A stretch of 59,615 bases of DNA from Methanothrix harundinacea (lineage in GTDB: Archaea; Halobacteriota; Methanosarcinia; Methanotrichales; Methanotrichaceae): assembly GCA_001509375.1 (NCBI GenBank), contig LGFT01000011.1:1-59615 (forward strand). The letters are read 5' to 3'. A model generated the notes under the pieces. The model was not told the origin of the DNA. It searched no databases and worked only from the letters and a program-made list of their open reading frames with translations. Every line of letters starts with the position of its first letter. Positions within the stretch are counted from its first letter, which is position 1. Shown piece after piece: positions 1 through 59,615 of this stretch. Both the position numbers and the translations under genes were made by a program.

Positions 1-97
1 TCCGGGGGTTTACGGCGTTGAGGATGAGAGCAAATTTCATATCGTCCTGACCGACAATGGAGGTGAAGGGGAGGGTTCTTCTCTTGAGGTGGTGCAT
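1..97 (-). CDS. Magnesium chelatase ChlI/BchI-like AAA+ ATPase, N-terminal fragment
   Basis: Only the first 32 codons lie in the window; the gene runs off its left edge. The start ATG at 97 (minus strand) is preceded by a good ribosome binding site (AGGAAGTGA, about 5 nt away). The peptide begins MHHLKRRTLPFTSIVGQ and continues with DDMKFALILNAV. This matches the (F/P)FxxIVGQ..MK.ALLLNAV opening of the AAA+ motor subunit of magnesium and cobalt chelatases. That subunit hydrolyses ATP to drive metal insertion by a CobN/ChlH-type large subunit, and such a subunit is encoded at 5563-9354. The gene is divergent from the binding-protein operon and shares a near-identical promoter element with it. 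The metal is not determined by the sequence. Confidence 0.8.
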   Translation of the reverse strand, partial: MHHLKRRTLPFTSIVGQDDMKFALILNAVNPR

Positions 98-143
98 CTG
101 GTCACTTCCTTGTGTTTAATTTGATCGTATTTACAGACTTTAG

Positions 144-186
144 ATCAGATTAACTTGATGCAACTCAAATTGTCCTGATAAATAAT
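144..186 (-). promoter_or_regulatory. Promoter with operator-like half-palindrome for the ChlI-like gene
   Basis: Read on the minus strand, this has a TATA-like TTATTTATCA (about 186-177) followed by the imperfect palindrome TTGAGTTGCATCAA (168-155). It aligns without gaps to 287-329 on the plus strand, with 32 of 43 positions identical by hand count. The repeat pair faces outward towards the two divergent genes. The TATA box lies roughly 80-90 nt from the start codon, which implies an untranslated leader of about 55-60 nt. The regulator is unknown. Confidence 0.55.
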
Positions 187-286
187 ATTTGCGGTTTACA
201 TGGTGTCCAGCCCGCCATTGAAAATGAATTGTACCTCGGTCCTCACAAAACTCAAACGTCACAGGTGCACTGGGCGTGCCGCAAGG

Positions 287-329
287 TTTATTTATCAAGA
301 TAAATTGAGTTAACTCAAAATTACCTGAT
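287..329 (+). promoter_or_regulatory. Promoter with perfect palindromic operator for the binding-protein operon
   Basis: A TATA-like TTTATTTATC (287-296) is followed at 305-318 by TTGAGTTAACTCAA, a perfect 14-bp palindrome. The palindrome lies between the TATA box and the expected transcription start near 320, a position where a bound repressor would block initiation. The start codon follows at 345. The same arrangement occurs inverted at 144-186, so one regulator probably controls both directions. Confidence 0.6.
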
Positions 330-344
330 TCGGGGTCATAGTGC

Positions 345-1367
345 ATGATTGAAACTCGGATAATGACTCGGATGCTAATGGCTTCGCTGCTTCTCTCCTT
401 GATAGGAGGTGCTGAGGCGGCGGTTCCATCATCACAAGAGATGGTCACCATCGTCGATTATACCGGAAAAACCATGGAGGTACCATCTCCTGTGGAGACG
501 GTGATCAGCCTCTCCTCTCACGCCTCTGAGATCCTATGTGCCCTGGAGGGTGGGGATAAGATCATTGGGCGTGGCGCCTCCTCCACCTTTCCACCTTATC
601 TCGAAGATGTGCCGGTGGTGGGCGAGAGTTCCTATACGCCAAATATAGAGCTGATCCTGGAGTTAGACCCAGATGTGATGGTCGCCGATACCATGCTATC
701 CGATGACGGTCGTGAGAAGATAGAAAGTGCAGGCATTCCGGTGATAGTGGACCGCTTTAGCGATCCTGATAGAACTATCGCCAATATAAGAAATCTGGGG
801 CTTATTCTGGGCAAAGAGGAGCGGGCAGAAGAGCTTGCCGATTTTATTGAGAGCTACCATTCCATCATAGAGGAGCGGATATCATATCTAGAGGAAGAGG
901 ATAAGCCGGTGGTCCTCTGCGAGTGGGGTAGTCCCTGGAAGGTGGCCACTCCTGGAACAAGTTACGGCAACAAAATTATGGCTGCCGGGGGGACGAGCAT
1001 CGCTGCCGACGAAACTCCAGGCAAGTACGTTGTGGTCAGCTCTGAGTGGGTGGCAGAGAGGAACCCGGATATAATCGTCTTCCAGGTCTTCGGCAAGGTT
1101 CCCCCAACCGCGGAGGAGCTGGAGCAGACGAGAGACGAGATACTCTCCCGGCCCGGCCTGAGCGAAGTGAAAGCGGTCAAAGATGAGCGGGTTTACATCA
1201 TCACTTCTGGCATAGTGGGAGGAGCGCCCTCGGTCATCGGGGATCTCTACCTCGCCAAGTGGTTCCATCCCGACCTCTTCGAAGACGTCGAACCCGAGTC
1301 TGTACATGGAGAACTTCTCCAGAAATTTCTCGGCTTAGAGCTGGATGGGGTGTACGTCTACCCCTGA
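345..1367 (+). CDS. ABC transporter substrate-binding protein (BtuF/FepB-type), copy 1
   Basis: This 340-residue class III (TroA/BtuF-like) binding protein should capture a metal chelate such as a corrinoid, haem or siderophore outside the cell and deliver it to the FecCD permease downstream. Residues 1-26 form a signal peptide ending GGAEA with no lipobox cysteine. The mature part opens with a beta strand (VTIVDYTGKTMEVP) and the VISLSSHASEILCAL segment, then the LELDPDVMVADT motif typical of the family. The C-terminus (WFHPDLFEDVEPE, then GVYVYP) is shared by all the copies in this cluster. It is closely similar to copy 2 even at the DNA level, which indicates a recent tandem duplication. 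The ligand cannot be read from the sequence. Confidence 0.85.
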   Translation: MIETRIMTRMLMASLLLSLIGGAEAAVPSSQEMVTIVDYTGKTMEVPSPVETVISLSSHASEILCALEGGDKIIGRGASSTFPPYLEDVPVVGESSYTPNIELILELDPDVMVADTMLSDDGREKIESAGIPVIVDRFSDPDRTIANIRNLGLILGKEERAEELADFIESYHSIIEERISYLEEEDKPVVLCEWGSPWKVATPGTSYGNKIMAAGGTSIAADETPGKYVVVSSEWVAERNPDIIVFQVFGKVPPTAEELEQTRDEILSRPGLSEVKAVKDERVYIITSGIVGGAPSVIGDLYLAKWFHPDLFEDVEPESVHGELLQKFLGLELDGVYVYP

Positions 1368-1411
1368 AATGCACCGTAAGCGAATATGATCAATTTAAAT
1401 CGGTGATTTGT

Positions 1412-2437
1412 GTGATCACAACTCGAATAATAACAAGAGGGATCTTCTGTCTCTTCTTCCTCGCCGTTCTATCCTTCACGGGGTGTGGCGGGGCGGCAGC
1501 TGCATCGTCAGGGACGGTTACCATCGTCGATTACACTGGAAAATCCGTAGAGGTACCATCTCCCGTGGAGACGGTGATCAGTCTCTCCTCCTATGCCTCT
1601 GAGATCCTATGCGCCCTGGATGGTGGAGATAAGATCGTCGGACGTGACTCCTATTCCATCTATCCGCCAGATCTTGAAGATGTGACGATAGTGGGCCAGA
1701 GCTCCTATAGTCCGAACGTAGAGCTAATTCTCGAGCTCGATCCGGATGTGATAATCGCCGATACCATGCTCTCCGATGACAACCGCGAGAAGATCGAAAG
1801 CGGAGGCTTACCGGTGATCGTAATCCGTTCTGGTGACCCAAAGAGGACCATGACCATCATAAGGGATCTGGGAACCATACTGGACAGAAACGAGCGGGCG
1901 GAGGAGCTGGTCGCTTTTATAGATCGTTACCACTCCATCGTAGAGGAGCGGACGGCAGATCTGGATGAAGAGGATAAACCCGTTGTTCTCGGCGAGTGGG
2001 CCAGCCCCTGGAATGCGGCCACCCCCGGAACGGGCTTCGGCGATAAGATCGCGGCCGCCGGAGGGATCTGCATCACCGCCGACGAAACGCCAGGCACGTA
2101 TGTCGTGGTCAGCTCGGAATGGGTGGCGGAGAGAAAACCCAACGTAATAATATTCCAGAAATCCGGCAAGAACCACACCCGGGAGGGGCTGGAGGAGACG
2201 AGAGACGAGATTCTCTCCCGGCCCGGATTGAGCGACGTCGACGCCGTCAAAGATGGCCGGGTTTACGTGGTTACCTCTGGCGTAATGGGCGGGGCTCCCT
2301 CCATCATCAGCGATCTGCACTTCGCCAAGTGGTTCCATCCCAACCTCTTCGGGGATATCGATCCGGAGGAGGTCCACGAAGAGCTGGTCCAGGAGTTCTT
2401 TGGCCTGGAGCTGGAAGGAGTGTACGTCTACCCATAA
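1412..2437 (+). CDS. ABC transporter substrate-binding protein, lipoprotein, copy 2
   Basis: A 341-residue paralogue of copy 1, 44 nt downstream with no evident promoter between, so probably co-transcribed. The GTG at 1412 is chosen because VITTRIITRG aligns with the start of copy 1 (MIETRIMTRM). An in-frame GTG at 1403 is possible, and starts further upstream would run back into copy 1. The signal sequence ends LSFTGC, a lipobox, so the protein should be anchored to the membrane by the cysteine. The body repeats the TIVDYTGKSVEVPSPVETVI opening and the ELDPDVIIADTMLSDD segment. The presumed role is the same as copy 1, possibly with a different ligand form. Confidence 0.85.
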   Translation: MITTRIITRGIFCLFFLAVLSFTGCGGAAAASSGTVTIVDYTGKSVEVPSPVETVISLSSYASEILCALDGGDKIVGRDSYSIYPPDLEDVTIVGQSSYSPNVELILELDPDVIIADTMLSDDNREKIESGGLPVIVIRSGDPKRTMTIIRDLGTILDRNERAEELVAFIDRYHSIVEERTADLDEEDKPVVLGEWASPWNAATPGTGFGDKIAAAGGICITADETPGTYVVVSSEWVAERKPNVIIFQKSGKNHTREGLEETRDEILSRPGLSDVDAVKDGRVYVVTSGVMGGAPSIISDLHFAKWFHPNLFGDIDPEEVHEELVQEFFGLELEGVYVYP

Positions 2438-2524
2438 GCTAGCGTCTTTGATCATGTATCGGCGTATTCAAGACAGGTGGGGGTCCGTGCGAGATGTGCT
2501 TGAATAGGGGCCTCACCACCTTCG

Positions 2525-2531
2525 TTTTTTT
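2525..2531 (+). terminator. T-rich stretch after the first two binding-protein genes
   Basis: A run of seven T follows copy 2 by about 90 nt and precedes the promoter of copy 3. Archaeal transcription commonly ends at such T tracts without a hairpin. This position would separate the copy 1-2 transcript from the next unit. It is judged on composition only. Confidence 0.35.
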
Positions 2532-2547
2532 CTTAAAAACCGCAGCG

Positions 2548-2557
2548 CTTATATACA
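2548..2557 (+). promoter_or_regulatory. TATA box upstream of binding-protein copy 3
   Basis: CTTATATACA lies about 65-70 nt before the ATG at 2621. It is followed by CAAGATAA, an octamer also found just after the TATA box of the 287-329 promoter. That suggests a related but weaker regulatory element for the second transcription unit. Confidence 0.45.
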
Positions 2558-2620
2558 AGATAATGTTTGTAATCAACATCTTCGTAGTTATAACAAATAG
2601 ATTTGATCTGGGTTGATGCT

Positions 2621-3643
2621 ATGGATAAAAAGGGGGGAATAACAGGATCGATCTTCTGTCTCTGTCTCCTCATGTTGTCTTTATCGGGGTGTGCTGAAGA
2701 GACGACTCTGCCGTCTGAGACAGTTACCATCGTTGATAGCACAGGACGGTCCGTCGATATATCATGCCCTGTGGAGCGGATAGTCTCCATCACCTCGGCT
2801 GCTTCAGAGGTCATCTGTGCCCTGGATGCTGGTGATAGAATCGTTGGACGCGACTCTTATTCACTCGTCGCACCACATCTCGGGGACGTTCCGGTGGTGG
2901 CAGGAAGCTCCGCTTCGCCAAATATAGAGCTCATCCTTGAGCTCGATCCTGATGTGGTGATCGCCGACACTATGCTATCTGATGACCTGCGTGAGAGGAT
3001 CGAAGAAGCCGGCATACCCGTGATCGTAGAGTCTGCCTGGGACGCCACAACAGTGATCAAGGTTGTACGAAATTTCGGGATGATGCTGGATAAAGAAGAA
3101 CGGGCATATGAGATCATAGGCTTCATCGAGCAATATCAATACATCATCGAGGAACGAATCGCTTCCCTTGAGGAGGCGAATAAGCCTGCAGTATACTTTG
3201 AGTTCTACAAGCCGTACTTCACCTCCTCCTCTGGAACACCCCTCGACAATCTCGTAACTGTTTCAGGTGGGAAAAATATCGCCCGTGAGGAATCCACACG
3301 ATATCCCACCGCAAGCCCTGAGTGGGTCGTCGAGAGAGATCCAGATATCATCATCTCAATCCTTTCTGCCGCGGAGGACATAACCGAGGAGATGCTAAAG
3401 GAAGCGAGGGAGGAGATACTTTCACGGCAAGGATTGAACAGCGTCAAGGCCGTCGAGGATGATCGGGTTTACGTCCTCTGTAGTGCCATTAGAAGCGGCG
3501 TGCTCTCAATAGTCGGTGAGTTTTACCTCGCCAAATGGTTCCACCCCGACCTCTTCGAAGACATCGATCCTGAGGAGGTTCATGAAGAGCTGATCCAGGA
3601 GCTCTTCGGCCAGAAGCTGGAGGGGGTGTATGTCTATCCATGA
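2621..3643 (+). CDS. ABC transporter substrate-binding protein, lipoprotein, copy 3
   Basis: A 340-residue member of the same family, more diverged than copies 1 and 2. The start at ATG 2621 gives MDKKGGITGSIFCLCLLMLS followed by the lipobox LSGC; an ATG six codons upstream would put residues IWVDA ahead of it. Conserved landmarks are TVTIVDSTGRSVDI, the SITSAASEVICALDAGD segment and ELDPDVVIADTMLSDD. The last codons overlap the permease gene in an ATGA, so this copy is the one translationally coupled to the transporter and is probably the original partner. Confidence 0.87.
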   Translation: MDKKGGITGSIFCLCLLMLSLSGCAEETTLPSETVTIVDSTGRSVDISCPVERIVSITSAASEVICALDAGDRIVGRDSYSLVAPHLGDVPVVAGSSASPNIELILELDPDVVIADTMLSDDLRERIEEAGIPVIVESAWDATTVIKVVRNFGMMLDKEERAYEIIGFIEQYQYIIEERIASLEEANKPAVYFEFYKPYFTSSSGTPLDNLVTVSGGKNIAREESTRYPTASPEWVVERDPDIIISILSAAEDITEEMLKEAREEILSRQGLNSVKAVEDDRVYVLCSAIRSGVLSIVGEFYLAKWFHPDLFEDIDPEEVHEELIQELFGQKLEGVYVYP

Positions 3644-4707
3644 GCGAAGATGAAGTGTTTGATGCCGAGGAGGTCTACGCCAGAGCTTCCTGGAAGAAGA
3701 CCCTTTTCACCCTCGTCCTTTTTGTGGCAGTCGCTCTCCTAGCAGTCTTCGCAATATCCATGGGCGCAGCATCCCTGGGAATGGGCGAGTGCTTCCGCGT
3801 CGTCCTGGCCGAGTTCATGCCTGTAGAGGAGGTGAGCACCTTCGCCCAGGTGGTAGTCCTCCAGCTGAGGCTGCCTCGGATACTGATGGCAATCATCACC
3901 GGGATCAGCCTCGGCGTCGCCGGCGCTGTGATGCAAGGGGTCCTTCGAAACCCCCTCGTCTCTCCTTACACCCTGGGCCTCTCATCGGGGGCGGCCTGCG
4001 GAGCCGCCATAGCTATCGTTCTGGGAGTCGGCCTATTGGGAACGGGACGATATATCATCGTCATAAACGCCTTCTTCTTCAGCCTCCTCACCATGGCCGT
4101 CGTCTACGGTATATCCCGGATAAAAGGCACCTCGGTCGAAACACTGATCCTGGCGGGGGTGGCCATGGGCTACCTCTTCTCGGCCGTAATATCCCTCCTC
4201 AAATATACGTCAGGTCACGAAGAGCTGAGAGAGGTCGTATTTTGGTTGATGGGCGGCCTCTATACGGCCAGATGGGAGAACGTGATCATCCTGATCCCTG
4301 CGGTCTTCTTCTTGACCGTCCTCCTGATGCGTTACTCCTGGGACCTGAACGCCATGAGCGCGGGAGAAGAGGTGGCAGTGAGCCTGGGGATCAACGTCAA
4401 CAGGGTCAGGGTGACCTGCCTGACCCTCACCACGATCCTCACAGCCAGCGTTATCGCCTTCACCGGCGTAATAGGATTCATCGGACTGGTCTCGCCTCAT
4501 GTCTGCAGACTGTTGATAGGAAACGACCACCGGTACCTCATCCCCTGCTCGGGTCTGATCGGCGCTCTCCTCCTTCTGGCCTCAGATACAGCCTGCAGAA
4601 CTATGATCTCCCCCACCGAGATACCGGTGGGCATCGTCACATCCTTCATAGGAGTTCCCTTCTTCCTCTACCTTCTGGTGAGGAGAAAGAGGCGGTGGTG
4701 GCAGTGA
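3640..4707 (+). CDS. FecCD/BtuC-type ABC transporter permease
   Basis: A 355-residue integral membrane protein that forms, as a dimer, the pore for uptake of metal chelates. After a cytoplasmic N-terminus of about 25 residues come about ten hydrophobic helices. Family signatures include LQLRLPRILMAIITGISLGV, GAVMQGVLRNPLVSPYTLGL and the ATPase-coupling region near GFIGLVSPHVCRLL. It starts in an ATGA overlap with binding-protein copy 3 and ends in a GTGA overlap with the ATPase. It is the only such permease in the window, so all five binding proteins may share it. Confidence 0.92.
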   Translation: MSEDEVFDAEEVYARASWKKTLFTLVLFVAVALLAVFAISMGAASLGMGECFRVVLAEFMPVEEVSTFAQVVVLQLRLPRILMAIITGISLGVAGAVMQGVLRNPLVSPYTLGLSSGAACGAAIAIVLGVGLLGTGRYIIVINAFFFSLLTMAVVYGISRIKGTSVETLILAGVAMGYLFSAVISLLKYTSGHEELREVVFWLMGGLYTARWENVIILIPAVFFLTVLLMRYSWDLNAMSAGEEVAVSLGINVNRVRVTCLTLTTILTASVIAFTGVIGFIGLVSPHVCRLLIGNDHRYLIPCSGLIGALLLLASDTACRTMISPTEIPVGIVTSFIGVPFFLYLLVRRKRRWWQ

Positions 4708-5474
4708 AACTGACGGTCAGCGATTTAACTTTCGGCTATGATGGAAAGACCACCCTTGACGGCATCTCCCTGGAGATCGAGAAGGGAGATATTGTAAGCC
4801 TCGTGGGACCAAACGGGGCGGGGAAGAGCACCCTGATCAAGTGCATAGACAGGATACTGAAACCTCAAAGGGGCACCGTCTACATCGATGGAAAAGAGGC
4901 AGCTCAGCTGAGCTCCAAGGACTTCTCGAAAATGATGGGATATGTCCCTCAGAGCACGACGGAGGTCTTTCCCTACACGGTTTTTGATATAGTGCTCATG
5001 GGACGAAGGCCTCACATAGGTTGGCGGGTCACTGGAAACGATGTAAAAATCGTCTCGCGAACGCTCAGGTTTATGGGGATCGAGGAGTTCGCATCGAGAT
5101 ACTTTGACGAGCTCTCCGGCGGAGAGAAACAGAAGATCGCCATGGCGAGGGCGCTGGCCCAGGAACCAGAGGTGCTTCTTCTGGACGAGCCCACCAGCAA
5201 CCTCGACATAAAGCACCAGCTCGAGGTTATGAATATCGTAAAGAAGCTCGTCTGTGAGAGAAATATATCTGCCGTCATGGCCATGCACGACCTGAACCTG
5301 GCATCGAGGTTCTCAGACCGCATAGTGATGCTAAAGGATAAAAAGGTCTTCAAGGTTGGCGATCCCAGATCGATCCTCATCTCCGAGAACATCGAACTGG
5401 TCTACGGCGTCAGGGCTGAGGTGATAAAAGACAGCAAAGGCATGCCCTACATCATGCCGATCGAGCCCGTATGA
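4704..5474 (+). CDS. FecE/BtuD-type ABC transporter ATP-binding protein
   Basis: A 256-residue ATPase that powers the permease encoded just before it. It shows Walker A (GPNGAGKST), the Q-loop region (YVPQSTTEV), the signature LSGGEKQK, Walker B (VLLLDEPTSNLD) and the switch histidine in AMHDLNLASRF. GTG 4704 is preferred because it overlaps the permease stop as GTGA and gives VKLTVSDLTFGYDGK. GTG 4698, two codons earlier, is an alternative. The C-terminal stretch after SENIELVYGV matches cobalamin/iron-chelate importers. Confidence 0.92.
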   Translation: MKLTVSDLTFGYDGKTTLDGISLEIEKGDIVSLVGPNGAGKSTLIKCIDRILKPQRGTVYIDGKEAAQLSSKDFSKMMGYVPQSTTEVFPYTVFDIVLMGRRPHIGWRVTGNDVKIVSRTLRFMGIEEFASRYFDELSGGEKQKIAMARALAQEPEVLLLDEPTSNLDIKHQLEVMNIVKKLVCERNISAVMAMHDLNLASRFSDRIVMLKDKKVFKVGDPRSILISENIELVYGVRAEVIKDSKGMPYIMPIEPV

Positions 5475-5522
5475 CCTTATTCATCACAGCCCCGTCGAGA
5501 TCGAAATGCTATACCGAGTTTT

Positions 5523-5536
5523 GAATATATACTAAA
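5523..5536 (+). promoter_or_regulatory. TATA box of the cobN-like gene
   Basis: GAATATATACTAAA lies 27-40 nt before the GTG at 5563. That is close to the standard archaeal spacing if the leader is very short. It suggests that the chelatase gene has its own promoter as well as any read-through from the transporter operon. Confidence 0.5.
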
Positions 5537-5562
5537 TAATAAACGCAGGGGGTTTAATTGGC

Positions 5563-8500
5563 GTGGAAAAAGTGAAGATAGCATATGCCAGCACTCATCC
5601 GACCGATCTATTTCCGCTGATATTAGCCTTTAGAGAGATCATCGACGATGTTGGCGACGTCGCTGAACTGCAGCTGAGATCTGGCGAAGATCTGATGATG
5701 GCTGGCCAGATCGAGGAGTTTGTCCGGATCGCCTCAAAATCTCATCTCGTCATACTTCATCTCCACGGAGGCAAGAAGAGCCTCGCCTGCTTCGATGATC
5801 TCGTCTCAGAACTTGAGGCGGCGGGGGTTCCCATCCATGCACAGGCAACAGCATCCGAACAGGACACCGAGCTCTATAAGCGATCCACCGTCGATAAAGA
5901 AGATTACAGGAGCATAACCAGGTACCTCAACTACGGTGGAAAGGAGAACTTCAAAGGGCTCTTGCTTTACTTGGCCCATCGGTTTGGAGGCTTTGATTGC
6001 GCTGTGCCAGAACCAGAGAGGCCGATCTGGGACGGCATATACCATCCGGATTTTGATCACGTTCCCACCCTTGATGAATATCTCGAGCAGAGACACGCGG
6101 AAGGCCGGCCCACCGTGGGCATCTGGTTTTATAACGGCCTCTGGCAGTCGGGAAATACCGCATTTATGGGCAGGCTGATAGCCGAGATCGAGGGGCAGGG
6201 GGCAAACGTCATCCCCGTCTTCATGTACAGCCTGAAGGACGTCGAGCTGGGAACCCACGGTGCCGAATGGGTGATGGAGAACTACTTCATGAAGGACGGC
6301 CAGCCGATTGTGGATGTTTTGATCAGCTTGCTGATGTTCTCGTTATCCATGTGGGCTTCAGGCGACGACGAGGAGGGCCTTGCCGGAGAAAACGCAACCG
6401 ATGAGGCAAAAGCCAGCGAAAAAGAGGTCTTTCTGACGAAGCTCGGCGTGCCGGTCATCAAGGGGATCATGACCCACAAAACCGAGAAGGAGTGGACGGA
6501 GTCGATCCAGGGGCTTAGCCCCATGGACGTCACCACGAGCATAGCCCTTCCCGAGTTCGATGGACTTCTGATCACCGTGCCTGTGGCAGCGAGAGAGCGC
6601 ACTGAGAGGGATCCACTGACAGGGGCCAAAGCGACCATTTACATGCCGATTGAGGAGAGGGTCGGTAAGATCGTCCGGCTGAGCCTGAACTGGGCGAGGC
6701 TAAGGCACATCCCCAGCGAAGAGAAGAGGGTTGCCATAATATTTCACAACTATCCGCCACGAGACGATCGGATCGGCAGCGCCTTCGGCCTGGATTCGCC
6801 CGTATCGGTGTGGAACATCTTGCGGGATATGGAGGCGGAGGGGTATCGGCTCGATCGGCTGCCCGAAGATGGTCGGACGCTCATCGAGGAGGTGAGAGAC
6901 GGCGTTACCAATAACAGGCAGTGGTCTAGCCCCGTCGAGATGGCCACGAGGGCCGTAGATACTGTCTCTGGAGATCTGTACCGGAAGTGGTTCTGTGAGC
7001 TTCCAGCCGAAGTACAGAACAAGATGACGGAGGCCTGGGGTCCGCCTCCAGGAGATCTCTTCGTTCACGAGGACAGGTTGATCATCCCAGGCATAATAAA
7101 CGGCAACGTCTTCATCGGCCTTCAGCCCCCTCGGGGATTTTTGGAGGATCCGGCAGCCATCTATCACAGTCCCGATCATCCCATCCCTCACCATTACTAT
7201 GCCTACTACCGATGGATAAGAGACGTCTTCGGCGCAAATCTGGTGATGCATATAGGAAAGCACGGATCCCTGGAGTGGCTTCCAGGGAAAGGAGCTGGCC
7301 TCAGCTCCTCTTGCTTTCCTGATATAGCCATATCGGATCTTCCCAACATCTATCCTTACATCATCAACAACCCCGGTGAGGGGACCCAGGCGAAGAGGAG
7401 AAGCTACTGCTGCATCATAGATCATCTGGTTCCAGTGATGCACAACGCCGACACCTATGAGGAGATGGCGGAGCTGGAGGTGCTCTTTCACGACTACCAG
7501 CACGTCGTCTCGGAGGACCCTGGAAAGACGCCGGACGTAGAGAGACGGATCTGGGAGAAGGTCTCTGAGGCGAAGCTCGATCACGACCTCATGGTGGACG
7601 AGGTGGCCGCCTTCTCAGATTTCGACAGCTTCCTCGACCGGCTCCACGATTACATCCACGAGATGGCAGACACCCAGATAAGAGACGGGCTTCACATTTT
7701 TGGAGAGCCACCTGAGGGATCTAGGCTCGACGAGTTTCTCGTCGCCCTCACAAGGCTATCCAACGGCAACGTCCCCTCGATGAGAGAGTCGATGGCAGAG
7801 CTTTTGGGCTACGATTATGACGAGCTTCTGAGAACCAGGGGACAGAAAGGCGGCCACATCATCGAAGAGGTTCACGACCTCTCCCTCAAGCTTGTAGAAC
7901 GTTTTCACCAGGAAAACTTCCGCCCTGACGTGATAGAGGCCTTAGAGGACGAGGTGCTGGGGAAAAGAAGCGAGAAGATGGAGCTGGTCCTCGATTATAT
8001 GGGGAGATCTCTTGTCCCGAGGATAAGAGCGACCACCGATGAGCTGACTGCCGTCCTCTCCGCTTCTCGGGGCTGCTTCGTCCCGCCAGGCCCCTCGGGG
8101 GCGCCCACCCGAGGCATGGCCGATATCCTGCCCACCGGGAGGAACTTCTACTCCGTCGACCCCCAGGCGATACCGTCCCCCGCTGCATGGAAGGTGGGCA
8201 CGGCCCAGGGCGACGCCCTCATCGAGCGGTACAAAAAAGACGAGGGCAAGTATCCAGAGAGCGTCGGCATGGTGATCTGGGGGACCGGCACCATGAGGAC
8301 GAAAGGGGACGACGTCGCCGAGGTCCTCTATCTGATGGGGGTAAGGCCGGTGTGGGAGGCCCAGAGCGGAAGGGTGGAGGGGATCGAGCTGATCCCTACA
8401 GAAGAGCTGGGCCGCCCCAGAATCGATGTGACCCTTCGCATAAGCGGGCTCTTCCGGGACGCCTTCTCCAACATAGTCGCCCTCATCAACGAGGCGGTGG

Positions 8501-9354
8501 AGATGGTGGCGGATCTCGACGAGCCTCATGAGTTGAACTATCTCGCCATGCACGTGGCCGAGGATGTGAAAGAGAAGATCGCCGAGGGGCTCGATCCTCT
8601 CCAGGCGAAGGAGGAGGCCTGCTATCGGATATTCGGCTGTCGTCCCGGCGCTTATGGTGCCGGGGTTTCCGATGCCATAGACGCCAAGAACTGGAAGGAC
8701 GAGCATGACCTCGCCGAGATCTACATCAAATGGGGCGGCTACGCCTACGGCAGGCGAAACTACGGGATCACGGTCCCAGACGATTTTAAGAGACGGCTGA
8801 GCCGGCTCGACCTGACTGTCAAAAACGAGGACACCCGCGAGTACGACATGCTGGACGGCGACGACTTCTACTCTTACCATGGAGGCATGATCGCCGCCGT
8901 CAAGGCCCTCAAGGGAGAGCTGCCAAGATCGTACTGCGGCGACAGCTCCGATCCGGATCGGGTGAAGACCAGGAGCGCTGTCGAAGAGACGAAGCACATC
9001 TTCCGGGCTCGCATCCTCAACCCCAAGTGGATCGAGAGCATGCAGCGGCACGGCTACAAGGGCGCGGGGGACATCTCGAGGATGGTGGACATAGCCTTCG
9101 GCTGGGACGCCACCGCCGAGGTCTTGGAGGACTGGATGTATGAGGCTCTCGCCAATAAGTACGCTCTGGACGAGAAGATGCAGGAGTGGCTGAAGGATGT
9201 GAACCCTCACGCCCTCATGAACATCGCTGAGAGGCTGCTTGAGGCGATCGATCGGGAAATGTGGGACGCCTCCGAGGAGATGAGGGAGGAGCTGAGGGGG
9301 ATATACCTGGATGTGGAGGGGATGCTGGAGGATGACAGCGCACCCGATCGATGA
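5563..9354 (+). CDS. CobN/ChlH-type metal chelatase large subunit
   Basis: A 1263-residue protein of the CobN/magnesium-chelatase H family, normal in length for CobN. These proteins bind the tetrapyrrole and the metal and insert the metal with help from an AAA+ ATPase. Recognisable parts are LHLHGGKKS near residue 65, the GIWFYNGLWQSGNTAF block near 190, the central IGKHGSLEWLPGKGAGLS segment near residue 565, and the late SRGCFVPPGPSGAPTRG, GRNFYSVDPQAIPS and FGCRPGAYGAGVSDAI motifs. The start is GTG 5563 with a G-rich segment about 12 nt upstream. Its neighbours (ChlI-like ATPase, metal-chelate importer) support a cobalt or corrinoid role, but methanogens also insert cobalt by the CbiX/CbiK route, so the true substrate is open. 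Confidence 0.9.
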   Translation: MEKVKIAYASTHPTDLFPLILAFREIIDDVGDVAELQLRSGEDLMMAGQIEEFVRIASKSHLVILHLHGGKKSLACFDDLVSELEAAGVPIHAQATASEQDTELYKRSTVDKEDYRSITRYLNYGGKENFKGLLLYLAHRFGGFDCAVPEPERPIWDGIYHPDFDHVPTLDEYLEQRHAEGRPTVGIWFYNGLWQSGNTAFMGRLIAEIEGQGANVIPVFMYSLKDVELGTHGAEWVMENYFMKDGQPIVDVLISLLMFSLSMWASGDDEEGLAGENATDEAKASEKEVFLTKLGVPVIKGIMTHKTEKEWTESIQGLSPMDVTTSIALPEFDGLLITVPVAARERTERDPLTGAKATIYMPIEERVGKIVRLSLNWARLRHIPSEEKRVAIIFHNYPPRDDRIGSAFGLDSPVSVWNILRDMEAEGYRLDRLPEDGRTLIEEVRDGVTNNRQWSSPVEMATRAVDTVSGDLYRKWFCELPAEVQNKMTEAWGPPPGDLFVHEDRLIIPGIINGNVFIGLQPPRGFLEDPAAIYHSPDHPIPHHYYAYYRWIRDVFGANLVMHIGKHGSLEWLPGKGAGLSSSCFPDIAISDLPNIYPYIINNPGEGTQAKRRSYCCIIDHLVPVMHNADTYEEMAELEVLFHDYQHVVSEDPGKTPDVERRIWEKVSEAKLDHDLMVDEVAAFSDFDSFLDRLHDYIHEMADTQIRDGLHIFGEPPEGSRLDEFLVALTRLSNGNVPSMRESMAELLGYDYDELLRTRGQKGGHIIEEVHDLSLKLVERFHQENFRPDVIEALEDEVLGKRSEKMELVLDYMGRSLVPRIRATTDELTAVLSASRGCFVPPGPSGAPTRGMADILPTGRNFYSVDPQAIPSPAAWKVGTAQGDALIERYKKDEGKYPESVGMVIWGTGTMRTKGDDVAEVLYLMGVRPVWEAQSGRVEGIELIPTEELGRPRIDVTLRISGLFRDAFSNIVALINEAVEMVADLDEPHELNYLAMHVAEDVKEKIAEGLDPLQAKEEACYRIFGCRPGAYGAGVSDAIDAKNWKDEHDLAEIYIKWGGYAYGRRNYGITVPDDFKRRLSRLDLTVKNEDTREYDMLDGDDFYSYHGGMIAAVKALKGELPRSYCGDSSDPDRVKTRSAVEETKHIFRARILNPKWIESMQRHGYKGAGDISRMVDIAFGWDATAEVLEDWMYEALANKYALDEKMQEWLKDVNPHALMNIAERLLEAIDREMWDASEEMREELRGIYLDVEGMLEDDSAPDR

Positions 9355-9418
9355 GAGGAAAAGAGCCCACTAGCCCGAAGACGGTTTTTGCGTTTTCGTC
9401 AAAATCAGAAGAGGAACG

Positions 9419-10036
9419 ATGATGAATAAAGATAATTTGGCCACCAGCAGAGAGGTATCCCGTCCACCAGACAGGATAGTCTCTTTGACGCCATCAGCAT
9501 CAGAGCTGATCTGCATATTGGGCGGCATGGATAAGATAGTAGGACGAGATGATCATTCAAGTTTTCCTCCCGGCCTCGATGAGAAGCCGCCTTTGGGGAG
9601 CGGAGTTCGCAGGACGATCAGGGTCGAGGAGGTGCTGGATCTCGACCCAGACGTGGTGGTGGCCGGAAGGCACATCCAACCGGAGACCTTTGAGAAGATA
9701 GAGTCTGCAGGCGTACCCGTGGTCGTCGTCGGGACGAGCTGCGAGACGGAATCGCTCATAAAAAACGTTCGTTCGTTGGGCGAGATGATGGACGCCAGGG
9801 AGATCCTATCACGGCCTGAGCTGAAAAAGACCGATGCCGTGAGGAAACAAAAGGTCTACGTATCTCATCTCTCCCTGAGGCGGGGGCCCCGATTGGTCGG
9901 ATACCTTCTCTATCTGGCTCGATGGTTCCATCCTGAACTCTTCATGGACATCGATCCTGCAGCGGTGGAGAGAGAGATGCTCCGGAAGTTCTACGGGATC
10001 AATCTGGAGGGAAGTTGGGCCTATCCTGAAATATGA
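9419..10036 (+). CDS. Internally deleted binding-protein paralogue (copy 4), probably non-functional
   Basis: A 205-residue reading frame closely related to copy 5 downstream (335 residues). It lacks the signal peptide, starting MMNKDNLATSREVSRPPDRI. It also lacks about 100 residues of the middle: after SLGEMMDA it jumps straight to REILSRPELK, whereas copy 5 has a long connecting helix and most of the C-lobe between the matching points. The deletion is in frame and its ends fall at short GGACG-like sequences visible at both points in copy 5. A cytoplasmic half-lobe could not act as a normal binding protein, so this looks like a decaying gene that has kept its reading frame. Confidence 0.7.
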   Translation: MMNKDNLATSREVSRPPDRIVSLTPSASELICILGGMDKIVGRDDHSSFPPGLDEKPPLGSGVRRTIRVEEVLDLDPDVVVAGRHIQPETFEKIESAGVPVVVVGTSCETESLIKNVRSLGEMMDAREILSRPELKKTDAVRKQKVYVSHLSLRRGPRLVGYLLYLARWFHPELFMDIDPAAVEREMLRKFYGINLEGSWAYPEI

Positions 10037-10060
10037 AGATCAATTTAAGGAGTCGAAAAG

Positions 10061-11068
10061 ATGAACAGGAAAATATCTGGAGGTGTCCTCTTGGTCCTCA
10101 TGCTTTTGAGCTGCTCGGGGATCGTCGAGGGTACAGAGACGATCACCATCATCGATGGCATGAACAGATCTGTGGAAGTGCCCTGTCAGCCGGAGCGGAT
10201 AGTCTCCACCACCGCCTCGGCGTCGGAGCTGATCTGTATCTTCGGCGACATGGACGATATCGTTGGCCGGGATGAATACTCCACGTTCCCGCCAGGTCTC
10301 GAGGATATACCTGTAGTCGGGAGCTACAGCAAAACCACCAATGTGGAGCTGGCACTGGATCTGAACCCCGACGTGGTGATATCTGATACCAGCATGCTCC
10401 CGGAGACGATCGAACAGATCGAAGAGGCCGGCGTCCCCGTGGTGATCGTGGGGATGAACTGCCAGCTTGATTCTATCATGTACAACATCCGGGTGGTCGG
10501 CAAGATGATGGACGACCGGGTGAAGGCCGAAGAACTCACCGAGTTCATACAGGGGTACGTGGACCTGATCCAGGAGAGGACCGAGAACCTCGACGATGAC
10601 GAGAAGCCCCTGGTCTATCACGAGTGCCGGGAGTACAAGTCCAACGCGGCAGGCACACCCAAGGACGAGCACATCAACCTAGCCGGCGGCATAAATATCG
10701 CCCACGACGAGTCCGTGGAGAGGCCTATCGTCAGCGCAGAGTGGGTGCTGGAGAACGACCCGGAGATAATCATCACCAGGGTATCAGGCACAGACCTCGC
10801 TACCGAAGAGGTGCTAAAAGCTAAGAGGGACGAGATCCTCTCGCGGCCCGGCCTGAAGGAGACAGCCGCCGTCCAGAACGGAGAGGTCTACGTCTATCAT
10901 CCGTTCTTGAGGAGAGGGCCTCGACTGGTCGGATACCTTCTTTATATGGGAAAATGGTTCCATCCCGATCTATTCGAGGACGTCGATCCAGCGGCGGTGG
11001 AGCAAGAAATGCTCCGGAAGTTCTACGGGATGGATATGGAGGGGACTTGGGCCTATCCTGAGATATGA
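10061..11068 (+). CDS. ABC transporter substrate-binding protein, copy 5
   Basis: A 335-residue, full-length binding protein. It starts at ATG 10061 after AAGGAG. The signal sequence MNRKISGGVLLVLMLLSCSG contains a lipobox-like LLSC. The body has the family landmarks TITIIDGMNRSVEVP, VSTTASASELICIFGDMDDI and ALDLNPDVVISDT, and ends FHPDLFEDVDPA...GTWAYPEI. It groups with copy 4 rather than copies 1-3, since both have PAAVE(Q/R)EMLRKFYG near the end. It presumably feeds the permease at 3640-4707. Confidence 0.85.
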   Translation: MNRKISGGVLLVLMLLSCSGIVEGTETITIIDGMNRSVEVPCQPERIVSTTASASELICIFGDMDDIVGRDEYSTFPPGLEDIPVVGSYSKTTNVELALDLNPDVVISDTSMLPETIEQIEEAGVPVVIVGMNCQLDSIMYNIRVVGKMMDDRVKAEELTEFIQGYVDLIQERTENLDDDEKPLVYHECREYKSNAAGTPKDEHINLAGGINIAHDESVERPIVSAEWVLENDPEIIITRVSGTDLATEEVLKAKRDEILSRPGLKETAAVQNGEVYVYHPFLRRGPRLVGYLLYMGKWFHPDLFEDVDPAAVEQEMLRKFYGMDMEGTWAYPEI

Positions 11069-11218
11069 GTGCCGTAAAGCGCTCGTCGGTAACATGATGA
11101 TATGAAGTCATATGGCTGATCCGTCTGTTATTGTTCTGGGCGGAGCCGCAGAGATTCATTCTCGCATCGATCTGCACGGCTCCGCCAGTGCCTGTGGATT
11201 TCAAAACCAGGAGTCCTT

Positions 11219-12079
11219 ATGCAAATAATGATCAAAACTGAGCATCTTTCGAAGGAGTACGGCGGCAAGAAAGTGGTCGACGATCTCGACCTCCAGGTGA
11301 ACCTCCAAGAGACCTTTGGCTTTCTCGGCCCGAACGGCGCTGGCAAGACGACGACGATCCGTATGCTCACCACCCTCACCAAGCCGACCTTCGGCCGCGT
11401 CTGGATCAACGGCTTCGATGGGGTGAAGGAGCCCACGAAGGTGAAGCGAGAGTTCGGGATAGTCCAACAGCACCTCAGCCTCAACAGGGAGCTTTCCGTC
11501 CGAGAGAACCTGGATCTTCATGCGCGGCTCCACCACATCGACAAGGCCGAACGGAAGGAGAGAATCGACGAGCTCCTCGATTACGTGGACCTGGCGGCGT
11601 ATTCAGATCATCTGATCGATAGGATCTCGGGAGGGATGAAGCGGAGGGTGATGATCGCCCGGGCCCTTATTCACCGGCCAAAACTCCTCATCCTGGACGA
11701 GCCCACTGTGGGGCTGGACGCCCAGACCCGCCGACGAATTTGGGACCTCATCCGCAGGATGAACTCGGACGGGACCACGGTATTTCTGACCACCCATTAC
11801 ATAGAGGAGGCGGAGGCTCTCTGCGATCGGGTGGGAATAATTCATCAAGGCCGTATAATATCCCTGGACAGCCCCCTGGAGCTCCGAAAGCGTCTGGGCA
11901 TGGCCGTCGTGGAGCGGAGGAGAAGCGGCGACGATACCGAGTACCGCTACTTCCCAGACAGAGGCTCTGCGACAGAATACGTCCAGTCGATGCCGTCCAG
12001 CGCAGAGAGTATCGTCATGAGAGAGTCGAACCTGGAGGACGTCTTCGTGGAGCTCACCGGCCGGAGGGTCACCGAATGA
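11219..12079 (+). CDS. ABC-2 type exporter ATP-binding protein (DrrA-like)
   Basis: A 286-residue ATPase of the drug/polysaccharide/peptide exporter group. It has Walker A GPNGAGKTTTIRML, Q-loop FGIVQQHLSLNREL, signature ISGGMKRRVMIARAL, Walker B LLILDEPTVGLD and switch histidine in LTTHYIEEAE. The C-terminal extension to SNLEDVFVELTGR is typical of DrrA/CcmA-type subunits. ATG 11219 has AGGAG 5 nt upstream. The stop overlaps the permease start as ATGA, so the two are translated together. The cargo is unknown, but the radical SAM gene two places downstream may point to a modified peptide. Confidence 0.9.
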   Translation: MQIMIKTEHLSKEYGGKKVVDDLDLQVNLQETFGFLGPNGAGKTTTIRMLTTLTKPTFGRVWINGFDGVKEPTKVKREFGIVQQHLSLNRELSVRENLDLHARLHHIDKAERKERIDELLDYVDLAAYSDHLIDRISGGMKRRVMIARALIHRPKLLILDEPTVGLDAQTRRRIWDLIRRMNSDGTTVFLTTHYIEEAEALCDRVGIIHQGRIISLDSPLELRKRLGMAVVERRRSGDDTEYRYFPDRGSATEYVQSMPSSAESIVMRESNLEDVFVELTGRRVTE

Positions 12080-12819
12080 TGGCCGTTGACGCATACTCGA
12101 TCCTCTGGGCGGATCTGATGGTCCTGAAGCGCAGGATGGCGAGATATCTCGTCACCACCCTGATCAGCCCCCTCCTCTACCTGGTGGCCTTTGGGTGGGG
12201 TCTCGGTCGCGGGATCTCAGTCGATGGTGCAAGCTACTTCGAGTTCGTGGTTCCGGGGATAATCGCCCTCACTGCGATGAACAGCAGCTTCAACGGCGCT
12301 GGAACGAGGTTGAACGTGGACAGGCTCTTCTTCAAGAGTTTCGACGAATGTCTCATGGCTCCCATCAGCCCCCTCTCTCTCCTCCTGGGCAAGGCGATGA
12401 TCGGCGTCGTGCGGGGGCTTATTAGCTCCACCGCCTTCATGATCGTCGCCCTTCTGATCGCTCCCGCGTTCTCCGTGGAGCCTCTCTTCCTGGTCAGCCT
12501 TCTGGTCACATGTTTGGCCTTCGCCTTCTTGGGGGTATTGGCGGCCCTCCTCGCCAAGTCCCACGAGGATATGGCCACCTTTGGGAGCCTGATCCTTCTG
12601 CCGATGACTTTCCTCGGCGGTACTTTCTTCTCGGTGAGCCAGGTTCCCGCCGCGCTGAAGTTCGCTCTCTACGCCCTTCCCCTCACCCATTCGAGCACCT
12701 GTCTGCGGGCGGCAGCCCTCGGCCAGCCCTTCCCCTGGGAGTCGCTTTTCGCCATTGGATCTTTCTGGCTTGTATTCTTTGTCGGATGCAACTTGGTCTT
12801 GAAGAGGGCCAGCATCTAG
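12076..12819 (+). CDS. ABC-2 type exporter permease
   Basis: A 247-residue membrane protein with about six hydrophobic helices, the partner of the preceding ATPase. ATG 12076 overlaps its stop. The N-terminus (YSILWADLMVLKRRMARYLV) is the amphipathic elbow helix usual in ABC-2 permeases. It is followed by ISPLLYLVAFGWGLG, the FVVPGIIALTAMNSSFNG block and the conserved GTFFSVSQVPAALKFALYAL with PLTHSS near the end, a signature of the DrrB/NodJ family. It probably moves a small hydrophobic or peptide product out of the cell. Confidence 0.88.
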   Translation: MMAVDAYSILWADLMVLKRRMARYLVTTLISPLLYLVAFGWGLGRGISVDGASYFEFVVPGIIALTAMNSSFNGAGTRLNVDRLFFKSFDECLMAPISPLSLLLGKAMIGVVRGLISSTAFMIVALLIAPAFSVEPLFLVSLLVTCLAFAFLGVLAALLAKSHEDMATFGSLILLPMTFLGGTFFSVSQVPAALKFALYALPLTHSSTCLRAAALGQPFPWESLFAIGSFWLVFFVGCNLVLKRASI

Positions 12820-12851
12820 GAGGATTTGGTTCCGGGTTTGAGGTGGCGGCC

Positions 12852-13937
12852 ATGTCGAGCTATCGATGCGACGGTGAAGACGGCGGCGGAAAAGGCCCGA
12901 GGCTGCTGGTGCTCGGGGTCACCGCCGATTGCAACCTCCGATGCAGATACTGCTCTGCCCGCGGCGGGGAGGAGAAGGCGTATATGAGCGAGGTGGTGGC
13001 GAGGCGCGCCGTGGACCTGATGACGGAAGGATCTGAGAAGTTCAAGATCCAGTTCACCGGGGGAGAGCCGCTCTTGAACCTGGACCTCATCGAGAAGGTC
13101 CTCCATCATCTGGAGGAGGAGGGCGTTGATGCGCTCTGTCAGGTCCAGACCAACGGCACGCTCATCACCGCCGAGATGGCCGACCGGCTCAAAGGCCTGG
13201 GGATAGGCGTGGGGGTGAGCCTCGACGGTCCGCAAGGTTCTGACCACGAGCTCCGTCCCTTTGCCGACGGAAACGAATCTCTCAGGACTGCGGTACAAGG
13301 CATAAGAAATCTGGGTGATGCCGGCATCAGGGTCGGTGTGACCTGCGTTCTTACCAAATTGAGCATCAGAGGGCTGCCTGCTCTCGTCGACCTGGCAAGC
13401 TACCTCGGCAACGTGGACGGCATTACTCTGGACCTCGTAAGGCCCGTTGGGCGAGCTGGCCAAGATCTGTTGCCTGATCCCGTTCTGACGGCAGGGTATC
13501 TGGACGCAGCCATCGATCGGGCAGAGATGATTTGCCAGATGGGCGGGAACCGGATTAAGTTCCGGGAGCTCGAACGCATGAGACACACGCTCTCCACTGG
13601 ACAAGGGCGACGTCACCACTGTTACTTCGACGCATGCCAATCCCTCGTGGTTACGCCAGCGGGGGAGGTTTATCCTTGTCCGTCTCTGCTACGTCCTGAG
13701 CTCCGACTGGGCGATATTATGGGCCACTTCCTCGGAGAATATCTGCGAAGTGGGCTGGAGCATGCCATAGATATCATCGAGCCTCATCTCCCATGCCGAA
13801 GATGCCCCGATTTCTGGCTCTGCGGCGGGTCTTGTCCCGCTTACTCTTTCAGCATGAGAGGCGATGTGGGGCTTGAGTGCGCCATCAAAGGGGTCTTCAT
13901 GAGGCGCGCCCGGGATGCGGCAAAGATGGATGAATAA
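12852..13937 (+). CDS. Radical SAM protein with SPASM domain
   Basis: A 361-residue enzyme of the peptide-modifying or anaerobic sulfatase-maturase-like group. The radical SAM cluster motif is CNLRCRYC near residue 28, followed by FTGGEPLLNLDLI. The C-terminal SPASM region has seven or more cysteines spaced CYFDAC, YPCPSLL, CRRCPDFWLCGGSC and a last Cys in GLECAI, enough for two auxiliary Fe4S4 clusters. ATG 12852 has GAGGTGG 6 nt upstream. It follows the ABC-2 permease by 32 nt in the same direction, probably one operon. Such pairs often mature and export ribosomally made peptides, but no clear precursor peptide is visible. Confidence 0.88.
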   Translation: MSSYRCDGEDGGGKGPRLLVLGVTADCNLRCRYCSARGGEEKAYMSEVVARRAVDLMTEGSEKFKIQFTGGEPLLNLDLIEKVLHHLEEEGVDALCQVQTNGTLITAEMADRLKGLGIGVGVSLDGPQGSDHELRPFADGNESLRTAVQGIRNLGDAGIRVGVTCVLTKLSIRGLPALVDLASYLGNVDGITLDLVRPVGRAGQDLLPDPVLTAGYLDAAIDRAEMICQMGGNRIKFRELERMRHTLSTGQGRRHHCYFDACQSLVVTPAGEVYPCPSLLRPELRLGDIMGHFLGEYLRSGLEHAIDIIEPHLPCRRCPDFWLCGGSCPAYSFSMRGDVGLECAIKGVFMRRARDAAKMDE

Positions 13938-14012
13938 CTCTGAAGATCTCCTCCTTGAACGACGACGAAATCAAAAAAAATGGTTGTTGCAGGTCCCTCT
14001 GCCCCTTCCCAA

Positions 14013-14243
14013 TCAGACGTCGCCGTGGCGATTAGGCATATAGAGGTCAGGCTCAAGCGCCACCAGGGGCTGAGCCTCAACGGCGATCTCCAGGATCCGG
14101 TCGATATCGATTCCCTCCATCAGCACCTTCCGGATATGGACGATTGAAGAGCTTATGAGGACTGTCGTAGTTCCTAATTGCATCAACCCAAAACAGGGAG
14201 ACTGCCCGTTTTCCCGGTCATCTCTTTTCTTGGTCTCTGCCAT
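14013..14243 (-). CDS. Small hypothetical protein
   Basis: A 76-residue frame on the minus strand, convergent with the radical SAM gene and divergent from the next gene. Codon choice (GAG, ATC, CTC/CTG, GTG) resembles the neighbouring real genes. The product has a charged N-terminus (MAETKKRDDRENGQ), a hydrophobic middle (TTTVLISSSIVHIRKVL) and an acidic helix (GIDIDRILEIAVEAQ). I do not recognise a family. An internal ATG that starts at MQLGTTTV is an alternative start. Its place beside a peptide-modifying enzyme is suggestive, but it has only one cysteine and no leader-core look. Confidence 0.45.
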   Translation of the reverse strand: MAETKKRDDRENGQSPCFGLMQLGTTTVLISSSIVHIRKVLMEGIDIDRILEIAVEAQPLVALEPDLYMPNRHGDV

Positions 14244-14278
14244 ACATGTTAAATAAAACCCTGGCGTAATCTCCTTTG

Positions 14279-15151
14279 ATGTTCAAGCTCGGAGAGTATG
14301 AAGAGGTTGAGGCGGCAGATATCGCAGCCTATCTCAAAGATGCCGGGGTGAGGGTTGAACTCAAGCCGTCGATCTCTGCCTCCATGGAGAGCGCCGTCTA
14401 CCTGGAGGGGAGGTCAAAAGAGCTGCGGGAACGGGTTGAGGATTTCGGGGTTTATGATCGATATATCGAAGCTTTGAAGACGGCCCTCGCCGAGGCCGAG
14501 GATGCTGATGATTTCCTATATCGATACCTTTCCAACCTGGACCCGCTCTGGAAGAAGAAAAAGGAGGAGACGTTAGGGTTTTTGGAAGGCAGATCGATCG
14601 CCTTGGAAGAGTCCGCATCGCCCGAGGAGATGATGGAAAGAACAGCCGACATTTTGGAGAAGCTCTCTGCCCTCCAGTTCTTAGATGCTGCCCTCGAGTT
14701 GAACGAGATCGAGGTGGAGGGCGATCCCAGGAGCGAGCTGGGGGATGATCCGTTGCTCAGGATCCCGATCGACCCCGATGACTGTGACCCTGAAGATGAG
14801 CTTTTGAGATCGGTCCTGGCGGTCCACCTCGATAAGCGGGTCGAAGTCCGGCTGGACGAGATGACGACGCCTCTGGCCAAGAATGTCGATGAGGAGTTTC
14901 TGGACGAGCACGCCGAAGAGTACTACATGATCTCTTCCATCGGCATGACGATCGAGAGGGTCCTATATCCTCCGATTGATTCGAAAAAGATCGATCTCGA
15001 AGAGTTCAGGGGCCTTCTCGTATTCGAAGAGGATATGGAGGATTTCACCATGGTGGTGGACGGAACTGCCGTGGCTGAGGAGATCGCCCGGACGCTGAAG
15101 AAAGAGGGCGTCATCAAGATCAAGGGCGATAAGATCGCGTGGAAGAAGTGA
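14279..15151 (+). CDS. Conserved-looking acidic protein of unknown function
   Basis: A 290-residue, soluble, acidic protein, mostly helical by composition, starting at ATG 14279 (MFKLGEYEEVEAADIAAYLK). An in-frame TTG directly before it is less likely. The first 70 residues look like a small alpha/beta domain (AAYLKDAGVRVELKPSI...SAVYLEGRSKEL). The rest is Glu/Asp-rich with helical repeats, ending in a basic KIKGDKIAWKK. No catalytic motif or membrane segment is seen. It overlaps the YkgJ-type gene by 13 nt, so the two are probably co-expressed. Function unknown. Confidence 0.7.
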   Translation: MFKLGEYEEVEAADIAAYLKDAGVRVELKPSISASMESAVYLEGRSKELRERVEDFGVYDRYIEALKTALAEAEDADDFLYRYLSNLDPLWKKKKEETLGFLEGRSIALEESASPEEMMERTADILEKLSALQFLDAALELNEIEVEGDPRSELGDDPLLRIPIDPDDCDPEDELLRSVLAVHLDKRVEVRLDEMTTPLAKNVDEEFLDEHAEEYYMISSIGMTIERVLYPPIDSKKIDLEEFRGLLVFEEDMEDFTMVVDGTAVAEEIARTLKKEGVIKIKGDKIAWKK

Positions 15152-15864
15152 GGATCCCAACGAGAGGCGGCGATCCCATCTCCAAGAAGTCCCCCAAAAA
15201 AACCGGGCGAAACCCCTCCCCAGAAGAGAGACTGGTCGAGACGAAGAGACTCTGCCATGTCCACTGCGCCAGAAGCTGCGTCGACCAGAAGCGAGCTGGC
15301 CTTCACTTGAAGCTTCTGGAGATGAGGCCCCACTGGTCGGATCTTAAGCAGGAGGAACAGTTCAGGATCATCGACAGGGGCGAGACCGAGCCCTTCGATA
15401 TCGCCATACCCCTCCCTGCCAAAGACCGAAGCGACCCTGAGGGAACCTCCTGGGGAGTCGACCTCTTCTGGGAGAGGTTCCGATGCAAGAAGTGCGGCAG
15501 GTGCTGCTACACCCCCGGGGCGGGCCTCCACCTGGACGAAGGGGACATGGAGCGGATCTGCCGCCACCTCGGCTGGTCGAAAAAGAGGCTTTTGAGCCTC
15601 TGCCGATATGACGAGGTCCTGGGAGCCTGGTCCCTGAAGCAGCCCTGCCCCTTCTACGATCCCGAGAAAGGGTGCACCATCTACCCAGCAAGGCCCCTAA
15701 CCTGCACCCGCTACCCCCTCCACCCAGCCCTGAAGGAGATGCCCTACCACCTCGCCGTCGACGCCTTCTGCCCCGCGGCGAGGGAGTTCGTCAAGGAGAC
15801 CCTGGGCTGGTGGATCGTCTGCGAGGCGAACTGGGCCCGGATTCTGAGGGATATGGAAGGTTGA
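15139..15864 (+). CDS. YkgJ-family cysteine cluster protein
   Basis: A 241-residue protein. The C-terminal half is a zinc- or iron-binding YkgJ-type domain with FRCKKCGRCCYTPGAG (CxxCxxCC), then CPFYDPEKGCTIYPARPLTC and FCPAAREF, the usual eight-cysteine pattern. The N-terminal 60 residues are basic, with two further CHVHCARSC cysteines. ATG 15139 overlaps the previous gene by 13 nt. Members of this family are common in methanogens and some act with flagellin or methylated-protein systems, but no precise role can be given here. Confidence 0.8.
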   Translation: MEEVRIPTRGGDPISKKSPKKTGRNPSPEERLVETKRLCHVHCARSCVDQKRAGLHLKLLEMRPHWSDLKQEEQFRIIDRGETEPFDIAIPLPAKDRSDPEGTSWGVDLFWERFRCKKCGRCCYTPGAGLHLDEGDMERICRHLGWSKKRLLSLCRYDEVLGAWSLKQPCPFYDPEKGCTIYPARPLTCTRYPLHPALKEMPYHLAVDAFCPAAREFVKETLGWWIVCEANWARILRDMEG

Positions 15865-15883
15865 TCGGAGCGAGGGAGGTCTT

Positions 15884-16453
15884 GTGTCGCTCATCGATTT
15901 TCTGATTCTCGGAGCGGTAATCGGTTCCAACAACCTTGCGGTGGCTCTGGCCCTGGGGGCGCTGGGGCAGGCGCATCGTCGCTTTCGGGTGATGCTCGTC
16001 TTCGGCCTCTTCGAGTTCTTCGTGCCTCTCCTCGGCATATGGCTCGGCTCGACCACCGCAGAGATGTTCGGCCTTCATACGAACATGGTGGGCGCGGTGC
16101 TCCTGGTGGGGTTGGGTCTGCTGGCGGGGATCGGCGGTCTCCGTCGTCAAAGCGAGGATGAGGTGCTTTCCAAGGATGAAAAGTTGGCGAGGCGGGTGAC
16201 TCACCGTCACGGGCTGGTATTGTTGGCGGCGGGATTGAGCGCCGACAATCTGGTGGTGGGTTTCAGCCTCGGCCTGGGGCGGGCCCATCCGCTGGCTGTG
16301 GCGGGAACCATCGCGTTCTTCTCGGTGCTCTTCACCTGGGTGGGGATGCGGCTCGGTCGCGAGTATCGCCGCAACTGGGAGCGCGGAGCTAAGGTCGCGG
16401 CTGGAGGACTTCTGGTGGGGCTGGGCGCGGCATGTGGGCTGGGCTGGCTCTGA
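15884..16453 (+). CDS. MntP-like manganese efflux pump
   Basis: A 189-residue, six-helix membrane protein with the internal repeat of the MntP (DUF204) family. GTG 15884 has GGGAGG about 5 nt upstream. The first repeat reads GSNNLAVALALGALG and the second SADNLVVGFSLGLG. In MntP both repeats carry an aspartate in this position. Here the first is replaced by asparagine while the second aspartate is kept, so metal specificity or transport ability may differ. It sits 19 nt after the YkgJ-type gene. Confidence 0.78.
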   Translation: MSLIDFLILGAVIGSNNLAVALALGALGQAHRRFRVMLVFGLFEFFVPLLGIWLGSTTAEMFGLHTNMVGAVLLVGLGLLAGIGGLRRQSEDEVLSKDEKLARRVTHRHGLVLLAAGLSADNLVVGFSLGLGRAHPLAVAGTIAFFSVLFTWVGMRLGREYRRNWERGAKVAAGGLLVGLGAACGLGWL

Positions 16454-16471
16454 ACTAAGTCGATCGAGAGG

Positions 16472-17152
16472 TCAGAGGATCTCTCTATCGAACATCTGAA
16501 CCACAATCTCAGAGAACCCCTCCCCGAACTCCCTCTTCGAGACGTAGTCCGACTCCGCCTTCAGCTCCGGCACGGCGTTGGCCACCGACGCCCGGAACCC
16601 CGCAACCTTGAACATGGGAAGGTCGCTTATGCTATCGCCCACAGCGGCGACCTCCTCCCGACGGAGTCCGAGCCGGTCCACCATTTTCGCGAGGGCCCTG
16701 CCCTTGTCCACCTTTCTATCTTTTATGTGGACGGCAAAGCCGCTGTCGACCAGGTCGGCGTCGAGCCCCCAGGCCTCCAGGAGGGATGCGGCCTCCGAAA
16801 CGTTGAAGTTCGACTCGACGACGAGGTCAGTAATCCGATACTTAGAGTCCATCCGAGAGAGGGGGTAGACCTCCCTGAGCCGCCGGTAAGCCTCCTGGCA
16901 GATGGAGGGGTCGGATAAGATCTCCAGATCCCCCTCCCCCCAGGATATGACGCCGCCGTTCTCGGCGATGAAGGTCCTGCCCGTCCCCAGGAGGACCGCC
17001 GCGGCCCGCGTGAAGCAGTGGACGTTTCCCGTGGCCAGGATCACCCGGGCCCGGGAGGAGAGACGCTGGACCGCCTCCACCGCTTCTGGGTACAATAGCC
17101 TCTTCTCGTCGGTGAGGGTCCCGTCGATGTCGAGGGCTACGGCCCGGATCAA
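16472..17152 (-). CDS. Phosphoglycolate phosphatase, archaeal HAD type
   Basis: A 226-residue HAD hydrolase that removes phosphate from 2-phosphoglycolate, a product of DNA repair and side reactions. It has motif I DIDGTLTD at residues 8-15, motif II in ILATGN, Lys in [11 protein letters not shown] and motif [12 protein letters not shown]. The length and the cap (type C2) match the archaeal TA0175-like enzymes. The start is a TTG at 17152 that overlaps the radA stop (TTGA), so it is coupled to radA. Confidence 0.87.
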
Positions 17153-18129
17153 TCCATTAACCCCGCTGTAGTCACCGAGAAGACCGCCTCGCCGTCAGGG
17201 AGGTTCGGCGAGTCCACCAGCCTTGCGATCCTCTTCTCGCCCTTGGACTTTCGGAGGTAGATCCTGAAGGTGGCGGTGTGACCGACGATGTGCCCCCCCA
17301 CCGGCTTTGTGGGGTCTCCGAAGAAGGCGTCGGGCTTTGCCATCACCTGGTTTGTCACCAGGACCACGGCGTTGTTCAGGTCCGCAAACCGCATCAGGGC
17401 GTGAAGATGCTTGTTCAGCTTCTGCTGTCGATCAGCGAGGGTCCCACGACCGACGTACTCGGCCCGGAAGTGGGCGGTCAGGGAGTCGACTATGAGGAGC
17501 CTCACGGGCTTTCCGGACTTCTTCATCTTCTCTGCGAGTTCGAGGGCGGACTCAGCGAGGAGGATCTGGTGGTTGGAGTTATAGGCCCTCGCCACATGGA
17601 TGTTCTTCAAGAACTCCTCGGGGTCCCAGGGATGGTCGGGATCCTCGGAAGGAGGAAGCCCCTCCACCATCTGGACGATCCTCTCGGGTCTGAAGGTGTT
17701 CTCGGTATCGATTATTATCACAGAGCCGTCGAGCCCTCCCATCTCAGGGGGGAGCTGGACCTTCACCGCCACCTGGTGGGCCACCTGGGTCTTGCCTGAC
17801 CCGAACTCTCCATAGAGCTCCACTATCGACTGAGTCTCAAACCCTCCGCCCATAAGAGCGTCAAAGGTCTCGCTGCCGGTCGTCACCTTCCCTACGAGCT
17901 TTCTCCTCTCCATCACCTGGTCGCCGGTCTCAAACCCCCCAATGTCTGCGGCCGCCCGGGCGGAGGCTATGATCTTGGCCGCCGTCGACTCGCCGACGTC
18001 GGCGCAGGCCGCGAGCTGCGCCGGTGAGGCCACCGCCAGGGCCTCGACACTGTTGAAGCCCGCCTCCCTCAGCTTCTCCGCCGTGGCAGGACCCACACCA
18101 GAGAGATCTTCGAGCAATATTTCAGCCAT
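17149..18129 (-). CDS. radA: DNA repair and recombination protein RadA
   Basis: A 326-residue archaeal RecA/Rad51 recombinase that forms filaments on single-stranded DNA and drives strand exchange. Residues 1-60 form the helix-hairpin-helix domain ([20 protein letters not shown]). The polymerisation motif region [11 protein letters not shown] precedes the core. Walker A is GEFGSGKTQ and Walker [16 protein letters not shown]. The DNA-binding loops include [18 protein letters not shown] and [15 protein letters not shown]. It is followed by the phosphatase in a 4-nt overlap, and RPA lies 49 nt upstream, so this is a replication/repair cluster. Confidence 0.96.
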
Positions 18130-18178
18130 ATTTCATCAATCCTGAAGGACAAAAAGACGCTTCTCGACTTTAACCCCT

Positions 18179-19285
18179 TTACTCGGGCGGGGCGAAAGTA
18201 ACCTTGGTGCTCCACCCGCAGCTCACCTCCAGCTCGCCGTTCCAGCCTTCCCTCGCCTGGCAGTCGACGAGCTCGATTCTAGAGCCTAGGTCGAGGCTCT
18301 CGATCATGCGGACGTGATCGTTCCAGAGGGCGACCCTCACCCGTCCGGTCTCGTCGGAGACGTAGATGTTCGTGACCCTTCCTTTTGTCCCGTCGTCCCG
18401 TTCGAACTCCCGGATCTCTCCGAGGCCTGTGACAAATCCGGAGATGCTGTAGATCGATCCGGGAAGAAGCTCTGAGATGGAGGTTATCTTCTCTTCGTAC
18501 TCGATGGGAACGTCGCTTTTTCTCACCACCGAGTACCCCCCCGCCTGAATCTCAACCTGACCGTACCTCTCCCGGGAGATGGCGTTGATCACCTCCAGGG
18601 CATCTCCTTCCTCAATCTCCATCTCCGCCTTATCATTCCAGAGAGTTAGCCTGATCTTGCCGGAGGCGTCCCCCAGGGTGATGGACCGAACTCGGCCTAC
18701 AGAGCCGTCACGACGCGTGAAGTCCCTCACCTCCCCGGGGTCGACAACCTTTGCAAGGAGGGTGATATCCCCCATATCGGCCCGGATCTCCGAGATCTTG
18801 AAGGCCTCTACCCTGGTCTGGATCTCGGCCTCCACCTCCTCAAGGCCGCCCCGATCGACGGTCACCTCGGTCCCGAAGTAACCCTCTCGAGTGAACCCTC
18901 GTATCCTGAAGGTCTGATCGACGGCCAGCTCGCCTGTGGATACCGGCTCGACGAGCTCGTCCCAGAGGACGACCCTGACAGTCCCGCTCTCGTCGCCGAC
19001 GGTGAGGTTTGCCACCCTGCCGGAAGATCCGTCGCTTCGAGGAAACTCGTGGACCTCGGAGATGGATATGATCTTGCCGACGAAGGTGACCTTCCCGGTC
19101 TCGGGCCTGATCCGGTCGATCTTCAGCTCCACCTCCCCGAACTCCCGGGCGACGAGCATCGCCGCCGTCCTCCGGTCGCAGAGCTCTCCCATCAGCTGGA
19201 CCTTCTCCTCCACCCTCCCCTCGAACTCCTCGGGGGAGATCTGGCCAGATATCTGGTCGTAGATCTCGCCGATCTCCTGGTCCAT
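18179..19285 (-). CDS. Replication protein A (RPA), three OB folds
   Basis: A 368-residue single-stranded-DNA-binding protein. Three repeated OB folds are plain, each with a (G/D)GxxGRVxx(I/L)xxxDxxGxxRxxLW(N/D) block: HEFPRSDGSSGRVANLTVGD, RDFTRRDGSVGRVRSITLGD and REFERDDGTKGRVTNIYVSD. An N-terminal helical region of about 60 residues precedes them. ATG 19285 (MDQEIGEIYDQI) with GGTGGA just upstream is chosen. Longer starts would run into the atwA gene that ends at 19297. No zinc finger is present, unlike some euryarchaeal RPAs. Confidence 0.9.
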   Translation of the reverse strand: MDQEIGEIYDQISGQISPEEFEGRVEEKVQLMGELCDRRTAAMLVAREFGEVELKIDRIRPETGKVTFVGKIISISEVHEFPRSDGSSGRVANLTVGDESGTVRVVLWDELVEPVSTGELAVDQTFRIRGFTREGYFGTEVTVDRGGLEEVEAEIQTRVEAFKISEIRADMGDITLLAKVVDPGEVRDFTRRDGSVGRVRSITLGDASGKIRLTLWNDKAEMEIEEGDALEVINAISRERYGQVEIQAGGYSVVRKSDVPIEYEEKITSISELLPGSIYSISGFVTGLGEIREFERDDGTKGRVTNIYVSDETGRVRVALWNDHVRMIESLDLGSRIELVDCQAREGWNGELEVSCGWSTKVTFAPPE

Positions 19286-19296
19286 GGTCTCCACCT

Positions 19297-21030
19297 TCAG
19301 GCCTTCCCGAGAGGGGCCATCGTCCCGGGGGGGCGCTTTAGGTAGGATGCGTCGCACCGGGAGACGAAGACGTCGCAGACGCCGTCAGGGTCGCCGTCCA
19401 TCAAGACCCCTCCGTCTTCGATCAATACCGCCCGATGGGAGATCTCCCGGACGAAGTCGACGTGATGGCTGACGAGAAGTATGGTGGTCTCAAACTCGGC
19501 GTTGATCCGCTTTATGGCGTTGGAGACCCCCCGGAGGGTTATGGGGTCGATATCCCCGAAGGGCTCGTCGAGGACGAGGGTCTTGGGGTTTGATGCCATG
19601 AGGAGGGCGAGAGAGACCCTCACCTTCTCGCCGCCGCTGAGCTGGTGGGGGTATTTTTCCAGGATCGAGAGATCCAAGTCCAGCACTTTGAAGACCGGTT
19701 CTGCGTACTTCTTCGCCTCCGTCGCCGGAAACCTCGGGAAGAGTTCTTCGAAGACCTCGGTGGTGAGGCCTAGCTTTTCCAGGACGGCCTTTGCCTCCTC
19801 CTCCATCATGTCGGTGAGAGTGTAGATGACGTCCAGTACCTTGTCGCTGATGTCGAGGTCAAAGGCCACCTTCCGAGCGTGCTCTATGACGTCCTGCCCC
19901 TTGACTCCGAGCTTGTAGCCGATCTGCTCCAGGACCGTCTCCCGGGGGGAGAGGGCGAACTCCTGATACATTATGCCGATATTCCTGCGGACCTCCATCC
20001 TCTCCCGGGAGTACTCCACCATGTCCACCCACGAGTCGCCGAGCTTATAGAGGACGGAGCCCTCATCGGGCCGGGCGATCCCCTGGATGATCTTGAGGAG
20101 GGTGGTCTTCCCCGCGCCGCTCGACCCGATGAGGGAGGTGATCTCCCCGTCTCTGATATCCAGGTTCAGGTCATCGATCCTGAGGACCTCCCCTGTGCCG
20201 ACGAGGTAGTTTCTCTTGTAGAGTCCCACCACCCTGATGGCGGGCGGGGCATCGGGCCGAGGGGTGAGGGGGGCGGCCTCGCCGAGGAGGGATAAGAACC
20301 TCTCCAGGACCTCTTCCGGCACTCCCTCGTCCCGGATCTCGCCCTTGTCGAGCCAGATCATTCTGTCGGCCAGGTACCTGTGGACCTCGGGGAGGTGGGA
20401 TACGACGACGGTGGTGATCCCGAGCTTTCTGTTGACGTTCTTGATGGTGTCGAGAACCTCCTGTTTTGTCGCGGGACAGGCCATGGTGGCGGGCTCGTCC
20501 AGGAGGAGCAGCTTCGGTTTTTTGGCGAGCTGCCTTGCGATCAGGAGCCTCTGCTTCTCGCCGCCGCTCAGGATAGTAGCAAGCTGCTTCGCCTTCTTCT
20601 CAAGGCCGACGAGCTTCAGATACTCCATCGCCTCGGACATGACATCCTCGTATTCGAGGTCGTACTCCGTGGGGATAGTCTCGTAGCCGGTCTTCCGAGA
20701 ATAGACCCGCTTTGCCACGTTGTTCAAGGCGGGCTCGGTCCAGAGGCCGAAGTCCCTCTGGAGGTGGATGGCGGTGACCAGCCTCTGTCTTTGGACCGTC
20801 TCAGGATCCGAATCGGGCATGATCTCGAGGCCGTCGATCTCGACTTTGCCGGAGTCGAAGGTCTCTACCCCTCGGAGGATCTTCAATAGCGTGCTCTTGC
20901 CGCTGCCGCTCCTTCCCACAATCCCCAGGATCTCTCCCTCTCTGGCGGTGAAGCTCACCTCCTTCAGCGCCTCCACTCGGCGATCTTTTAGCTGATAGAC
21001 TTTGGATAAGTTCTCGACTTTGAGCAACAT
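19297..21030 (-). CDS. atwA: Methyl-coenzyme M reductase activation component A2 (AtwA)
   Basis: A 577-residue cytoplasmic protein with two ABC ATPase domains and no membrane part. In methanogens AtwA is component A2, which takes part in the ATP-dependent reductive activation of the Ni(I) cofactor F430 in MCR. Domain 1 has Walker A GRSGSGKST, signature LSGGEKQR and Walker B LLLLDEPATMACP. Domain 2 has GSSGAGKTT, LSGGEKVR and LVLDEPFGDID. The long insert in domain 2 (residues about 390-450) is typical of the family. ATG 21030 is preceded by AGGAGG at 5 nt; an in-frame start ten codons earlier is less likely. Confidence 0.93.
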   Translation of the reverse strand: MLLKVENLSKVYQLKDRRVEALKEVSFTAREGEILGIVGRSGSGKSTLLKILRGVETFDSGKVEIDGLEIMPDSDPETVQRQRLVTAIHLQRDFGLWTEPALNNVAKRVYSRKTGYETIPTEYDLEYEDVMSEAMEYLKLVGLEKKAKQLATILSGGEKQRLLIARQLAKKPKLLLLDEPATMACPATKQEVLDTIKNVNRKLGITTVVVSHLPEVHRYLADRMIWLDKGEIRDEGVPEEVLERFLSLLGEAAPLTPRPDAPPAIRVVGLYKRNYLVGTGEVLRIDDLNLDIRDGEITSLIGSSGAGKTTLLKIIQGIARPDEGSVLYKLGDSWVDMVEYSRERMEVRRNIGIMYQEFALSPRETVLEQIGYKLGVKGQDVIEHARKVAFDLDISDKVLDVIYTLTDMMEEEAKAVLEKLGLTTEVFEELFPRFPATEAKKYAEPVFKVLDLDLSILEKYPHQLSGGEKVRVSLALLMASNPKTLVLDEPFGDIDPITLRGVSNAIKRINAEFETTILLVSHHVDFVREISHRAVLIEDGGVLMDGDPDGVCDVFVSRCDASYLKRPPGTMAPLGKA

Positions 21031-21155
21031 CAAAACCTCCTCATATCTTAATCTCTGCAAATCCGGAATTTGACGTAAATTTTTTGGTGGACTGGAATCC
21101 GTTGATCGGTCGGGCGCCCCAAGTCGGGGCCGCCCCGGATCTCACCGACCGGGCT

Positions 21156-23180
21156 TCAGCGGATCCTCGTCCCCTGGGGGACGGCCTTCTCCGGTCCGAG
21201 GAGGACGGCGGAGTCGTCCAGATCCGCTGCGAGAAGCATCCCCTGGGACTCGACGCCGAAGAGCTTGGCGGGTTCGAGGTTTGCGAGGACGACGATGCGC
21301 CTGCCCACCAGATCCTCGGGGCTATGGGTCATGGCGATCCCCGCCACTATCTGCCTCTCTTCAGACCCTATGTCGACGATCAGCCGGAGGAGCTTATCGG
21401 AGCCCTTGATCCTCTCTGCCGTCAACACCTCACCAATTCTTATGTCAAGACGCTTGAACTCTTCAAACGTTATGGTGCTCATCTTCTCTTCACCCTTCTT
21501 CTTTCCTTTCTTCTCTTCGATGGCGGCTATCCTCGCCCTGAATATCTCGTCGAGGTCCGACACCATCGATTCGTCCATCTTGCTGAATATGTGCTCAGGG
21601 GCGCCGAGCTTCCTTCCCGCCTCGATGGCGACGAGTCCGTCTTCGAATAGCGCCTCTGCGGCGGTACCTGGAAGCCCCAGCTGTCTCCAGGCAGACTCCA
21701 TCTTCTCCGGCATCACCGGCTGGAGGACGATCGCGAGGGCCTTTGCGATCAAAAGGCAGTTTCTCAAGACGGCACCGCACCGGGCCCGGTCGGATTTGGC
21801 CAGCTTCCAGGGCTCGTTAGACTGGAAGTAGGTGTTACCGTAGTCCGCAAGAGACATGGCTCCGTCGACCATCTTCTTGAACTCGTACTCTGCCAGGGCC
21901 TCCTTCACCTCGACCAGGGTCGCCTCGATCTTAGTCGTCACCTCAGGATCGATATCACCGTCGGGGACAGACCGGTCGAAGTTTTTGGTGGTGAAGGTGA
22001 CGGCCCGATTGACGAAGTTGCCTAGGGCCCCTACAAGCTCGCCGTTCACCTTCTCTCCGAAGACGCTCCAGGAGAAGTTCAGCTCTTTGGTGTGGGAGGT
22101 GTAGGAGGCGAGGTAGTACCGGAGAAGGTCGGGGTGAAGACCCTTCTCCAGGTAGTCGTCGATCACCCAGACGACGTATCCTCTGCTCTTGGAGAAGGTC
22201 TTGTTGTCGATCTTCAACATCCCGCTGGCGACGACGGCACTGGGGAGGGTGTAGCCCGCCCCTTTCAGCATCGCTGGCCAGAAGATGCAGTGGTGGTATA
22301 CGATGTCGCCTCCGATGAAATGGACGATTCTTGATGGTTTTCTCCAGTACCTTTCCCAGTCACCGTTCGCCCGGCGGGCCCACTCCTCAGTGAAGGAGAT
22401 GTAGCCTATCGGCGCGTCCACCCAGACGTAGACGACGAGATCCTCGGAGCCGGGGAACTTGACCCCCCAGTCGAGGTTTCTGGTGATGCACCAGTCTTTC
22501 AGCTCCTGCTTGACCCACTCGAGGGCGTAGTTTCTGGCGTTCGATGTTCCACCCAGCCCCTCCAGGTAGCCGATGAGAAAGTCGCTGAAGGCGGAGAGCC
22601 TGAAAAAGTAGTGCTTCTGAGTCCGGTACTCCGCCTCGCTCCCACAGACCTTGCAGACCGGCTCCTCGATCTCTCCGGGCTCCAGGTGGCGGCCACATCC
22701 CTGGTCGCACTCGTCGCCCCGAGCGGGTGACTTACAGTATGGGCAGGTACCCTCGACGTATCGGTCGGGAAGGAACCGATCGCAGGAGGAGCAATAGGCC
22801 AGCCGGATCTCCTGAGGGTAGACGTGACCCTCATCCATCAGGGTTCTGACGATAGATTGGGTCCTGATGTGGTTGGAGGGGTCTTCGGTGTTTCCGAAGT
22901 AGTCGAATTCCACACCCATCCGCCGAAATACGTCGTCGAAGTGGTCGTGGTACCGGGTGACAAGCTCCGTCGGGGTCGTCCCCCTCTCCTCGGCGTTGAC
23001 GACGATGGGGGTCCCATGCGAGTCAGAGCCGCAGATGAAGATGGGGTCTTTTCCCAGCTTCTTGAGGCCCCTGACGTATATGTCGGCGGGGACGTAGGTT
23101 CTGAGGTGGCCGATGTGGCAGGGGCCGTTGGCGTAGGGGAGTCCGCAGGTTACAAGTATGGGAAGCTCGGGTGAGGTCAA
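21156..23180 (-). CDS. metG: Methionyl-tRNA synthetase with fused C-terminal tRNA-binding domain
   Basis: A 674-residue class I synthetase that charges tRNA-Met. Near the start is [20 protein letters not shown], holding the HIGH motif. The connective insert has paired zinc knuckles (CSSCDRF, CPYCKS, then [11 protein letters not shown]). The KMSKS loop is KTFSKSRGY. The last 110 residues ([17 protein letters not shown] onward) are an EMAP-II/Trbp111-type tRNA-binding domain, reached by a lysine-rich linker. A TTG at 23180 ([10 protein letters not shown]) after AGGTG is the best start. An upstream ATG would add 38 residues with no family resemblance. Confidence 0.93.
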
Positions 23181-23546
23181 ATCAGAACACCTGGCGAGGC
23201 TATGCCCAAACTTGCTGATATACGTTTCCCATCTTAAAAAGGAGGGGCTAGTTGAGGACGGCAAAACCGAAGACAGCTTCTGTCCCGGACCCATAGCTCC
23301 ATCGAGGAGCCAAACTGAAGGCCGTAAGAGGGTTCAAAGACTTCTGAACGATCACCATTTCACAGCAAATTACTTAAATGCAGATGGTTAAAAAGGGGAA
23401 TTAGGCCACAATGGAGGTGGGTGGGCCGTCCATTCTGGCCATAAATTCGATCGCACAAGGAAGCTGGCCTGTTGATTTTGATTTTGCCATCAGGCGTTAA
23501 CCGCTCCTAAAAGTCGACAGTCGGCAATAGAACAGGAAGCATCAGC
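23181..23546. promoter_or_regulatory. Divergent intergenic region between metG and filR1-like gene
   Basis: No gene is seen in these 366 bases. A T-rich TATA candidate for metG (TTTTTAAGA on the minus strand) lies near 23233-23243. On the plus strand A/T-rich candidates are TTACTTAAATG near 23370 and GGTTAAAAAGG near 23386. The AGGAAG at about 23535 serves as ribosome binding site for the ATG at 23547. The leader of the regulator gene may therefore be over 100 nt long. Confidence 0.4.
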
Positions 23547-24905
23547 ATGGACGAAAGAGATCTGGTGAAGCAGGTCAGGGCGTTCGCAAGCTCAGAGCTG
23601 AGAATGAACATTTTGCTCTGTTTAAAAAATGGAGAGAGAGATGTAAATGACTTGCAGAAAGCGCTTGGAGGCAGGAACACCACCATTCTTCACGCGATCA
23701 AGGGTATGATAGACTCCGATCTGGTCATTAAAGGCCGATATGGATACCGATTGACCAATATCGGCCAAATCAAAACGAGCGCTCTGGAATACGTCATGAG
23801 GATCTTCGAGAACCTGGAGACGAACCCCGATTTCTGGCTGAGCCACGACATAAGCTGCATACCCCCAGATTTTTTGGATGGGCTTGGGATGCTCTTTCAG
23901 TCGGAGATCATATTTCCCGACTCTTCGACGCCCCTGAAGTGCCATGATAAATTGGTATCGATGTTGGCCAGGTCGAAGAAGATTTGCGCTATTTTGCCGG
24001 TCTTGATATTTCCTAAAAATTCAGACATATTTTTGAGCTCCCTCCAAAGAGGAAGTCGAGTAGACCTTTTAATAACAGACAAAGTGGTAGAGACCCTCTT
24101 CGATGAGGAAGGGGCCCTATCAACAGAATTTAGGCAGGCTCTCAAGTTCGAGAATTTCAAGCTACGCATGACATCCAGCGACGCGAAACTGGTGCTCATC
24201 GTCACCGAGTCCTTCGTTTTCATGGGGCTCTGGAGACATGACGGGGTGTACGATGTGGGGTCCGGGACGATCTACATCGGAGATTCTGCCGTCACCTGGG
24301 GCATGCGGGCCTTCAAATATTTATTCGACGCGTCCTCCGACGTCGGCGAGGCTGATCTCTTGGAAGTTTATTCATCCTTCAGACGTTCCGCCCTCGATGG
24401 TGGGCGATCGGATGAAGGGCGAGGATCTCCACCTGAAGAGGCCAAGACCATCATGCTCATCGAGGATAACGTGGGCCACGCCGCCTTTATAAACAGGCTC
24501 TTCGAGGAAAACGGCTCGATATGGAACTTCCATCACGCCATCAACCTTCGAGATGGTTTGAGGCGGATCGAGGAGAACAAAGGCGGATCGTTTCTGGTCA
24601 TCGCAGACTACCTCCTTCCCGACGGTCGTGGCCTTGATCTGGCAGGGGATGCACAGAAACCTCAGGAGGTGGGTTTCCCCCTGATAATCCTCACCGGTTT
24701 CGGCTCGGAGAAGATAGCAGTTCAAGCCTTCAAGTCCGGTGCCATGGATTACGTGGTGAAGGACGCAGAGAGCATGCGTAAGCTTCCGGAGATGGCAAAA
24801 GAGGCTCTTCGCAAGTGGGACGAGGATATGCGACAAAAGCCTCCAGAGGGCGACCAGAATCTCGGCGAAACAGAATCCGGCCAGAAAAGGAAGCTCAAGA
24901 TTTAG
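23547..24905 (+). CDS. FilR1-like response regulator: winged helix plus receiver domain
   Basis: A 452-residue regulator. The N-terminal 80 residues are a winged helix (LRMNILLCLKNGERDVNDLQ, then NTTILHAIKGMIDSDLVIK). Residues about 90-260 match the methanogen-specific output domain (DUF1724 type). The C-terminal 130 residues are a receiver domain with acidic pair in LIEDN, phospho-acceptor Asp in VIADYLLPDGRG, Thr in ILTGFG and Lys in YVVKD. It ends in an 11-nt convergent overlap with the kinase gene. In Methanosaeta harundinacea a regulator of this kind (FilR1) is paired with the kinase FilI and controls methanogenesis genes; assignment here rests on domain content and gene order. Confidence 0.82.
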   Translation: MDERDLVKQVRAFASSELRMNILLCLKNGERDVNDLQKALGGRNTTILHAIKGMIDSDLVIKGRYGYRLTNIGQIKTSALEYVMRIFENLETNPDFWLSHDISCIPPDFLDGLGMLFQSEIIFPDSSTPLKCHDKLVSMLARSKKICAILPVLIFPKNSDIFLSSLQRGSRVDLLITDKVVETLFDEEGALSTEFRQALKFENFKLRMTSSDAKLVLIVTESFVFMGLWRHDGVYDVGSGTIYIGDSAVTWGMRAFKYLFDASSDVGEADLLEVYSSFRRSALDGGRSDEGRGSPPEEAKTIMLIEDNVGHAAFINRLFEENGSIWNFHHAINLRDGLRRIEENKGGSFLVIADYLLPDGRGLDLAGDAQKPQEVGFPLIILTGFGSEKIAVQAFKSGAMDYVVKDAESMRKLPEMAKEALRKWDEDMRQKPPEGDQNLGETESGQKRKLKI

Positions 24906-27588
24906 CCTCGACGGTGGGGAGGGTGAAGAAGACGGTCGTCCCACTTCCCACCTCAGACTCTATCCATATCCGACCATTGTGAACTTCTATTATCCGCTTT
25001 ACGATTGCGAGGCCTACACCGCTTCCCTCAGTGTCAGGGTCTAGCTGGTAAAAGAGGTCGAAGACCTTCTCTTGCTGGTCGGCCTCGATACCGATCCCAT
25101 TGTCCCGGATGAAGAAGATGGTCTCGTCCCCATCCCGTCGCAGCCACCCGATCTCTATTTTGGGATTTGCTTCGTCTCCCATATACTTCAAGCCGTTCTC
25201 GATGAGGTTCATCAGAACCTCCTGGATTCTCAGCCGGTCCACCCGGACTTTTGGCCAGCTCTCGGCGAGGACGACTTCAACTCCCCTCGATCCGATCTCC
25301 GCAGAGAAACGGTCCAAGGTCTCACGGACGATATCGCCGAAGGAGACGTCCTCCGGCGGGCTTGTCACTCTCCCGATCCGAGAGAGCTCCAGGGTGTCTT
25401 TGAGAAGGTGATCCATGTTGACTACCGCCTCCTCGATCATCGCAAGGTCGGTCTCGACCCTGTCAACGTCGCCCTCTGAGATGTCCTCTCGCAGGAAGCC
25501 GACGAAGCCCTGAACCGTCACCAGAGGGGACTTGAGGTCGTGGGATACGGTGTAGACGAACCGCTCCATCTCGGCGTTCTTCGCCTCCACCTCGTCGATC
25601 TTCCTCTCAAGCTCGTCTCGAGCCCCGACCAGGTCTTTTCTGGTCCGAGAACGGATTATGGCCCCGCCTATGGACCCCGCCGCCATCTGGATGACTGATA
25701 TCTCGCCGTCGCTCCAGAACCTCTCCAGGTGGCAGTCGTCGAAGCCGATAAACCCCCATAGCCGATCCTCGACGAAGATCGGGACGATCAGGATGGAGAT
25801 GATCCCCTGGGGCTCGAGGTGAGCCCTCTCCGATTGGGGGAGGTCCTTGACGAGACCGCCGTAAGATCTCCCCCCCGATATCGCATCATAAAAATTGGAT
25901 GAATCGGGGTGGTATGGGAGCCTCTGGAGGTCGGGGTTATTTATCTGGGGCTCCAGATCCCCCTTCGTCCACTCGTAGTGCTGGCTCATGAAGACCTCCC
26001 CGTCTGCGGTCAGGTTCTCGAAGATGTAGGCCCGGTCCACCTCCACCGCCCCCCCCAGGATCTGGAGAACGTCGATGATTATTCGGTCGATATCGTAATT
26101 GACAAGGAGGGTGTAGGAGGCGACAGCGGAGGCTGAGAGGAGCCGGTCCCTCTTCTGGAGTTCGATCTCGGCGTCCTTAATATATGTGATGTCCCTCGCG
26201 ATCCCACATATCCCCGTGACCTGGCCTCGGTTGTTCCTTAGAGGGACCTTGGCCACGTGGAAGGTGACCGAAGATCCGCCGCGGGTATCGGTAGAGACCT
26301 CCCCCACGAACGGATCTCCAGAGAGGACCTGGGCGTCTTGCTCTCGGATCTGAGCCACCGTCTCGGGGTTGAATAGGACCTCATCTTTATTTCCAAGGAC
26401 CGCCGAAACCGGCATCCCGAAGATCCTCTCCATCACAGGGTTGGCCTGGACGTACCTGCCCTCTCGGTCTTTTATGAAGATGCAGTCCTGGGCAGTCTCA
26501 AAGACCGCCCTGAACCTCCTTTCGCTCATCTTCAGCTGCTGATTATAGGCGTCCAGATGGTTCAGCATCTCGTTGATCGACTCCACGAGGATCAACAGCT
26601 CTCCCCGTCCCACCATCGGAACATGTACCCCCTGGGGGTCCTCCGTCCTTCCGATCGCCTCTACGGAGCTGGTGATGGCCGTCAGAGGTTCGAGGAGGAT
26701 CCGCTCCAAAAAAAAGAGAATGAAGCCCCCAAAGAAGAGGCTGAAGAGGACTAGCGCCAGCTCCATGCGGTGGACGATCTCCATTCCGCTCTGGTGGATA
26801 TCCCTCGGGAGAGACGCTTCAAAAAGGATAGTGGGTTTCCCATATATGTCCTCGATGACCTTGGAGGCGATGATCGTCTCCTCGTCTGCCGTCTCGATCA
26901 GGAGGGAAGGAATCTGTCGAGTGAGATCCCTCATCTCTCGTGCCGGGGCTAGGGGCTCCATCCTCAGAGCGAGGCCTGTAAGACTGCCCAGCTCCTCGAC
27001 CCTCGCCTCATCCAGGTGATGGCCGACGATGAGAGTCCCAGAGATAACAGTCTCAGAGATCGGATCCCTCCACTGGCTTTTTGTGATGGGATGGGAGCTG
27101 ACCATCAAAAGCCCCTCCGGACCGGCGATTATGCCGGTCATGGCATCTTCTGGCGAGGAATGGGCGAGAAGGGGGTCGTCCTTCGCCAGGTTCAGAAGAA
27201 ACTCTGGGGCTGAAACCACCTCCCTGTTGGTCGGATCGAAGGCCCTGGAATAAAATAAGTCGCCAGAGCCGTCGTAAAATACCATAAAATCAGTTCCGAG
27301 GTTGGAGAAGGTCCAGTCGTCCAGGTTATTCCGGACGTAATCCTCGTCTTCGCCCATCATGAAATCTCGGGTATCATCCCAGGGAGCCCAATCCCCCCCG
27401 ACCCGCTTCAGAGATGCTAGATCCTCCCGGATGTAGAAGAGGGTAGCTTCAACCTCTTGGTGGACGTAAGCCTCCTCTAAATCCGATAGAGCGTCCGTCA
27501 TCAGCTGCCACATGAAGGCGCTGGAGATCAGGCCCATGATGAGGATCATCCCACCGGTGAAGAGCAAGACGCTTCTGCGTAACGTCAT
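24895..27588 (-). CDS. FilI-like sensor histidine kinase (CHASE4-HAMP-PAS-GAF-HisKA-HATPase)
   Basis: An 897-residue membrane kinase. Helix 1 is residues about 8-28 and helix 2 about 285-307. Between them is an extracellular CHASE4-like domain (with GGDWAPWDDTRDF). A HAMP linker, a PAS domain (FRAVFETAQDCIFIKDREGR), a GAF domain and a phospho-acceptor helix (FVYTVSHDLKSPLVTVQGF) follow. The ATPase has the N box (EVLMNLIENGLKYMG), G1 (IRDNGIGI) and G2 (GSGVGLAIVKRI). ATG 27588 is chosen, since upstream codons would cross into the partner regulator. FilI of M. harundinacea has this layout and is reported to make carboxylated acyl homoserine lactones. Whether this copy does so is inference. Confidence 0.85.
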   Translation of the reverse strand: MTLRRSVLLFTGGMILIMGLISSAFMWQLMTDALSDLEEAYVHQEVEATLFYIREDLASLKRVGGDWAPWDDTRDFMMGEDEDYVRNNLDDWTFSNLGTDFMVFYDGSGDLFYSRAFDPTNREVVSAPEFLLNLAKDDPLLAHSSPEDAMTGIIAGPEGLLMVSSHPITKSQWRDPISETVISGTLIVGHHLDEARVEELGSLTGLALRMEPLAPAREMRDLTRQIPSLLIETADEETIIASKVIEDIYGKPTILFEASLPRDIHQSGMEIVHRMELALVLFSLFFGGFILFFLERILLEPLTAITSSVEAIGRTEDPQGVHVPMVGRGELLILVESINEMLNHLDAYNQQLKMSERRFRAVFETAQDCIFIKDREGRYVQANPVMERIFGMPVSAVLGNKDEVLFNPETVAQIREQDAQVLSGDPFVGEVSTDTRGGSSVTFHVAKVPLRNNRGQVTGICGIARDITYIKDAEIELQKRDRLLSASAVASYTLLVNYDIDRIIIDVLQILGGAVEVDRAYIFENLTADGEVFMSQHYEWTKGDLEPQINNPDLQRLPYHPDSSNFYDAISGGRSYGGLVKDLPQSERAHLEPQGIISILIVPIFVEDRLWGFIGFDDCHLERFWSDGEISVIQMAAGSIGGAIIRSRTRKDLVGARDELERKIDEVEAKNAEMERFVYTVSHDLKSPLVTVQGFVGFLREDISEGDVDRVETDLAMIEEAVVNMDHLLKDTLELSRIGRVTSPPEDVSFGDIVRETLDRFSAEIGSRGVEVVLAESWPKVRVDRLRIQEVLMNLIENGLKYMGDEANPKIEIGWLRRDGDETIFFIRDNGIGIEADQQEKVFDLFYQLDPDTEGSGVGLAIVKRIIEVHNGRIWIESEVGSGTTVFFTLPTVEAKS

Positions 27589-27619
27589 TTGACGGCCTCG
27601 GGCACTACCCGTACTGGGA

Positions 27620-28081
27620 TCATGTGGTTCTAGGATATCGATTCCACTCAAACCAGTACTTTTTGATTTCTTCGACCGTCTTCTGGAGATCGTCGAAGTT
27701 GAGGGGCTTTGTGAGGTAGCTGTTGACGTGGCAGGAATAGGCCTTCTTGAGATCTTCATCGCTGGTGGAGGTGGTGAGGACGACGACGGGGATCATCTTC
27801 AGCCGCTTGGAGCTCTTCATCTCCCGGAGGACCTGGTGGCCGTCGAGCTTGGGAAGCCGCAGGTCGAGCATCACCAGTTCCGGAAGCCTCGCCATCTCGC
27901 GCGCGTGGAGGTATTCCAGGGCAGCCCTTCCGTCTCTGACCCAATCGATCTTCCCGGCAAATCCCAGGCGTTCGAAGGTCCTCATTATCAGCATTGCATG
28001 GGAGCTGTTGTCCTCCACCAGCAAAACGAGAAACGGCTCGTATGATGTCGGAATGCCTCCGGATTCCCGATTTTTGATCAT
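27620..28081 (-). CDS. FilR2-like single-domain response regulator
   Basis: A 153-residue receiver domain with no output domain, of the Rcp1/CheY-like group. It shows the acidic pair in LLVEDNSSHA, phospho-acceptor Asp in LVMLDLRLPKLDG, Thr in VVLTTSTSDED and Lys in SYLTKPLNF. It precedes the kinase by 31 nt in the same direction, so the two should be co-transcribed. The single-receiver partner next to a CHASE4 kinase and opposite a winged-helix regulator is the fil locus layout. It may act as a phosphate sink or through protein contacts. Confidence 0.85.
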   Translation of the reverse strand: MIKNRESGGIPTSYEPFLVLLVEDNSSHAMLIMRTFERLGFAGKIDWVRDGRAALEYLHAREMARLPELVMLDLRLPKLDGHQVLREMKSSKRLKMIPVVVLTTSTSDEDLKKAYSCHVNSYLTKPLNFDDLQKTVEEIKKYWFEWNRYPRTT

Positions 28082-28447
28082 GCCTTCTTAAACCTCGTCA
28101 TCAGTCGGATCTCGTAATCTGCAACAAAAGGCTGAAACATATATGAGCAATAAATTCTCAATACAATACAATTCTATAAATTCTTTCTATTTTCCATTCT
28201 ATGTCTTCGCCTTATTCCTTAAAGATGACGCCTCAACGTTCGACGATAGCTCGGACGGATGATGATAACTTCTGTCCGGGGATGCTGGGTAGGTTTGATC
28301 ATGGGGAGCTGAGAGCTGCCAGAAGATTCGCGTATGGGCTCCTATAGAATTTTACGGGTTGATGAAACTGCCAGGGGGACGTTTCGAGCAAGTATGAAAT
28401 GATCACCTGTGATTCTGATCAGATTATATCATTTATGAGCTGCGTTT
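28082..28447. other. AT-rich intergenic region
   Basis: These 366 bases hold no supported gene. Read on the minus strand, TTTATAGA and CATATATG-type sequences near 28140-28190 are TATA candidates for the filR2-filI unit. The base composition is clearly lower in G+C than the genes around it. Nothing repeated or strongly structured was seen. Confidence 0.4.
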
Positions 28448-29185
28448 TCACTTCAACTCATAGCGGATCGCCCCTTTCGGGCAGGCGTCGACGCAGCTGC
28501 CGCAGAGGATGCACTCAGCATCCTCCATCCTCCCCCGCCGGACCATATCGCTCACATCGAGGCTCATGGGGCAGCTTGTCGAACACCTTCCACAGTCGGT
28601 GCATCGGCTCCCATCAGCCGAGAGGCGGAGCGCCGGCCAGCCGACGAGATTTCGGATCTTCCTGCCGATGATCATGATGATCGCGATGGGGCAGAAGTAA
28701 TGACAGAAGCCGCGTCTCCCGGCCAATATGGCGAATATGGTGATAAAGGTGATCTGACCATAGAATATGGTATATGCTCCTTCTTTCGCGATCGATATGC
28801 CATCTTCGGTGTGATAAAGGGGATCGATGGTTGTAAACCCTCCGGCGGAGTGAACTGCGAGGACGAGGGGAGCGAAGACTATGATAAATATCATGTATTT
28901 GAGCCAGTTCAGCCGCATGTTATTGGTCCACGTATCATTAATCGCAAAATAAATCTCCTGCAGGCCCCCTGCGGGACAGAGCCAGCCGCACCAGAGCCGC
29001 CCAAAAAATAGCGAGCTGATGAATATTAGGGCGAAGACTATCAGGCCGCCGGTGATGATCCCCTCCGAGGCGCCCTGAGTTATTATCGGGCAGGAGATAT
29101 AGACAAAGGTGATGGGCATCAATACAAAGGAGAAGATGATCAACGCCTTGCGGAGCCGCTGCCTGTATCTCATGAGGTTTTTCAT
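28448..29185 (-). CDS. NapH/CcoG-like membrane protein with two 4Fe-4S ferredoxin clusters
   Basis: A 245-residue electron-transfer protein. About four to five hydrophobic helices carry two CxxxCP motifs (RLWCGWLCPAGG and FCHYFCPIAI). The C-terminus holds two 4Fe-4S motifs (CTDCGRCSTSCPMSL and CILCGSCVDACPKGA). Proteins of this type pass electrons across or at the membrane. A TATA-like TAAATATCA at 29212-29220 on the minus strand fits ATG 29185 as start; a GTG seven codons upstream is possible. It stands alone, so its donor and acceptor are unknown. Confidence 0.82.
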   Translation of the reverse strand: MKNLMRYRQRLRKALIIFSFVLMPITFVYISCPIITQGASEGIITGGLIVFALIFISSLFFGRLWCGWLCPAGGLQEIYFAINDTWTNNMRLNWLKYMIFIIVFAPLVLAVHSAGGFTTIDPLYHTEDGISIAKEGAYTIFYGQITFITIFAILAGRRGFCHYFCPIAIIMIIGRKIRNLVGWPALRLSADGSRCTDCGRCSTSCPMSLDVSDMVRRGRMEDAECILCGSCVDACPKGAIRYELK

Positions 29186-29285
29186 AATATATAAAATGCG
29201 AAGCACTTATGATATTTAGACTCCACGTCATCATTCTTCGGAGGTCGGGTCTGCCAGGATCTTTTCCTGGGCAGACCTCCAGCCT

Positions 29286-29672
29286 CTATTTGGCCGCCCA
29301 CATATCTCGACGGGCATCGAAATCCACCAGGACATCGTCCAGATGGGCCGTCACCAACTGGCCGAACTGAAGAGGTTCCGCGGCTTCAATCGGGGACGGT
29401 TCAACCGGGCACGGTCCATCAAGCCCGCAAGCGTCTCCACCTCTTGTAAACGCCATGCTGGACGTTCCCGTGGGATCTATCACTAGCGCCACCCCAAAAC
29501 GGCCGTCCTCCGCGTAGGTCATATGGGGTCCTCGAATGATCTCGCCGATGGGGCAGAGGTCCCTGATCATCTTCGGTCCCCCGACGCCGTCCAGACCCCC
29601 TCCACCACAGCAGCCGTCAGCCACCGATGAGAGGGCCATCGCCGCCAGGATCAACAAAACTATAGATCTCAT
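29286..29672 (-). CDS. Small secreted cysteine-containing protein
   Basis: A 128-residue protein with a clear signal peptide (MRSIVLLILAAMALSSVADG) cut just before or at a CC pair, which could make it a lipoprotein. After a Gly-rich CCGGGGLDGVGG stretch there are further cysteines (DLCPIGE, DACGLDGPCP), five in the mature part, possibly for disulfides or a metal. The middle (GRFGVALVIDPTGTSSMAF) looks like a beta-rich fold. No family is recognised. It lies downstream of, and in the same direction as, the tRNA-Ser/cbf5 block but 214 nt away. Confidence 0.65.
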   Translation of the reverse strand: MRSIVLLILAAMALSSVADGCCGGGGLDGVGGPKMIRDLCPIGEIIRGPHMTYAEDGRFGVALVIDPTGTSSMAFTRGGDACGLDGPCPVEPSPIEAAEPLQFGQLVTAHLDDVLVDFDARRDMWAAK

Positions 29673-29886
29673 ATTTGCTCAACTCCCTATAACTACGTGT
29701 ACCTGGCATGTAACTATGTAAGTACAAGCTAAATATCCATCGGATCCCATCTGCAAGGCCGGGGGGGTCAAGCCTTCTCCGGCCCGATCGAATTTCGGGC
29801 TAGTTTACGGCTGATAGCGATATCACATGGGACGTGAAATTGAAATCTCAAATTTTTACGGGGATGATCAAGGGTTGGTAAAAGAG

Positions 29887-29982
29887 CGCCGAGGGGGAGA
29901 TTCGAACTCCCGCGACCCTTGCGAATCACAAGCTTTCAGTACAGAATTCCAGGCTTGCGCCTTACCACTAGACTACCTCGGC
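29887..29982 (-). tRNA. tRNA-Ser (GGA) with a probable 12-nt intron
   Basis: On the minus strand the acceptor arms GCCGAGG (29982-29976) and CCTCGGC (29894-29888) pair, with discriminator G as in tRNA-Ser. The D arm is GTCTAGTGGTAAGGC. The anticodon stem CAAGC pairs with GCTTG only if 12 nt (29946-29935) are removed from the loop, leaving CTGGAAA with anticodon GGA. A long variable arm (GATTC-GCAA-GGGTC) confirms a class II tRNA. The T arm is GGGAG-TTCGAAT-CTCCC. The intron lies at the canonical 37/38 position. No CCA is encoded. It sits 4 nt beyond the cbf5 stop. Confidence 0.85.
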
Positions 29983-29986
29983 ACGA

Positions 29987-30991
29987 TTAAGACTTTTTGG
30001 ACCAAAGCCGCGGATACGTCCCCGGGGCCATGACGACCCGCGAGGTCTTCGCCACAATCCCATTGGAGGAGGCCATCATCTCTTCGCTATTCATGGCGGC
30101 CTGGGCCACGGCAACTGCCTCTCCTTTCAGGGTATAAATAACTACCTTCTCCTCCGCCTTGATCCCTGATTCGAGGCTGAGGAGTCCGGGCGCCGCCAGG
30201 GGTGCCCCGTGACAGATGGCGTCGACGGCCCCGTCGCTCACGACGAGAGACGGCATGTGCCTCAATGCCTCCTCCACCGGCAGGATCGCCCGGCGGAGGA
30301 GGGATTCGTCCCCCGTCTCTCGCCAGATCTCCTTCGCGTCCTTGAGGTCGTGGAGGGTCACCAGAGTCCCGTCTTCACGAAAGGGGCCGCTCTTAGTCCT
30401 CCGGAGCTCCTCCATGTGGGCCCCCGTCCCCAGGGCGAGGCCGATGTCGTGGCAGAGCTTCCGGATGTAGGTTCCCGCCTCGCAGCCCGCCCGGAATAGG
30501 ACCCTTGGCCCCTCGATCTCCAGGACGTCCAGGTAGTAGACCTCCCTCGTCCGAAGCGCCCTTTTGACGCTGGACTTGAGGGGAGGCCGCTGGTATATGA
30601 CGCCCTGGAATTCGCCGCAAACCTCCAGAATCCTCTTTCGAGGGATTGTCGCGTGAACCCGCATCAGGCAGACGTACTCCTTCCCGGCGGCCAGAAGGGT
30701 CTCGACGACCCTGGTGGAGTCGCCGAGCATCGTCGGGAGGATCCCCGTCACCTTGGGGTCGAGGGTGCCGCTGTGGCCTGCGCTCTCTATCTCCAGAATC
30801 CTCTTCACCCAGGCCACCACCTCATGGCTGGTGGGTCCCGGAGGCTTGTCGAGGTTTATGCAGCCGAGCCGCATGTGGAGGTCCAGGGGCCGCTCCGCTG
30901 GCGAAAAGCCGTACCTTGGGTCAGTCCTCCCCACTCTCCGGACGAGAACCTCCCGGACCCGATCAGAGGGGAGACTTCCCACCATCTTCAA
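29987..30991 (-). CDS. cbf5: Cbf5 tRNA/rRNA pseudouridine synthase
   Basis: A 334-residue archaeal TruB/Cbf5 enzyme that makes pseudouridine, both guided by H/ACA RNAs and at tRNA position 55. The family core is INLDKPPGPTSHEVVAWVKR, then the catalytic Asp in SGTLDPKVTGILP, with YQRPPLKSSVKR and AGTYIRKLCHDIG. The C-terminal 80 residues are a PUA domain (GAPLAAPGLLSLESGIK...VVIYTLKGEAVAVAQA). It overlaps cmk by 29 nt, so its N-terminal codons lie inside that gene. The neighbourhood cmk-cbf5-tRNA is common in euryarchaea. Confidence 0.95.
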   Translation of the reverse strand: MKMVGSLPSDRVREVLVRRVGRTDPRYGFSPAERPLDLHMRLGCINLDKPPGPTSHEVVAWVKRILEIESAGHSGTLDPKVTGILPTMLGDSTRVVETLLAAGKEYVCLMRVHATIPRKRILEVCGEFQGVIYQRPPLKSSVKRALRTREVYYLDVLEIEGPRVLFRAGCEAGTYIRKLCHDIGLALGTGAHMEELRRTKSGPFREDGTLVTLHDLKDAKEIWRETGDESLLRRAILPVEEALRHMPSLVVSDGAVDAICHGAPLAAPGLLSLESGIKAEEKVVIYTLKGEAVAVAQAAMNSEEMMASSNGIVAKTSRVVMAPGTYPRLWSKKS

Positions 30992-31502
30992 GAGACCTCA
31001 CTGCGGCCAAGGCGATTGCGACAACCCCCTTCTCGTTCCAGGTACCGGTATCTATGACCAGATCGTAGACGGAGAAGTCGTCCACGTCTATGTTGTAGTA
31101 CTTTTCGTACCGTCTCGCCTCACACTCCTCCCGGATCCTTGACTCCCAAAGGGCATCCTCAACCAGCTTCTCCTCTCGGGCCGCTATCCTCTCTGCCCGA
31201 ACCCTCCGTTCGGCCTTGAGGAGTATCTTCAGGTCGGCGTCGAGGACGTGGCCTGAGATCCTCCCCTCGAAGACGCCTCCGGCCTCTTTTGCCATCGCCC
31301 TCTGGGCGTCATCTATCAGATAGTCAACCTCAGGGCTCTCTTCAGCGATCCGGCCCAGCTCCTTCAAGGATATCCCTCGATCGCTGGCGATCTTTCGAAA
31401 GAGCTCCCCCGAGTTGACCCAGCGGAGGCCGAGCTCTTTTGAGAGGATCCGGGAGAGGGTGCTCGTCCCAGTACCGGGAGACCCGCTGACTGTGATTATC
31501 AT
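30963..31502 (-). CDS. cmk: Cytidylate kinase, archaeal type
   Basis: A 179-residue P-loop kinase that converts CMP and dCMP to their diphosphates. Residues 1-20 are MIITVSGSPGTGTSTLSRIL with Walker A GSPGTGTS. The family continues with LRWVNSGELFRKIASDRG and a lid-like region around RIAAREEKLVEDAL. It is shorter than bacterial Cmk, as usual in archaea. The start ATG overlaps the previous stop (ATGA). It belongs to the end of the ribosomal protein operon. Confidence 0.9.
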   Translation of the reverse strand: MIITVSGSPGTGTSTLSRILSKELGLRWVNSGELFRKIASDRGISLKELGRIAEESPEVDYLIDDAQRAMAKEAGGVFEGRISGHVLDADLKILLKAERRVRAERIAAREEKLVEDALWESRIREECEARRYEKYYNIDVDDFSVYDLVIDTGTWNEKGVVAIALAAVRSLEDGGKSPL

Positions 31503-32107
31503 CCTGTACCGCCAATGTCCAGGGCTTTTCTTATGATCTGAGATATCGGTATCGAGCAGATGAAGTACCAGTAGAACCAGTAGAATATGGGACCCTTCAC
31601 CGTCTCGGCGATCTCATGCCTCCCCCAGAAGGGGAAGTTGAGATAGAGAGAGTTCTGGTCGATATAGAGGTAAGCCCACATGAAGAGGGGTATTGATACG
31701 ATCCCGATGTAGGCCATAGGCTTCAGCTGCATCTTCATCATCTTGCTCTGGTCGCCGAGCATCTCCCTCTGCTGGACCTGAAGCTGCTGCTGGCGGGCCT
31801 TGTCCCCGGCGAGCTGAGCCTCCCGAAGCTCCCTTTGGAAGCTCCTCATCGTCTCCTGCTGCCGTTTGAGGTAATCCCAGTCCATGGTGTACTTCTGGAT
31901 GAGGCTCGCATAAAGGCCGGTTATGGCGGCGAGGGCGAAGAGTACCATGTGGAAGGGGAGGATCTCGGGGAGCCACCCGATAACCGCATCCATCACCTCT
32001 CCCACAGTGTGCCTGAACTCCGCGCTCACCATTATTCCCACCATCAGGGCGGTTCCGATGCCCAGGAGCAGGGCGTCGAGGGACTTTATGAGGCCGCCGT
32101 TCTTCAT
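31499..32107 (-). CDS. DUF106 membrane protein insertase, EMC3/YidC-like
   Basis: A 202-residue protein of the archaeal DUF106 family, the Oxa1/YidC/EMC3-related insertase. Hydrophobic helices occupy residues about 10-30, 47-68, 133-150 and 170-190. Between them is the typical charged coiled coil (DYLKRQQETMRSFQREL, then QVQQREMLGDQSKMMKMQLK). It helps short membrane proteins insert and works beside SecY, whose gene overlaps it by 4 nt. In many euryarchaea an adenylate kinase gene stands between the two; here it is absent. Confidence 0.9.
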   Translation of the reverse strand: MKNGGLIKSLDALLLGIGTALMVGIMVSAEFRHTVGEVMDAVIGWLPEILPFHMVLFALAAITGLYASLIQKYTMDWDYLKRQQETMRSFQRELREAQLAGDKARQQQLQVQQREMLGDQSKMMKMQLKPMAYIGIVSIPLFMWAYLYIDQNSLYLNFPFWGRHEIAETVKGPIFYWFYWYFICSIPISQIIRKALDIGGTG

Positions 32108-33726
32108 GCCGACTCACCGAAGAACTTACGCATCATCGGGTACATCTCCTGGATCTGTTCGCTGGCGATCTGCTCGTAGAGCCGATAGGTGATACTGACG
32201 GCCAGGAGGAGACCCGTGCCGCCAGCGCCGCCCAGAGTTCCCATGAGACCGGCGATGAGAGTTAGAAGGCCGATGATGACCCCGCCGATCACCGTCACCT
32301 TGGGTATGTACCTGCCGAGGAGCTTCTCAATGCTGACCGCATTTCTTCTGTGGCCCGGAACCTGAAGACCCGAAGCGTGGATCTTGGCAGCAACGCTCTT
32401 CGCTCCCATCCCCGTCGTCTCTATCCAGAATATGGCGAAGATCACGCCGCCTACGACCAGAACGAAGGCGTCAGTGAAGACGTGAAGCCAGATCTGCCAG
32501 CTCGCTATCGGCGAGAGGCCCAGAAGCTCCATCCCTGGATTGCTGCTGGAGACGAGACCGGGTACCCAGTCGATGGGACCGTTGTTGATCGGTGAGAGGT
32601 AGTACATGAGGCCGGATATCGGCTGGGGCGACGTGGCGCCCACCAGCTCCCCGGTCACCATGTCGTATTGAGATGTCGAGGTGAAGGTGCCGATGATGCT
32701 CGAATAAGCGGTGTAGACGATGTTCAGCCCCGCCGCTGTATCGGTGGTGCTGGCCGTGGTAACCGTCCCGATCTTCCCCGCGAGGAGGGTCCCCATCATC
32801 TGTATGTTCGCCTGAAGGGCCCTCACCAGGATCATGGGAAGGACGCTGGCGTAGACGAGCTTGACCGGGAACCTGCCTCTGGCGCCCCTAACGGCGCTGT
32901 GGGCGAGGGGTATCTCGACCCTCGTGCTCTCCACCAGAACGACGAAGAGGATGATCGCTATGGTGGACATCAGAGCCAAAAGGCCGCCGTCTATGAAGAT
33001 CCGCTCAAGGCCGGAGGTGGTGAAGACGTCCTCCAGCCCCAGAACGTCGTTTGTGAATATGAATATCCATTTCGGGATTATCCCTATGGGCAACCCCTTG
33101 TCCCCGATCGTCCAGTTGAAGAGACCGGTGATGAGCGACTGGCTGACCCCGGCGACGATGAATAGGCCGACGCCAGACCCGATACCCCACTTGCTCACCA
33201 CCTCGTCCATGAAGAGGATGAGAACTCCGCCGATGCAGATCTGGACGAATATCAAGAACGATATCACGCCGAGGGATACGCCTAACGCCGAGGCGAGTCC
33301 CTGGTCTGGGAGGAGATAACCGCCCATCACCTGGGGTAGCGCCTCCACGATGATCATGACGAAGACCAGAAGCTTTTGAGTTCCCTGGAAGATCGCCTGG
33401 TCCCGCGGGTCTCTCAGGTTCAGCTTGATGATATCTGCCCCCACCAAGAGCTGGAGGACGATGGAGGCGGTGACTATGGGCCCTATGCCCAGGAGCATGA
33501 TGGAGCCGAAGGATCCGGCGAAGAAGGCTCGGTACATCCCGAAGAGGTCTATGGATGCTGGAGAGAGGCCGAAGAGGGAGACGTTGGAGAGGGCGAAGTA
33601 GAGGATGAGAATGCCCACAGTCCAGCTGAGCTTCTTCTTGAAGTGGACGTGACCTTCGGGCCTCTCCACCGCCGGCAGCCTCCTCACCAAAGGCTCGATC
33701 GCGTAGAAGAAGCTGTGCTGATTCAT
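32104..33726 (-). CDS. secY: Protein translocase subunit SecY
   Basis: A 540-residue pore-forming subunit of the SecYEG translocon with ten transmembrane helices. It has the plug/helix 2 area [20 protein letters not shown], the helix 7 lead-in [20 protein letters not shown] and the cytoplasmic loop before helix 10 ([20 protein letters not shown]). It is somewhat longer than usual, with an insertion in the helix 7-8 external loop (GAGDIVTGELVG-like region around residues 340-390). It starts in an ATGA overlap with L15 and ends in one with the insertase gene. Confidence 0.95.
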
Positions 33727-34100
33727 GATACCACTACTTCACCGCCGGCCTCTTCGATCTTCTCCCTGGCGGCAGCGGAGAAGGTTTTTGCGCTGACGGC
33801 GACGGGCCTTGAGATATTGCCCTTGCCCAGGACCTTCACCTTGCCGAGATCGATCCGGCCATCCTCGTCGACCATCGAATCCAGCTCGCCGACGTTGACA
33901 ACGTCGACTTCCTTGGCGTTGTGCTTGTAAAATCCGTGCTTGCCCATCGCCCGGCCTCGCATCATCTCTCTTTGGAAGTGATGCTTGCACCCACCGGCAT
34001 TGCCGCGGCCGCCCCTCGACCCCCCGCCTCTGCGGTTTTTGTGAGTGCCGCCGCCATGGGTCCGGCTGCCCCGAAACTTCTTCAGATTGCTTTTAGGCAT
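33723..34100 (-). CDS. rpl15: 50S ribosomal protein L15 (uL15)
   Basis: A 125-residue large-subunit protein. The Gly/Arg-rich N-terminus ([19 protein letters not shown]) threads into rRNA. The C-terminal globular part has [17 protein letters not shown] and the usual [14 protein letters not shown] ending. It is a little shorter than many archaeal L15 proteins (about 140-150). It precedes secY with a 4-nt overlap. Confidence 0.95.
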
Positions 34101-34104
34101 GGTC

Positions 34105-34560
34105 CTACCTCATCTTCCAGATAAGATCCGAGATCGACTCGTGGTAGCCGAGCTCTCCGCCCTCTTTGACGGTCTTCTTGGTGCCGCGGTGACCCTTTCT
34201 CGGCGGATGAAGCCTGAATACCGGCTTGATCCCGGCGTCCTTGAGGTTTGCAGCCCCTCCGGAGACCGCCGAGGCGAACTCCTTTATCGTTCCGTAGGAG
34301 GTGTTCTCCTTTATGAACTGGTCAGTCAGCCGTATATTGCCGCTCAACCTTCCGCGCATCTCGAGCATCGACGCCAGAGAGTCCTCGTCGATCTCGCCCC
34401 AAGCTACGTAATCCTTCACCTTCTGGATCATCCCCCGATAGTGGGGGCTGTCTGGCACCACGACGCAGTGATTGATCCTGTGAAGTCGAAGCATCTTGAG
34501 GGTATCCTTGATCTCGGGCTTGGTTTTAACGCTCCCCCGAAGTCGCACTATCGCATACAT
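34105..34560 (-). CDS. rpl30: 50S ribosomal protein L30 (uL30)
   Basis: A 151-residue archaeal L30, longer than the bacterial form. It starts [23 protein letters not shown] 34560 is preferred over a TTG two codons earlier, because GAGGG lies 7 nt upstream and family members begin at this methionine. The extension includes [20 protein letters not shown] near the end. Confidence 0.94.
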
Positions 34561-34562
34561 CG

Positions 34563-35165
34563 TCAAACCCTCATGGTGACGGTATTCTTGAGCGCGTTGT
34601 AGGTGGCCTTTGCGAAGTTGAGGGTGGTCCTGGTGTTTCCCGATGACTTGGTCCAGACGTCCTGGATCCCGGCCATCTCCATCACCTTTTTCGCGGTCCC
34701 GCCCGCTGCAATCCCCAGGCCCCTAGGTGCAGGGATCAGGGTGATCGAGACGGACCCAGCTTTTCCCATCACCTCGAAGGGGACGGTATGACCTGCACCG
34801 CAGCCGCATTCCCAGCTTCCACAGCCGCGCTGTACCTTTATGATGTTCAGCTTGGCCACATCTATCCCCTTTCTGATGGCGGGTCCGACCTGGTTATCTC
34901 TGCCCTGGCCGATGCCGATGTAACCGTCCTTGTTTCCGACGATGACGGTGGCCCTGAACTTGACCCTCCGTCCCGAGTCGGTCATCCTCTGGACCATGTT
35001 TATGTCCAGAACCTCATCCTCAAGACCGGGGAGCAGGGCGTCGACTATCCCCGGCTCTTTGATCGGGAGCCGCGATTTGAGCGCCTCATCGAAGGTCGTG
35101 ACTTGCCCCTCATAAACGAGCTTGCCCAGCTTGGTCTTGGGGACCCATTCCTCTCTATATTCCAT
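34563..35165 (-). CDS. rps5: 30S ribosomal protein S5 (uS5)
   Basis: A 200-residue small-subunit protein involved in decoding accuracy. It starts [20 protein letters not shown]. The double-stranded RNA-binding part is [20 protein letters not shown], and the conserved loop [20 protein letters not shown] follows. ATG 35165 is chosen on family length; a TTG two codons upstream with GGTGA at 4 nt is also possible. Confidence 0.94.
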
Positions 35166-35175
35166 CCTCAAAAGC

Positions 35176-35685
35176 TCACCCCAGTATCTTCTCGCGGACG
35201 GCCTCGAACTGAGCTGTGAACTCCACGCCCCGGTAGGCCTCTATACTCCCGCCGCGGATCCGTTCATCCTCCGGAAAGATCTCCGGGCTGTGGGGCACGT
35301 CTATTCCGGCGTCCACCACGCCCTTCAGGGCTGAGTATATCCTGTTGCCCTTGGTGTTGGCGTGAATCCCCATGTCCAAGATCGCCTCCGTCTCGCCCAT
35401 ATCCTTCATCCTCTTGCCGAAGAGAAGGCCCGCGAGGTATGATGCGGGGACGTTTCCGGTGTTCTGTTCATAGCCGAACTTCTTCAGCTCCCGGGAGTTG
35501 ACGGTGAGGAGCGTTCTGTCGCCAGAGGGCTCTGCAACGATCAGCTGCAGGTTGATGTTCTTGTTTCCCTTTCTGATCACAAGCCTCGGCTTTCGTGAAA
35601 GGATCAGCTTGTATCTGAAGTGATAATCGGTCCTGCCCTCTCTCCGCCTTCTGAAGGGCACTTTGTATCGCGGTCCGGTTGCCAT
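35176..35685 (-). CDS. rpl18: 50S ribosomal protein L18 (uL18)
   Basis: A 169-residue protein that binds 5S rRNA with L5. It has the basic opening [39 protein letters not shown], and the archaeal/eukaryotic C-terminal extension around [20 protein letters not shown]. Its ATG overlaps the L19e stop by one base. Confidence 0.95.
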
Positions 35686-36146
35686 CAGTCACTCCTCGTT
35701 AGACCTTTTGCTTTGATGTATGCGTTGAGATGAGCTGTGCTGCGGTACTCGCCGCCCTTGGCCTTCCGATAGAGCATCCGATAGGTATGACGGTCGATAT
35801 CGCCCTCTTCCCTCAGCTCCTTCAGCGTCCGGCGAAGAGCCCGGATCTTGGTCATCCACATCTCCTTCTTCGGAGACCGGGAACCCTTCGCCCCCTTTCT
35901 CCTGCCCGGCCCTTTCTTGTGGCCGTAGGCCCTTTTGGCGGCCCGAGCCCTGTATCGAGCGCGACTGTTCCCCTTCTTAGGCTTCGCCTTGATATTTCCG
36001 GCCTCGATCTGAGACCTGATGTCATCTCTCGTTATGGCGTCGGCTATATCGCCGGCGGCGTCGGGATCGGGGTTGATCCAGACCCTGCTCTCTCCTACCT
36101 CGAGGACTGATGCCGCAAGCCTCTTCTGTGTTGAAAAGTTCGGCAA
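35685..36146 (-). CDS. rpl19e: 50S ribosomal protein L19e (eL19)
   Basis: A 153-residue protein found only in archaea and eukaryotes, which forms a bridge to the small subunit. It starts QKRLAASVLEVGESRVWINP after a few residues, and has the basic stretch KPKKGNSRARYRARAAKRAY and the C-terminal TYRMLYRKAKGGEYRS. The start codon is a TTG at 36146, one base after the L32e stop. Confidence 0.95.
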   Translation of the reverse strand: MPNFSTQKRLAASVLEVGESRVWINPDPDAAGDIADAITRDDIRSQIEAGNIKAKPKKGNSRARYRARAAKRAYGHKKGPGRRKGAKGSRSPKKEMWMTKIRALRRTLKELREEGDIDRHTYRMLYRKAKGGEYRSTAHLNAYIKAKGLTRSD

Positions 36147-36147
36147 C

Positions 36148-36534
36148 TCAGTCGCCTCCGGAGGTGGGGTTGAGAACCTTCAGGTTCATCTCCCGGGCCA
36201 CGGCCTCGATCTCGTCTCTCTTCTTCATCCCCACGGTCCCGGCGATCCGGACGGCACACCCCTCGGCCTCCAGCAGATCCTTGGGATTTCGCACGAGAAC
36301 CTCCTTCATGCCGCAGGGATGATACCCCTTGACGCCTTTCGGGCTCCCATAGCCGGCCTTGACGAGCTTTCCTTTGGCCGCTATATGCTGTCTCAGCTTG
36401 TTGTGCAGCCCCCGGGGACGTCTCCAGCTGGGCGAGAGCTTAGTCTTTTTATGATGATCGCAACGGTTGAACTCGGGCTTCTTCTTCTTCTGCCTCGCCC
36501 GAACTTTCATCAACCTCTCAGTTTCGGAAGTCAA
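36148..36534 (-). CDS. rpl32e: 50S ribosomal protein L32e (eL32)
   Basis: A 128-residue archaeal/eukaryotic protein. The core is FNRCDHHKKTKLSPSWRRPR, then GLHNKLRQHIAAKGKLVKAG, YGSPKGVKGYHPCGMKEVLV and AVRIAGTVGMKKRDEIEAVA. The start is a TTG at 36534. The N-terminal extension of this copy is short compared with some euryarchaeal forms. Confidence 0.94.
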   Translation of the reverse strand: MTSETERLMKVRARQKKKKPEFNRCDHHKKTKLSPSWRRPRGLHNKLRQHIAAKGKLVKAGYGSPKGVKGYHPCGMKEVLVRNPKDLLEAEGCAVRIAGTVGMKKRDEIEAVAREMNLKVLNPTSGGD

Positions 36535-36540
36535 AATCCG

Positions 36541-37074
36541 TCACCTCTTCTCCACCAGGTATATCCCGTCCTGGAACACTCTGATGTCGAACCCTCTGAC
36601 CTTGGTCGCTTGCTCGATGTTGGCCATCGTCTGGCCCACAAGCTCCTTATCAATTCCGGTGACGATCACAGTGTCGCCCTTGACCTCCACCTTGGAGTCG
36701 CCCATAATTCGAGCGGACCGGGGCTTCCTCTCGCCCAGGAAGTTGCTGATCAATAGCTCCCCCTTGGCAGCCTTCAGCTGTATCGGGAAGTGAGAGTACA
36801 CGGCTTTCATCTTGTACTCGAAGCCCTCGTTCACCCCTTTGATCATGTTGTTCAGGTGGGCGGCCAGAGTTCCGACCATGGACCGATGCCGCTTCCTGGT
36901 GATATCGGCGTCCACTACCAGGCCGGATTCGTCTTTTCTGATCTCTATACCAGGATACCAGAGGCGTCTCGAGACCGTCCCCAGGGGGCCGGTCACCGTC
37001 ACCACGGCGTCGTCGCTTATTTCCACCTCGACGCCCTCTGGAACTTCTATGCGTCGTGCCAACTCTTTGACCAT
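36541..37074 (-). CDS. rpl6: 50S ribosomal protein L6 (uL6)
   Basis: A 177-residue protein located near the factor-binding site. It starts [22 protein letters not shown] 37074 has AGGTGG 5 nt upstream that overlaps the S8 stop codon. A GTG three codons earlier is less likely. The conserved pattern includes [20 protein letters not shown] and a C-terminal [20 protein letters not shown]. Confidence 0.94.
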
Positions 37075-37083
37075 CGTGACCAC

Positions 37084-37476
37084 CTAATAAACGTAAGCCA
37101 AAAGCTGGCCGCCGATCCCCCGCTCTCTGGCATCGACGTGAGATACGACCCCTTGGCTCGTGCTCATGATGAGCACGCCGAAGTTCCGAGAGGGAAGGAA
37201 TCTCTTCTCCCACTTCTCCAGGTCCAAAACCTGGGTAGAGAACCGAGGCTTGATCACGCCGCACCTATTGATCTTTCCTTGTAAGTTGACCTTGAACATG
37301 CCGGACTTACCGTCGTCTACGAATTCGAACTCGCCGATATATCCAAGATCTGCCATAACTTTCAGGGTGTTGCCGATGAGCTTGGAAGCGGGCTGGATGA
37401 CACATTCACTTTTGCCGACGTCTTCTGCGTTCTTTATGACGGACATGGCATCGGCAAGCGGATCTAACAGTACCAT
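37084..37476 (-). CDS. rps8: 30S ribosomal protein S8 (uS8)
   Basis: A 130-residue protein that binds the central domain of 16S rRNA. It starts [20 protein letters not shown] after MV. The C-terminus has the conserved [20 protein letters not shown] ahead of GGQLLAYVY. It lies 10 nt after the S14 stop. Confidence 0.96.
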
Positions 37477-37486
37477 TTGTCATCAC

Positions 37487-37639
37487 CTACGAGTACTTCT
37501 CAAAACCCATATCCTGGGCTATTTCTCTGAAACACTGTCTGCAGAGATAGATTCCGTATTTTCGAATGAGCCCCGGCCTTCTGCCGCACCTCTTGCAGGA
37601 ATTTGCGCCTCTGCCGAAGCTCTTGGTATCGGTCTTCAT
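37487..37639 (-). CDS. rps14: 30S ribosomal protein S14, zinc-binding (uS14)
   Basis: A 50-residue protein between L5 and S8. The product starts [20 protein letters not shown] and continues [20 protein letters not shown], ending FEKYS. Four cysteines in a C..C/C..C pattern bind zinc, the ancestral form of S14. The ATG at 37639 overlaps the L5 stop as ATGA. Confidence 0.96.
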
Positions 37640-38151
37640 GCCGCCTCCACGATCTCTACGCCGTACTTATTTTTGACGTACTCCACGGCGTCATCTTTGG
37701 TGACTCTGTGCCTGGAAGCTATCTTCCCTCGAGCTATGCGCCTTCGGGCCACCCGATATCCGGGCCTTTTTAGGGCCACGGAGACGTCCATGCCGAAGAT
37801 CCCTATGTCGGGATCGTACTTCATCCCCGGAAAGTCGGTATGCTCCTCGACTCCGAAGGAGAAGTTGCCTGTGTCGTCGAACTGGCCACGTCGGAGGGCG
37901 CCGCCCGCCACCTCCAGGGCCACTTTCAGGAACTCTTCAGCCTCATCGCCTCTCAGGGTCAGCCTGCACCCGATCGGCTCGCTTTTCTTAATCCCAAAGC
38001 CCGGAAGGGTCTTTTTGGCGACGGACCTGACGGGGGTCCGATTCGTTATTGCGCCGAGGATCGTCTCGGCGTTGACCAGCCTCTGGCCGCTCTCACCGGT
38101 GCCTATGTGGACGGTCACCTTGTCGACCCGCGGCTCCAACATCGCGTTCAT
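37636..38151 (-). CDS. rpl5: 50S ribosomal protein L5 (uL5)
   Basis: A 171-residue protein that carries 5S rRNA with L18. It starts [20 protein letters not shown]. The conserved [20 protein letters not shown] segment and the [20 protein letters not shown] block are present. It begins in an ATGA overlap with S4e. Confidence 0.96.
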
Positions 38152-38852
38152 ATCTCAGCCCCCAGCTTAATGGCAGGCTTGTCTTTGCCGATCATGAAGA
38201 CGTGATCAACGGTCGTCTCGAAATCCTCCTTGCCGGAGATGATCACCCTATTGGGCCGAGAGCTTCTGACGACCTCGATCTCCTTGATCGTCCCGACCTC
38301 GCCGGAGTGAGAGCCCCCGACGACCATGGCGAGGTTTCCCTCTTTGAACTCGATGACGTCTGCGATCTCCTTATCGGGTATCGAGAGGATGACCGAGCTT
38401 CGAGTCGTATAATCGCCCTCTGCGAGGATGTTCGTCCCGTCGTTGAGGTTCAGCTGCATTTTGCCGCCTTTGAGAGTCGTCTTCTTCTCTATCCTGCAAA
38501 GCTTTCGAGCTTCTCCCTTCTCCAGCTCGTGGAGGTTGAACCTCCCCTTAGCGTCCTGAAGAAGCCTGTACTTCTTGTCCAGAGCCGGGACCGATATCAC
38601 GTCGAAGATCCCCACGGGGAACTTGAGGTCCTTTCTCGCCGTTCCATCGATGAGAACTCCGCCCTCGTGGAGGACGCGTTTTGCCTCTCTAGAGTTGTCG
38701 ACCAGCCCCAGAAGATCCCTGACCACGACGACGAGGGGGATGCTCCCCTTCTCAGAGTGGGGGCCTGGTTTGCTCTTGGCCACCCACATGTGGGTCTTCC
38801 TTGCGATCGGCCAGCTTCTGGGACTCGCAACCCTCTTCTGATGTCTGCTCAC
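38148..38852 (-). CDS. rps4e: 30S ribosomal protein S4e (eS4)
   Basis: A 234-residue archaeal/eukaryotic protein with S4-type RNA-binding and KOW regions. It starts [19 protein letters not shown] with a GTG at 38852. The S4 domain is visible in [20 protein letters not shown] and the KOW-like motif in [20 protein letters not shown]. It overlaps L5 by 4 nt. Confidence 0.95.
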
Positions 38853-38857
38853 CTAAA

Positions 38858-39208
38858 TCACCTGGAAAAGATCTTCTTCCTTTCTTCGTCGTCCATCTCC
38901 ATATTGGTGATGACGACATTAGAGGGCTGGACTGGCCTTGGCACCTCGGTTCCATCGGCCCGGAATACGCTCACACCGGCTACGTGGATGGCGCCGCTCT
39001 TCAGGTCTGTCTTCTCTACTTCGCCCTCGGTTCCCGCATGGTCGCCGCGCATCACCTTGACGGTATCGCCCACTTTCACCTGGGCGCTGCGAGTCTTCAT
39101 CTCCTCGCGAAGCTCCTTGGAGAGGGCGGCGTGGAGGTACTTCTGCCGTTTGTGAAGGGGTGCGGAGAACCTCTCTTTTCGCTGTTTGCGTGGCTGTTTG
39201 CTCTTCAT
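38858..39208 (-). CDS. rpl24: 50S ribosomal protein L24 (uL24)
   Basis: A 116-residue assembly protein, archaeal type. It starts [20 protein letters not shown], and the KOW motif is [23 protein letters not shown] 39208 matches the usual family start. A GTG at 39217, overlapping the L14 stop as GTGA, would add three residues. Confidence 0.94.
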
Positions 39209-39213
39209 GATTA

Positions 39214-39612
39214 TCACACTATTATCGACGCGGCTGATGCGATCTTTCCGTAACGCTCAGCCACCTCTCTGGCCACTGGCCCCTTTATCTCCGATCCCTT
39301 GGGAATTCCGGCAAGATCGGTGATGACCGCCGCGTTGTCCTCGAACTTGACCCTCAGGCCGTCGGGCCTGCGGAACTCCTTCTTCTGGCGGATGATCACC
39401 GCTGTCAGGATCTGCTTTCTCATCTCCGGAGTCCCCTTCTTTACAGATACTACGATCATGTCGCCGATTCCTGCACAGGGCATCCTGTTTTTAACGCCCC
39501 TGTACCTCTTCACCGATATGATCTCGAGCACCCTGGCGCCGGTGTTGTCGGCGCATTCGAGCCGAGCTCCGGCGTTGATGGGCCTCGAGATGTTGGCCTT
39601 CAGCCCCTTCAT
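39214..39612 (-). CDS. rpl14: 50S ribosomal protein L14 (uL14)
   Basis: A 132-residue protein, the exact family length when started at ATG 39612 ([20 protein letters not shown]). Conserved parts are [20 protein letters not shown] and [20 protein letters not shown]. The start overlaps the S17 stop. It forms an inter-subunit bridge. Confidence 0.96.
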
Positions 39613-39929
39613 CGCACTACCTCCACCACGACGAAGGACTTCGTCTTGCTGAGAGGCCTGCACTCCGCGACCTTGACCACGTCACCGACCTTCGCCTTCA
39701 GGCAGGGCGGGTTGTGAGCGTGGAGCTTCGAGCGCCTCTTTTCATACCTATCGTACTTTGCTATCTTCCTTTCGAACTCGCGCAGGACCACCACAGTATC
39801 GGTCATCTTGTCGCTGACCACCGTTCCGTCAAAAACTTGACCTCGAACGGAAAGTTCTCCATGAAAGGGACATTTTGGATCGTCACAGGCCTTCTCAGGT
39901 GACTTGACGCCCAGTCCGACATCCCTCAT
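39609..39929 (-). CDS. rps17: 30S ribosomal protein S17 (uS17)
   Basis: A 106-residue archaeal S17 with an N-terminal extension ([20 protein letters not shown]). The OB-fold core is [20 protein letters not shown]. The end of the core, [20 protein letters not shown], is conserved. ATG 39929 has GAGGTG 6 nt upstream. The CDDPKCPFH segment might bind zinc. Confidence 0.95.
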
Positions 39930-40216
39930 AATTTCCACCTCGATCTCCGTATTTTTTTGTTAATCCTGTTTTCGGGTTGTGAGACTAAAACTGAGCCCAC
40001 TGCCTTCACCTTCAGGCCCTGGGACAGGGTAAAAAGGAAGCAGTTGCAGGACTTGGGAACGCGTTTGTCTCCACTCCTGGTCTCGATCAGAAAGGTGTTC
40101 CGGGTTTCGTCGACGACCCGGCCTGATATCCCCTCCATGGAAGGGTTTCTGCTCTCGACCACCTCCACAAAGAGGCCTATCAGCTCATGTCTGACGAGAT
40201 TCTCAGGAGTTATCAT
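39926..40216 (-). CDS. rnp1: Ribonuclease P protein component 1 (Rnp1/Pop4)
   Basis: A 96-residue protein component of RNase P, which trims the 5' ends of tRNAs. It starts [20 protein letters not shown] and carries the Sm-like fold seen in [20 protein letters not shown]. This location between L29 and S17 is standard in archaea. The ATG overlaps the L29 stop. Confidence 0.93.
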
Positions 40217-40419
40217 CACGCCGTCGCACGCTCCCTCTGTATCGTCTTGATCCTGGCTACGGACCTCTTTATCTCCCTTATCCTGCCGGGGTTCTCCGGG
40301 GCGCCGCCAGAGACGACGAGCCCCCTCTCCCGGATCAGCTCGCTCTTGAGCTTTTCAAGCTCCTCGCCCAGCTCTTCGGGGCTCATATTCCTCAGTTCAT
40401 CGACCCTGAATATCGCCAT
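40216..40419 (-). CDS. rpl29: 50S ribosomal protein L29 (uL29)
   Basis: A 67-residue helical protein near the exit tunnel. It starts [20 protein letters not shown] and has the conserved [15 protein letters not shown] and [18 protein letters not shown] helices. It lies 19 nt after the S3 stop. Confidence 0.95.
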
Positions 40420-40438
40420 GTCAAGTCACTCTCTCGTC

Positions 40439-41485
40439 TCACACTTCGCTCTTCGGCTCTTCCTCGGATACGCCCTCTGCGGGAGACTCCTCGACTGCCG
40501 TCTCTTCGGCGATCGGCTCTTCGGCGGCCGATTCAGATGAAGTCTCCTCCAAAGCTTCAGGCTGCTCCTCGGCGGCTCCCTCTGCGGGAGACTCCTCGAC
40601 TGCCGTCTCTTCGGCGATCGGCTCTTCGGCGGCCGATTCAGATGAAGTCTCCTCTAAAGCTTCAGGCTGCTCCTCGGCGGCTCCCTCTGCGGGAGACTCC
40701 TCAACTGCCGTCTCTTCGACGATCGGCTCTTCGGCGGCCGATTCAGAAGGAACCTCTTCTTCGGTGATCTCGACGGTCAGATCCTCGACGACTATCTCTT
40801 CGACGGGCCCCTCAGTCTCAGACTCCAGAAGCTCCTCCAGCTCGTCCTTCTTCTCTTCGGCGGGAGCCATCTCCTCGGGAGCCTCTTTAGAGGGCGGAGC
40901 TATCTCGAACCTGTCGGGAGGTATGGCGTCGGGAGGTACGATCCTCACCTGGCACCCTATGGTCCCGAGCTTCTTCACCGCCACGGCGTATCCGTGATCC
41001 ACAATCTCCTGGGAAGGTTTGCCCGAATGCTTTACGTAACCGGCCAAAAACTTCTCGACCCTGGATCGAGGTCCCGTCAGCTTGCCGCTGAGGATGATCT
41101 CGCAGCCGAGAGCTCCGCTTTCCATCACCCTCCTAAGGGTGGTCTGGCCAGCCTTTCGGAAGTACCAGCCCCGCTCCAGGGAGGTAGCCAGCCTGCTGGC
41201 CACGACCTGGGCGTTCAGCTCGGCCTTGCCCACATCCTGAACGTCGATCTGGGGGTTGTCCAGCCGGAAGGTTCGGTCCAGATCTCGGGTGAGCTTTCTG
41301 ATCAATTTGCCGCCCTTCCCGATGACCATTCCAGGCTTTTCGGCATAGACGGTGATCTGGATCCCCATAGGGGTCCTGTTCATCATCATGCCGCCGTACC
41401 CGGCCCGACTGAGCTCCTTGGACAGATACTCGTGGACCAGGGCTTTGGTGAAGCCGTCCTCTACAAATTTCTTCTCTACGCCCAA
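40439..41485 (-). CDS. rps3: 30S ribosomal protein S3 (uS3) with long acidic repeat tail
   Basis: A 348-residue protein; archaeal S3 is usually about 210-270. Residues 1-200 are a normal S3: KH domain with [20 protein letters not shown] and the C-terminal domain with [20 protein letters not shown]. The extra tail from about residue 205 is almost only Glu, Ala, Ser, Pro, Thr and Val (for example [20 protein letters not shown]) and is built from a 105-bp tandem repeat. Acidic disordered tails on S3 occur in some archaea, but here the repeat is nearly exact. The start codon is a TTG at 41485. Confidence 0.95.
40475..40760 (-). repeat. 105-bp in-frame tandem repeat in rps3
   Basis: About 2.7 copies of a 105-bp unit, starting at 40475, 40580 and 40685 on the plus strand with the same CTCTGCGGGAGACTCCTC opening. 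The first two copies are almost identical and the third drifts at its end. Each unit encodes 35 residues of the acidic S3 tail. The high identity points to recent expansion by slippage or unequal crossover. Confidence 0.9.
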
Positions 41486-41486
41486 G

Positions 41487-41951
41487 TTAGCTCACCTCGG
41501 TCAGTACCATCTCTATAGAGACGGTCTCTGTGTCTTTGGGGGTGGCTCTGCCCATAGCTCTCGGCATCCAGCCCCTCAGGGTTCTGCCCTGCTTGGTGGA
41601 GACGTGGGTGATCTTCATCTCAGCGGGGTCGAGCCCCTTGTACTCCGCGTTGCTGGTGGCGTTTATCAAAACGCTCAAAACGGCCTTCGCCGCCTTCTGG
41701 GGGTACCTGCCAGCATCCCAACCCACGAGGCCCCGCCTGTGGGGGATCTTCTTGTTGTGCCGCTTGAAGGGAACGGGCCTTTTAAGGGCGATCACGTCTT
41801 CGAGGTACTCTTTCGCGACCTCGGCCTTCATTCCCCGGATGGTGCTGCAGATCTCCAGAGCATGCTTGGGCGAGATGTGATGTTCTGTGCCCATCGCCCT
41901 GGAAGATTTCTCATTCTTTTCAGGGGTGATGGAATATTTCAGTCGTCCCAA
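41487..41951 (-). CDS. rpl22: 50S ribosomal protein L22 (uL22)
   Basis: A 154-residue archaeal L22, a lining of the exit tunnel. It starts [20 protein letters not shown] from a TTG at 41951. The conserved block [20 protein letters not shown] and the C-terminal [15 protein letters not shown] are present. The S3 start lies 1 nt after its stop. Confidence 0.95.
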
Positions 41952-41961
41952 AATTCACACC

Positions 41962-42372
41962 TCACTTCAACGGCACAAACTTGCTCGATCGGGTGGCTCC
42001 CACGCCAGCGCTTCCGTGAGATACTCGTCCCCTGGTCAGGGAATACTCGCCAAAGTAATGGCCGACCATCTCCGGCATGATCTCGACCCGGTTGAACATC
42101 TTGCCGTTATAAATCTCGATCGTCTTTCCCACCATCTCGGGAAGAACTATCATGTCCCGAAGGTGAGTTCTCACCACGTCTCGATCCTTGACCCTGGAGA
42201 GCAGCCTTCTGTGATCCTTGGTCAGGCCCCTCTTCAGCCGTCTTCGCTGCCTTGCGGGGAGAAGCGCCATAAGCTCATCGGTGCTGAGCTTCTTCAGCTC
42301 CTCGACCTTGAGGCCGCGGTAGGTGAACTCTTCTTTCCTCTTCGGAAGCCTTGATCCTGATTTCCTCGCCAA
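41962..42372 (-). CDS. rps19: 30S ribosomal protein S19 (uS19)
   Basis: A 136-residue protein of the head of the small subunit. It has the archaeal N-terminal extension ([20 protein letters not shown]) and the conserved [20 protein letters not shown] and [20 protein letters not shown]. The start is a TTG at 42372. Confidence 0.96.
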
Positions 42373-42384
42373 AACAATCCCTCT

Positions 42385-43098
42385 TTAACGCTTTCCGGTC
42401 CTTCTGGCCGCAATAGATCCAACCTTACGACCGGGGGGTGTGTTCCTACTGACGGTCTTGGGCCTTCCTGGATGCTGCCATCCGCCGCCACCGAAGGGGT
42501 GGTCCACCACATTCATGGCCACGCCTCTGACCCTGGGATACTTGCCAGCCTTGGACTTCATCTTGTGGTACTTCTTTCCAGCCTTTACGAAGGGCTTGTC
42601 GGTCCTGCCGCCACCGGCGACGACGCCTATCGTCGCCATGCACTGGGGGCTCAGCCACTTCATCTCTCCGCTGGGGAGCTGGACGACGGTCTTTCCCACG
42701 TCGTGGGCTATGAGGATGCCGTAGACCCCGCTGGACCTGGCGAACTGGCCGCCTGATCTCGGGCTCGACTCGATGTTGCAGATGGGGATCCCCTCGGGGA
42801 TCTCCGCCAGAGGGAGAGAGTTGCCCGGCTTTATCTCGGCTGAGGCGCCGCAGGCTATCTCCTGGCCGACATAGACGCCCTCGGGGACCAGGATGTACCG
42901 CTCTTCATCGTTGTCGAGGACCACCCTCGCCACGGGGGCGGACCGGGCAGGGTCGTGGACGATATCCTTCACGAGGCCTCTTACAGTCTCGCCGCCGTCC
43001 AACTTCACGTGCTTCAGCTCCGCCCTGAACTTGTGAGAGGGAGCCCGATAAGTCGGGGTTCCCCGACCTCGGTTCTGTTGTATTAATCTGTGCCCCAT
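42385..43098 (-). CDS. rpl2: 50S ribosomal protein L2 (uL2)
   Basis: A 237-residue protein close to the peptidyl-transferase centre. It starts [20 protein letters not shown]. The conserved C-terminal [20 protein letters not shown], with the functionally key histidine, is intact, followed by [20 protein letters not shown]. It lies 9 nt after L23. Confidence 0.96.
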
Positions 43099-43107
43099 AA
43101 CCTCACC

Positions 43108-43356
43108 TCACAATAGTCCCAGCGTGGTGGCCAGCTCATTGGCGCTGCCGTCTACGGCCAGCTTCACGGCCGCTTTCTTCTCGCCCTTGGAGGTGATCAT
43201 CGTCCTTACTGAGACTACATCGACGCCGTAAAGCTCTTCCAGCTCCTTCTTGATCTCAGTCTTGTTGGCTTTGATGTCCACCAAAAATTCCATGGTATTG
43301 TCGGAGTCAATCATGTTCGTGACCTTCTCCGTGATGAAGGGACTCTTAATGACCAT
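43108..43356 (-). CDS. rpl23: 50S ribosomal protein L23 (uL23)
   Basis: An 82-residue protein at the exit tunnel, a docking site for SRP. It starts [23 protein letters not shown] 43356 lies inside the last codons of L4, with GGTGA 5 nt upstream. A GTG three codons earlier is possible. Confidence 0.94.
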
Positions 43357-44107
43357 AGGTCTCACCCAGCCATCTCAAAGAGGATTCAGTCCAGACGGTG
43401 AGCCTTCCTGCCTGGGTTCCGGGAGCCAGAAGCTCGGCGTTCAGCCTGTCCACTGTGGTGATGTCGACGCCCGGAAGGTTTCTGGAGGCCTTGGTCAGCC
43501 CGCCATCTTTTCCCGCCACAATCAGCAGGCTTTTTGGCTGCTTGTACTTTCTGCCTCGCATCTTGCCCCGGCCTGCCCGGACCGTCCTGCCGTTTTTTGC
43601 CCTCAATACGTCTTCCCAGAGGCCGCATGCCGCCAGGAAATTTCGGACCTCGACCGTCTTCTCGACAGCTTCCAGGTCGTCTTTTGCGACGACTACGGGT
43701 TCGCCTGGGAATACGTGGCCCCTCGCCCTCACCAGATCTGCGTTCGCTGTGGCGGCTATCGCCGAACGGATCGCCTTTCTCCGCTCTTTGGCGTTCACCT
43801 TCTCGGTCCTGTCCGCCTCGGGCTTTGGCGGGTGGGCCCTGCGGCCGCCCTTGGCCTGGGGGACCCGAGCAGCTCGTCTTCCGTTCATGATCCTTGGAAC
43901 ACGAGAGACTCCTCGGCAGGTTCCCCAGGATTGGGCAGAAGTCTTGAGCCCCGAGAGGTTGCTGGGACCGTAGGGCTGGAGCCGGTTGGCCTGGGCCGCC
44001 AGAACCGCCCTCTTTATGAGGTCCGGCCGGAACTCCTCGTCGAAGACCGTTGGAAGGTCTACTTCTCCGACCTCACTGCCTGATAGATCGATAACCTTAG
44101 CCTTCAT
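43346..44107 (-). CDS. rpl4: 50S ribosomal protein L4 (uL4)
   Basis: A 253-residue archaeal L4. It starts [20 protein letters not shown] from ATG 44107, which shares a base with the L3 stop (TGATG). The long loop with [20 protein letters not shown] and [20 protein letters not shown] reaches into the exit tunnel. Its end overlaps L23 by 11 nt. Confidence 0.95.
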
Positions 44108-45114
44108 CACAATCCCTGCTTTGAGTCTGTGCTGACGTAGAGGACCTGGGGCGTCTTGGCCACTGCGTCCTTTGCTCTGACTGCGTTTCTCATCCTGACC
44201 AGCCTCTTCGCGGGGCCGGGGACGCTGCCGCTGATGATGGCGTACTCCCCTCGGACGACGCCGTATCCCAGGAATCCGCCTTCGGGAGTGATCTCGCCGC
44301 CATCGGATCCCATGGCCAGAATTCTTTTGTTGAACTCGGTTCTCTGGTGGTAGCCCATCTGGCCCAGGAGGGGAACCGTCCACCTCACGTGGTGGGGGTT
44401 CCAGGGGCCGAGGTTGCCTATGTGGCGACGCTTGCCGCCTCGGGAATGTTTCCTCTTTTGAAGCATTATGCCCCAACGCTTGACGGGGCCCTGGGTTCCC
44501 TTCCCCTTGGTGATGGCGGAGACGTCGATGATCGAGCCGGTGCCGAAGACGCTGGATATGGGCACCGAGGAGCCGAGGAGGCCTTTTGCCAGCTCGAACT
44601 GATCCGCGATATTGCTGCCGTTCACCTGGATCTCCATCAGATCGGGGTTCTTCTTGGGAACGCCCGTCAGAAGCTTGGGGTTGGTATAAGCGATCAGACG
44701 CAGCTCAGCCATCTTGTCTATTTGAGATTCGATCTCATCGAGAGGTGCGCCCCTGTTGTTCTTGGGGACGGCGATCGACCTTGCGAGGTATGGGTCCAGC
44801 TTCTCTGACCAGGCCTCTCCCGCAGCCCTTATGCCGCCGTTGTACTTCTCGTAGACGCGAAGGGCGGCTATACTCAGGGGTGGTGTCTCCAGAATGGTCA
44901 CAGGCACGCTGATCTCCATGCCCTCCGTGAGGCTGTTGGGCTTGTCGTCGATCATTATGAGATGGGTCATACCGGCCTTGTACCCGGCAAAACCGTCCAT
45001 TCTGGCTCTCTCCTCGCCAGCGGCCCAGTATCTTGTCCTGGGGACCTGGCTCTTAGCCCGTTTTCGGGGGCTGAAGGCCAGCGAACCTCGTCTTGGTCGG
45101 TGTATGGTTGCCAT
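44107..45114 (-). CDS. rpl3: 50S ribosomal protein L3 (uL3)
   Basis: A 335-residue archaeal L3, first ribosomal protein of the operon. It starts [20 protein letters not shown]. The [20 protein letters not shown] and [20 protein letters not shown] blocks near the catalytic centre are intact. It directly follows the SPOUT gene with no gap. Confidence 0.96.
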
Positions 45115-45954
45115 TTAGCCCTCCAGTGATCGCATCAGGTTGACCTGGGATAAGGTGGCCACTATCGCCTCTTCAAGCCTCACCGTCTCGGTTCCCTGAT
45201 GCGGTATGGTGTTAATCACGCAACATCCTTCCATCGTTTCGCTGCTCAAGAACGCATCAACGCCGCGTGCGGGCGAGCCGAAGACCACCTCCAGACCACG
45301 CCGTTGGCCCTGACGCACCGTCTGGGCCAGAAGGTCTAGGGTTGCTGGCTTACCACGCCTGGACGTGACCACCACTAGCCCGTCGCTAGAGCGGACGTGT
45401 TCGTCCAGGTTCGGGATGACCTCTGTCTCGTAGCCCCAGTAGTGAGGTATCTCCGATCGGTCTACCGGCTCCGCGGCGAGGGGTTTCAGCGAAAAGACTC
45501 TGACGTTCAGGCGCTGCCCTGCTCTGTACCGCGATGCGGTCTTGAGGGGCAATGGGCGCTCAACACCTATCTCCACCCATGCGCCGTTGTCAGATCCCAC
45601 TTCATCGACTACTAAACCTACTCGATACTCGCCGACCTTGAGCGTTGAAACCTTTGAGCTTGTGGGATGATGAGGGGTGCGCAGCGGGGGCAGAATGCCG
45701 ACGTACCTCAGGGCTCTTTCCCGAGGGAAGAGCCTTTTACGGAGGTACTGGGGCGTCTCTGCGTACTGCAGGACCCGGGATATAAACCTTGAATCGTCGA
45801 ACTCCGGATCTTGGTAGATGACGATCCTGTCCACCCGAAATACCGCAGCAGCCCGCGCGATCGTGCCCACCTTGAGGGTGCGTATCCGCTCGTCCCGCGA
45901 CTCCATCGTTGTGGAGGACGGGATCAAGATGGTCGTCTCGCTGCCACCGATCAT
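45115..45954 (-). CDS. SPOUT-family RNA methyltransferase (putative RNA uridine N3 methyltransferase)
   Basis: A 279-residue protein of the archaeal family often found just before rpl3. It carries a trefoil-knot SPOUT fold, recognisable in AAAVFRVDRIVIYQDPEFDD at the start and VVFGSPARGVDAFLSSE then CCVINTIPHQGTETVRLEEA at the end, where S-adenosylmethionine should bind. An inserted OB-like domain (about residues 95-170) contains VGLVVDEVGSDNGAWVEIGV. It is the first gene of the long ribosomal operon and has a strong promoter 27-37 nt upstream. The target nucleotide is predicted to be in rRNA. Confidence 0.82.
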   Translation of the reverse strand: MIGGSETTILIPSSTTMESRDERIRTLKVGTIARAAAVFRVDRIVIYQDPEFDDSRFISRVLQYAETPQYLRKRLFPRERALRYVGILPPLRTPHHPTSSKVSTLKVGEYRVGLVVDEVGSDNGAWVEIGVERPLPLKTASRYRAGQRLNVRVFSLKPLAAEPVDRSEIPHYWGYETEVIPNLDEHVRSSDGLVVVTSRRGKPATLDLLAQTVRQGQRRGLEVVFGSPARGVDAFLSSETMEGCCVINTIPHQGTETVRLEEAIVATLSQVNLMRSLEG

Positions 45955-45980
45955 CGGATCTTACCCCCAAGACCTATTCT

Positions 45981-45991
45981 TGATATAAAAA
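45981..45991 (-). promoter_or_regulatory. Promoter of the S10/spc ribosomal protein operon
   Basis: On the minus strand TTTTTATATCA forms a near-consensus archaeal TATA box, preceded by a purine-rich BRE-like AAACC. It lies 27-37 nt from the ATG at 45954, so the transcript should be almost leaderless. No comparable promoter was seen in the short gaps between the following genes, so this one probably serves much of the 16-kb cluster. Confidence 0.7.
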
Positions 45992-46034
45992 GGTTTGGAG
46001 GAGAAAAAGAGGTCGATCCAAAGGCCCCTTCGCA

Positions 46035-46082
46035 GGCCCGGTCGCCGGCCCGTTTATAGGCCCGATTCCAGGCTCGTCCAAA
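46035..46082. repeat. 12-bp periodic GGCCCG repeat
   Basis: Four units of 12 bp begin GGCCCG, GGCCCG, GGCCCG and GGCTCG at 46035, 46047, 46059 and 46071. They are flanked by a direct repeat of about 12 bp (AAGGCCCCTTCG at 46021 and AAAGCCCCTTCG at 46081). The block lies about 40-90 bp upstream of the ribosomal operon promoter. It could be a degenerate satellite or a regulatory array. Confidence 0.5.
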
Positions 46083-46185
46083 AGCCCCTTCGAGGACCGG
46101 ATCTTTCGGCCCGTCATCGTCTGATAACATGAGTTGCTCGCCTCGCCCCAAACCTCACGCCTCCACCCCTATATTATATCTCTCG

Positions 46186-46746
46186 TCAGGGGACGGGCTT
46201 AAAGGTCCGAGGGTCGAGGGTGAGGGGCGTCTCGCAGTAGGAGCAGATCGTCTCCAGGCCCGTCTCGGCCAAAACCGCCCTCTCCACCACCTCCAAGGGC
46301 GGGAGGTACTGGGTCATCTCCTCGCCACAGAGGGGGCACTTTATCTTCAGCCACTCAAGGCTCGTGAGGTCCCTTATAGTTAGTATCACCTCTCCCAGGG
46401 CGTCGGAGTAGGTCTCCCGGCTGAACGTAATCGGCTTGAGGTGCCTTATGAGGGCCGGCATCTCCACCCCCGTCTCCAGGAGGGGTATCACCAATTGGTC
46501 GATCCCGGAAGCGAAGCCGATCTCCTGGTTGACCCTCGGCGAGACAACCCCGTCCAAAGTAAGCAGCGCGATGACGCAGTCGGAGTGGCGGATGGCAAAC
46601 CTAACCCTCTCTCCCGGCGAGATCCCCCGGGCGCGCCGATAGATGGCGACGAAGCTCTCCAGGCCCACCCGCCAGAGGGCGTCGGCCAGCTCCCGGGCCA
46701 GGGGCTCGTCCTCCTCAGAGTGGGTGATGTAGACTTTTGTGATCAT
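46186..46746 (-). CDS. TIR-domain protein with C-terminal zinc ribbon
   Basis: A 186-residue protein. Residues 1-125 form a TIR-like fold: KVYITHSEEDEPLARELADA, then SDCVIALLTLDGVVSPRVNQ with Glu75 in NQEIGFAS, at the place of the catalytic glutamate of NAD-cleaving TIR enzymes. Residues 130-180 hold two CxxC pairs (KCPLCGEEMT and TICSYCETPL), a zinc ribbon. Bacterial and archaeal TIR proteins often act in phage defence by using up NAD or making a signal, but stand-alone TIR proteins with other roles exist. It sits at the start of the accessory region. Confidence 0.72.
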   Translation of the reverse strand: MITKVYITHSEEDEPLARELADALWRVGLESFVAIYRRARGISPGERVRFAIRHSDCVIALLTLDGVVSPRVNQEIGFASGIDQLVIPLLETGVEMPALIRHLKPITFSRETYSDALGEVILTIRDLTSLEWLKIKCPLCGEEMTQYLPPLEVVERAVLAETGLETICSYCETPLTLDPRTFKPVP

Positions 46747-47247
46747 GAGCTATGGACTCCAGGGGAGGGATGGTCGGCAGGGGTATTCACGGTTTCCGGT
46801 GGTGGTAGGCTGGGCTGATGACCTGGACCGTCGGCAGAATGCGCATAAAATTTGATTCACTGGGGGGGAATACATGGAATACGAACTTTAATCAAGGGAA
46901 TACCTCCTATAGGCACTCCCATGAGATAGTACCGGGCTCCTCGTTGTTTTCCTGCGAGCAACTTCAGGATAGCGATAAGCGGACTCGATCATGCAAATAC
47001 CTGCCATGATTTCCCTTCAGAGTCAACAGGTAGCGATACATCTCATGATCAATCCAATTCCCTGCAGTCATGAAGTTATAAAGACCAGGCCACAGGATTC
47101 GATATCACTTAAATCCACCCACACAAATCAGCGAGGAGCCAATTAGGACGAACGCAGGGCTAATCCCTGCCGTTTCAAAGGCGGGATATAGCCCGTACCT
47201 ATCGATAGGCATTTATATACATGGTCGCCACATATATGTAGGTCGGG
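46747..47247. other. Gene-free region before the insertion-sequence remnant
   Basis: No convincing gene is present in these 500 bases. The G+C content drops after about 46840. Just before the transposase remnant there are small inverted repeats: CAGGG-CTAAT-CCCTG (about 47154-47168), a GCGGG/CCCG pair near 47180, and CTATCGATAG. These may be the left-end stem-loops of an IS200/IS605 element. A TATA-like ATTTATATACA precedes the frame at 47248. Confidence 0.45.
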
Positions 47248-47640
47248 ATGACCAAACAAGAGCATTGGATAAGCGCAAGAGGATGCGTCTATAACGTGTA
47301 TTACCACTTCGTATGGTCAACAAAGTATCGAAGGAAGGTTCTTATTGGTTCTATCAAGGGCATGGTCAAGAATCATTGTCTTACAAAGTATATAACGGAT
47401 GCTGCTTGGAACAAACTGATAACTGCCACGTCTTACAAGGCAGAATGGGCCGGTAAACGTGTTGAACTGGTGAATCCTTCAAATACATCCCAAATATGCT
47501 CTCGCTGCGGCCAGCTGGTTCAAAAAGATCTATCCGAGAGAGTACACAGATGTCCTTTTTATGGTCTGACTCTGGATAGAGATCATAATGCAGCCATAAA
47601 CATTCTCAGACTGGGGCTACAGTCTGTGGCGAAAGCTTAG
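47248..47640 (+). pseudogene. IS200/IS605 remnant: TnpA N-terminus fused to TnpB C-terminus
   Basis: The 130-residue frame starts like the single-strand transposase TnpA (VYNVYYHFVWSTKYRRKVL), then after about residue 34 switches to TnpB sequence (GMVKNHCLTKYITDAAWNKL, AEWAGKRVELVNPSNTSQIC). The end keeps the last RuvC aspartate (LDRDHNAAINIL). The zinc finger is damaged: the first CSRCG pair is intact, but the second reads CPFYG instead of CPxCG. TnpA has lost its HUH and Tyr residues and TnpB its first RuvC parts and guide-binding region, so neither can be active. An internal deletion that happened to keep the frame best explains it. Confidence 0.85.
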
Positions 47641-47670
47641 ATGACCGCCAATTTATTGGCATGTGAAATT

Positions 47671-47970
47671 ATGGTGACAGAGAAGGTGAAACGAGAGCTT
47701 GAGATGCTTAAAAGGCACCTGATAGTCCTGAAATACGTCGTGGAAAACGAGCCGATCGGCATACTCAAGGTGGCAGAAGAGACGGGAATACCCAGCCACA
47801 AGGTCCGATACTCGTTGCGGGTGTTGGAGCAGGTGGGGCTCATCGCCGCCTCGGCGCCGGGAGCGGTCACCACAGAACGTACCGAGACATTTCTGAGAGA
47901 TCTGGACTTGGAAATAGACCAGCTTCAGGAAATGGTCAAAGGGCTGAAGGAAGTCAAGATCGAGCGGTAG
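47671..47970 (+). CDS. Small HTH protein, probable transcription regulator
   Basis: A 99-residue protein starting MVTEKVKRELEMLKRHLIVL; an ATG ten codons earlier directly abuts the transposase stop and is less likely. A winged-helix region is visible (VVENEPIGILKVAEETGIPS, then KVRYSLRVLEQVGLI), with a C-terminal coiled coil (DLEIDQLQEMVKGLKEV) for dimer formation. It precedes the ligase-like gene by 6 nt, so the two are one unit. Its target is unknown. Confidence 0.72.
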   Translation: MVTEKVKRELEMLKRHLIVLKYVVENEPIGILKVAEETGIPSHKVRYSLRVLEQVGLIAASAPGAVTTERTETFLRDLDLEIDQLQEMVKGLKEVKIER

Positions 47971-47976
47971 TATCCA

Positions 47977-49239
47977 ATGCCCCTCTACATAGAGATCGCA
48001 AGAACTCTGGAGGCAGTCTCCAGAGAGGAACGAAGAGACGATAAGGCCCAAATTGTGGCATCTCTCCTCAAAGGACTTCCCCCAGAAATGCTCCGACCTA
48101 CAGTCAGACTTCTATCGGGCAGGCTCTGGCCCCCCTGGGAATCGCGGGAGATGGGGATAGGACCCGAGATCCTTAGGGCAGCTTTGGAAGAGCTCTCAGG
48201 CCAAAGCATAACGCCCGAAACGAAACTGACCGACATGGGAGATCTGGCTGAAATGCTGGTTTTGAAGCGGCCTCAGCAGACCCTCACCACGTCGACTATG
48301 GATGCTCTGCAGGTTTATGACTCCCTTCGGCAGATCTCGGCTCAAAAGGGCAGAGGGTCTCTTTTCAGAAAGAAATCCTTCCTGAAGGGGCTTTTTCTGA
48401 ACGCTCGCCCCATCGAGGCCAAGTATATAGCAAGGACCGTCCTGGGAAGAACAATGGTGGGTTTGGGTCCATCCTCGATGTCAGCGGCCATCGGGTTGAC
48501 CTTCTCAGTGGACGAAGCCCTGGTGAAGAGGGCGTATGCCCTTCTGCCGGACTTTGGGATGGTGGCCCTCAACGCCCTCAGAGGAGAGATAATGGAAGTG
48601 GGATTAGCACCCCCAAATCCCGTCAGGCCCATGATCTTTGGGCGGGAGAAGAGAGCCGGTGATGCGATCGAGAGGGCAGGCACTGCGGCTTTCGTTGTCA
48701 GGTATGGTGGGCTGAGGGTGCAGGTGCATAAATTCAACGATCAGGTTTTCATCTATTCAAGCCAGCTTCGAGACCTCACCCCTTCTCTACAAGATCTGGC
48801 AGAGGAGGTGATGAGGATCAAGGGAAACTTCGTCCTGGAGGGAGAGTTTCTCCTGGTCCGTGAGGGCAGGATCCTGCCCCAATCGGAGATGGTCGGCAGG
48901 ATCAACCTCAAAGGCAGGCCAAGAGACGCGGCGATTCCGTCCCTCTCGGCATCAGATCTTCTCTACCTCGACGGGGAGGCGCTGGTCGATAAGAGCTACT
49001 CGGAAAGGAGACGACTATTGAGCAGGACCCTGAAGGATGTGGCAGGAAAGCCCCTATGCTCCAAAGTATTCCTGGCAGAGGAGCTGGTTTCGGACGAACA
49101 AAAGAAAGCTAAGGAGCTGCTCAAAAGGTCGTTGGATCGTGGTTTTAGAGGATTGCTACTGCGCGATCTTGGCGGACCTTATGCCCCTGGTTCTACGAGC
49201 CGGTGGGACGTGGTTATATCTCAGATGCCGGACTCTTAA
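47977..49239 (+). CDS. ATP-dependent DNA ligase paralogue lacking the catalytic lysine
   Basis: A 420-residue relative of archaeal ATP-dependent DNA ligases (about 550-600 residues). The N-terminal DNA-binding domain is present (GPEILRAALEELSGQS, LNARPIEAKYIARTVLGRTM). The nucleotidyltransferase core follows, but motif I, normally KYDG with the lysine that carries AMP, reads RYGG at residues 242-245. The motif III arginine is lost (FIYSSQLRDL) and motif IV reads RGLLLRDLGG. LEGE and SDLLYLDG are kept, and the OB-fold domain is missing. It cannot seal nicks by the known chemistry, yet the frame is intact and codon use is normal. It may act as a DNA-binding or regulatory protein. Confidence 0.82.
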   Translation: MPLYIEIARTLEAVSREERRDDKAQIVASLLKGLPPEMLRPTVRLLSGRLWPPWESREMGIGPEILRAALEELSGQSITPETKLTDMGDLAEMLVLKRPQQTLTTSTMDALQVYDSLRQISAQKGRGSLFRKKSFLKGLFLNARPIEAKYIARTVLGRTMVGLGPSSMSAAIGLTFSVDEALVKRAYALLPDFGMVALNALRGEIMEVGLAPPNPVRPMIFGREKRAGDAIERAGTAAFVVRYGGLRVQVHKFNDQVFIYSSQLRDLTPSLQDLAEEVMRIKGNFVLEGEFLLVREGRILPQSEMVGRINLKGRPRDAAIPSLSASDLLYLDGEALVDKSYSERRRLLSRTLKDVAGKPLCSKVFLAEELVSDEQKKAKELLKRSLDRGFRGLLLRDLGGPYAPGSTSRWDVVISQMPDS

Positions 49240-49530
49240 ATCCTATCTGACGGATCGAGGGATCCCTTGGAATGCTGTGACCGATTAAATCTCAAAGGCG
49301 TAGAGCCCTTTCCCACAGGGACTATAATGAATTATTATATAATCTTCTTTTCAAGTTCAAAATAAAAGTCGAGGAGGGCCCATTTTCCCGAGAATACGGC
49401 CACGAAAGTCTATATATGTGAAGAATACTGAGTTCTTTGAGAGCCGGTCAGCAGGCGGTTCTTGTCAGAGGGGAGAATATTTGAGCTCAGTATGTGAATA
49501 TGTTTAGAGAGGAATCGGAGGAAGGATTAC

Positions 49531-50697
49531 ATGACAAGAGGATTTTTGGCGGTTTCGGCGGCGTTTATGGTGGCCGCCATCATATTATCGCCAGCAATGG
49601 CATATACCATTTGCAGTTCAGCAAATCCATCATACACCATCGGTTCTGGAACGCCCTATCAGTACACGATTGATCCCAGCGCTCGTCAGGCCTATACCAT
49701 CGGCTCTGGAACGCCCTACCAGTACACTGCGGGATCCAACGGCCTCCTGGCCTATACCATCGGCTCTGGAACGCCCTATCAGTACACAATTGATCCCAGC
49801 GCTCTCCAGACCTACACCATCGGCTCAGGAAGTCCCTACGAGTACACCATGGGATCAACCGCGCTCCAACCTTACACCATCGGAATGGGAACCCCCGCAG
49901 CGAGTATAGGATCTTGCGAAGTTACGGCCCCTGCTACCATCAAGGAACCTGCGGCTGAGGAACCTGTGGCTGAGGAACCTGCGGCTGAGGAACCTGTGGC
50001 TGAGGAACCTGTGGCTGAGGAACCTGTGGCTGAGGAACCTGTGGCTGAGGAACCTGTGGCTGAGGAACCTGTGGCTGAGGATCTCATGAATATAGTCGAG
50101 ACGGCATCTGGAGCCGGCAATCTCAACACCCTGGTGATGGCAGTTGAAGCAGCAGATCTTGCGGAGATCCTGAGTGGCGATGGACCCTTCACCGTCTTCG
50201 CGCCCACGGATGACGCCTTTGCAATGGTGACAGATCTCGACATGAATGACACCGAAGCTCTGACCGAGATTCTGACCTATCATGTCGCCCTTGGCGAATA
50301 CATGGCCGCAGACCTGGCCACCATGTCCACAGTCGCAACCCTCGAGGGCTCAGACCTCGCCATCGAAGTCACCGATGAGGGCATAAAGATAGGTGGCGCC
50401 ATGGTGATCGAAGAAGATGTGGTCTGTAGCAACGGCGTAATCCAGGTCATCGATGCGGTTCTGGAGATCCCAGAAGAGACGACAGAAGCTGCGACGCCCG
50501 TTGAGACGACTGGCGACATCCTCGGCGATATCGTCATACCTGAGACGACCGAGACAAACGATACCCTCGGCGACATCGTCATACCTGAGACGACCGAGAC
50601 AAACGATACCCTCGGTGATATCGTCTTCCCACCTGAGACGACCGAGACAAACGACACCCTCGGTGATATCGTCTTCCCACCTGAGACTACCGAATAG
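49531..50697 (+). CDS. Secreted fasciclin-domain protein with three repeat regions
   Basis: A 388-residue surface or secreted protein. ATG 49531 follows GGAGGAAGG. The signal peptide is MTRGFLAVSAAFMVAAIILS followed by PAMA. Residues 35-125 are 20-residue repeats of the type YTIGSGTPYQYT. Residues about 137-186 are nine EEPVA-type units. Residues 187-315 are one FAS1 domain (GPFTVFAPTDDAFAMV, EILTYHVALGEYMA, IEEDVVCSNGVIQVIDAVLE). The C-terminus has four units of the type TTETNDTLGDIV. There is no C-terminal anchor. FAS1 proteins act in adhesion; in filamentous methanogens this could serve cell-cell or sheath contacts, which is inference. Confidence 0.85.
   Translation: MTRGFLAVSAAFMVAAIILSPAMAYTICSSANPSYTIGSGTPYQYTIDPSARQAYTIGSGTPYQYTAGSNGLLAYTIGSGTPYQYTIDPSALQTYTIGSGSPYEYTMGSTALQPYTIGMGTPAASIGSCEVTAPATIKEPAAEEPVAEEPAAEEPVAEEPVAEEPVAEEPVAEEPVAEEPVAEDLMNIVETASGAGNLNTLVMAVEAADLAEILSGDGPFTVFAPTDDAFAMVTDLDMNDTEALTEILTYHVALGEYMAADLATMSTVATLEGSDLAIEVTDEGIKIGGAMVIEEDVVCSNGVIQVIDAVLEIPEETTEAATPVETTGDILGDIVIPETTETNDTLGDIVIPETTETNDTLGDIVFPPETTETNDTLGDIVFPPETTE
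49633..49905 (+). repeat. 60-bp tandem repeats in the fasciclin gene (N-terminal)
   Basis: Four full units and one partial unit of 60 bp encode 20 residues each, with the constant part YTIGSGTPYQYT and a variable spacer (IDPSARQA, AGSNGLLA, IDPSALQT). The nucleotide sequence ACCATCGG(C/T)TCTGGAACGCC is conserved between units. This is an in-frame coding repeat, not a CRISPR. Confidence 0.88.
49940..50080 (+). repeat. 15-bp tandem repeats encoding EEPVA units
   Basis: Nine units of GCTGAGGAACCTGTG or its one-base variant (GCG for GTG) encode an alternating Glu/Pro/Val/Ala spacer. Several adjacent units are identical, a sign of recent slippage. It separates the N-terminal repeats from the FAS1 domain. 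Confidence 0.9.
50518..50693 (+). repeat. 48-51-bp tandem repeats at the end of the fasciclin gene
   Basis: Four units encode LGDIV(I/F)PETTETNDT, the last two with an added proline (FPPETTE). The copies differ by only a few bases. The stop codon follows immediately after the last ETTE. Confidence 0.88.
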
Positions 50698-50854
50698 ACT
50701 CTCGAAGACATCGTTCAATCCCAGGTGTTAGAGAAAGGTGAGGGCAGAGACTTATGCCGAATTTGTCTCTGCTCGAACTTTTTCTTAATCCCGATTTTTG
50801 TTCCCGCGAGCTTTGTGCCTGCAATGTCGACTGTGATGATGCACATCGGTTTTT

Positions 50855-51125
50855 CTAAAGCTCCTCCAGAATCGCGGCTATCTTTCGCTTAAGCTCTGGA
50901 AGGTCACTTTCTACAACAGACCAGACCAGGTTGGTATCCATCTCGAAATAGCGGTGTACCAGAGCGTGACGCATGCCAGGCTTCGTCAATGACCTGAAGA
51001 TGATGAACGACCCAATTTTGAATAAGCTCGTCGTTCTCAAAGCCCTCTTTGCCTTCAGATGCGTATTTTTCTATTCGCTCGATCGCTTTGATGATATCGA
51101 GAAGCCGTTCCCGATCATCCCTCAT
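50855..51125 (-). pseudogene. HepT-like HEPN toxin, frameshifted
   Basis: Two overlapping frames on the minus strand together make up a HepT (DUF86) protein. The first frame (51125 onward) starts MRDDRERLLDIIKAIERIEK and reaches NWVVHHLQVIDEA. The second picks up RHALVHRYFEMDTNLVWSVV and ends IAAILEEL. The RX4HXY catalytic motif (RHALVHRY) survives, but about 20 codons are missing in the middle and the frame shifts there. HepT is the RNase toxin of HepT/MntA systems. This copy should be dead. Confidence 0.8.
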
Positions 51126-51400
51126 AAGGCAACAGCTTCCTTCAAAGCTCGGTCTCGAATCGCGGACGGAGCCCCTTCTCCGTCACTACGTCGACTGGGC
51201 GGCCCAAGAGGTCCTGGAGGTCCATGAGAAGACCGCCATTGACAGCCCAGAGGGCGTGCGGGTTTTGCGCCGTCTGGGGTGGTGGCGGCCGGGATCGAGC
51301 TGCGAGCGGGCCGGGCGGCGCGAAACCCTCGGGATGGCACCCACCTGGGCGATTTCTGAGTGTCAAGATGAAACGGTGAATGGTTTTTGGAGGATACTTT
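51126..51400 (-). pseudogene. MntA-like nucleotidyltransferase antitoxin, degraded
   Basis: Directly upstream of the HepT remnant in transcription order. Only the C-terminal part is recognisable: LLMDLQDLLGRPVDVVTEKG in one frame, then after a frameshift IRDRALKEAVAL in another. The GSxARG nucleotidyltransferase motif of the N-terminal half cannot be found intact. Together with the HepT remnant it is a decayed toxin-antitoxin pair. Confidence 0.65.
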
Positions 51401-51412
51401 CACCATTAGGGA

Positions 51413-52309
51413 TCACCAATCACCGAGTTCGCATCCGAGTGAATTGAAATAATTACTATTTTGTTCAATTATATCTGGAATAAGGTTTGCAAGCCAAACA
51501 TTGTAAAGGCCCAACTGAGGGCTCTCGTTATCAAACTCTCCTGAGTAGATTCCTATTAAATATTTTTTGATATTCATCAGATCTTCATAACTGATATTCG
51601 AACTTGGACGAACGATTGGTTTGGTAAGAACCGGACTACCACTTGTTCCTTTGTGAAGATGTGAATCGACGAGTATTTTTGGTCTTCTCATAAATGGAAC
51701 GGAATATACTGATGCTATTGTTGCGTTACGGGCAATAGGCAAATTATGGTATGTATCGCTATATCTCGGTGGACATCCAATTACAAGAACGGTGTCCCCA
51801 AATTTTAATATTTCAAGTGGTACGGGATTTATTGGGGCAGGTGATTGATGGAGGAAAGCATCTTCTGCAGCATTAATATCTAATGTCGATCGATCAGGAA
51901 TCAAATCGCTAGAACTGAATGGTTCTACTGTGTATTCTGATATATCATCTCCCAATAAAATAGCAACAACATCAATAATCTCTTTGTGATTATAACCAAA
52001 ATTATTCGAATGTTCTAGCAATAAAGGCTTTTTTGTGTCATTCTTATCATCATTGTAGAGTCGTATTTTGTAAAGTCTGTTTTCACTAAGATCCTTTCGA
52101 TCTATATGCAATTTCAAATCGAGTCGTTCTGGATAATAGCCCTCTTCTTCGTCGATAACTACATGTCGATTTGTGATAAAATATATTTTATCTCTATGTT
52201 TATAAAAGAATCCAGTCGCCTCGCCTATCGGATGTTCTCGACTATTATGGTCTCTACAGATGCAAGTTACCGGCGCTACTGCAAAGATCTCCTTATCATG
52301 AATTCTCAT
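51413..52309 (-). CDS. Trypsin-like serine peptidase domain protein, AT-rich
   Basis: A 298-residue protein with a chymotrypsin-fold peptidase domain. The catalytic triad can be placed as His49 (ITNRHVV), Asp113 (IIDVVAIL) and Ser223 (KGTSGSPVL). There is no signal peptide, so it should act in the cytoplasm. Start ATG 52309 gives MRIHDKEIFAVAPVTCICRD; a TTG five codons upstream is possible. Its G+C content is far below that of neighbours and it uses many AAT, ATA and TTT codons, so it was probably acquired by transfer. Cytoplasmic trypsin-like peptidases of this type are often found in defence islands; that role is inference. Confidence 0.75.
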   Translation of the reverse strand: MRIHDKEIFAVAPVTCICRDHNSREHPIGEATGFFYKHRDKIYFITNRHVVIDEEEGYYPERLDLKLHIDRKDLSENRLYKIRLYNDDKNDTKKPLLLEHSNNFGYNHKEIIDVVAILLGDDISEYTVEPFSSSDLIPDRSTLDINAAEDAFLHQSPAPINPVPLEILKFGDTVLVIGCPPRYSDTYHNLPIARNATIASVYSVPFMRRPKILVDSHLHKGTSGSPVLTKPIVRPSSNISYEDLMNIKKYLIGIYSGEFDNESPQLGLYNVWLANLIPDIIEQNSNYFNSLGCELGDW

Positions 52310-52350
52310 TAATAATTGCCCCAAAAAGAGTACAGATACTTACTGAATTT

Positions 52351-53541
52351 TTACTCATCCACCACCATCCCCATCAGCCTCCACCCCTCGACCTTGCCGT
52401 AGCCGCCGCGCGCCGCCTCCCGCTCGCTGAAGGCCTCCATCTCGTCGAGCTCGATCCCCGAGCCCATCACCGCGAAGGGGACGGGCTCTGCGGTGTGGGT
52501 CCGAAGGGCGATGGGGGTCGGGTGGTCGGGCAGGACCATGACGCGCCAGTTGAAGCCCGACTTTTCGAGCCCATCGAGGACAGGGCCGACGACCCTCGCG
52601 TCGAAGCGGCGGATCGCCTCGATCTTCTTGTCGAGATCGCCGTCGTGGCCCATCTCGTCGGGGGCCTCGACGTGGAGATAGACGAAGTCGACCCGGTCGA
52701 GGGCATCGAGGCAGGCGGCTACTTTTCCCTCATAGTTTGTGTCCAAAACTCCGGTGGCGCCGGGGACATCGATCACCTCAAGCCCCGCGTAGACCCCCAT
52801 CCCCTTGAGGAGGTCGACGGCGGAGATGACGGCGCCCTCTATGCCCCAGATCTCGCGGAACTTCGGCATCGAAGGGGCCTTCCCCTGCCCCCAGAGCCAG
52901 ATCATGTTGGCGGGCCGCTTCCCCTCCCTCTCGCGCCGCAGGTTGACCGGATGTTCTGTGAGGATCGGGACTGACGCCAGCATCATCTCGCGCAACTGGG
53001 CTGCGCCCTCGCCCTTCGGGAGGTGGTCGTCGATGAGCTGGCCAGAGATGTCGTGGGGCGGGGTGCAGTCTGCCAAAAGGCCATCGTTCTCCTCCTCGAC
53101 CAGGAGGTTTCGATAGCTAACGCCCGGATAGAGCTTGGCTTTGGGATCTGCTTTTGTGAGGGCTGCGATCAGCTCGCGCCCCTCCTCTGAGGAGATGTGA
53201 CCTGCGCTGTAGTCGACCATTATCCGCTTCTCGACGTCAACGTTCACGAGGTTGCACCGGAAGGCGACGTCCTCGGGACCCAGGGCCACGCCCATCGCCG
53301 CCGCCTCCAGAGGAGCGCGGCCGCTGTAGTACCTCTTCGGGTCGTATCCCATCACCGAGAGGTTCGCAACGTCGCTTCCCGGCGGCATGCCGACGGGGAC
53401 GTTTGTGGCAAGCCCGCCTCGCCCCCCGCGAGCGATCCTGTCCATGTTGGGGGTCTGTGCCGCCTCAAGAGGCGTCTTTCCGTCCAGCGCATCGATGGGA
53501 TGGTCTGCCATCCCGTCTCCCAGAAGTATCACAAGCTTCAT
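52351..53541 (-). CDS. apgM: 2,3-bisphosphoglycerate-independent phosphoglycerate mutase, archaeal type
   Basis: A 396-residue metalloenzyme of the alkaline phosphatase superfamily that interconverts 3- and 2-phosphoglycerate in gluconeogenesis. It starts MKLVILLGDGMADHPIDALD with a metal-binding Asp. The catalytic Ser is in VPVGMPPGSDVANLSVMGYD. Later metal ligands are in VEAPDEMGHDGDLDKKIEAI and VLPDHPTPIALRTHT. ATG 53541 with GGGAGGT just upstream is preferred over an upstream TTG. Confidence 0.93.
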   Translation of the reverse strand: MKLVILLGDGMADHPIDALDGKTPLEAAQTPNMDRIARGGRGGLATNVPVGMPPGSDVANLSVMGYDPKRYYSGRAPLEAAAMGVALGPEDVAFRCNLVNVDVEKRIMVDYSAGHISSEEGRELIAALTKADPKAKLYPGVSYRNLLVEEENDGLLADCTPPHDISGQLIDDHLPKGEGAAQLREMMLASVPILTEHPVNLRREREGKRPANMIWLWGQGKAPSMPKFREIWGIEGAVISAVDLLKGMGVYAGLEVIDVPGATGVLDTNYEGKVAACLDALDRVDFVYLHVEAPDEMGHDGDLDKKIEAIRRFDARVVGPVLDGLEKSGFNWRVMVLPDHPTPIALRTHTAEPVPFAVMGSGIELDEMEAFSEREAARGGYGKVEGWRLMGMVVDE

Positions 53542-53682
53542 TCTACCTCCCAAACCTCTTCGGCCTTCGATACTTTTCGCCTTGTGCGTCTTGCCTTCGC
53601 GTCCATCTTTATACGTGGCAGCGCGCGGTTCAACAGCGCCCGCTTGCTCACCTATCTCTACATCCTGTTGGTGCCGGCCTTC

Positions 53683-54441
53683 TCAAGTCTTTTCCAGTGG
53701 CAGCTCTCTTCCGGCCACCTCATAACGCAACCATATGGCGTCGCCCCTGACCCTCTCCATATGCGTCAGCCTGAGCTGGATGAATCCGTTGGCGGATTCG
53801 ACGTCTCCTTCGTCAAAAAGGCTTGTCCCTCTCCGCCCTCCTACGAGGGTGGGGCAGATGAGAACGCTCACCTCGTCGGCCAGACCCTCTCGCAGAAGAA
53901 CGCCGTTGAGCGTCCCCCCACAGTCTGTGCGCACAGACTTTACGCCGTATCGGGCGTTGAGCTCTTCGAGCGCCCGCCGGAGATCCACGTGATCGTCGCC
54001 GACGATGATGTATTCCAGATGTCTCTTCCCGAGATAATCCAGATACGAAGTCGGCGTAGCCTCTGAACAGAGCACCACTATCTTTCTCCACCACGGCTCC
54101 TGTTGAAGGAGCCGCCAATTGTGAATCCTGCCGCGACTGTCCGGAACGACGAGGAGGGGGCGCGGCTCATAAATCAGATCTTCCGTTCCAGGCGGGGGAA
54201 GCTTCTGGGGTGGGTCGGGCGCTTCCACGGCCGCCTCTTCGGGCTCGTGCCCACCCAAAACGATGATCGTCTCGCTCCCCATGAGGATGGCGTCAGCCTT
54301 CCAGCTGTAGGAGAGCTCATAGTACAAGAACATCGCATCGGGGGAATCGGAGACCCTGTCCAGCCGGCCATCAAGGCTCGAGAGGTTGTATATCGCGACT
54401 TTTGGCAATGTCGTTGCTTTCACCTTCTCGATTCCCCTCAC
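53683..54441 (-). CDS. RibD C-terminal domain-type reductase
   Basis: A 252-residue protein with the dihydrofolate-reductase-like fold of RibD/archaeal riboflavin reductases. It shows VAIYNLSSLDGRLDRVSDSP, ADAILMGSETIIVLGG, RPLLVVPDSRGRI and the key TDCGGTLNGVLLREGLADEV with ICPTLVGG. The family reduces the ribosyl side chain of a pyrimidine in flavin or F420/deazaflavin precursor synthesis. A 20-residue proline-rich insert (about 80-100) is unusual. The GTG at 54441 overlaps the mcrC stop as GTGA; a GTG six codons later is an alternative. Whether it is the main riboflavin enzyme or a paralogue cannot be told. Confidence 0.75.
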   Translation of the reverse strand: MRGIEKVKATTLPKVAIYNLSSLDGRLDRVSDSPDAMFLYYELSYSWKADAILMGSETIIVLGGHEPEEAAVEAPDPPQKLPPPGTEDLIYEPRPLLVVPDSRGRIHNWRLLQQEPWWRKIVVLCSEATPTSYLDYLGKRHLEYIIVGDDHVDLRRALEELNARYGVKSVRTDCGGTLNGVLLREGLADEVSVLICPTLVGGRRGTSLFDEGDVESANGFIQLRLTHMERVRGDAIWLRYEVAGRELPLEKT

Positions 54442-55169
54442 ACGAAGAAGGTGCTCATCCCAGATTCTGCCATCGCCTCTTTCGCCTTCTTCTTCGCCCT
54501 GGCCTTCCGCTCGGCCTCGGGCAACTCCTCCTCTTCCCTTCTTCTCTTCTCCTCCATCTCCATCCTGGCTAGGTGGTGGTTGAGGACCTTGGCGAGCCGG
54601 TTCAGCTTCTCCCTCTGACATGTAGCTCCCCTGGTGACGCCGTAGACGATGTCGACGACGGTTCCCAGAGTCTCGACCTTGTTCTTCGGCGGCGTCACGA
54701 GCCTCGTCTTGACCCCCACCTTCGCGAAGTCCTCGAAGTCGACGGGGCTCTGACATACGACCACCGCCGGTACGTCCGCCAGGGCCAAAACGTCCTTCGC
54801 CTTGTAGACGACGTGAGACCTGATATTCCCGAGGTGGATGACGGCGATCTTGTGCCTCTCGATCTGCTCGATCTCCTTGGGAGAGAGGCCGAAGGTCGGG
54901 CCAAATCCCCGAGATGCCGATGGGAAGTTATCGGGAACCCCTGCTCCCGACTCCAGGACGAGGACGCTCGTCTGGATTCCCTCCCGCCGGAGGCCGTAGG
55001 TGATCTCGCAAACGGGCTTGGTTATGTGCCTTCGCCCCGGAGACATGGCGATGGCGATTACATCTGGTCTGGAGGCCTCGGAGAGGGTTCCGCGCTGGGC
55101 GAGGCCACCGCCCTTGGCGAGCCCCATGCTCTCTCGGCAATCCACAACCTGGGTAGTCCTGCCGATCAT
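54438..55169 (-). CDS. mcrC: Methyl-coenzyme M reductase operon protein C (McrC) homologue
   Basis: A 243-residue methanogen protein. It starts MIGRTTQVVDCRESMGLAKG and has AIAMSPGRRHITKPVCEITY, FGLSPKEIEQIERHKIAVIH and QSPVDFEDFAKVGVKTRLVT, all McrC hallmarks. McrC belongs to the complex that activates MCR together with AtwA (encoded at 19297-21030). The C-terminal 50 residues are a Lys/Glu-rich helix not present in shorter McrC proteins. It is outside an mcr operon here. A TATA-like element at 55189-55199 lies about 25 nt upstream, so the mRNA may be nearly leaderless. Confidence 0.9.
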   Translation of the reverse strand: MIGRTTQVVDCRESMGLAKGGGLAQRGTLSEASRPDVIAIAMSPGRRHITKPVCEITYGLRREGIQTSVLVLESGAGVPDNFPSASRGFGPTFGLSPKEIEQIERHKIAVIHLGNIRSHVVYKAKDVLALADVPAVVVCQSPVDFEDFAKVGVKTRLVTPPKNKVETLGTVVDIVYGVTRGATCQREKLNRLAKVLNHHLARMEMEEKRRREEEELPEAERKARAKKKAKEAMAESGMSTFFV

Positions 55170-55233
55170 GAGAATAGTTCGGAGTCTAACGCATATTAGC
55201 CTTTGCCAGCCGTTTTTCGGATCCGTCCGCGTC

Positions 55234-55240
55234 CTTTAAG
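55234..55240 (+). promoter_or_regulatory. TATA-like box of dphB
   Basis: CTTTAAG is centred about 28 nt before the ATG at 55265, the usual archaeal distance to the transcription start, so this transcript is probably leaderless. The mcrC promoter faces the other way within the same 95-bp gap. Confidence 0.45.
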
Positions 55241-55264
55241 CCCCATGGCGCCAGATGTGATGGC

Positions 55265-56065
55265 ATGCTCTCTTTTGTTGGCCTGGGCCTCTACGATGAG
55301 AAGGATGTCTCCGTGAGAGGGCTCGAGACGATCAGAGAAGCCGATATGGTCTATGCTGAGTTCTACACCTCGAGGCTGATGGGCTCCTCGCATGAACAGC
55401 TCCGAGAGTTCTACGGCAAAGAAGTTCGTCTTCTCAGCCGGGAGGAGGTGGAGGTGAGCCCCGATGAGTGGATGAGCAACGCCCTGGATAAGAAGGTCGC
55501 ATTCCTCGTGGGGGGTGACCCCATGATCTCGACGACCCATCTGGACCTTCGTCTCCGAGCCCTAAAGATGGGGATCACTACCCGGATAGTCCACTCCTCC
55601 TCCATCGTAACCGCCGTCTCGGGGACCACCGGCCTTCAGAACTATCGATTCGGAAGGTCCACCTCGATACCCTACCCCTACTTAGCAGGAGGAAAGAGGA
55701 TCGTCGCTCAGAGCCCCTACGAGGTCGTCGTCGATAACCTCGAGCGGAACCTTCACACCCTCCTCTTCCTTGACATCCAGACGGATAGATTCATGACCGC
55801 CGGCGAGGGGGCGGCTCTACTACTGGAGATGGAGCGAAGTGCCGGTAGGGATCGACTGGCTTTCTCCCTCGGCGTTGGCGTGGCCAGGGCCGGATCCGAG
55901 GACGCCAAAGTATTGGCCGACTGGCTCCCGAGGCTTGCAGAGTGCGACCTGGGGGGGCCCCTCCACATCCTCGTAGTGCCGGCGAAGCTCCACTTTATGG
56001 AGGCCGAGGGGCTGGTGGCCTTGGCTGGGGCCCCTAAGGAGATCCAGGAGACGGCAGAACCCTGA
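55265..56065 (+). CDS. dphB: Diphthine synthase
   Basis: A 266-residue methyltransferase that adds methyl groups to the modified histidine of elongation factor 2 on the way to diphthamide. It starts [20 protein letters not shown], with the tetrapyrrole-methylase-fold motifs [37 protein letters not shown] and [20 protein letters not shown]. Length and order match archaeal DphB. Confidence 0.95.
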
Positions 56066-56120
56066 CCGGGAAAGCTTTAATAATCTCTAGATATTCTCCC
56101 AGGAATACTGGAGGATTATA

Positions 56121-56303
56121 GTGCCCAAGATATCGGTGGAGATTCCCCAACACATCATCGATGACGTAAACCGCCACGTCGGAGACGACGGTAAGTTCGT
56201 AAACTTCTCCGACGCGGTCAGAACGGCCCTGAGGAAGATGTTGGACCAGCTCGACGAGATCGACCGCCGCCAGGGAAGGCTGAAGGAGGGAGGCGAGGAA
56301 TGA
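56121..56303 (+). CDS. Ribbon-helix-helix regulator upstream of the queuosine-type genes
   Basis: A 60-residue CopG/RHH-type protein, MPKISVEIPQHIIDDVNRHV followed by a second helix NFSDAVRTALRKMLDQLDEI. The first beta strand (KISVEIP) would contact DNA as a dimer. The start is a GTG at 56121 with GGAGG 7 nt upstream, and a TATA-like GCTTTAATAATC lies at 56074-56085. It overlaps queD by 4 nt, so it heads the queDCE operon and may control it. Confidence 0.82.
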   Translation: MPKISVEIPQHIIDDVNRHVGDDGKFVNFSDAVRTALRKMLDQLDEIDRRQGRLKEGGEE

Positions 56304-56650
56304 GGATGGGGCTATCCCTGGAGTTCGACGCGGCCCACCGACTTCCGGGCTACGACGGAAAGTGCTCGAGGGTCCACGGCCACACCTACGACGTGGAGGT
56401 GGTCTTGGAGGGTCCTGTGGACGATGAAAACGGCTTTCTGGTGGACTTTTACGATCTGAAACAGATCTTGAAATCTGTTTTGGAGGAGCTGGATCACCGG
56501 GACCTGAACGAGATTCTCAGTAACCCCACCGCGGAGAGGATTGCAGAGCACATAAAGGCCAGCCTTGAGAGCCAGCTTCTGGACAGATCCGCAAGCCTCG
56601 TATCAGTGAAGCTCTGGGAGGGAAAGAACAAGTGGGTTATGACCGAATGA
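56300..56650 (+). CDS. queD: 6-carboxy-tetrahydropterin synthase QueD
   Basis: A 116-residue enzyme of the 6-pyruvoyl-tetrahydropterin synthase family, second step of 7-deazaguanine synthesis from GTP. Zinc histidines are in FDAAHRLPGY and VHGHTYDVEV, and the catalytic Cys in GKCSRVHG. The end (SVKLWEGKNKWV) contains the substrate-binding Glu. It overlaps the RHH gene and queC. Confidence 0.93.
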   Translation: MRMGLSLEFDAAHRLPGYDGKCSRVHGHTYDVEVVLEGPVDDENGFLVDFYDLKQILKSVLEELDHRDLNEILSNPTAERIAEHIKASLESQLLDRSASLVSVKLWEGKNKWVMTE

Positions 56651-57324
56651 GGCCTGAGGCGGTGTGTCTCTCTTCCGGAGGTCTCGACTCGACGGTGGCG
56701 GCGGCCAAGGCCGTGCATGAAGGCTTTGAAATCCACTTAATCCACATCCAATACGGCCAGAAGGCAGAGAGAAAGGAAAAAAGGGCCGTCCAGGAGATCG
56801 GAAGATCCCTCGGCGCAGCCGAGGTCAAGTTCGTCCGGACCAATCTGTTCTGCGACCTGACGCCCCTGACGACGGCCGAGGCCCCCATCCCGACAGGGGA
56901 CGAGGTGGACATCGAGAGTCCCAAGTCCACGCCTTCCACCTGGGTCTATTGCAGAAACCTCGTCTTCGGCTCCATGGCCGCGGCCTACGCCGAGGCGATG
57001 GGGGCGGAATGCGTCTTCGTCGGCTTCAACGCCGAGGAGGGGAGATCCTACCCGGACAACAGGCCGGAGTTCGTTGCGAGGTTCAACTCTCTCCTGGAAA
57101 AGTCGGTCGCCTCCTTCAGCAGGCCACCGAGGATCGAGGCTCCCCTCGTCGACCTCCTAAAACCCGATATAGTGAAGCTGGGCTCGGAGCTCGGAGCGCC
57201 CATGGAGCTGACCTGGTCCTGCTACAGAGAAGGCGAGGTTCACTGCGGAGAGTGCGAGGCCTGTCAGCACCGAAGGCACGGATTTTTGGAGGCGGGCGTG
57301 GTTGACCCCACAGAGTATAGATGA
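56647..57324 (+). CDS. queC: 7-cyano-7-deazaguanine synthase QueC
   Basis: A 225-residue ATP-dependent enzyme that makes preQ0, the base later inserted into archaeal tRNA to become archaeosine. The PP-loop is LSSGGLDSTVAAAKAV. The zinc site has four Cys in SCYREGEVHCGECEACQHR. STPSTWVYCRNLVFGSMAAA is also conserved. ATG 56647 overlaps the queD stop as ATGA. Confidence 0.94.
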   Translation: MRPEAVCLSSGGLDSTVAAAKAVHEGFEIHLIHIQYGQKAERKEKRAVQEIGRSLGAAEVKFVRTNLFCDLTPLTTAEAPIPTGDEVDIESPKSTPSTWVYCRNLVFGSMAAAYAEAMGAECVFVGFNAEEGRSYPDNRPEFVARFNSLLEKSVASFSRPPRIEAPLVDLLKPDIVKLGSELGAPMELTWSCYREGEVHCGECEACQHRRHGFLEAGVVDPTEYR

Positions 57325-58069
57325 GATCGGCTTTCTAGGAGAGATATTCTCCTCATTTCAGGGCGAGGGCCCCCTGATAGGAAGAAGGCAGATCTTCGTC
57401 AGGACCGCAGGCTGCAACCTGAACTGCTCTTATTGCGATTCGCCGAAGTTTCGCCGGGACGTCAAATTTTGTGGGGTAGAAGATCCTTCAGTCCCGGGCC
57501 GTCTCAGGCAGGCCAAAAACCCGATAAATCTGAACTGGACGATGGACCAGGTTCTAGCCCTCTGGACCATCGGCACTCACAGCGTCTCAATAACCGGGGG
57601 CGAGCCCCTCTGCCAACCACAGTTCGTGGAGGCCCTGGCCATGAGCTGCTCCGAGGAGAACCTGCCCGTATACCTCGAGACGAACGGCTTTTCTCGAAGT
57701 CGCTTCTCGAGGCTGATCGACTGGATCGACTTTGCGGCCGTCGACATCAAGCTCCCAAGCCACAGGGCGTGTCCCACCCACGAATGGAGCTGCCTTGTTG
57801 AAAACGAGCTTGCCTGCATCGAGGGCGCATGCAGAGCTGGGATCGCCACCATAGCCAAGGCGGTGATCCTGGATTCGACGTCAATGGAGGAGATAGAACA
57901 ACTCTGCCGCCGTCTCGAAGGTCTGGAGGTGGCCTTTGTCCTCCAGCCGGCTTCGGGAAGGGGGAGACCGGTTCCAGAGAGGCTGATGCGCCTCCACGAA
58001 GTCGCATCAGAGCATCTGAGAGAGGTGGTGGCCATACCCCAAGCCCATAAGATGATGGGCGTTCTCTGA
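57302..58069 (+). CDS. queE: 7-carboxy-7-deazaguanine synthase QueE
   Basis: A 255-residue radical SAM enzyme that forms the deazaguanine ring from carboxy-tetrahydropterin. It has FLGEIFSSFQGEGPLIGRRQ, the cluster motif CNLNCSYCDSPKF, HSVSITGGEPLCQPQFVEAL and LPVYLETNGFSRS. The start is a TTG at 57302 inside the end of queC (23-nt overlap), after a G-rich stretch. It completes the queDCE set. Confidence 0.93.
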   Translation: MTPQSIDEIGFLGEIFSSFQGEGPLIGRRQIFVRTAGCNLNCSYCDSPKFRRDVKFCGVEDPSVPGRLRQAKNPINLNWTMDQVLALWTIGTHSVSITGGEPLCQPQFVEALAMSCSEENLPVYLETNGFSRSRFSRLIDWIDFAAVDIKLPSHRACPTHEWSCLVENELACIEGACRAGIATIAKAVILDSTSMEEIEQLCRRLEGLEVAFVLQPASGRGRPVPERLMRLHEVASEHLREVVAIPQAHKMMGVL

Positions 58070-58105
58070 AAGGAGGAAGGCCCGAAATAACGTTCTCCTT
58101 CTTTA

Positions 58106-58486
58106 TCAGATCAGATCGACAGATTCGTCCTTCCTCTCAGCGATCCTCTCTCTTACCATTTCCCTTCTTTTCTCGGCGTTCTTGTCGTAAATCTCCTTGT
58201 AACGATCTGAACGCTCATTCTTCTCCCATCTCGCGACCCTCCTGTCGAGAGCCTCGAACATGTACTTCTCTGCGGCCTTGACCGTCTCAAGATCGCCCCG
58301 GAGAACCAGAATCTCCCGCTCTTCGGTATCTCCATCAATGAGGCCGATCTTGGCGTTCCGCCTCACCGGATCCAGCTCGAAGTTGTCCACCAGGTCCTGG
58401 ATTACGCTCAGGGGCATCCCGATGGGAATCGCCAGGTCGTAGAGCCCCGCAAGTTCTTCTTTGTTATCAATTTCAGCGTCGGCCAT
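58106..58486 (-). CDS. Hypothetical protein, helical and charged
   Basis: A 126-residue protein, ATG start at 58486. The N-terminal half looks like a small alpha/beta domain (LYDLAIPIGMPLSVIQDLVD, then REILVLRGDLETVKAAEKYM). The second half is a long charged helix (RRVARWEKNERSDRYKEIYD, KRREMVRERIAERKDE). There is no membrane segment or cysteine. I do not recognise the family, but composition and codon use support a real gene. It is convergent with queE. Confidence 0.72.
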   Translation of the reverse strand: MADAEIDNKEELAGLYDLAIPIGMPLSVIQDLVDNFELDPVRRNAKIGLIDGDTEEREILVLRGDLETVKAAEKYMFEALDRRVARWEKNERSDRYKEIYDKNAEKRREMVRERIAERKDESVDLI

Positions 58487-58618
58487 CCCATAATCACCTT
58501 TTAGTCCTCATCCCTTGAAGATTTAAGTCTGTCGAAAGGCCAGACCAAGAGTTTCAGAAGCCACCAGATCGGCATCTGTGAGCATTGCGCGTTAGCTGCG
58601 GCAAGCCAGCTAGAAATC

Positions 58619-58665
58619 CCTCGTCGTCCCAGGATGAGGATGGGGCAGCTCAATCCTGGACGAGG
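58619..58665 (+). ncRNA. Possible structured RNA: long inverted repeat
   Basis: CCTCGTC-gt-CCCAGGAT (from 58619) can pair with ATCCTGG-ACGAGG (58653-58665), leaving a loop of about 17 nt. A smaller AGCTG/CAGCT hairpin lies just before it near 58604-58611. It falls in a gene-free gap before tRNA-Ile. It could be a small RNA or part of a processing signal. No known family was recognised. Confidence 0.25.
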
Positions 58666-58722
58666 CCCGGAACCATTCTAGGGAAACTGTTATTAAGGGG
58701 TGGCTCAATCAGAAAGGCTGCC

Positions 58723-58800
58723 GGGCCCGTAGCTTAGCATGGTTGGAGCGCACGGCTGATAACCGTGAGGTCACGCGTTCGAATCGCGTCGGGCCCACCA
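58723..58800 (+). tRNA. tRNA-Ile (GAT)
   Basis: Acceptor arms GGGCCCG and CGGGCCC pair. The D arm is GCTTAGCATGGTTGGAGC. The anticodon stem CACGG/CCGTG frames the loop CTGATAA with anticodon GAT. The T arm is GCGCG-like (ACGCG-TTCGAAT-CGCGT). The discriminator A is followed by a genome-encoded CCA (58798-58800). No intron. A TTATTAAGG sequence about 30 nt upstream is a TATA candidate. Confidence 0.96.
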
Positions 58801-58894
58801 GAAACCAATTCGTCCGTTTCTTTCAAAAGTTTATAGGTTGTTTTATTTAAATCAAATCTGCTCATTTCTCAGAAGGCATTGTGGGAGCCGGGGA

Positions 58895-59356
58895 TTACTC
58901 TCCGGAGATGTCGCCCACGAGGGTCGTGTTCATCACGTAATTGAAGCCCAAGGCTGGGGTTCCGCACCACCCTGCCTGCTCGAGGATCCCCATGAAACAT
59001 ACGCCGATGAGCTTTTTGTGCTCGATCTTCCCGAGAAGATCGGCCATCTCCTCGATGCTAACCCCGATCTTCGGCATCGCCATCCCCCCCAGGATCACCA
59101 CCACGTCGGCATCTGCGCTGGTGGCATCGCCCAGCTCCATTCCGTATTCTGTGGCCACCATCTTTCTCGTCTTCTCGATGTTCAAGTTCGGGACGAAGGC
59201 GAGCTTCTTGTCCCTGATGGGAAAGGCCAGAAACTCGGCGAAAGGAGTGCAGAACCCCGGAGTCCCGACGAAGGTTATGCTCTCGTCGTCCTTCACCAGA
59301 TCTCGAAATCCGTTCAGCATTCCACCAAGTCCCTTGATATCGGTCATTTTCTTCAC
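58895..59356 (-). CDS. DUF2124 family methanogen protein
   Basis: A 153-residue protein of a small family known mainly from methanogens, function not established. The GTG at 59356 is chosen because GGAGG lies about 6 nt upstream; the ATG three codons later is too far from it. Visible features are ESITFVGTPGFCTPFAEFLA, KKLAFVPNLNIEKTRKMV and DADVVVILGGMAMPKIGVS, a Rossmann-like alternation. Cysteines in PGFCTP, GVCFMG and GWCGTP may matter for a metal or a redox function. Confidence 0.82.
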   Translation of the reverse strand: MKKMTDIKGLGGMLNGFRDLVKDDESITFVGTPGFCTPFAEFLAFPIRDKKLAFVPNLNIEKTRKMVATEYGMELGDATSADADVVVILGGMAMPKIGVSIEEMADLLGKIEHKKLIGVCFMGILEQAGWCGTPALGFNYVMNTTLVGDISGE

Positions 59357-59476
59357 AAAATCCCTCCGATACTCTAAGAACCCCCAAAGGTTTTAAGCTT
59401 TAACCTTTGACCTATCGAGCAGCTTTGCTCGGATTTCCGGGTAAATGAGAAAGATCGATATGATGATAGCTAGTGA

Positions 59477-59615
59477 CTACTCCCCGCCCTGAAGGGCGGA
59501 GCTTCTAGCTTTTGGCAGAGACTGTAGCCCCAGTCTCAGAATGTTTATCGCCGCGTTCTCGTCACGGGACATTACTAGCCCGCATTGAGGACATTCATGG
59601 ACCCGCTCCGATAGC
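59477..59615 (-). CDS. TnpB (IS200/IS605 RNA-guided nuclease), C-terminal part, cut by window edge
   Basis: The last 45 codons of a TnpB. It reads LSERVHECPQCGLVMSRDEN and continues AAINILRLGLQSLPKARSSA to a TAG at 59477. The second zinc-finger pair (CPQCG) and the last RuvC aspartate (SRDEN) are intact, unlike the remnant at 47248-47640, to which it is otherwise closely related. The final codons run into a hairpin that forms the right end of the element, so the gene and the end overlap. The rest lies beyond the window. Confidence 0.85.
   Translation of the reverse strand, partial: LSERVHECPQCGLVMSRDENAAINILRLGLQSLPKARSSALQGGE
59482..59501 (-). mobile_element. Right-end hairpin of an IS200/IS605 element
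   Basis: CCGCCCT-GA-AGGGCGG is a perfect 7-bp stem followed on the minus strand by GGGGAGTAGTCAC, the typical right end of IS605-group elements in archaea. In these elements TnpA recognises the hairpin, and the 3' end of the omega RNA lies here. It marks the border of the insertion near 59472. Confidence 0.75.

Follow-up and report, generated by a model that had tools for sequence, protein, structure and literature searches.

The short intergenic region near the beginning of a 59,615-nucleotide stretch of DNA from Methanothrix harundinacea (contig LGFT01000011.1, the whole stretch being referred to here as the window) contains two divergent promoters, each of which carries a 34-bp array of four phased half-sites lying beside a TATA-like box. 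In several lineages the same array is found again ahead of genes for cobamides, corrinoid uptake or cobalt, and its enrichment over a composition-matched control is strong in families f1 and f6 and weak in f7. The reading that we favour, to which a probability of roughly 0.78 can be assigned, is that the array is the operator of a cobamide or cobalt regulon that is derepressed when cobamide or cobalt is scarce. The architecture of the array, its place by the TATA box, its conservation and the set of genes behind it were all observed; binding would probably be cooperative and would block the recruitment of polymerase, with cobamide or cobalt as the likely ligand.

Mirrored promoters and a phased array of half-sites

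The segments at 144-186 (minus strand) and 287-329 (plus strand) can be aligned without gaps over 43 bp with 32 identities, a recount that bears out the likeness described in an earlier, sequence-only reading. When both strands of the window were scanned with the minus-strand copy, 32 identities was the best match, followed by 27 and 25, the 27-identity match at 294 (minus) being the plus copy read from the opposite strand. The two promoters point outward, one towards a ChlI-like gene and the other towards a transporter operon, and in both a TATA-like box (186-179 on the minus strand, 287-294 on the plus strand) is accompanied by a purine-rich BRE-like stretch, at 281-286 in the transporter promoter. 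Each box is followed by a palindrome, as had been described: TTGAGTTAACTCAA at 305-318 is perfect, and the minus copy reads TTGAGTTGCATCAA, with perfect half-sites and an imperfect centre. The palindrome had been taken for the operator, but it is too short, forming only the middle of a longer array that was first recognised by eye when the upstream regions of relatives were compared. The full element is TCAA-N6-TTGA-N6-TCAA-N6-TTGA, 34 bp in length, in which four alternately inverted half-sites follow each other at 10 bp, and since this spacing is that of one helical turn all four lie on the same side of the DNA.

Half-sites begin at 295, 305, 315 and 325 in the plus copy and at 178, 168, 158 and 148 in the minus copy. 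The operator of the transporter operon (295-328, plus) starts directly after its TATA-like box, reads TCAA-N6-TTGA-N6-TCAA-N6-CTGA, with one mismatch to the pattern, and scores 42.8 bits, and that of the ChlI-like gene (145-178, minus) has two mismatches and scores 37.2 bits. A weaker third operator, listed on the plus strand at 2573-2606 (25.4 bits on the minus strand, 21.5 on the plus), lies ahead of the third binding-protein gene and behind a TATA-like box, TTATATA, at 2549-2555. The sequence-only reading had noted a looser relative of the palindrome before this gene, which is real, but the operator itself is 2573-2606 and CAAGATAA stands at 2556-2563.

The ChlI-like chelatase ATPase gene (1-97, minus, start codon at 97) is truncated: base 1 is the very end of the contig, which leaves 32 N-terminal residues visible, and this fragment has 90-94% identity to ORFs in three loci (L049, L053 and L063). 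Downstream on the plus strand are encoded three binding proteins with Peripla_BP_2 domains (345-1367, 1412-2437 and 2621-3643), a FecCD/BtuC-type permease (3640-4707) and an ABC ATPase (4710-5474), for which the best NCBIfam matches, both below cut-off, were BtuC and a corrinoid ABC transporter ATPase respectively, the cobaltochelatase large subunit CobN (5563-9354, TIGR02257 above cut-off), a shortened binding protein of 205 aa (9419-10036) and a further binding protein (10061-11068), the last two again with Peripla_BP_2. What had been called a metal-chelate importer can by association be assigned more sharply to putative corrinoid uptake of the BtuFCD type. The expansion of Peripla_BP_2 proteins is very large, with 36 matches to the first binding protein in the window's own genome and at least 42 in three relatives (G012, G016 and G017). 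Elsewhere in the window, a FilR1-type regulator middle domain is fused to a response-regulator receiver domain (23547-24905), and a match above gathering score to the L4-Archaeoglobi ribosomal protein leader is present, outside the Archaeoglobi, at 45500-45593.

A set of 48 oriented sites, which leaves out sites with three mismatches and those whose neighbour had no label, allowed the element to be described in general terms. The spacers share nTTAAn even though these positions lay outside the selection, and no fifth half-site was present on either side. Of the 48 sites, 26 have a TATA-like hexamer whose first base lies between -13 and -2, compared to a mean of 6.5 and a maximum of 13 for shuffled upstream regions, and 12 sites had no such hexamer in the 30 bp tested. 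With respect to the genes, 29 of 33 sites from the window's family lie between -25 and +40 bp from the called start codon. It might be argued that the bound protein is an activator instead of a repressor, given that FNR-type activator sites of bacteria have the same TTGA-N6-TCAA spacing, but this is improbable for an array that begins at the TATA box, extends over the expected start site and in most cases stops near the start codon, where a bound protein is expected to hinder initiation.

Enrichment, matrix tests and orthologous loci

Sites were counted against a control of identical composition, namely the pattern reversed, and the 34-bp pattern was scored on its 16 fixed bases. A genome search with TTGAGTTAACTCAA alone, as had been proposed from the sequence, was run and proved uninformative, the 14-bp palindrome giving 32 sites in the window's own genome against 48 for the reversed control at up to three mismatches. 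At the same tolerance the 34-bp pattern gave 16 sites against 1; the palindrome alone is not enriched, and it is the longer array that carries the signal. Across 50 genomes of the family there were 17 sites against 0 at up to one mismatch, in 15 of the genomes, and 101 against 9 at up to two mismatches, in 43 of them. Two families of two-mismatch hits, of the types TCCAATT..GATAAAAATCC and TTAAA..TTTAA..CGGATCAA, are probable false positives in which similar sequence recurs in several g1 genomes, and they were kept out of the matrix described below while still being counted within the 101.

The search was extended to 237 genomes of the class, with counts for families f2 to f7 taken at up to one mismatch. 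In f6, a second family of the class, 42 sites were found against 1 for the reversed control (25 of 34 genomes), and f4 yielded 6 against 0 (17 genomes). There were no sites in the 17 genomes of f5, and f2 and f3 together gave 0 against 1 in 8 genomes. Enrichment in f7 was weak, at 38 against 22 in 111 genomes, so that the case in this family rests on gene context.

An independent matrix was built from 46 of the 48 sites, with the orthologue in G012 and the cbiK site of the window's own genome left out and the window itself absent. It ranked exactly the three sites of the locus first in 59.6 kb; the next site in the window scored 14.8 bits, and the maximum over 60 shuffled windows was 13.1. When the A+T-rich intergenic region was shuffled alone, 5,000 times, the maximum was 27.3 bits and the 99.9th percentile 20.3, and the third site taken by itself is therefore only moderately significant. 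A second model, R1, was made from 44 sites, namely the 48 minus six that were left out of the alignment (L059 15134, L059 15154, L122 6604, L146 4816, L117 6159 and L190 1824) plus two sites of the window. In the window's own genome it returned 13 rows with E ≤0.1, representing nine distinct sites, of which two are in the window, one is before cbiK (C105) and six are on C49, in a binding-protein/btuCD cluster, and all nine fall in three binding-protein/chelatase clusters. The best of these matches is the operator at 295-328 (plus), a top rank that is not independent because the window sites belong to the training set of R1.

These tests bear on the proposal that the likeness of the two promoters is the product of a local duplication, or of chance similarity between A+T-rich sequences without regulatory meaning. 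Archaeal promoters are A+T-rich and share TATA and BRE elements, and the two copies lie less than 200 bp apart, but with a matrix from other genomes picking exactly these promoters, with enrichment over a reversed pattern of equal composition and with a gene function common across families, such an origin is hardly credible.

Conservation at orthologous operons, on which the sequence-only reading had made its proposal depend, was found in part. The closest of them, in G012, has a 48.5-bit site before the first binding-protein gene, and its counterpart of the third operator (L046 14566) has three mismatches. A more distant orthologue in G049 has a weak site of 22.3 bits at the chlI/binding-protein promoter and a stronger one of 32.9 bits ahead of a later binding protein, and no clear array was seen upstream of the chlI copies in G048 and G014. 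In G012 the operator and the binding-protein gene are intact, and the divergent chlI next to them (L047 3859-4422) has the look of a remnant. As the same operator stands at both promoters of the window, is kept in G012 and is met again ahead of cobalt and corrinoid genes across the class, the earlier suggestion that a single regulator would control the ChlI-like gene together with the importer is well supported.

Genes behind the operator and the search for its regulator

The genes that follow the sites include those for BtuF-like binding proteins, BtuC-like permeases and transcobalamin-like proteins, together with cobN, cbiK, cobT, cbiMQO and cbiT. Sites in the window's family stand ahead of binding proteins and cobN (L051). 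CbiK is encoded behind sites in L115 (15008-15940, identified by PF06180), L065 (10048-10980) and L129 (1182-2117), and all three of these CbiK-type cobalt chelatases appear by eye to have signal peptides, in which case cobalt insertion or corrinoid handling may occur outside the membrane. CobT follows sites in five loci, being identified by TIGR00303 above cut-off in L131 and L132 and by similarity in L209, L210 and L217. Giant proteins combining an alpha-alpha toroid with DUF4430 lie behind sites in L114-L117 (L115 was the one scanned), and in L212 the toroid and DUF4430 parts are two separate genes; this combination suggests that the proteins are transcobalamin-like. In other families of the class sites were found ahead of cbiMQO, cbiMNQO, the cbiT operon, thiC, methionine synthase, BtuC-type permeases and CobN accompanied by ExbB/DUF2149/DUF2162 partners; others lie close to cbiB and a corrinoid protein. 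Scoring assigns the thiC copies to thiC and, below cut-off, to its B12 lower-ligand relative BzaB, so that taken alone they are no pointer to B12.

A labelled gene was present within 400 bp at 36 of the 45 loci chosen by the search tool (9 of 15 from the family search and 27 of 30 from the class search, the latter hardly covering f7), leaving nine loci with none. The 30 class-search loci comprised 13 with CbiM, 11 with CbiT and 3 with methionine synthase. Representatives of CbiM, CbiT and CbiK were named by curated models, and the labels for binding proteins and methionine synthase are partly circular, having been taken from proteins first seen beside sites. Beyond the class, 45 loci listed by hand out of 80 were scanned for sites of at least 18 bits upstream of the match, and those of Bathyarchaeota, Methanophagales and Methanocellaceae among them had none; 30 further loci (198,730 bp), nearly all bacterial and mostly from G+C-rich bacteria, likewise gave none.

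Some sites precede genes with no known role in B12 metabolism, including those for an alkaline phosphatase, a metallo-beta-lactamase and a protein of 201 aa. The last is present as two copies, each behind an operator, in both L195 (5979-6584 and 6966-7571) and L196 (717-1322 and 1701-2306); the copy at L195 5979 was scanned and had no Pfam match, and the protein is a candidate new B12 gene product. In the window's own genome, positions 5471-7000 of L133 (G000, contig C49) contain four tandem units approximately 344-380 bp apart, each headed by a TATA box and an operator that scores strongly (32-41 bits), and with no evident gene, and similar operator sites are carried by L115 at 18681, 19470 and 19852. 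The units of L133 might represent small RNAs controlled in the same way, or else decoy operators. The binding proteins encoded in L133 at 7041-8285 and 17559-18008 have an N-terminal stretch that by eye resembles dockerin-type calcium-binding repeats, and Pfam found Peripla_BP_2 alone in these two proteins.

This set of genes is also what has to be considered in asking whether the operator belongs to a metal sensor, NikR- or DtxR-like and responding to cobalt, nickel or iron, with the corrinoid genes following as carriers of cobalt. The products of cbiMQO/cbiMNQO, together with CobN, ChlI and CbiK, handle bare metal, but CobT and BtuFCD-like uptake handle finished corrinoids. NikR, which was detected by its NikR_C domain in 31 of the 32 genomes tested, is equally present in genomes of f5, which have no sites, and none of the three nikR loci in the window's family has one. 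We consider a metal sensor possible and somewhat unlikely.

Under the cobamide or cobalt regulon that we prefer, two dimers or one tetramer of a regulator, presumably of helix-turn-helix type, would bind the array and cover the DNA from where the TATA box ends to past the start site. When cobamide (or cobalt) is plentiful RNA polymerase would be kept off, and when it is scarce the block would lift and the genes of the regulon would be expressed together, these being predicted to comprise importers of corrinoids and of cobalt, surface proteins that bind corrinoids, cobalt chelatases (CobN with ChlI, and CbiK) and cobamide genes (the cbiT operon and cobT). In the window, the operator pair would bring the ChlI ATPase under joint control with CobN and the BtuFCD-like importer.

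The regulator itself was not found among the conserved neighbours of regulon genes, which were examined by eye, or in NikR and two ArsR proteins. NikR occurs in genomes with and without sites and was not supported as the common regulator. The ArsR protein beside cbiMQO in f6 had no match in G000, G010, G012 and G046. A 181-aa ArsR protein of G131 has a site upstream, its good orthologues are spread over f7 and parts of f4 and f6, and sites of at least 18 bits were found at 7 of 18 loci of its relatives; it too was not supported as a common regulator, with only weak HTH-level matches in f1.

Relation to known systems and significance

Several known control systems resemble the operator in one respect or another. 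MDR1 of Archaeoglobus and NrpR of methanogens are archaeal repressors that overlap promoters and use sites of the GGAA-N6-TTCC type. They resemble the operator in that their half-sites are short, inverted and separated by 6 bp, lie close to the TATA box or the start site and form several sites per promoter, but both the half-site sequence and the genes are different. Bacterial FNR/CRP-type sites (TTGAT-N4-ATCAA) have a core geometry identical to that of the operator, which differs in having four half-sites rather than two, in lying over the start region and in being associated with cobamide genes. The bacterial cobalamin riboswitch governs the same functional genes (btuFCD, cbiMNQO, cbi/cob and chelatases), but as an RNA leader, whereas the operator lies in the core promoter, its first half-site preceding the position where transcription is expected to begin, and there was no Rfam match to a cobalamin riboswitch in the window, L047, L188, L194 or L133.

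Rodionov et al. (2003, J Biol Chem) are said to have described a 'CBL-box' signal for a hypothetical B12 regulator in some archaea. This would likewise be a DNA signal proposed for an archaeal B12 regulator with genes of the same kind; the four-half-site phasing and the gene list come from the present analysis. The term was not found in the literature searched, with most subscription journals outside the scope of the search, and the same search of titles and the beginnings of abstracts found no description of the operator, which is weak evidence of novelty. A survey of nickel and cobalt use in prokaryotes gives no archaeal B12 operator in the parts consulted (PMC2667541). We would describe the system as a regulon run by a transcription factor, whose phased operator is unusual and to which no known regulator is tied; the signal is possibly the same as the CBL-box.

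Methanogens, like their relatives, rely on methyl transfer by corrinoids, and to our knowledge the manner in which they sense B12 or cobalt has not been settled. A wider proposition, for which the odds seem to us about even, is that a transcription factor responsive to corrinoids, so far undescribed and common to the Methanosarcinia, recognises this operator and does for them what the cobalamin riboswitch does for bacteria. Under its control would come the import and surface capture of corrinoids, the insertion of cobalt, the synthesis of cobamides and, in certain lineages, a methionine synthase, and it may also drive the four tandem units with no evident gene in the window's genome. The operator provides a bait with which the regulator could be isolated. 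It also offers a route to new B12 genes, among which it flags the giant toroid and DUF4430 proteins, the apparently exported CbiK and the CobN paralogues with ExbB/DUF2149/DUF2162 partners, and it hints at what some members of the greatly expanded Peripla_BP_2 families in the Methanotrichaceae may do.

Follow-up and report, generated by a model that had tools for sequence, protein, structure and literature searches.

Archaeal Lig1-type DNA ligases, represented by the enzymes of Pyrococcus, Thermococcus, and Archaeoglobus (3gde), are the closest described relatives of the protein examined here, with which they share the fold of the DNA-binding domain (DBD) and adenylation domain, 27 to 32% identity, and a common ancestry established at the level of sequence. 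However, in our protein the catalytic nucleophile is not conserved, the motif I aspartate, the motif IIIa phenylalanine, the motif IV glutamate, and the motif V tryptophan and two lysines are absent from all 40 orthologues aligned, the OB domain is absent or degenerate, and new residues have become fixed. We refer to it as a pseudo-ligase. Inactivated archaeal PolB paralogues, which form a conserved replication-enzyme clade with a suspected structural role (PMC2527604, 2008), offer a parallel, since there too a paralogue of a replication enzyme lost its activity and persisted. The enzyme is a different one, and the PolB family is widespread in archaea, whereas the pseudo-ligase is, as far as searched, confined to one family and has a linked helix-turn-helix (HTH) gene and a promoter element of its own. 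DNA repair is promoted by Lig4 even when it is catalytically dead (PMC9638927), and a DNA-binding structural role has been described for Lig4 (PMC10858965). Inactive DNA ligase IV thus shows that a ligase fold may aid repair after catalysis is lost, but it is an engineered mutant of an active enzyme, carries OB and BRCT domains, and belongs to eukaryotic NHEJ.

In the open-access literature searched, no description was found of this protein or of any natural, lineage-fixed DNA ligase without ligase chemistry. Homology annotation could easily count such a protein as a second ligase; according to an older survey, Methanosaeta has just one ATP-dependent ligase (PMC1684257). The findings below suggest that in a major methanogen family the ligase clamp fold can come under selection for a purpose besides sealing, and the pseudo-ligase offers a natural experiment on a ligase limited to binding.

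A pseudo-ligase gene and its modelled fold

The window, by which we mean the whole stretch of 59,615 nucleotides that was analysed, belongs to a genome of 2.38 Mb in 118 contigs. As an earlier note on this DNA had reported, it holds an intact open reading frame of 420 codons (positions 47977–49239; all coordinates in this section are on the + strand). Pfam DNA_ligase_A_N matches residues 4 to 172 of the product (1.9e-29) and DNA_ligase_A_M matches residues 224 to 409 (4.6e-22), and no match to DNA_ligase_A_C/OB was found in the window protein. The DBD comprises residues 1 to 200 (47977–48576; net charge +5), and a degenerate adenylation domain comprises residues 205 to 408 (48589–49200; net charge +6). 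At the motif I equivalent, R242-Y-G-G-L-R247 (48700–48717), the lysine and the aspartate of canonical KxDGxR are replaced by arginine and glycine, respectively, and the second glycine and final arginine are still present, which bears out the earlier description of RYGG in place of KYDG in a protein with no OB domain. At R265 (48769–48771), the glutamate of canonical ligases has given way to a basic residue, which is arginine in 34 and lysine in 4 of the 40 pseudo-ligases. N310 (48904–48906), invariant in all 40 and arginine in canonical ligases, starts a basic loop that reads INRR..SRRS in other genera. Within SDLLYLDG, in the motif IIIa region (48952–48975), the canonical adenine-stacking phenylalanine is serine here, and the aspartate is kept in 40 of 40.

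An AlphaFold2 model built from the 40-row alignment reached a pLDDT of 91.3 and a pTM of 0.88. Foldseek returned archaeal ligases as the nearest structures (TMq 0.84–0.93), with the best superposition on the closed A. fulgidus ligase 3gde (TMq 0.93, rmsd 2.1). As modelled, the fold is still that of a ligase.

Loss of catalytic residues across the family

Motif residues were counted in a joint alignment of the 40 pseudo-ligases with 39 canonical ligases, of which 1 row (L126, from genome G013) is the wrong open reading frame and lowers canonical conservation by that row only. The motif I nucleophile position holds lysine in 12, arginine in 19, and alanine in 6 of the 40 pseudo-ligases. Because the lysine persists in some orthologues, such as that of the sister genome G014 with its KYGG, the family is not defined by loss of the lysine alone, and the earlier statement that the AMP-accepting lysine is lost holds for the window protein but not for the family as a whole. 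The residues lost throughout (0/40 at each position) are the motif I aspartate, the motif IIIa phenylalanine, the motif IV glutamate, and the tryptophan and both lysines of motif V; the motif IV lysine survives in a single protein and is arginine in 37. An element with the sequence SRR follows motif I and is usually called Ia. Its arginine is kept in 2/40, and it is to this element, not to motif III, that the missing arginine of the earlier note belongs (serine at position 262, canonical R276). Motif III itself has glutamate in 23/40 and aspartate in 10/40. Its LEGE is intact in the window protein, as had been noted, whereas other genera have drifted to DAD, and the conservation once ascribed to SDLLYLDG is qualified by its phenylalanine-to-serine change. 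Positions that are kept in the pseudo-ligases include G245, R247 (the last arginine of motif I; 39/40), Q249, H251, D327, R344, Y402, and G405.

About a dozen loci still carry an OB domain, in degenerate form; the remainder lack it, with relics in two, and the Pfam OB model PF04679 stays below threshold in the two pseudo-ligases tested with it. Because it is degenerate in some loci and absent or a relic in others, this pattern points to repeated loss of the domain.

The pseudo-ligase thus retains the marks of a homologous fold, namely the DBD and adenylation domain, and lacks those of a functional ligase, namely the residues of motifs I, IIIa, IV, and V and the OB domain with motif VI. The loss of every catalytic motif indicates that both adenylation and sealing chemistry are probably gone, and normal ligation appears to be excluded on wider grounds than the earlier note had given, which did not include the motif IV glutamate, the motif IV lysine-to-arginine exchange, or the three motif V residues. 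We consider it very unlikely that the protein is instead an unusual but active nucleotidyltransferase or ligase working through another lysine or with help from a partner in trans; the 12 proteins with a motif I lysine and the conservation of R247, Q249, H251, D327, and R344 speak for such an enzyme, but the positions empty in all 40, the motif IV exchange in 37, and the lost or degenerate OB fold speak against it.

Distribution, origin, and active paralogues

A pseudo-ligase orthologue was found in every one of the 50 genomes searched from the order except G033, which is 56% complete, and in 33/33 high-quality Methanotrichaceae genomes spanning 11/11 genera (as to genus names, Methanocrinis is a proposed genus; PMC10598746). 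When a profile of the 40 orthologues was run against 238 genomes of the class, no pseudo-ligase was detected outside Methanotrichaceae: the family's own proteins scored 427 to 608 bits, versus at most 278 bits for everything else in the class, mostly canonical ligases of 550 to 700 amino acids, and at most 297 bits outside the family in a phylum-wide sample. From the orthologue search and this gap in scores, the pseudo-ligase therefore appears nearly universal in Methanotrichaceae and, as far as searched, confined to it.

In the tree, the pseudo-ligases form one clade (support 100/100) on a long branch, which groups with the canonical ligases of Methanotrichaceae at low support (69/84). The simplest reading, although not proven, is that the pseudo-ligase arose by a ligase duplication at the base of the family or close to it. 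The window genome also encodes a separate, full-length active ligase (C40; 566 amino acids, KFDG, all motifs), which is 30% identical to the pseudo-ligase, and a small ligase (C29; 332 amino acids, KIDG). Orthologues therefore exist beyond this strain and a second ligase is present, the two points on which the earlier note had made its reading depend; the orthologues recur across Methanotrichaceae, outside genus g9 with the same HTH partner directly upstream, and the motif I aspartate and the motif IIIa phenylalanine, motif IV glutamate, and motif V residues are lost in all 40 aligned. The pseudo-ligases accordingly show the features of a pseudoenzyme, being monophyletic, devoid of catalytic residues, under purifying selection (see below), and accompanied by an active paralogue in the same genome.

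Selection, fixed residues, and charge

Values of dN/dS were calculated by the Nei-Gojobori method, leaving out rows with the misassigned G013 canonical ligase. Compared with its two nearest relatives, the window pseudo-ligase gave 0.195 and 0.205, and one close pair of pseudo-ligases gave 0.206 (dS 0.095). The DBD (0.14–0.19) is held more tightly than the adenylation domain (0.22–0.26), and comparisons of the window with its genus yielded 0.12 to 0.20 for the canonical ligase and 0.10 to 0.18 for the HTH protein. Selection on the fold, which the earlier note had suspected from conserved motifs, is supported by these values of about 0.2.

About 17 positions, among them Y4, R44, R131, G138, P191, N310, and R396, have a residue shared by at least 90% of the pseudo-ligases and by under 20% of the canonical ligases. 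The mean net charge of the DBD is +0.5 in pseudo-ligases versus −6.8 in canonical ligases, and that of the adenylation domain is +4.5 versus −1.0. Taken together, the selection, newly fixed residues, and shifted charge are what a new function, and not decay, would leave behind. The absent OB domain and catalytic motifs could be taken as signs of a decaying pseudogene or an assembly artefact, but given intact reading frames in dozens of independent genomes, dN/dS of about 0.2, and a gene found across 11 genera with its operon layout kept in 10 of them, we regard this as extremely improbable. The orthologue distribution and dN/dS led us to reject a pseudogene, and the recurrence of the same architecture in dozens of genomes led us to reject an assembly or frame error.

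We lean, by a modest degree, toward a duplicated ligase that has turned into a non-catalytic DNA-binding protein and is made together with its HTH protein. On this view, the replicative ATP-dependent DNA ligase of archaea would have been duplicated, and one copy would have lost its chemistry and been retained for a non-catalytic role; from its conservation we infer that such a biological function exists. The retained DBD and the more basic shell of the adenylation domain would bind duplex DNA at nicks, gaps, or other interruptions but not turn it over, and the protein might then mark, shield, or bridge the interrupted DNA or pass such sites to repair or replication proteins. DNA binding, like the substrate, partner, autoregulation, and pathway assigned to the pseudo-ligase, is something we infer, and the DNA binding or repair regulation proposed in the earlier note is plausible. 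Because some positions conserved in the canonical DBD, for example R174, R183, and E198, are altered in pseudo-ligases, the DNA contacts may have been remodelled or swapped for a protein interface.

Position 100 is glutamine in 40/40 pseudo-ligases; other ligases of the class often have a PIP-like Q..F..F there, and the active Methanotrichaceae ligases mostly have proline (L120–L139 versus L140–L156, region aligned to pseudo-ligase residue 100). This speaks for a protein–protein regulator whose partner would be PCNA, the active ligase, or some other part of the replisome, and not DNA: the paralogues may have come to share clamp contact in a new way, and the inactivated PolB proteins set a precedent (PMC2527604). 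Such a regulator seems unlikely, though worth keeping in view, since the aromatic end of the PIP motif is not conserved in pseudo-ligases, which have QxxL/I only, and their charge has shifted toward DNA binding.

The HTH partner and the operon

The gene directly upstream (47671–47970, + strand) encodes a 99-residue winged HTH protein with a fold like that of the N-terminal domain of CggR/SorC. Its start at 47671 (MVTEKVK) is conserved and backed by relatives, and its stop at 47970 lies 6 bp ahead of the pseudo-ligase ATG at 47977, in agreement with the six bases noted earlier. Because the two genes almost touch, they are probably expressed from one transcript. The AlphaFold2 model of the HTH protein (pLDDT 92.4) has a long N-terminal helix, a winged HTH, and a long C-terminal helix, and its best fold match is the CggR–operator complex 8r3g (E 5.4e-5), with 7oyk also matched. 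Likeness in sequence is weak: CggR_N of Pfam scores 3.3e-5, below its cut-off, and the SorC-family regulator 2o0m gives 1.2e-6. Unlike CggR and SorC proteins, the partner stands alone at 99 residues without a C-terminal sugar-phosphate-binding domain, and it belongs to an archaeal family found throughout the class.

The HTH gene lies directly upstream of the pseudo-ligase in 35/35 loci outside genus g9 (the window included), with a gap of −4 to +7 nt in 34 of them, and the HTH protein is 66 to 92% identical in loci outside the window (35 loci). In g9, the HTH gene remains with FtsZ and the pseudo-ligase gene is located elsewhere; because the unit is split there, the two proteins are not strictly co-dependent. 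Moreover, 205/238 genomes of the class have a member of the HTH family, in most cases with no pseudo-ligase, and the family thus is wider, and probably older, than this partnership. The two-gene unit described by the earlier note therefore stands for the loci outside g9, but not in g9, and the HTH protein is rejected as an exclusive partner. Across the class, the 99-residue protein is a putative core regulator. It is mostly single-copy, 45 to 55% identical, and present in most families, with shifting neighbours (e.g. L099:5928–6233, − strand); in Methanosarcinaceae it lies between a FAH-hydrolase gene and that of glutamyl-tRNA synthetase (GluRS). Since the pseudo-ligase has lost its chemistry yet is kept by selection in a unit with a DNA-binding regulator, the Methanotrichaceae protein probably has a DNA-related job other than ligation.

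A palindromic promoter block and its loss in the window

The block TGNTARCAYGNN-CCATGTCAATCGATGG-AATTATAA is found 46 to 74 nt before the HTH start in 27/35 loci (at most three mismatches over a 16-bp core), and three further loci have a degenerate version there; shuffled upstream regions average about 6.6 mismatches. The block, also denoted the CCATGTCAATCGATGGAATTATAA block, is a palindrome adjoining a TATA box. It is common to genera whose pseudo-ligases share only about 40% identity, and its CCATGTCAATCGATGG-AATTATAA part is near-invariant beside the TATA box (e.g. L033, L047) and essentially single-copy per genome. A genome-wide search for CCATGTCAATCGATGG+AATTATAA with at most one mismatch gave 24 matches in the 50 genomes of the order, 23 of them at the pseudo-ligase operon, and the reversed-pattern control gave zero in the same genomes. 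Elsewhere in the class, 7 scattered one-mismatch matches were found versus 4 for the reversed-pattern control. No convincing regulon emerged, the one extra match in the order lying in a single genome.

In our favoured account, the HTH and pseudo-ligase genes would be co-transcribed, usually from this dedicated promoter with its palindrome beside the TATA box, and the HTH protein, which we expect to bind the block, would set the level of the unit through its own promoter. The window is an exception. The block is missing there, as it is in g9, in G039, and in three genomes in which FtsZ and HTH are 8 nt apart. The site of the relatives' native block is occupied in the window by a deletion remnant of an IS200/605 TnpA-TnpB element (47248–47640, + strand), which abuts the HTH gene and contains a 130-residue open reading frame (47248–47637) fusing an N-terminal piece of TnpA (Y1) to a C-terminal piece of TnpB; from about 10 bp ahead of the HTH start, the sequence is again homologous to that of relatives. 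Relaxed selection in the window lineage after loss of the promoter was rejected, N/S being 0.60 versus 0.39 and 0.64, with no clear rise.

The order FtsZ-HTH-pseudo-ligase occurs in 34 loci, with FtsZ 8 to about 1,600 nt upstream. This arrangement, the 8-nt gap in three genomes, and a dedicated palindromic element present at essentially one site per genome favour a DNA-state sensor that couples breaks or nicks to expression and possibly to cell division, in which the pseudo-ligase reads interrupted DNA and alters how the HTH protein binds at the promoter of the unit and at the adjacent ftsZ. We find this doubtful, as FtsZ usually lies 110 to 1000 nt from the HTH gene, the operon is served by a promoter of its own, the HTH protein is class-wide without a pseudo-ligase, and the window genome carries FtsZ on a different contig. 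An archaeal DNA-integrity switch, in which a family-wide pseudo-ligase both senses or protects interrupted DNA and signals with the HTH protein to its own promoter and ftsZ, must be put forward as quite speculative.

Neighbouring genes

A radical-SAM gene lies immediately 3′ of the pseudo-ligase gene in most genera except g1, g9, and g11, often with an ATGA overlap. The best family models for the gene (L047:10762–11613 and 21 other loci) are of the PA0069/Rv2578c type, matched below cut-off, and not spore photoproduct lyase. It is not conserved in the genus of the window, where only weak matches were found in 2/9 genomes, and it was therefore rejected as an obligate partner. A phage or defence origin of the pseudo-ligase was also rejected; there was no match in the phage collection, PADLOC reported nothing for the ligase-like protein, and the HTH protein showed only weak similarity to the Csa3 winged HTH.

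Two further genes lie near the unit in the window. A stand-alone TIR-domain protein of 186 residues (46186–46746, − strand; TIR_2 3.6e-12) has CxxC pairs toward the C-terminal end and possibly serves in defence or signalling. On the other side, a fasciclin-domain protein (49531–50697, + strand) is probably secreted and contains repeats, which are of about 60 bp in the N-terminal part (YTIGSGTPYQYT) and read TETNDTLGDIV in the C-terminal part.
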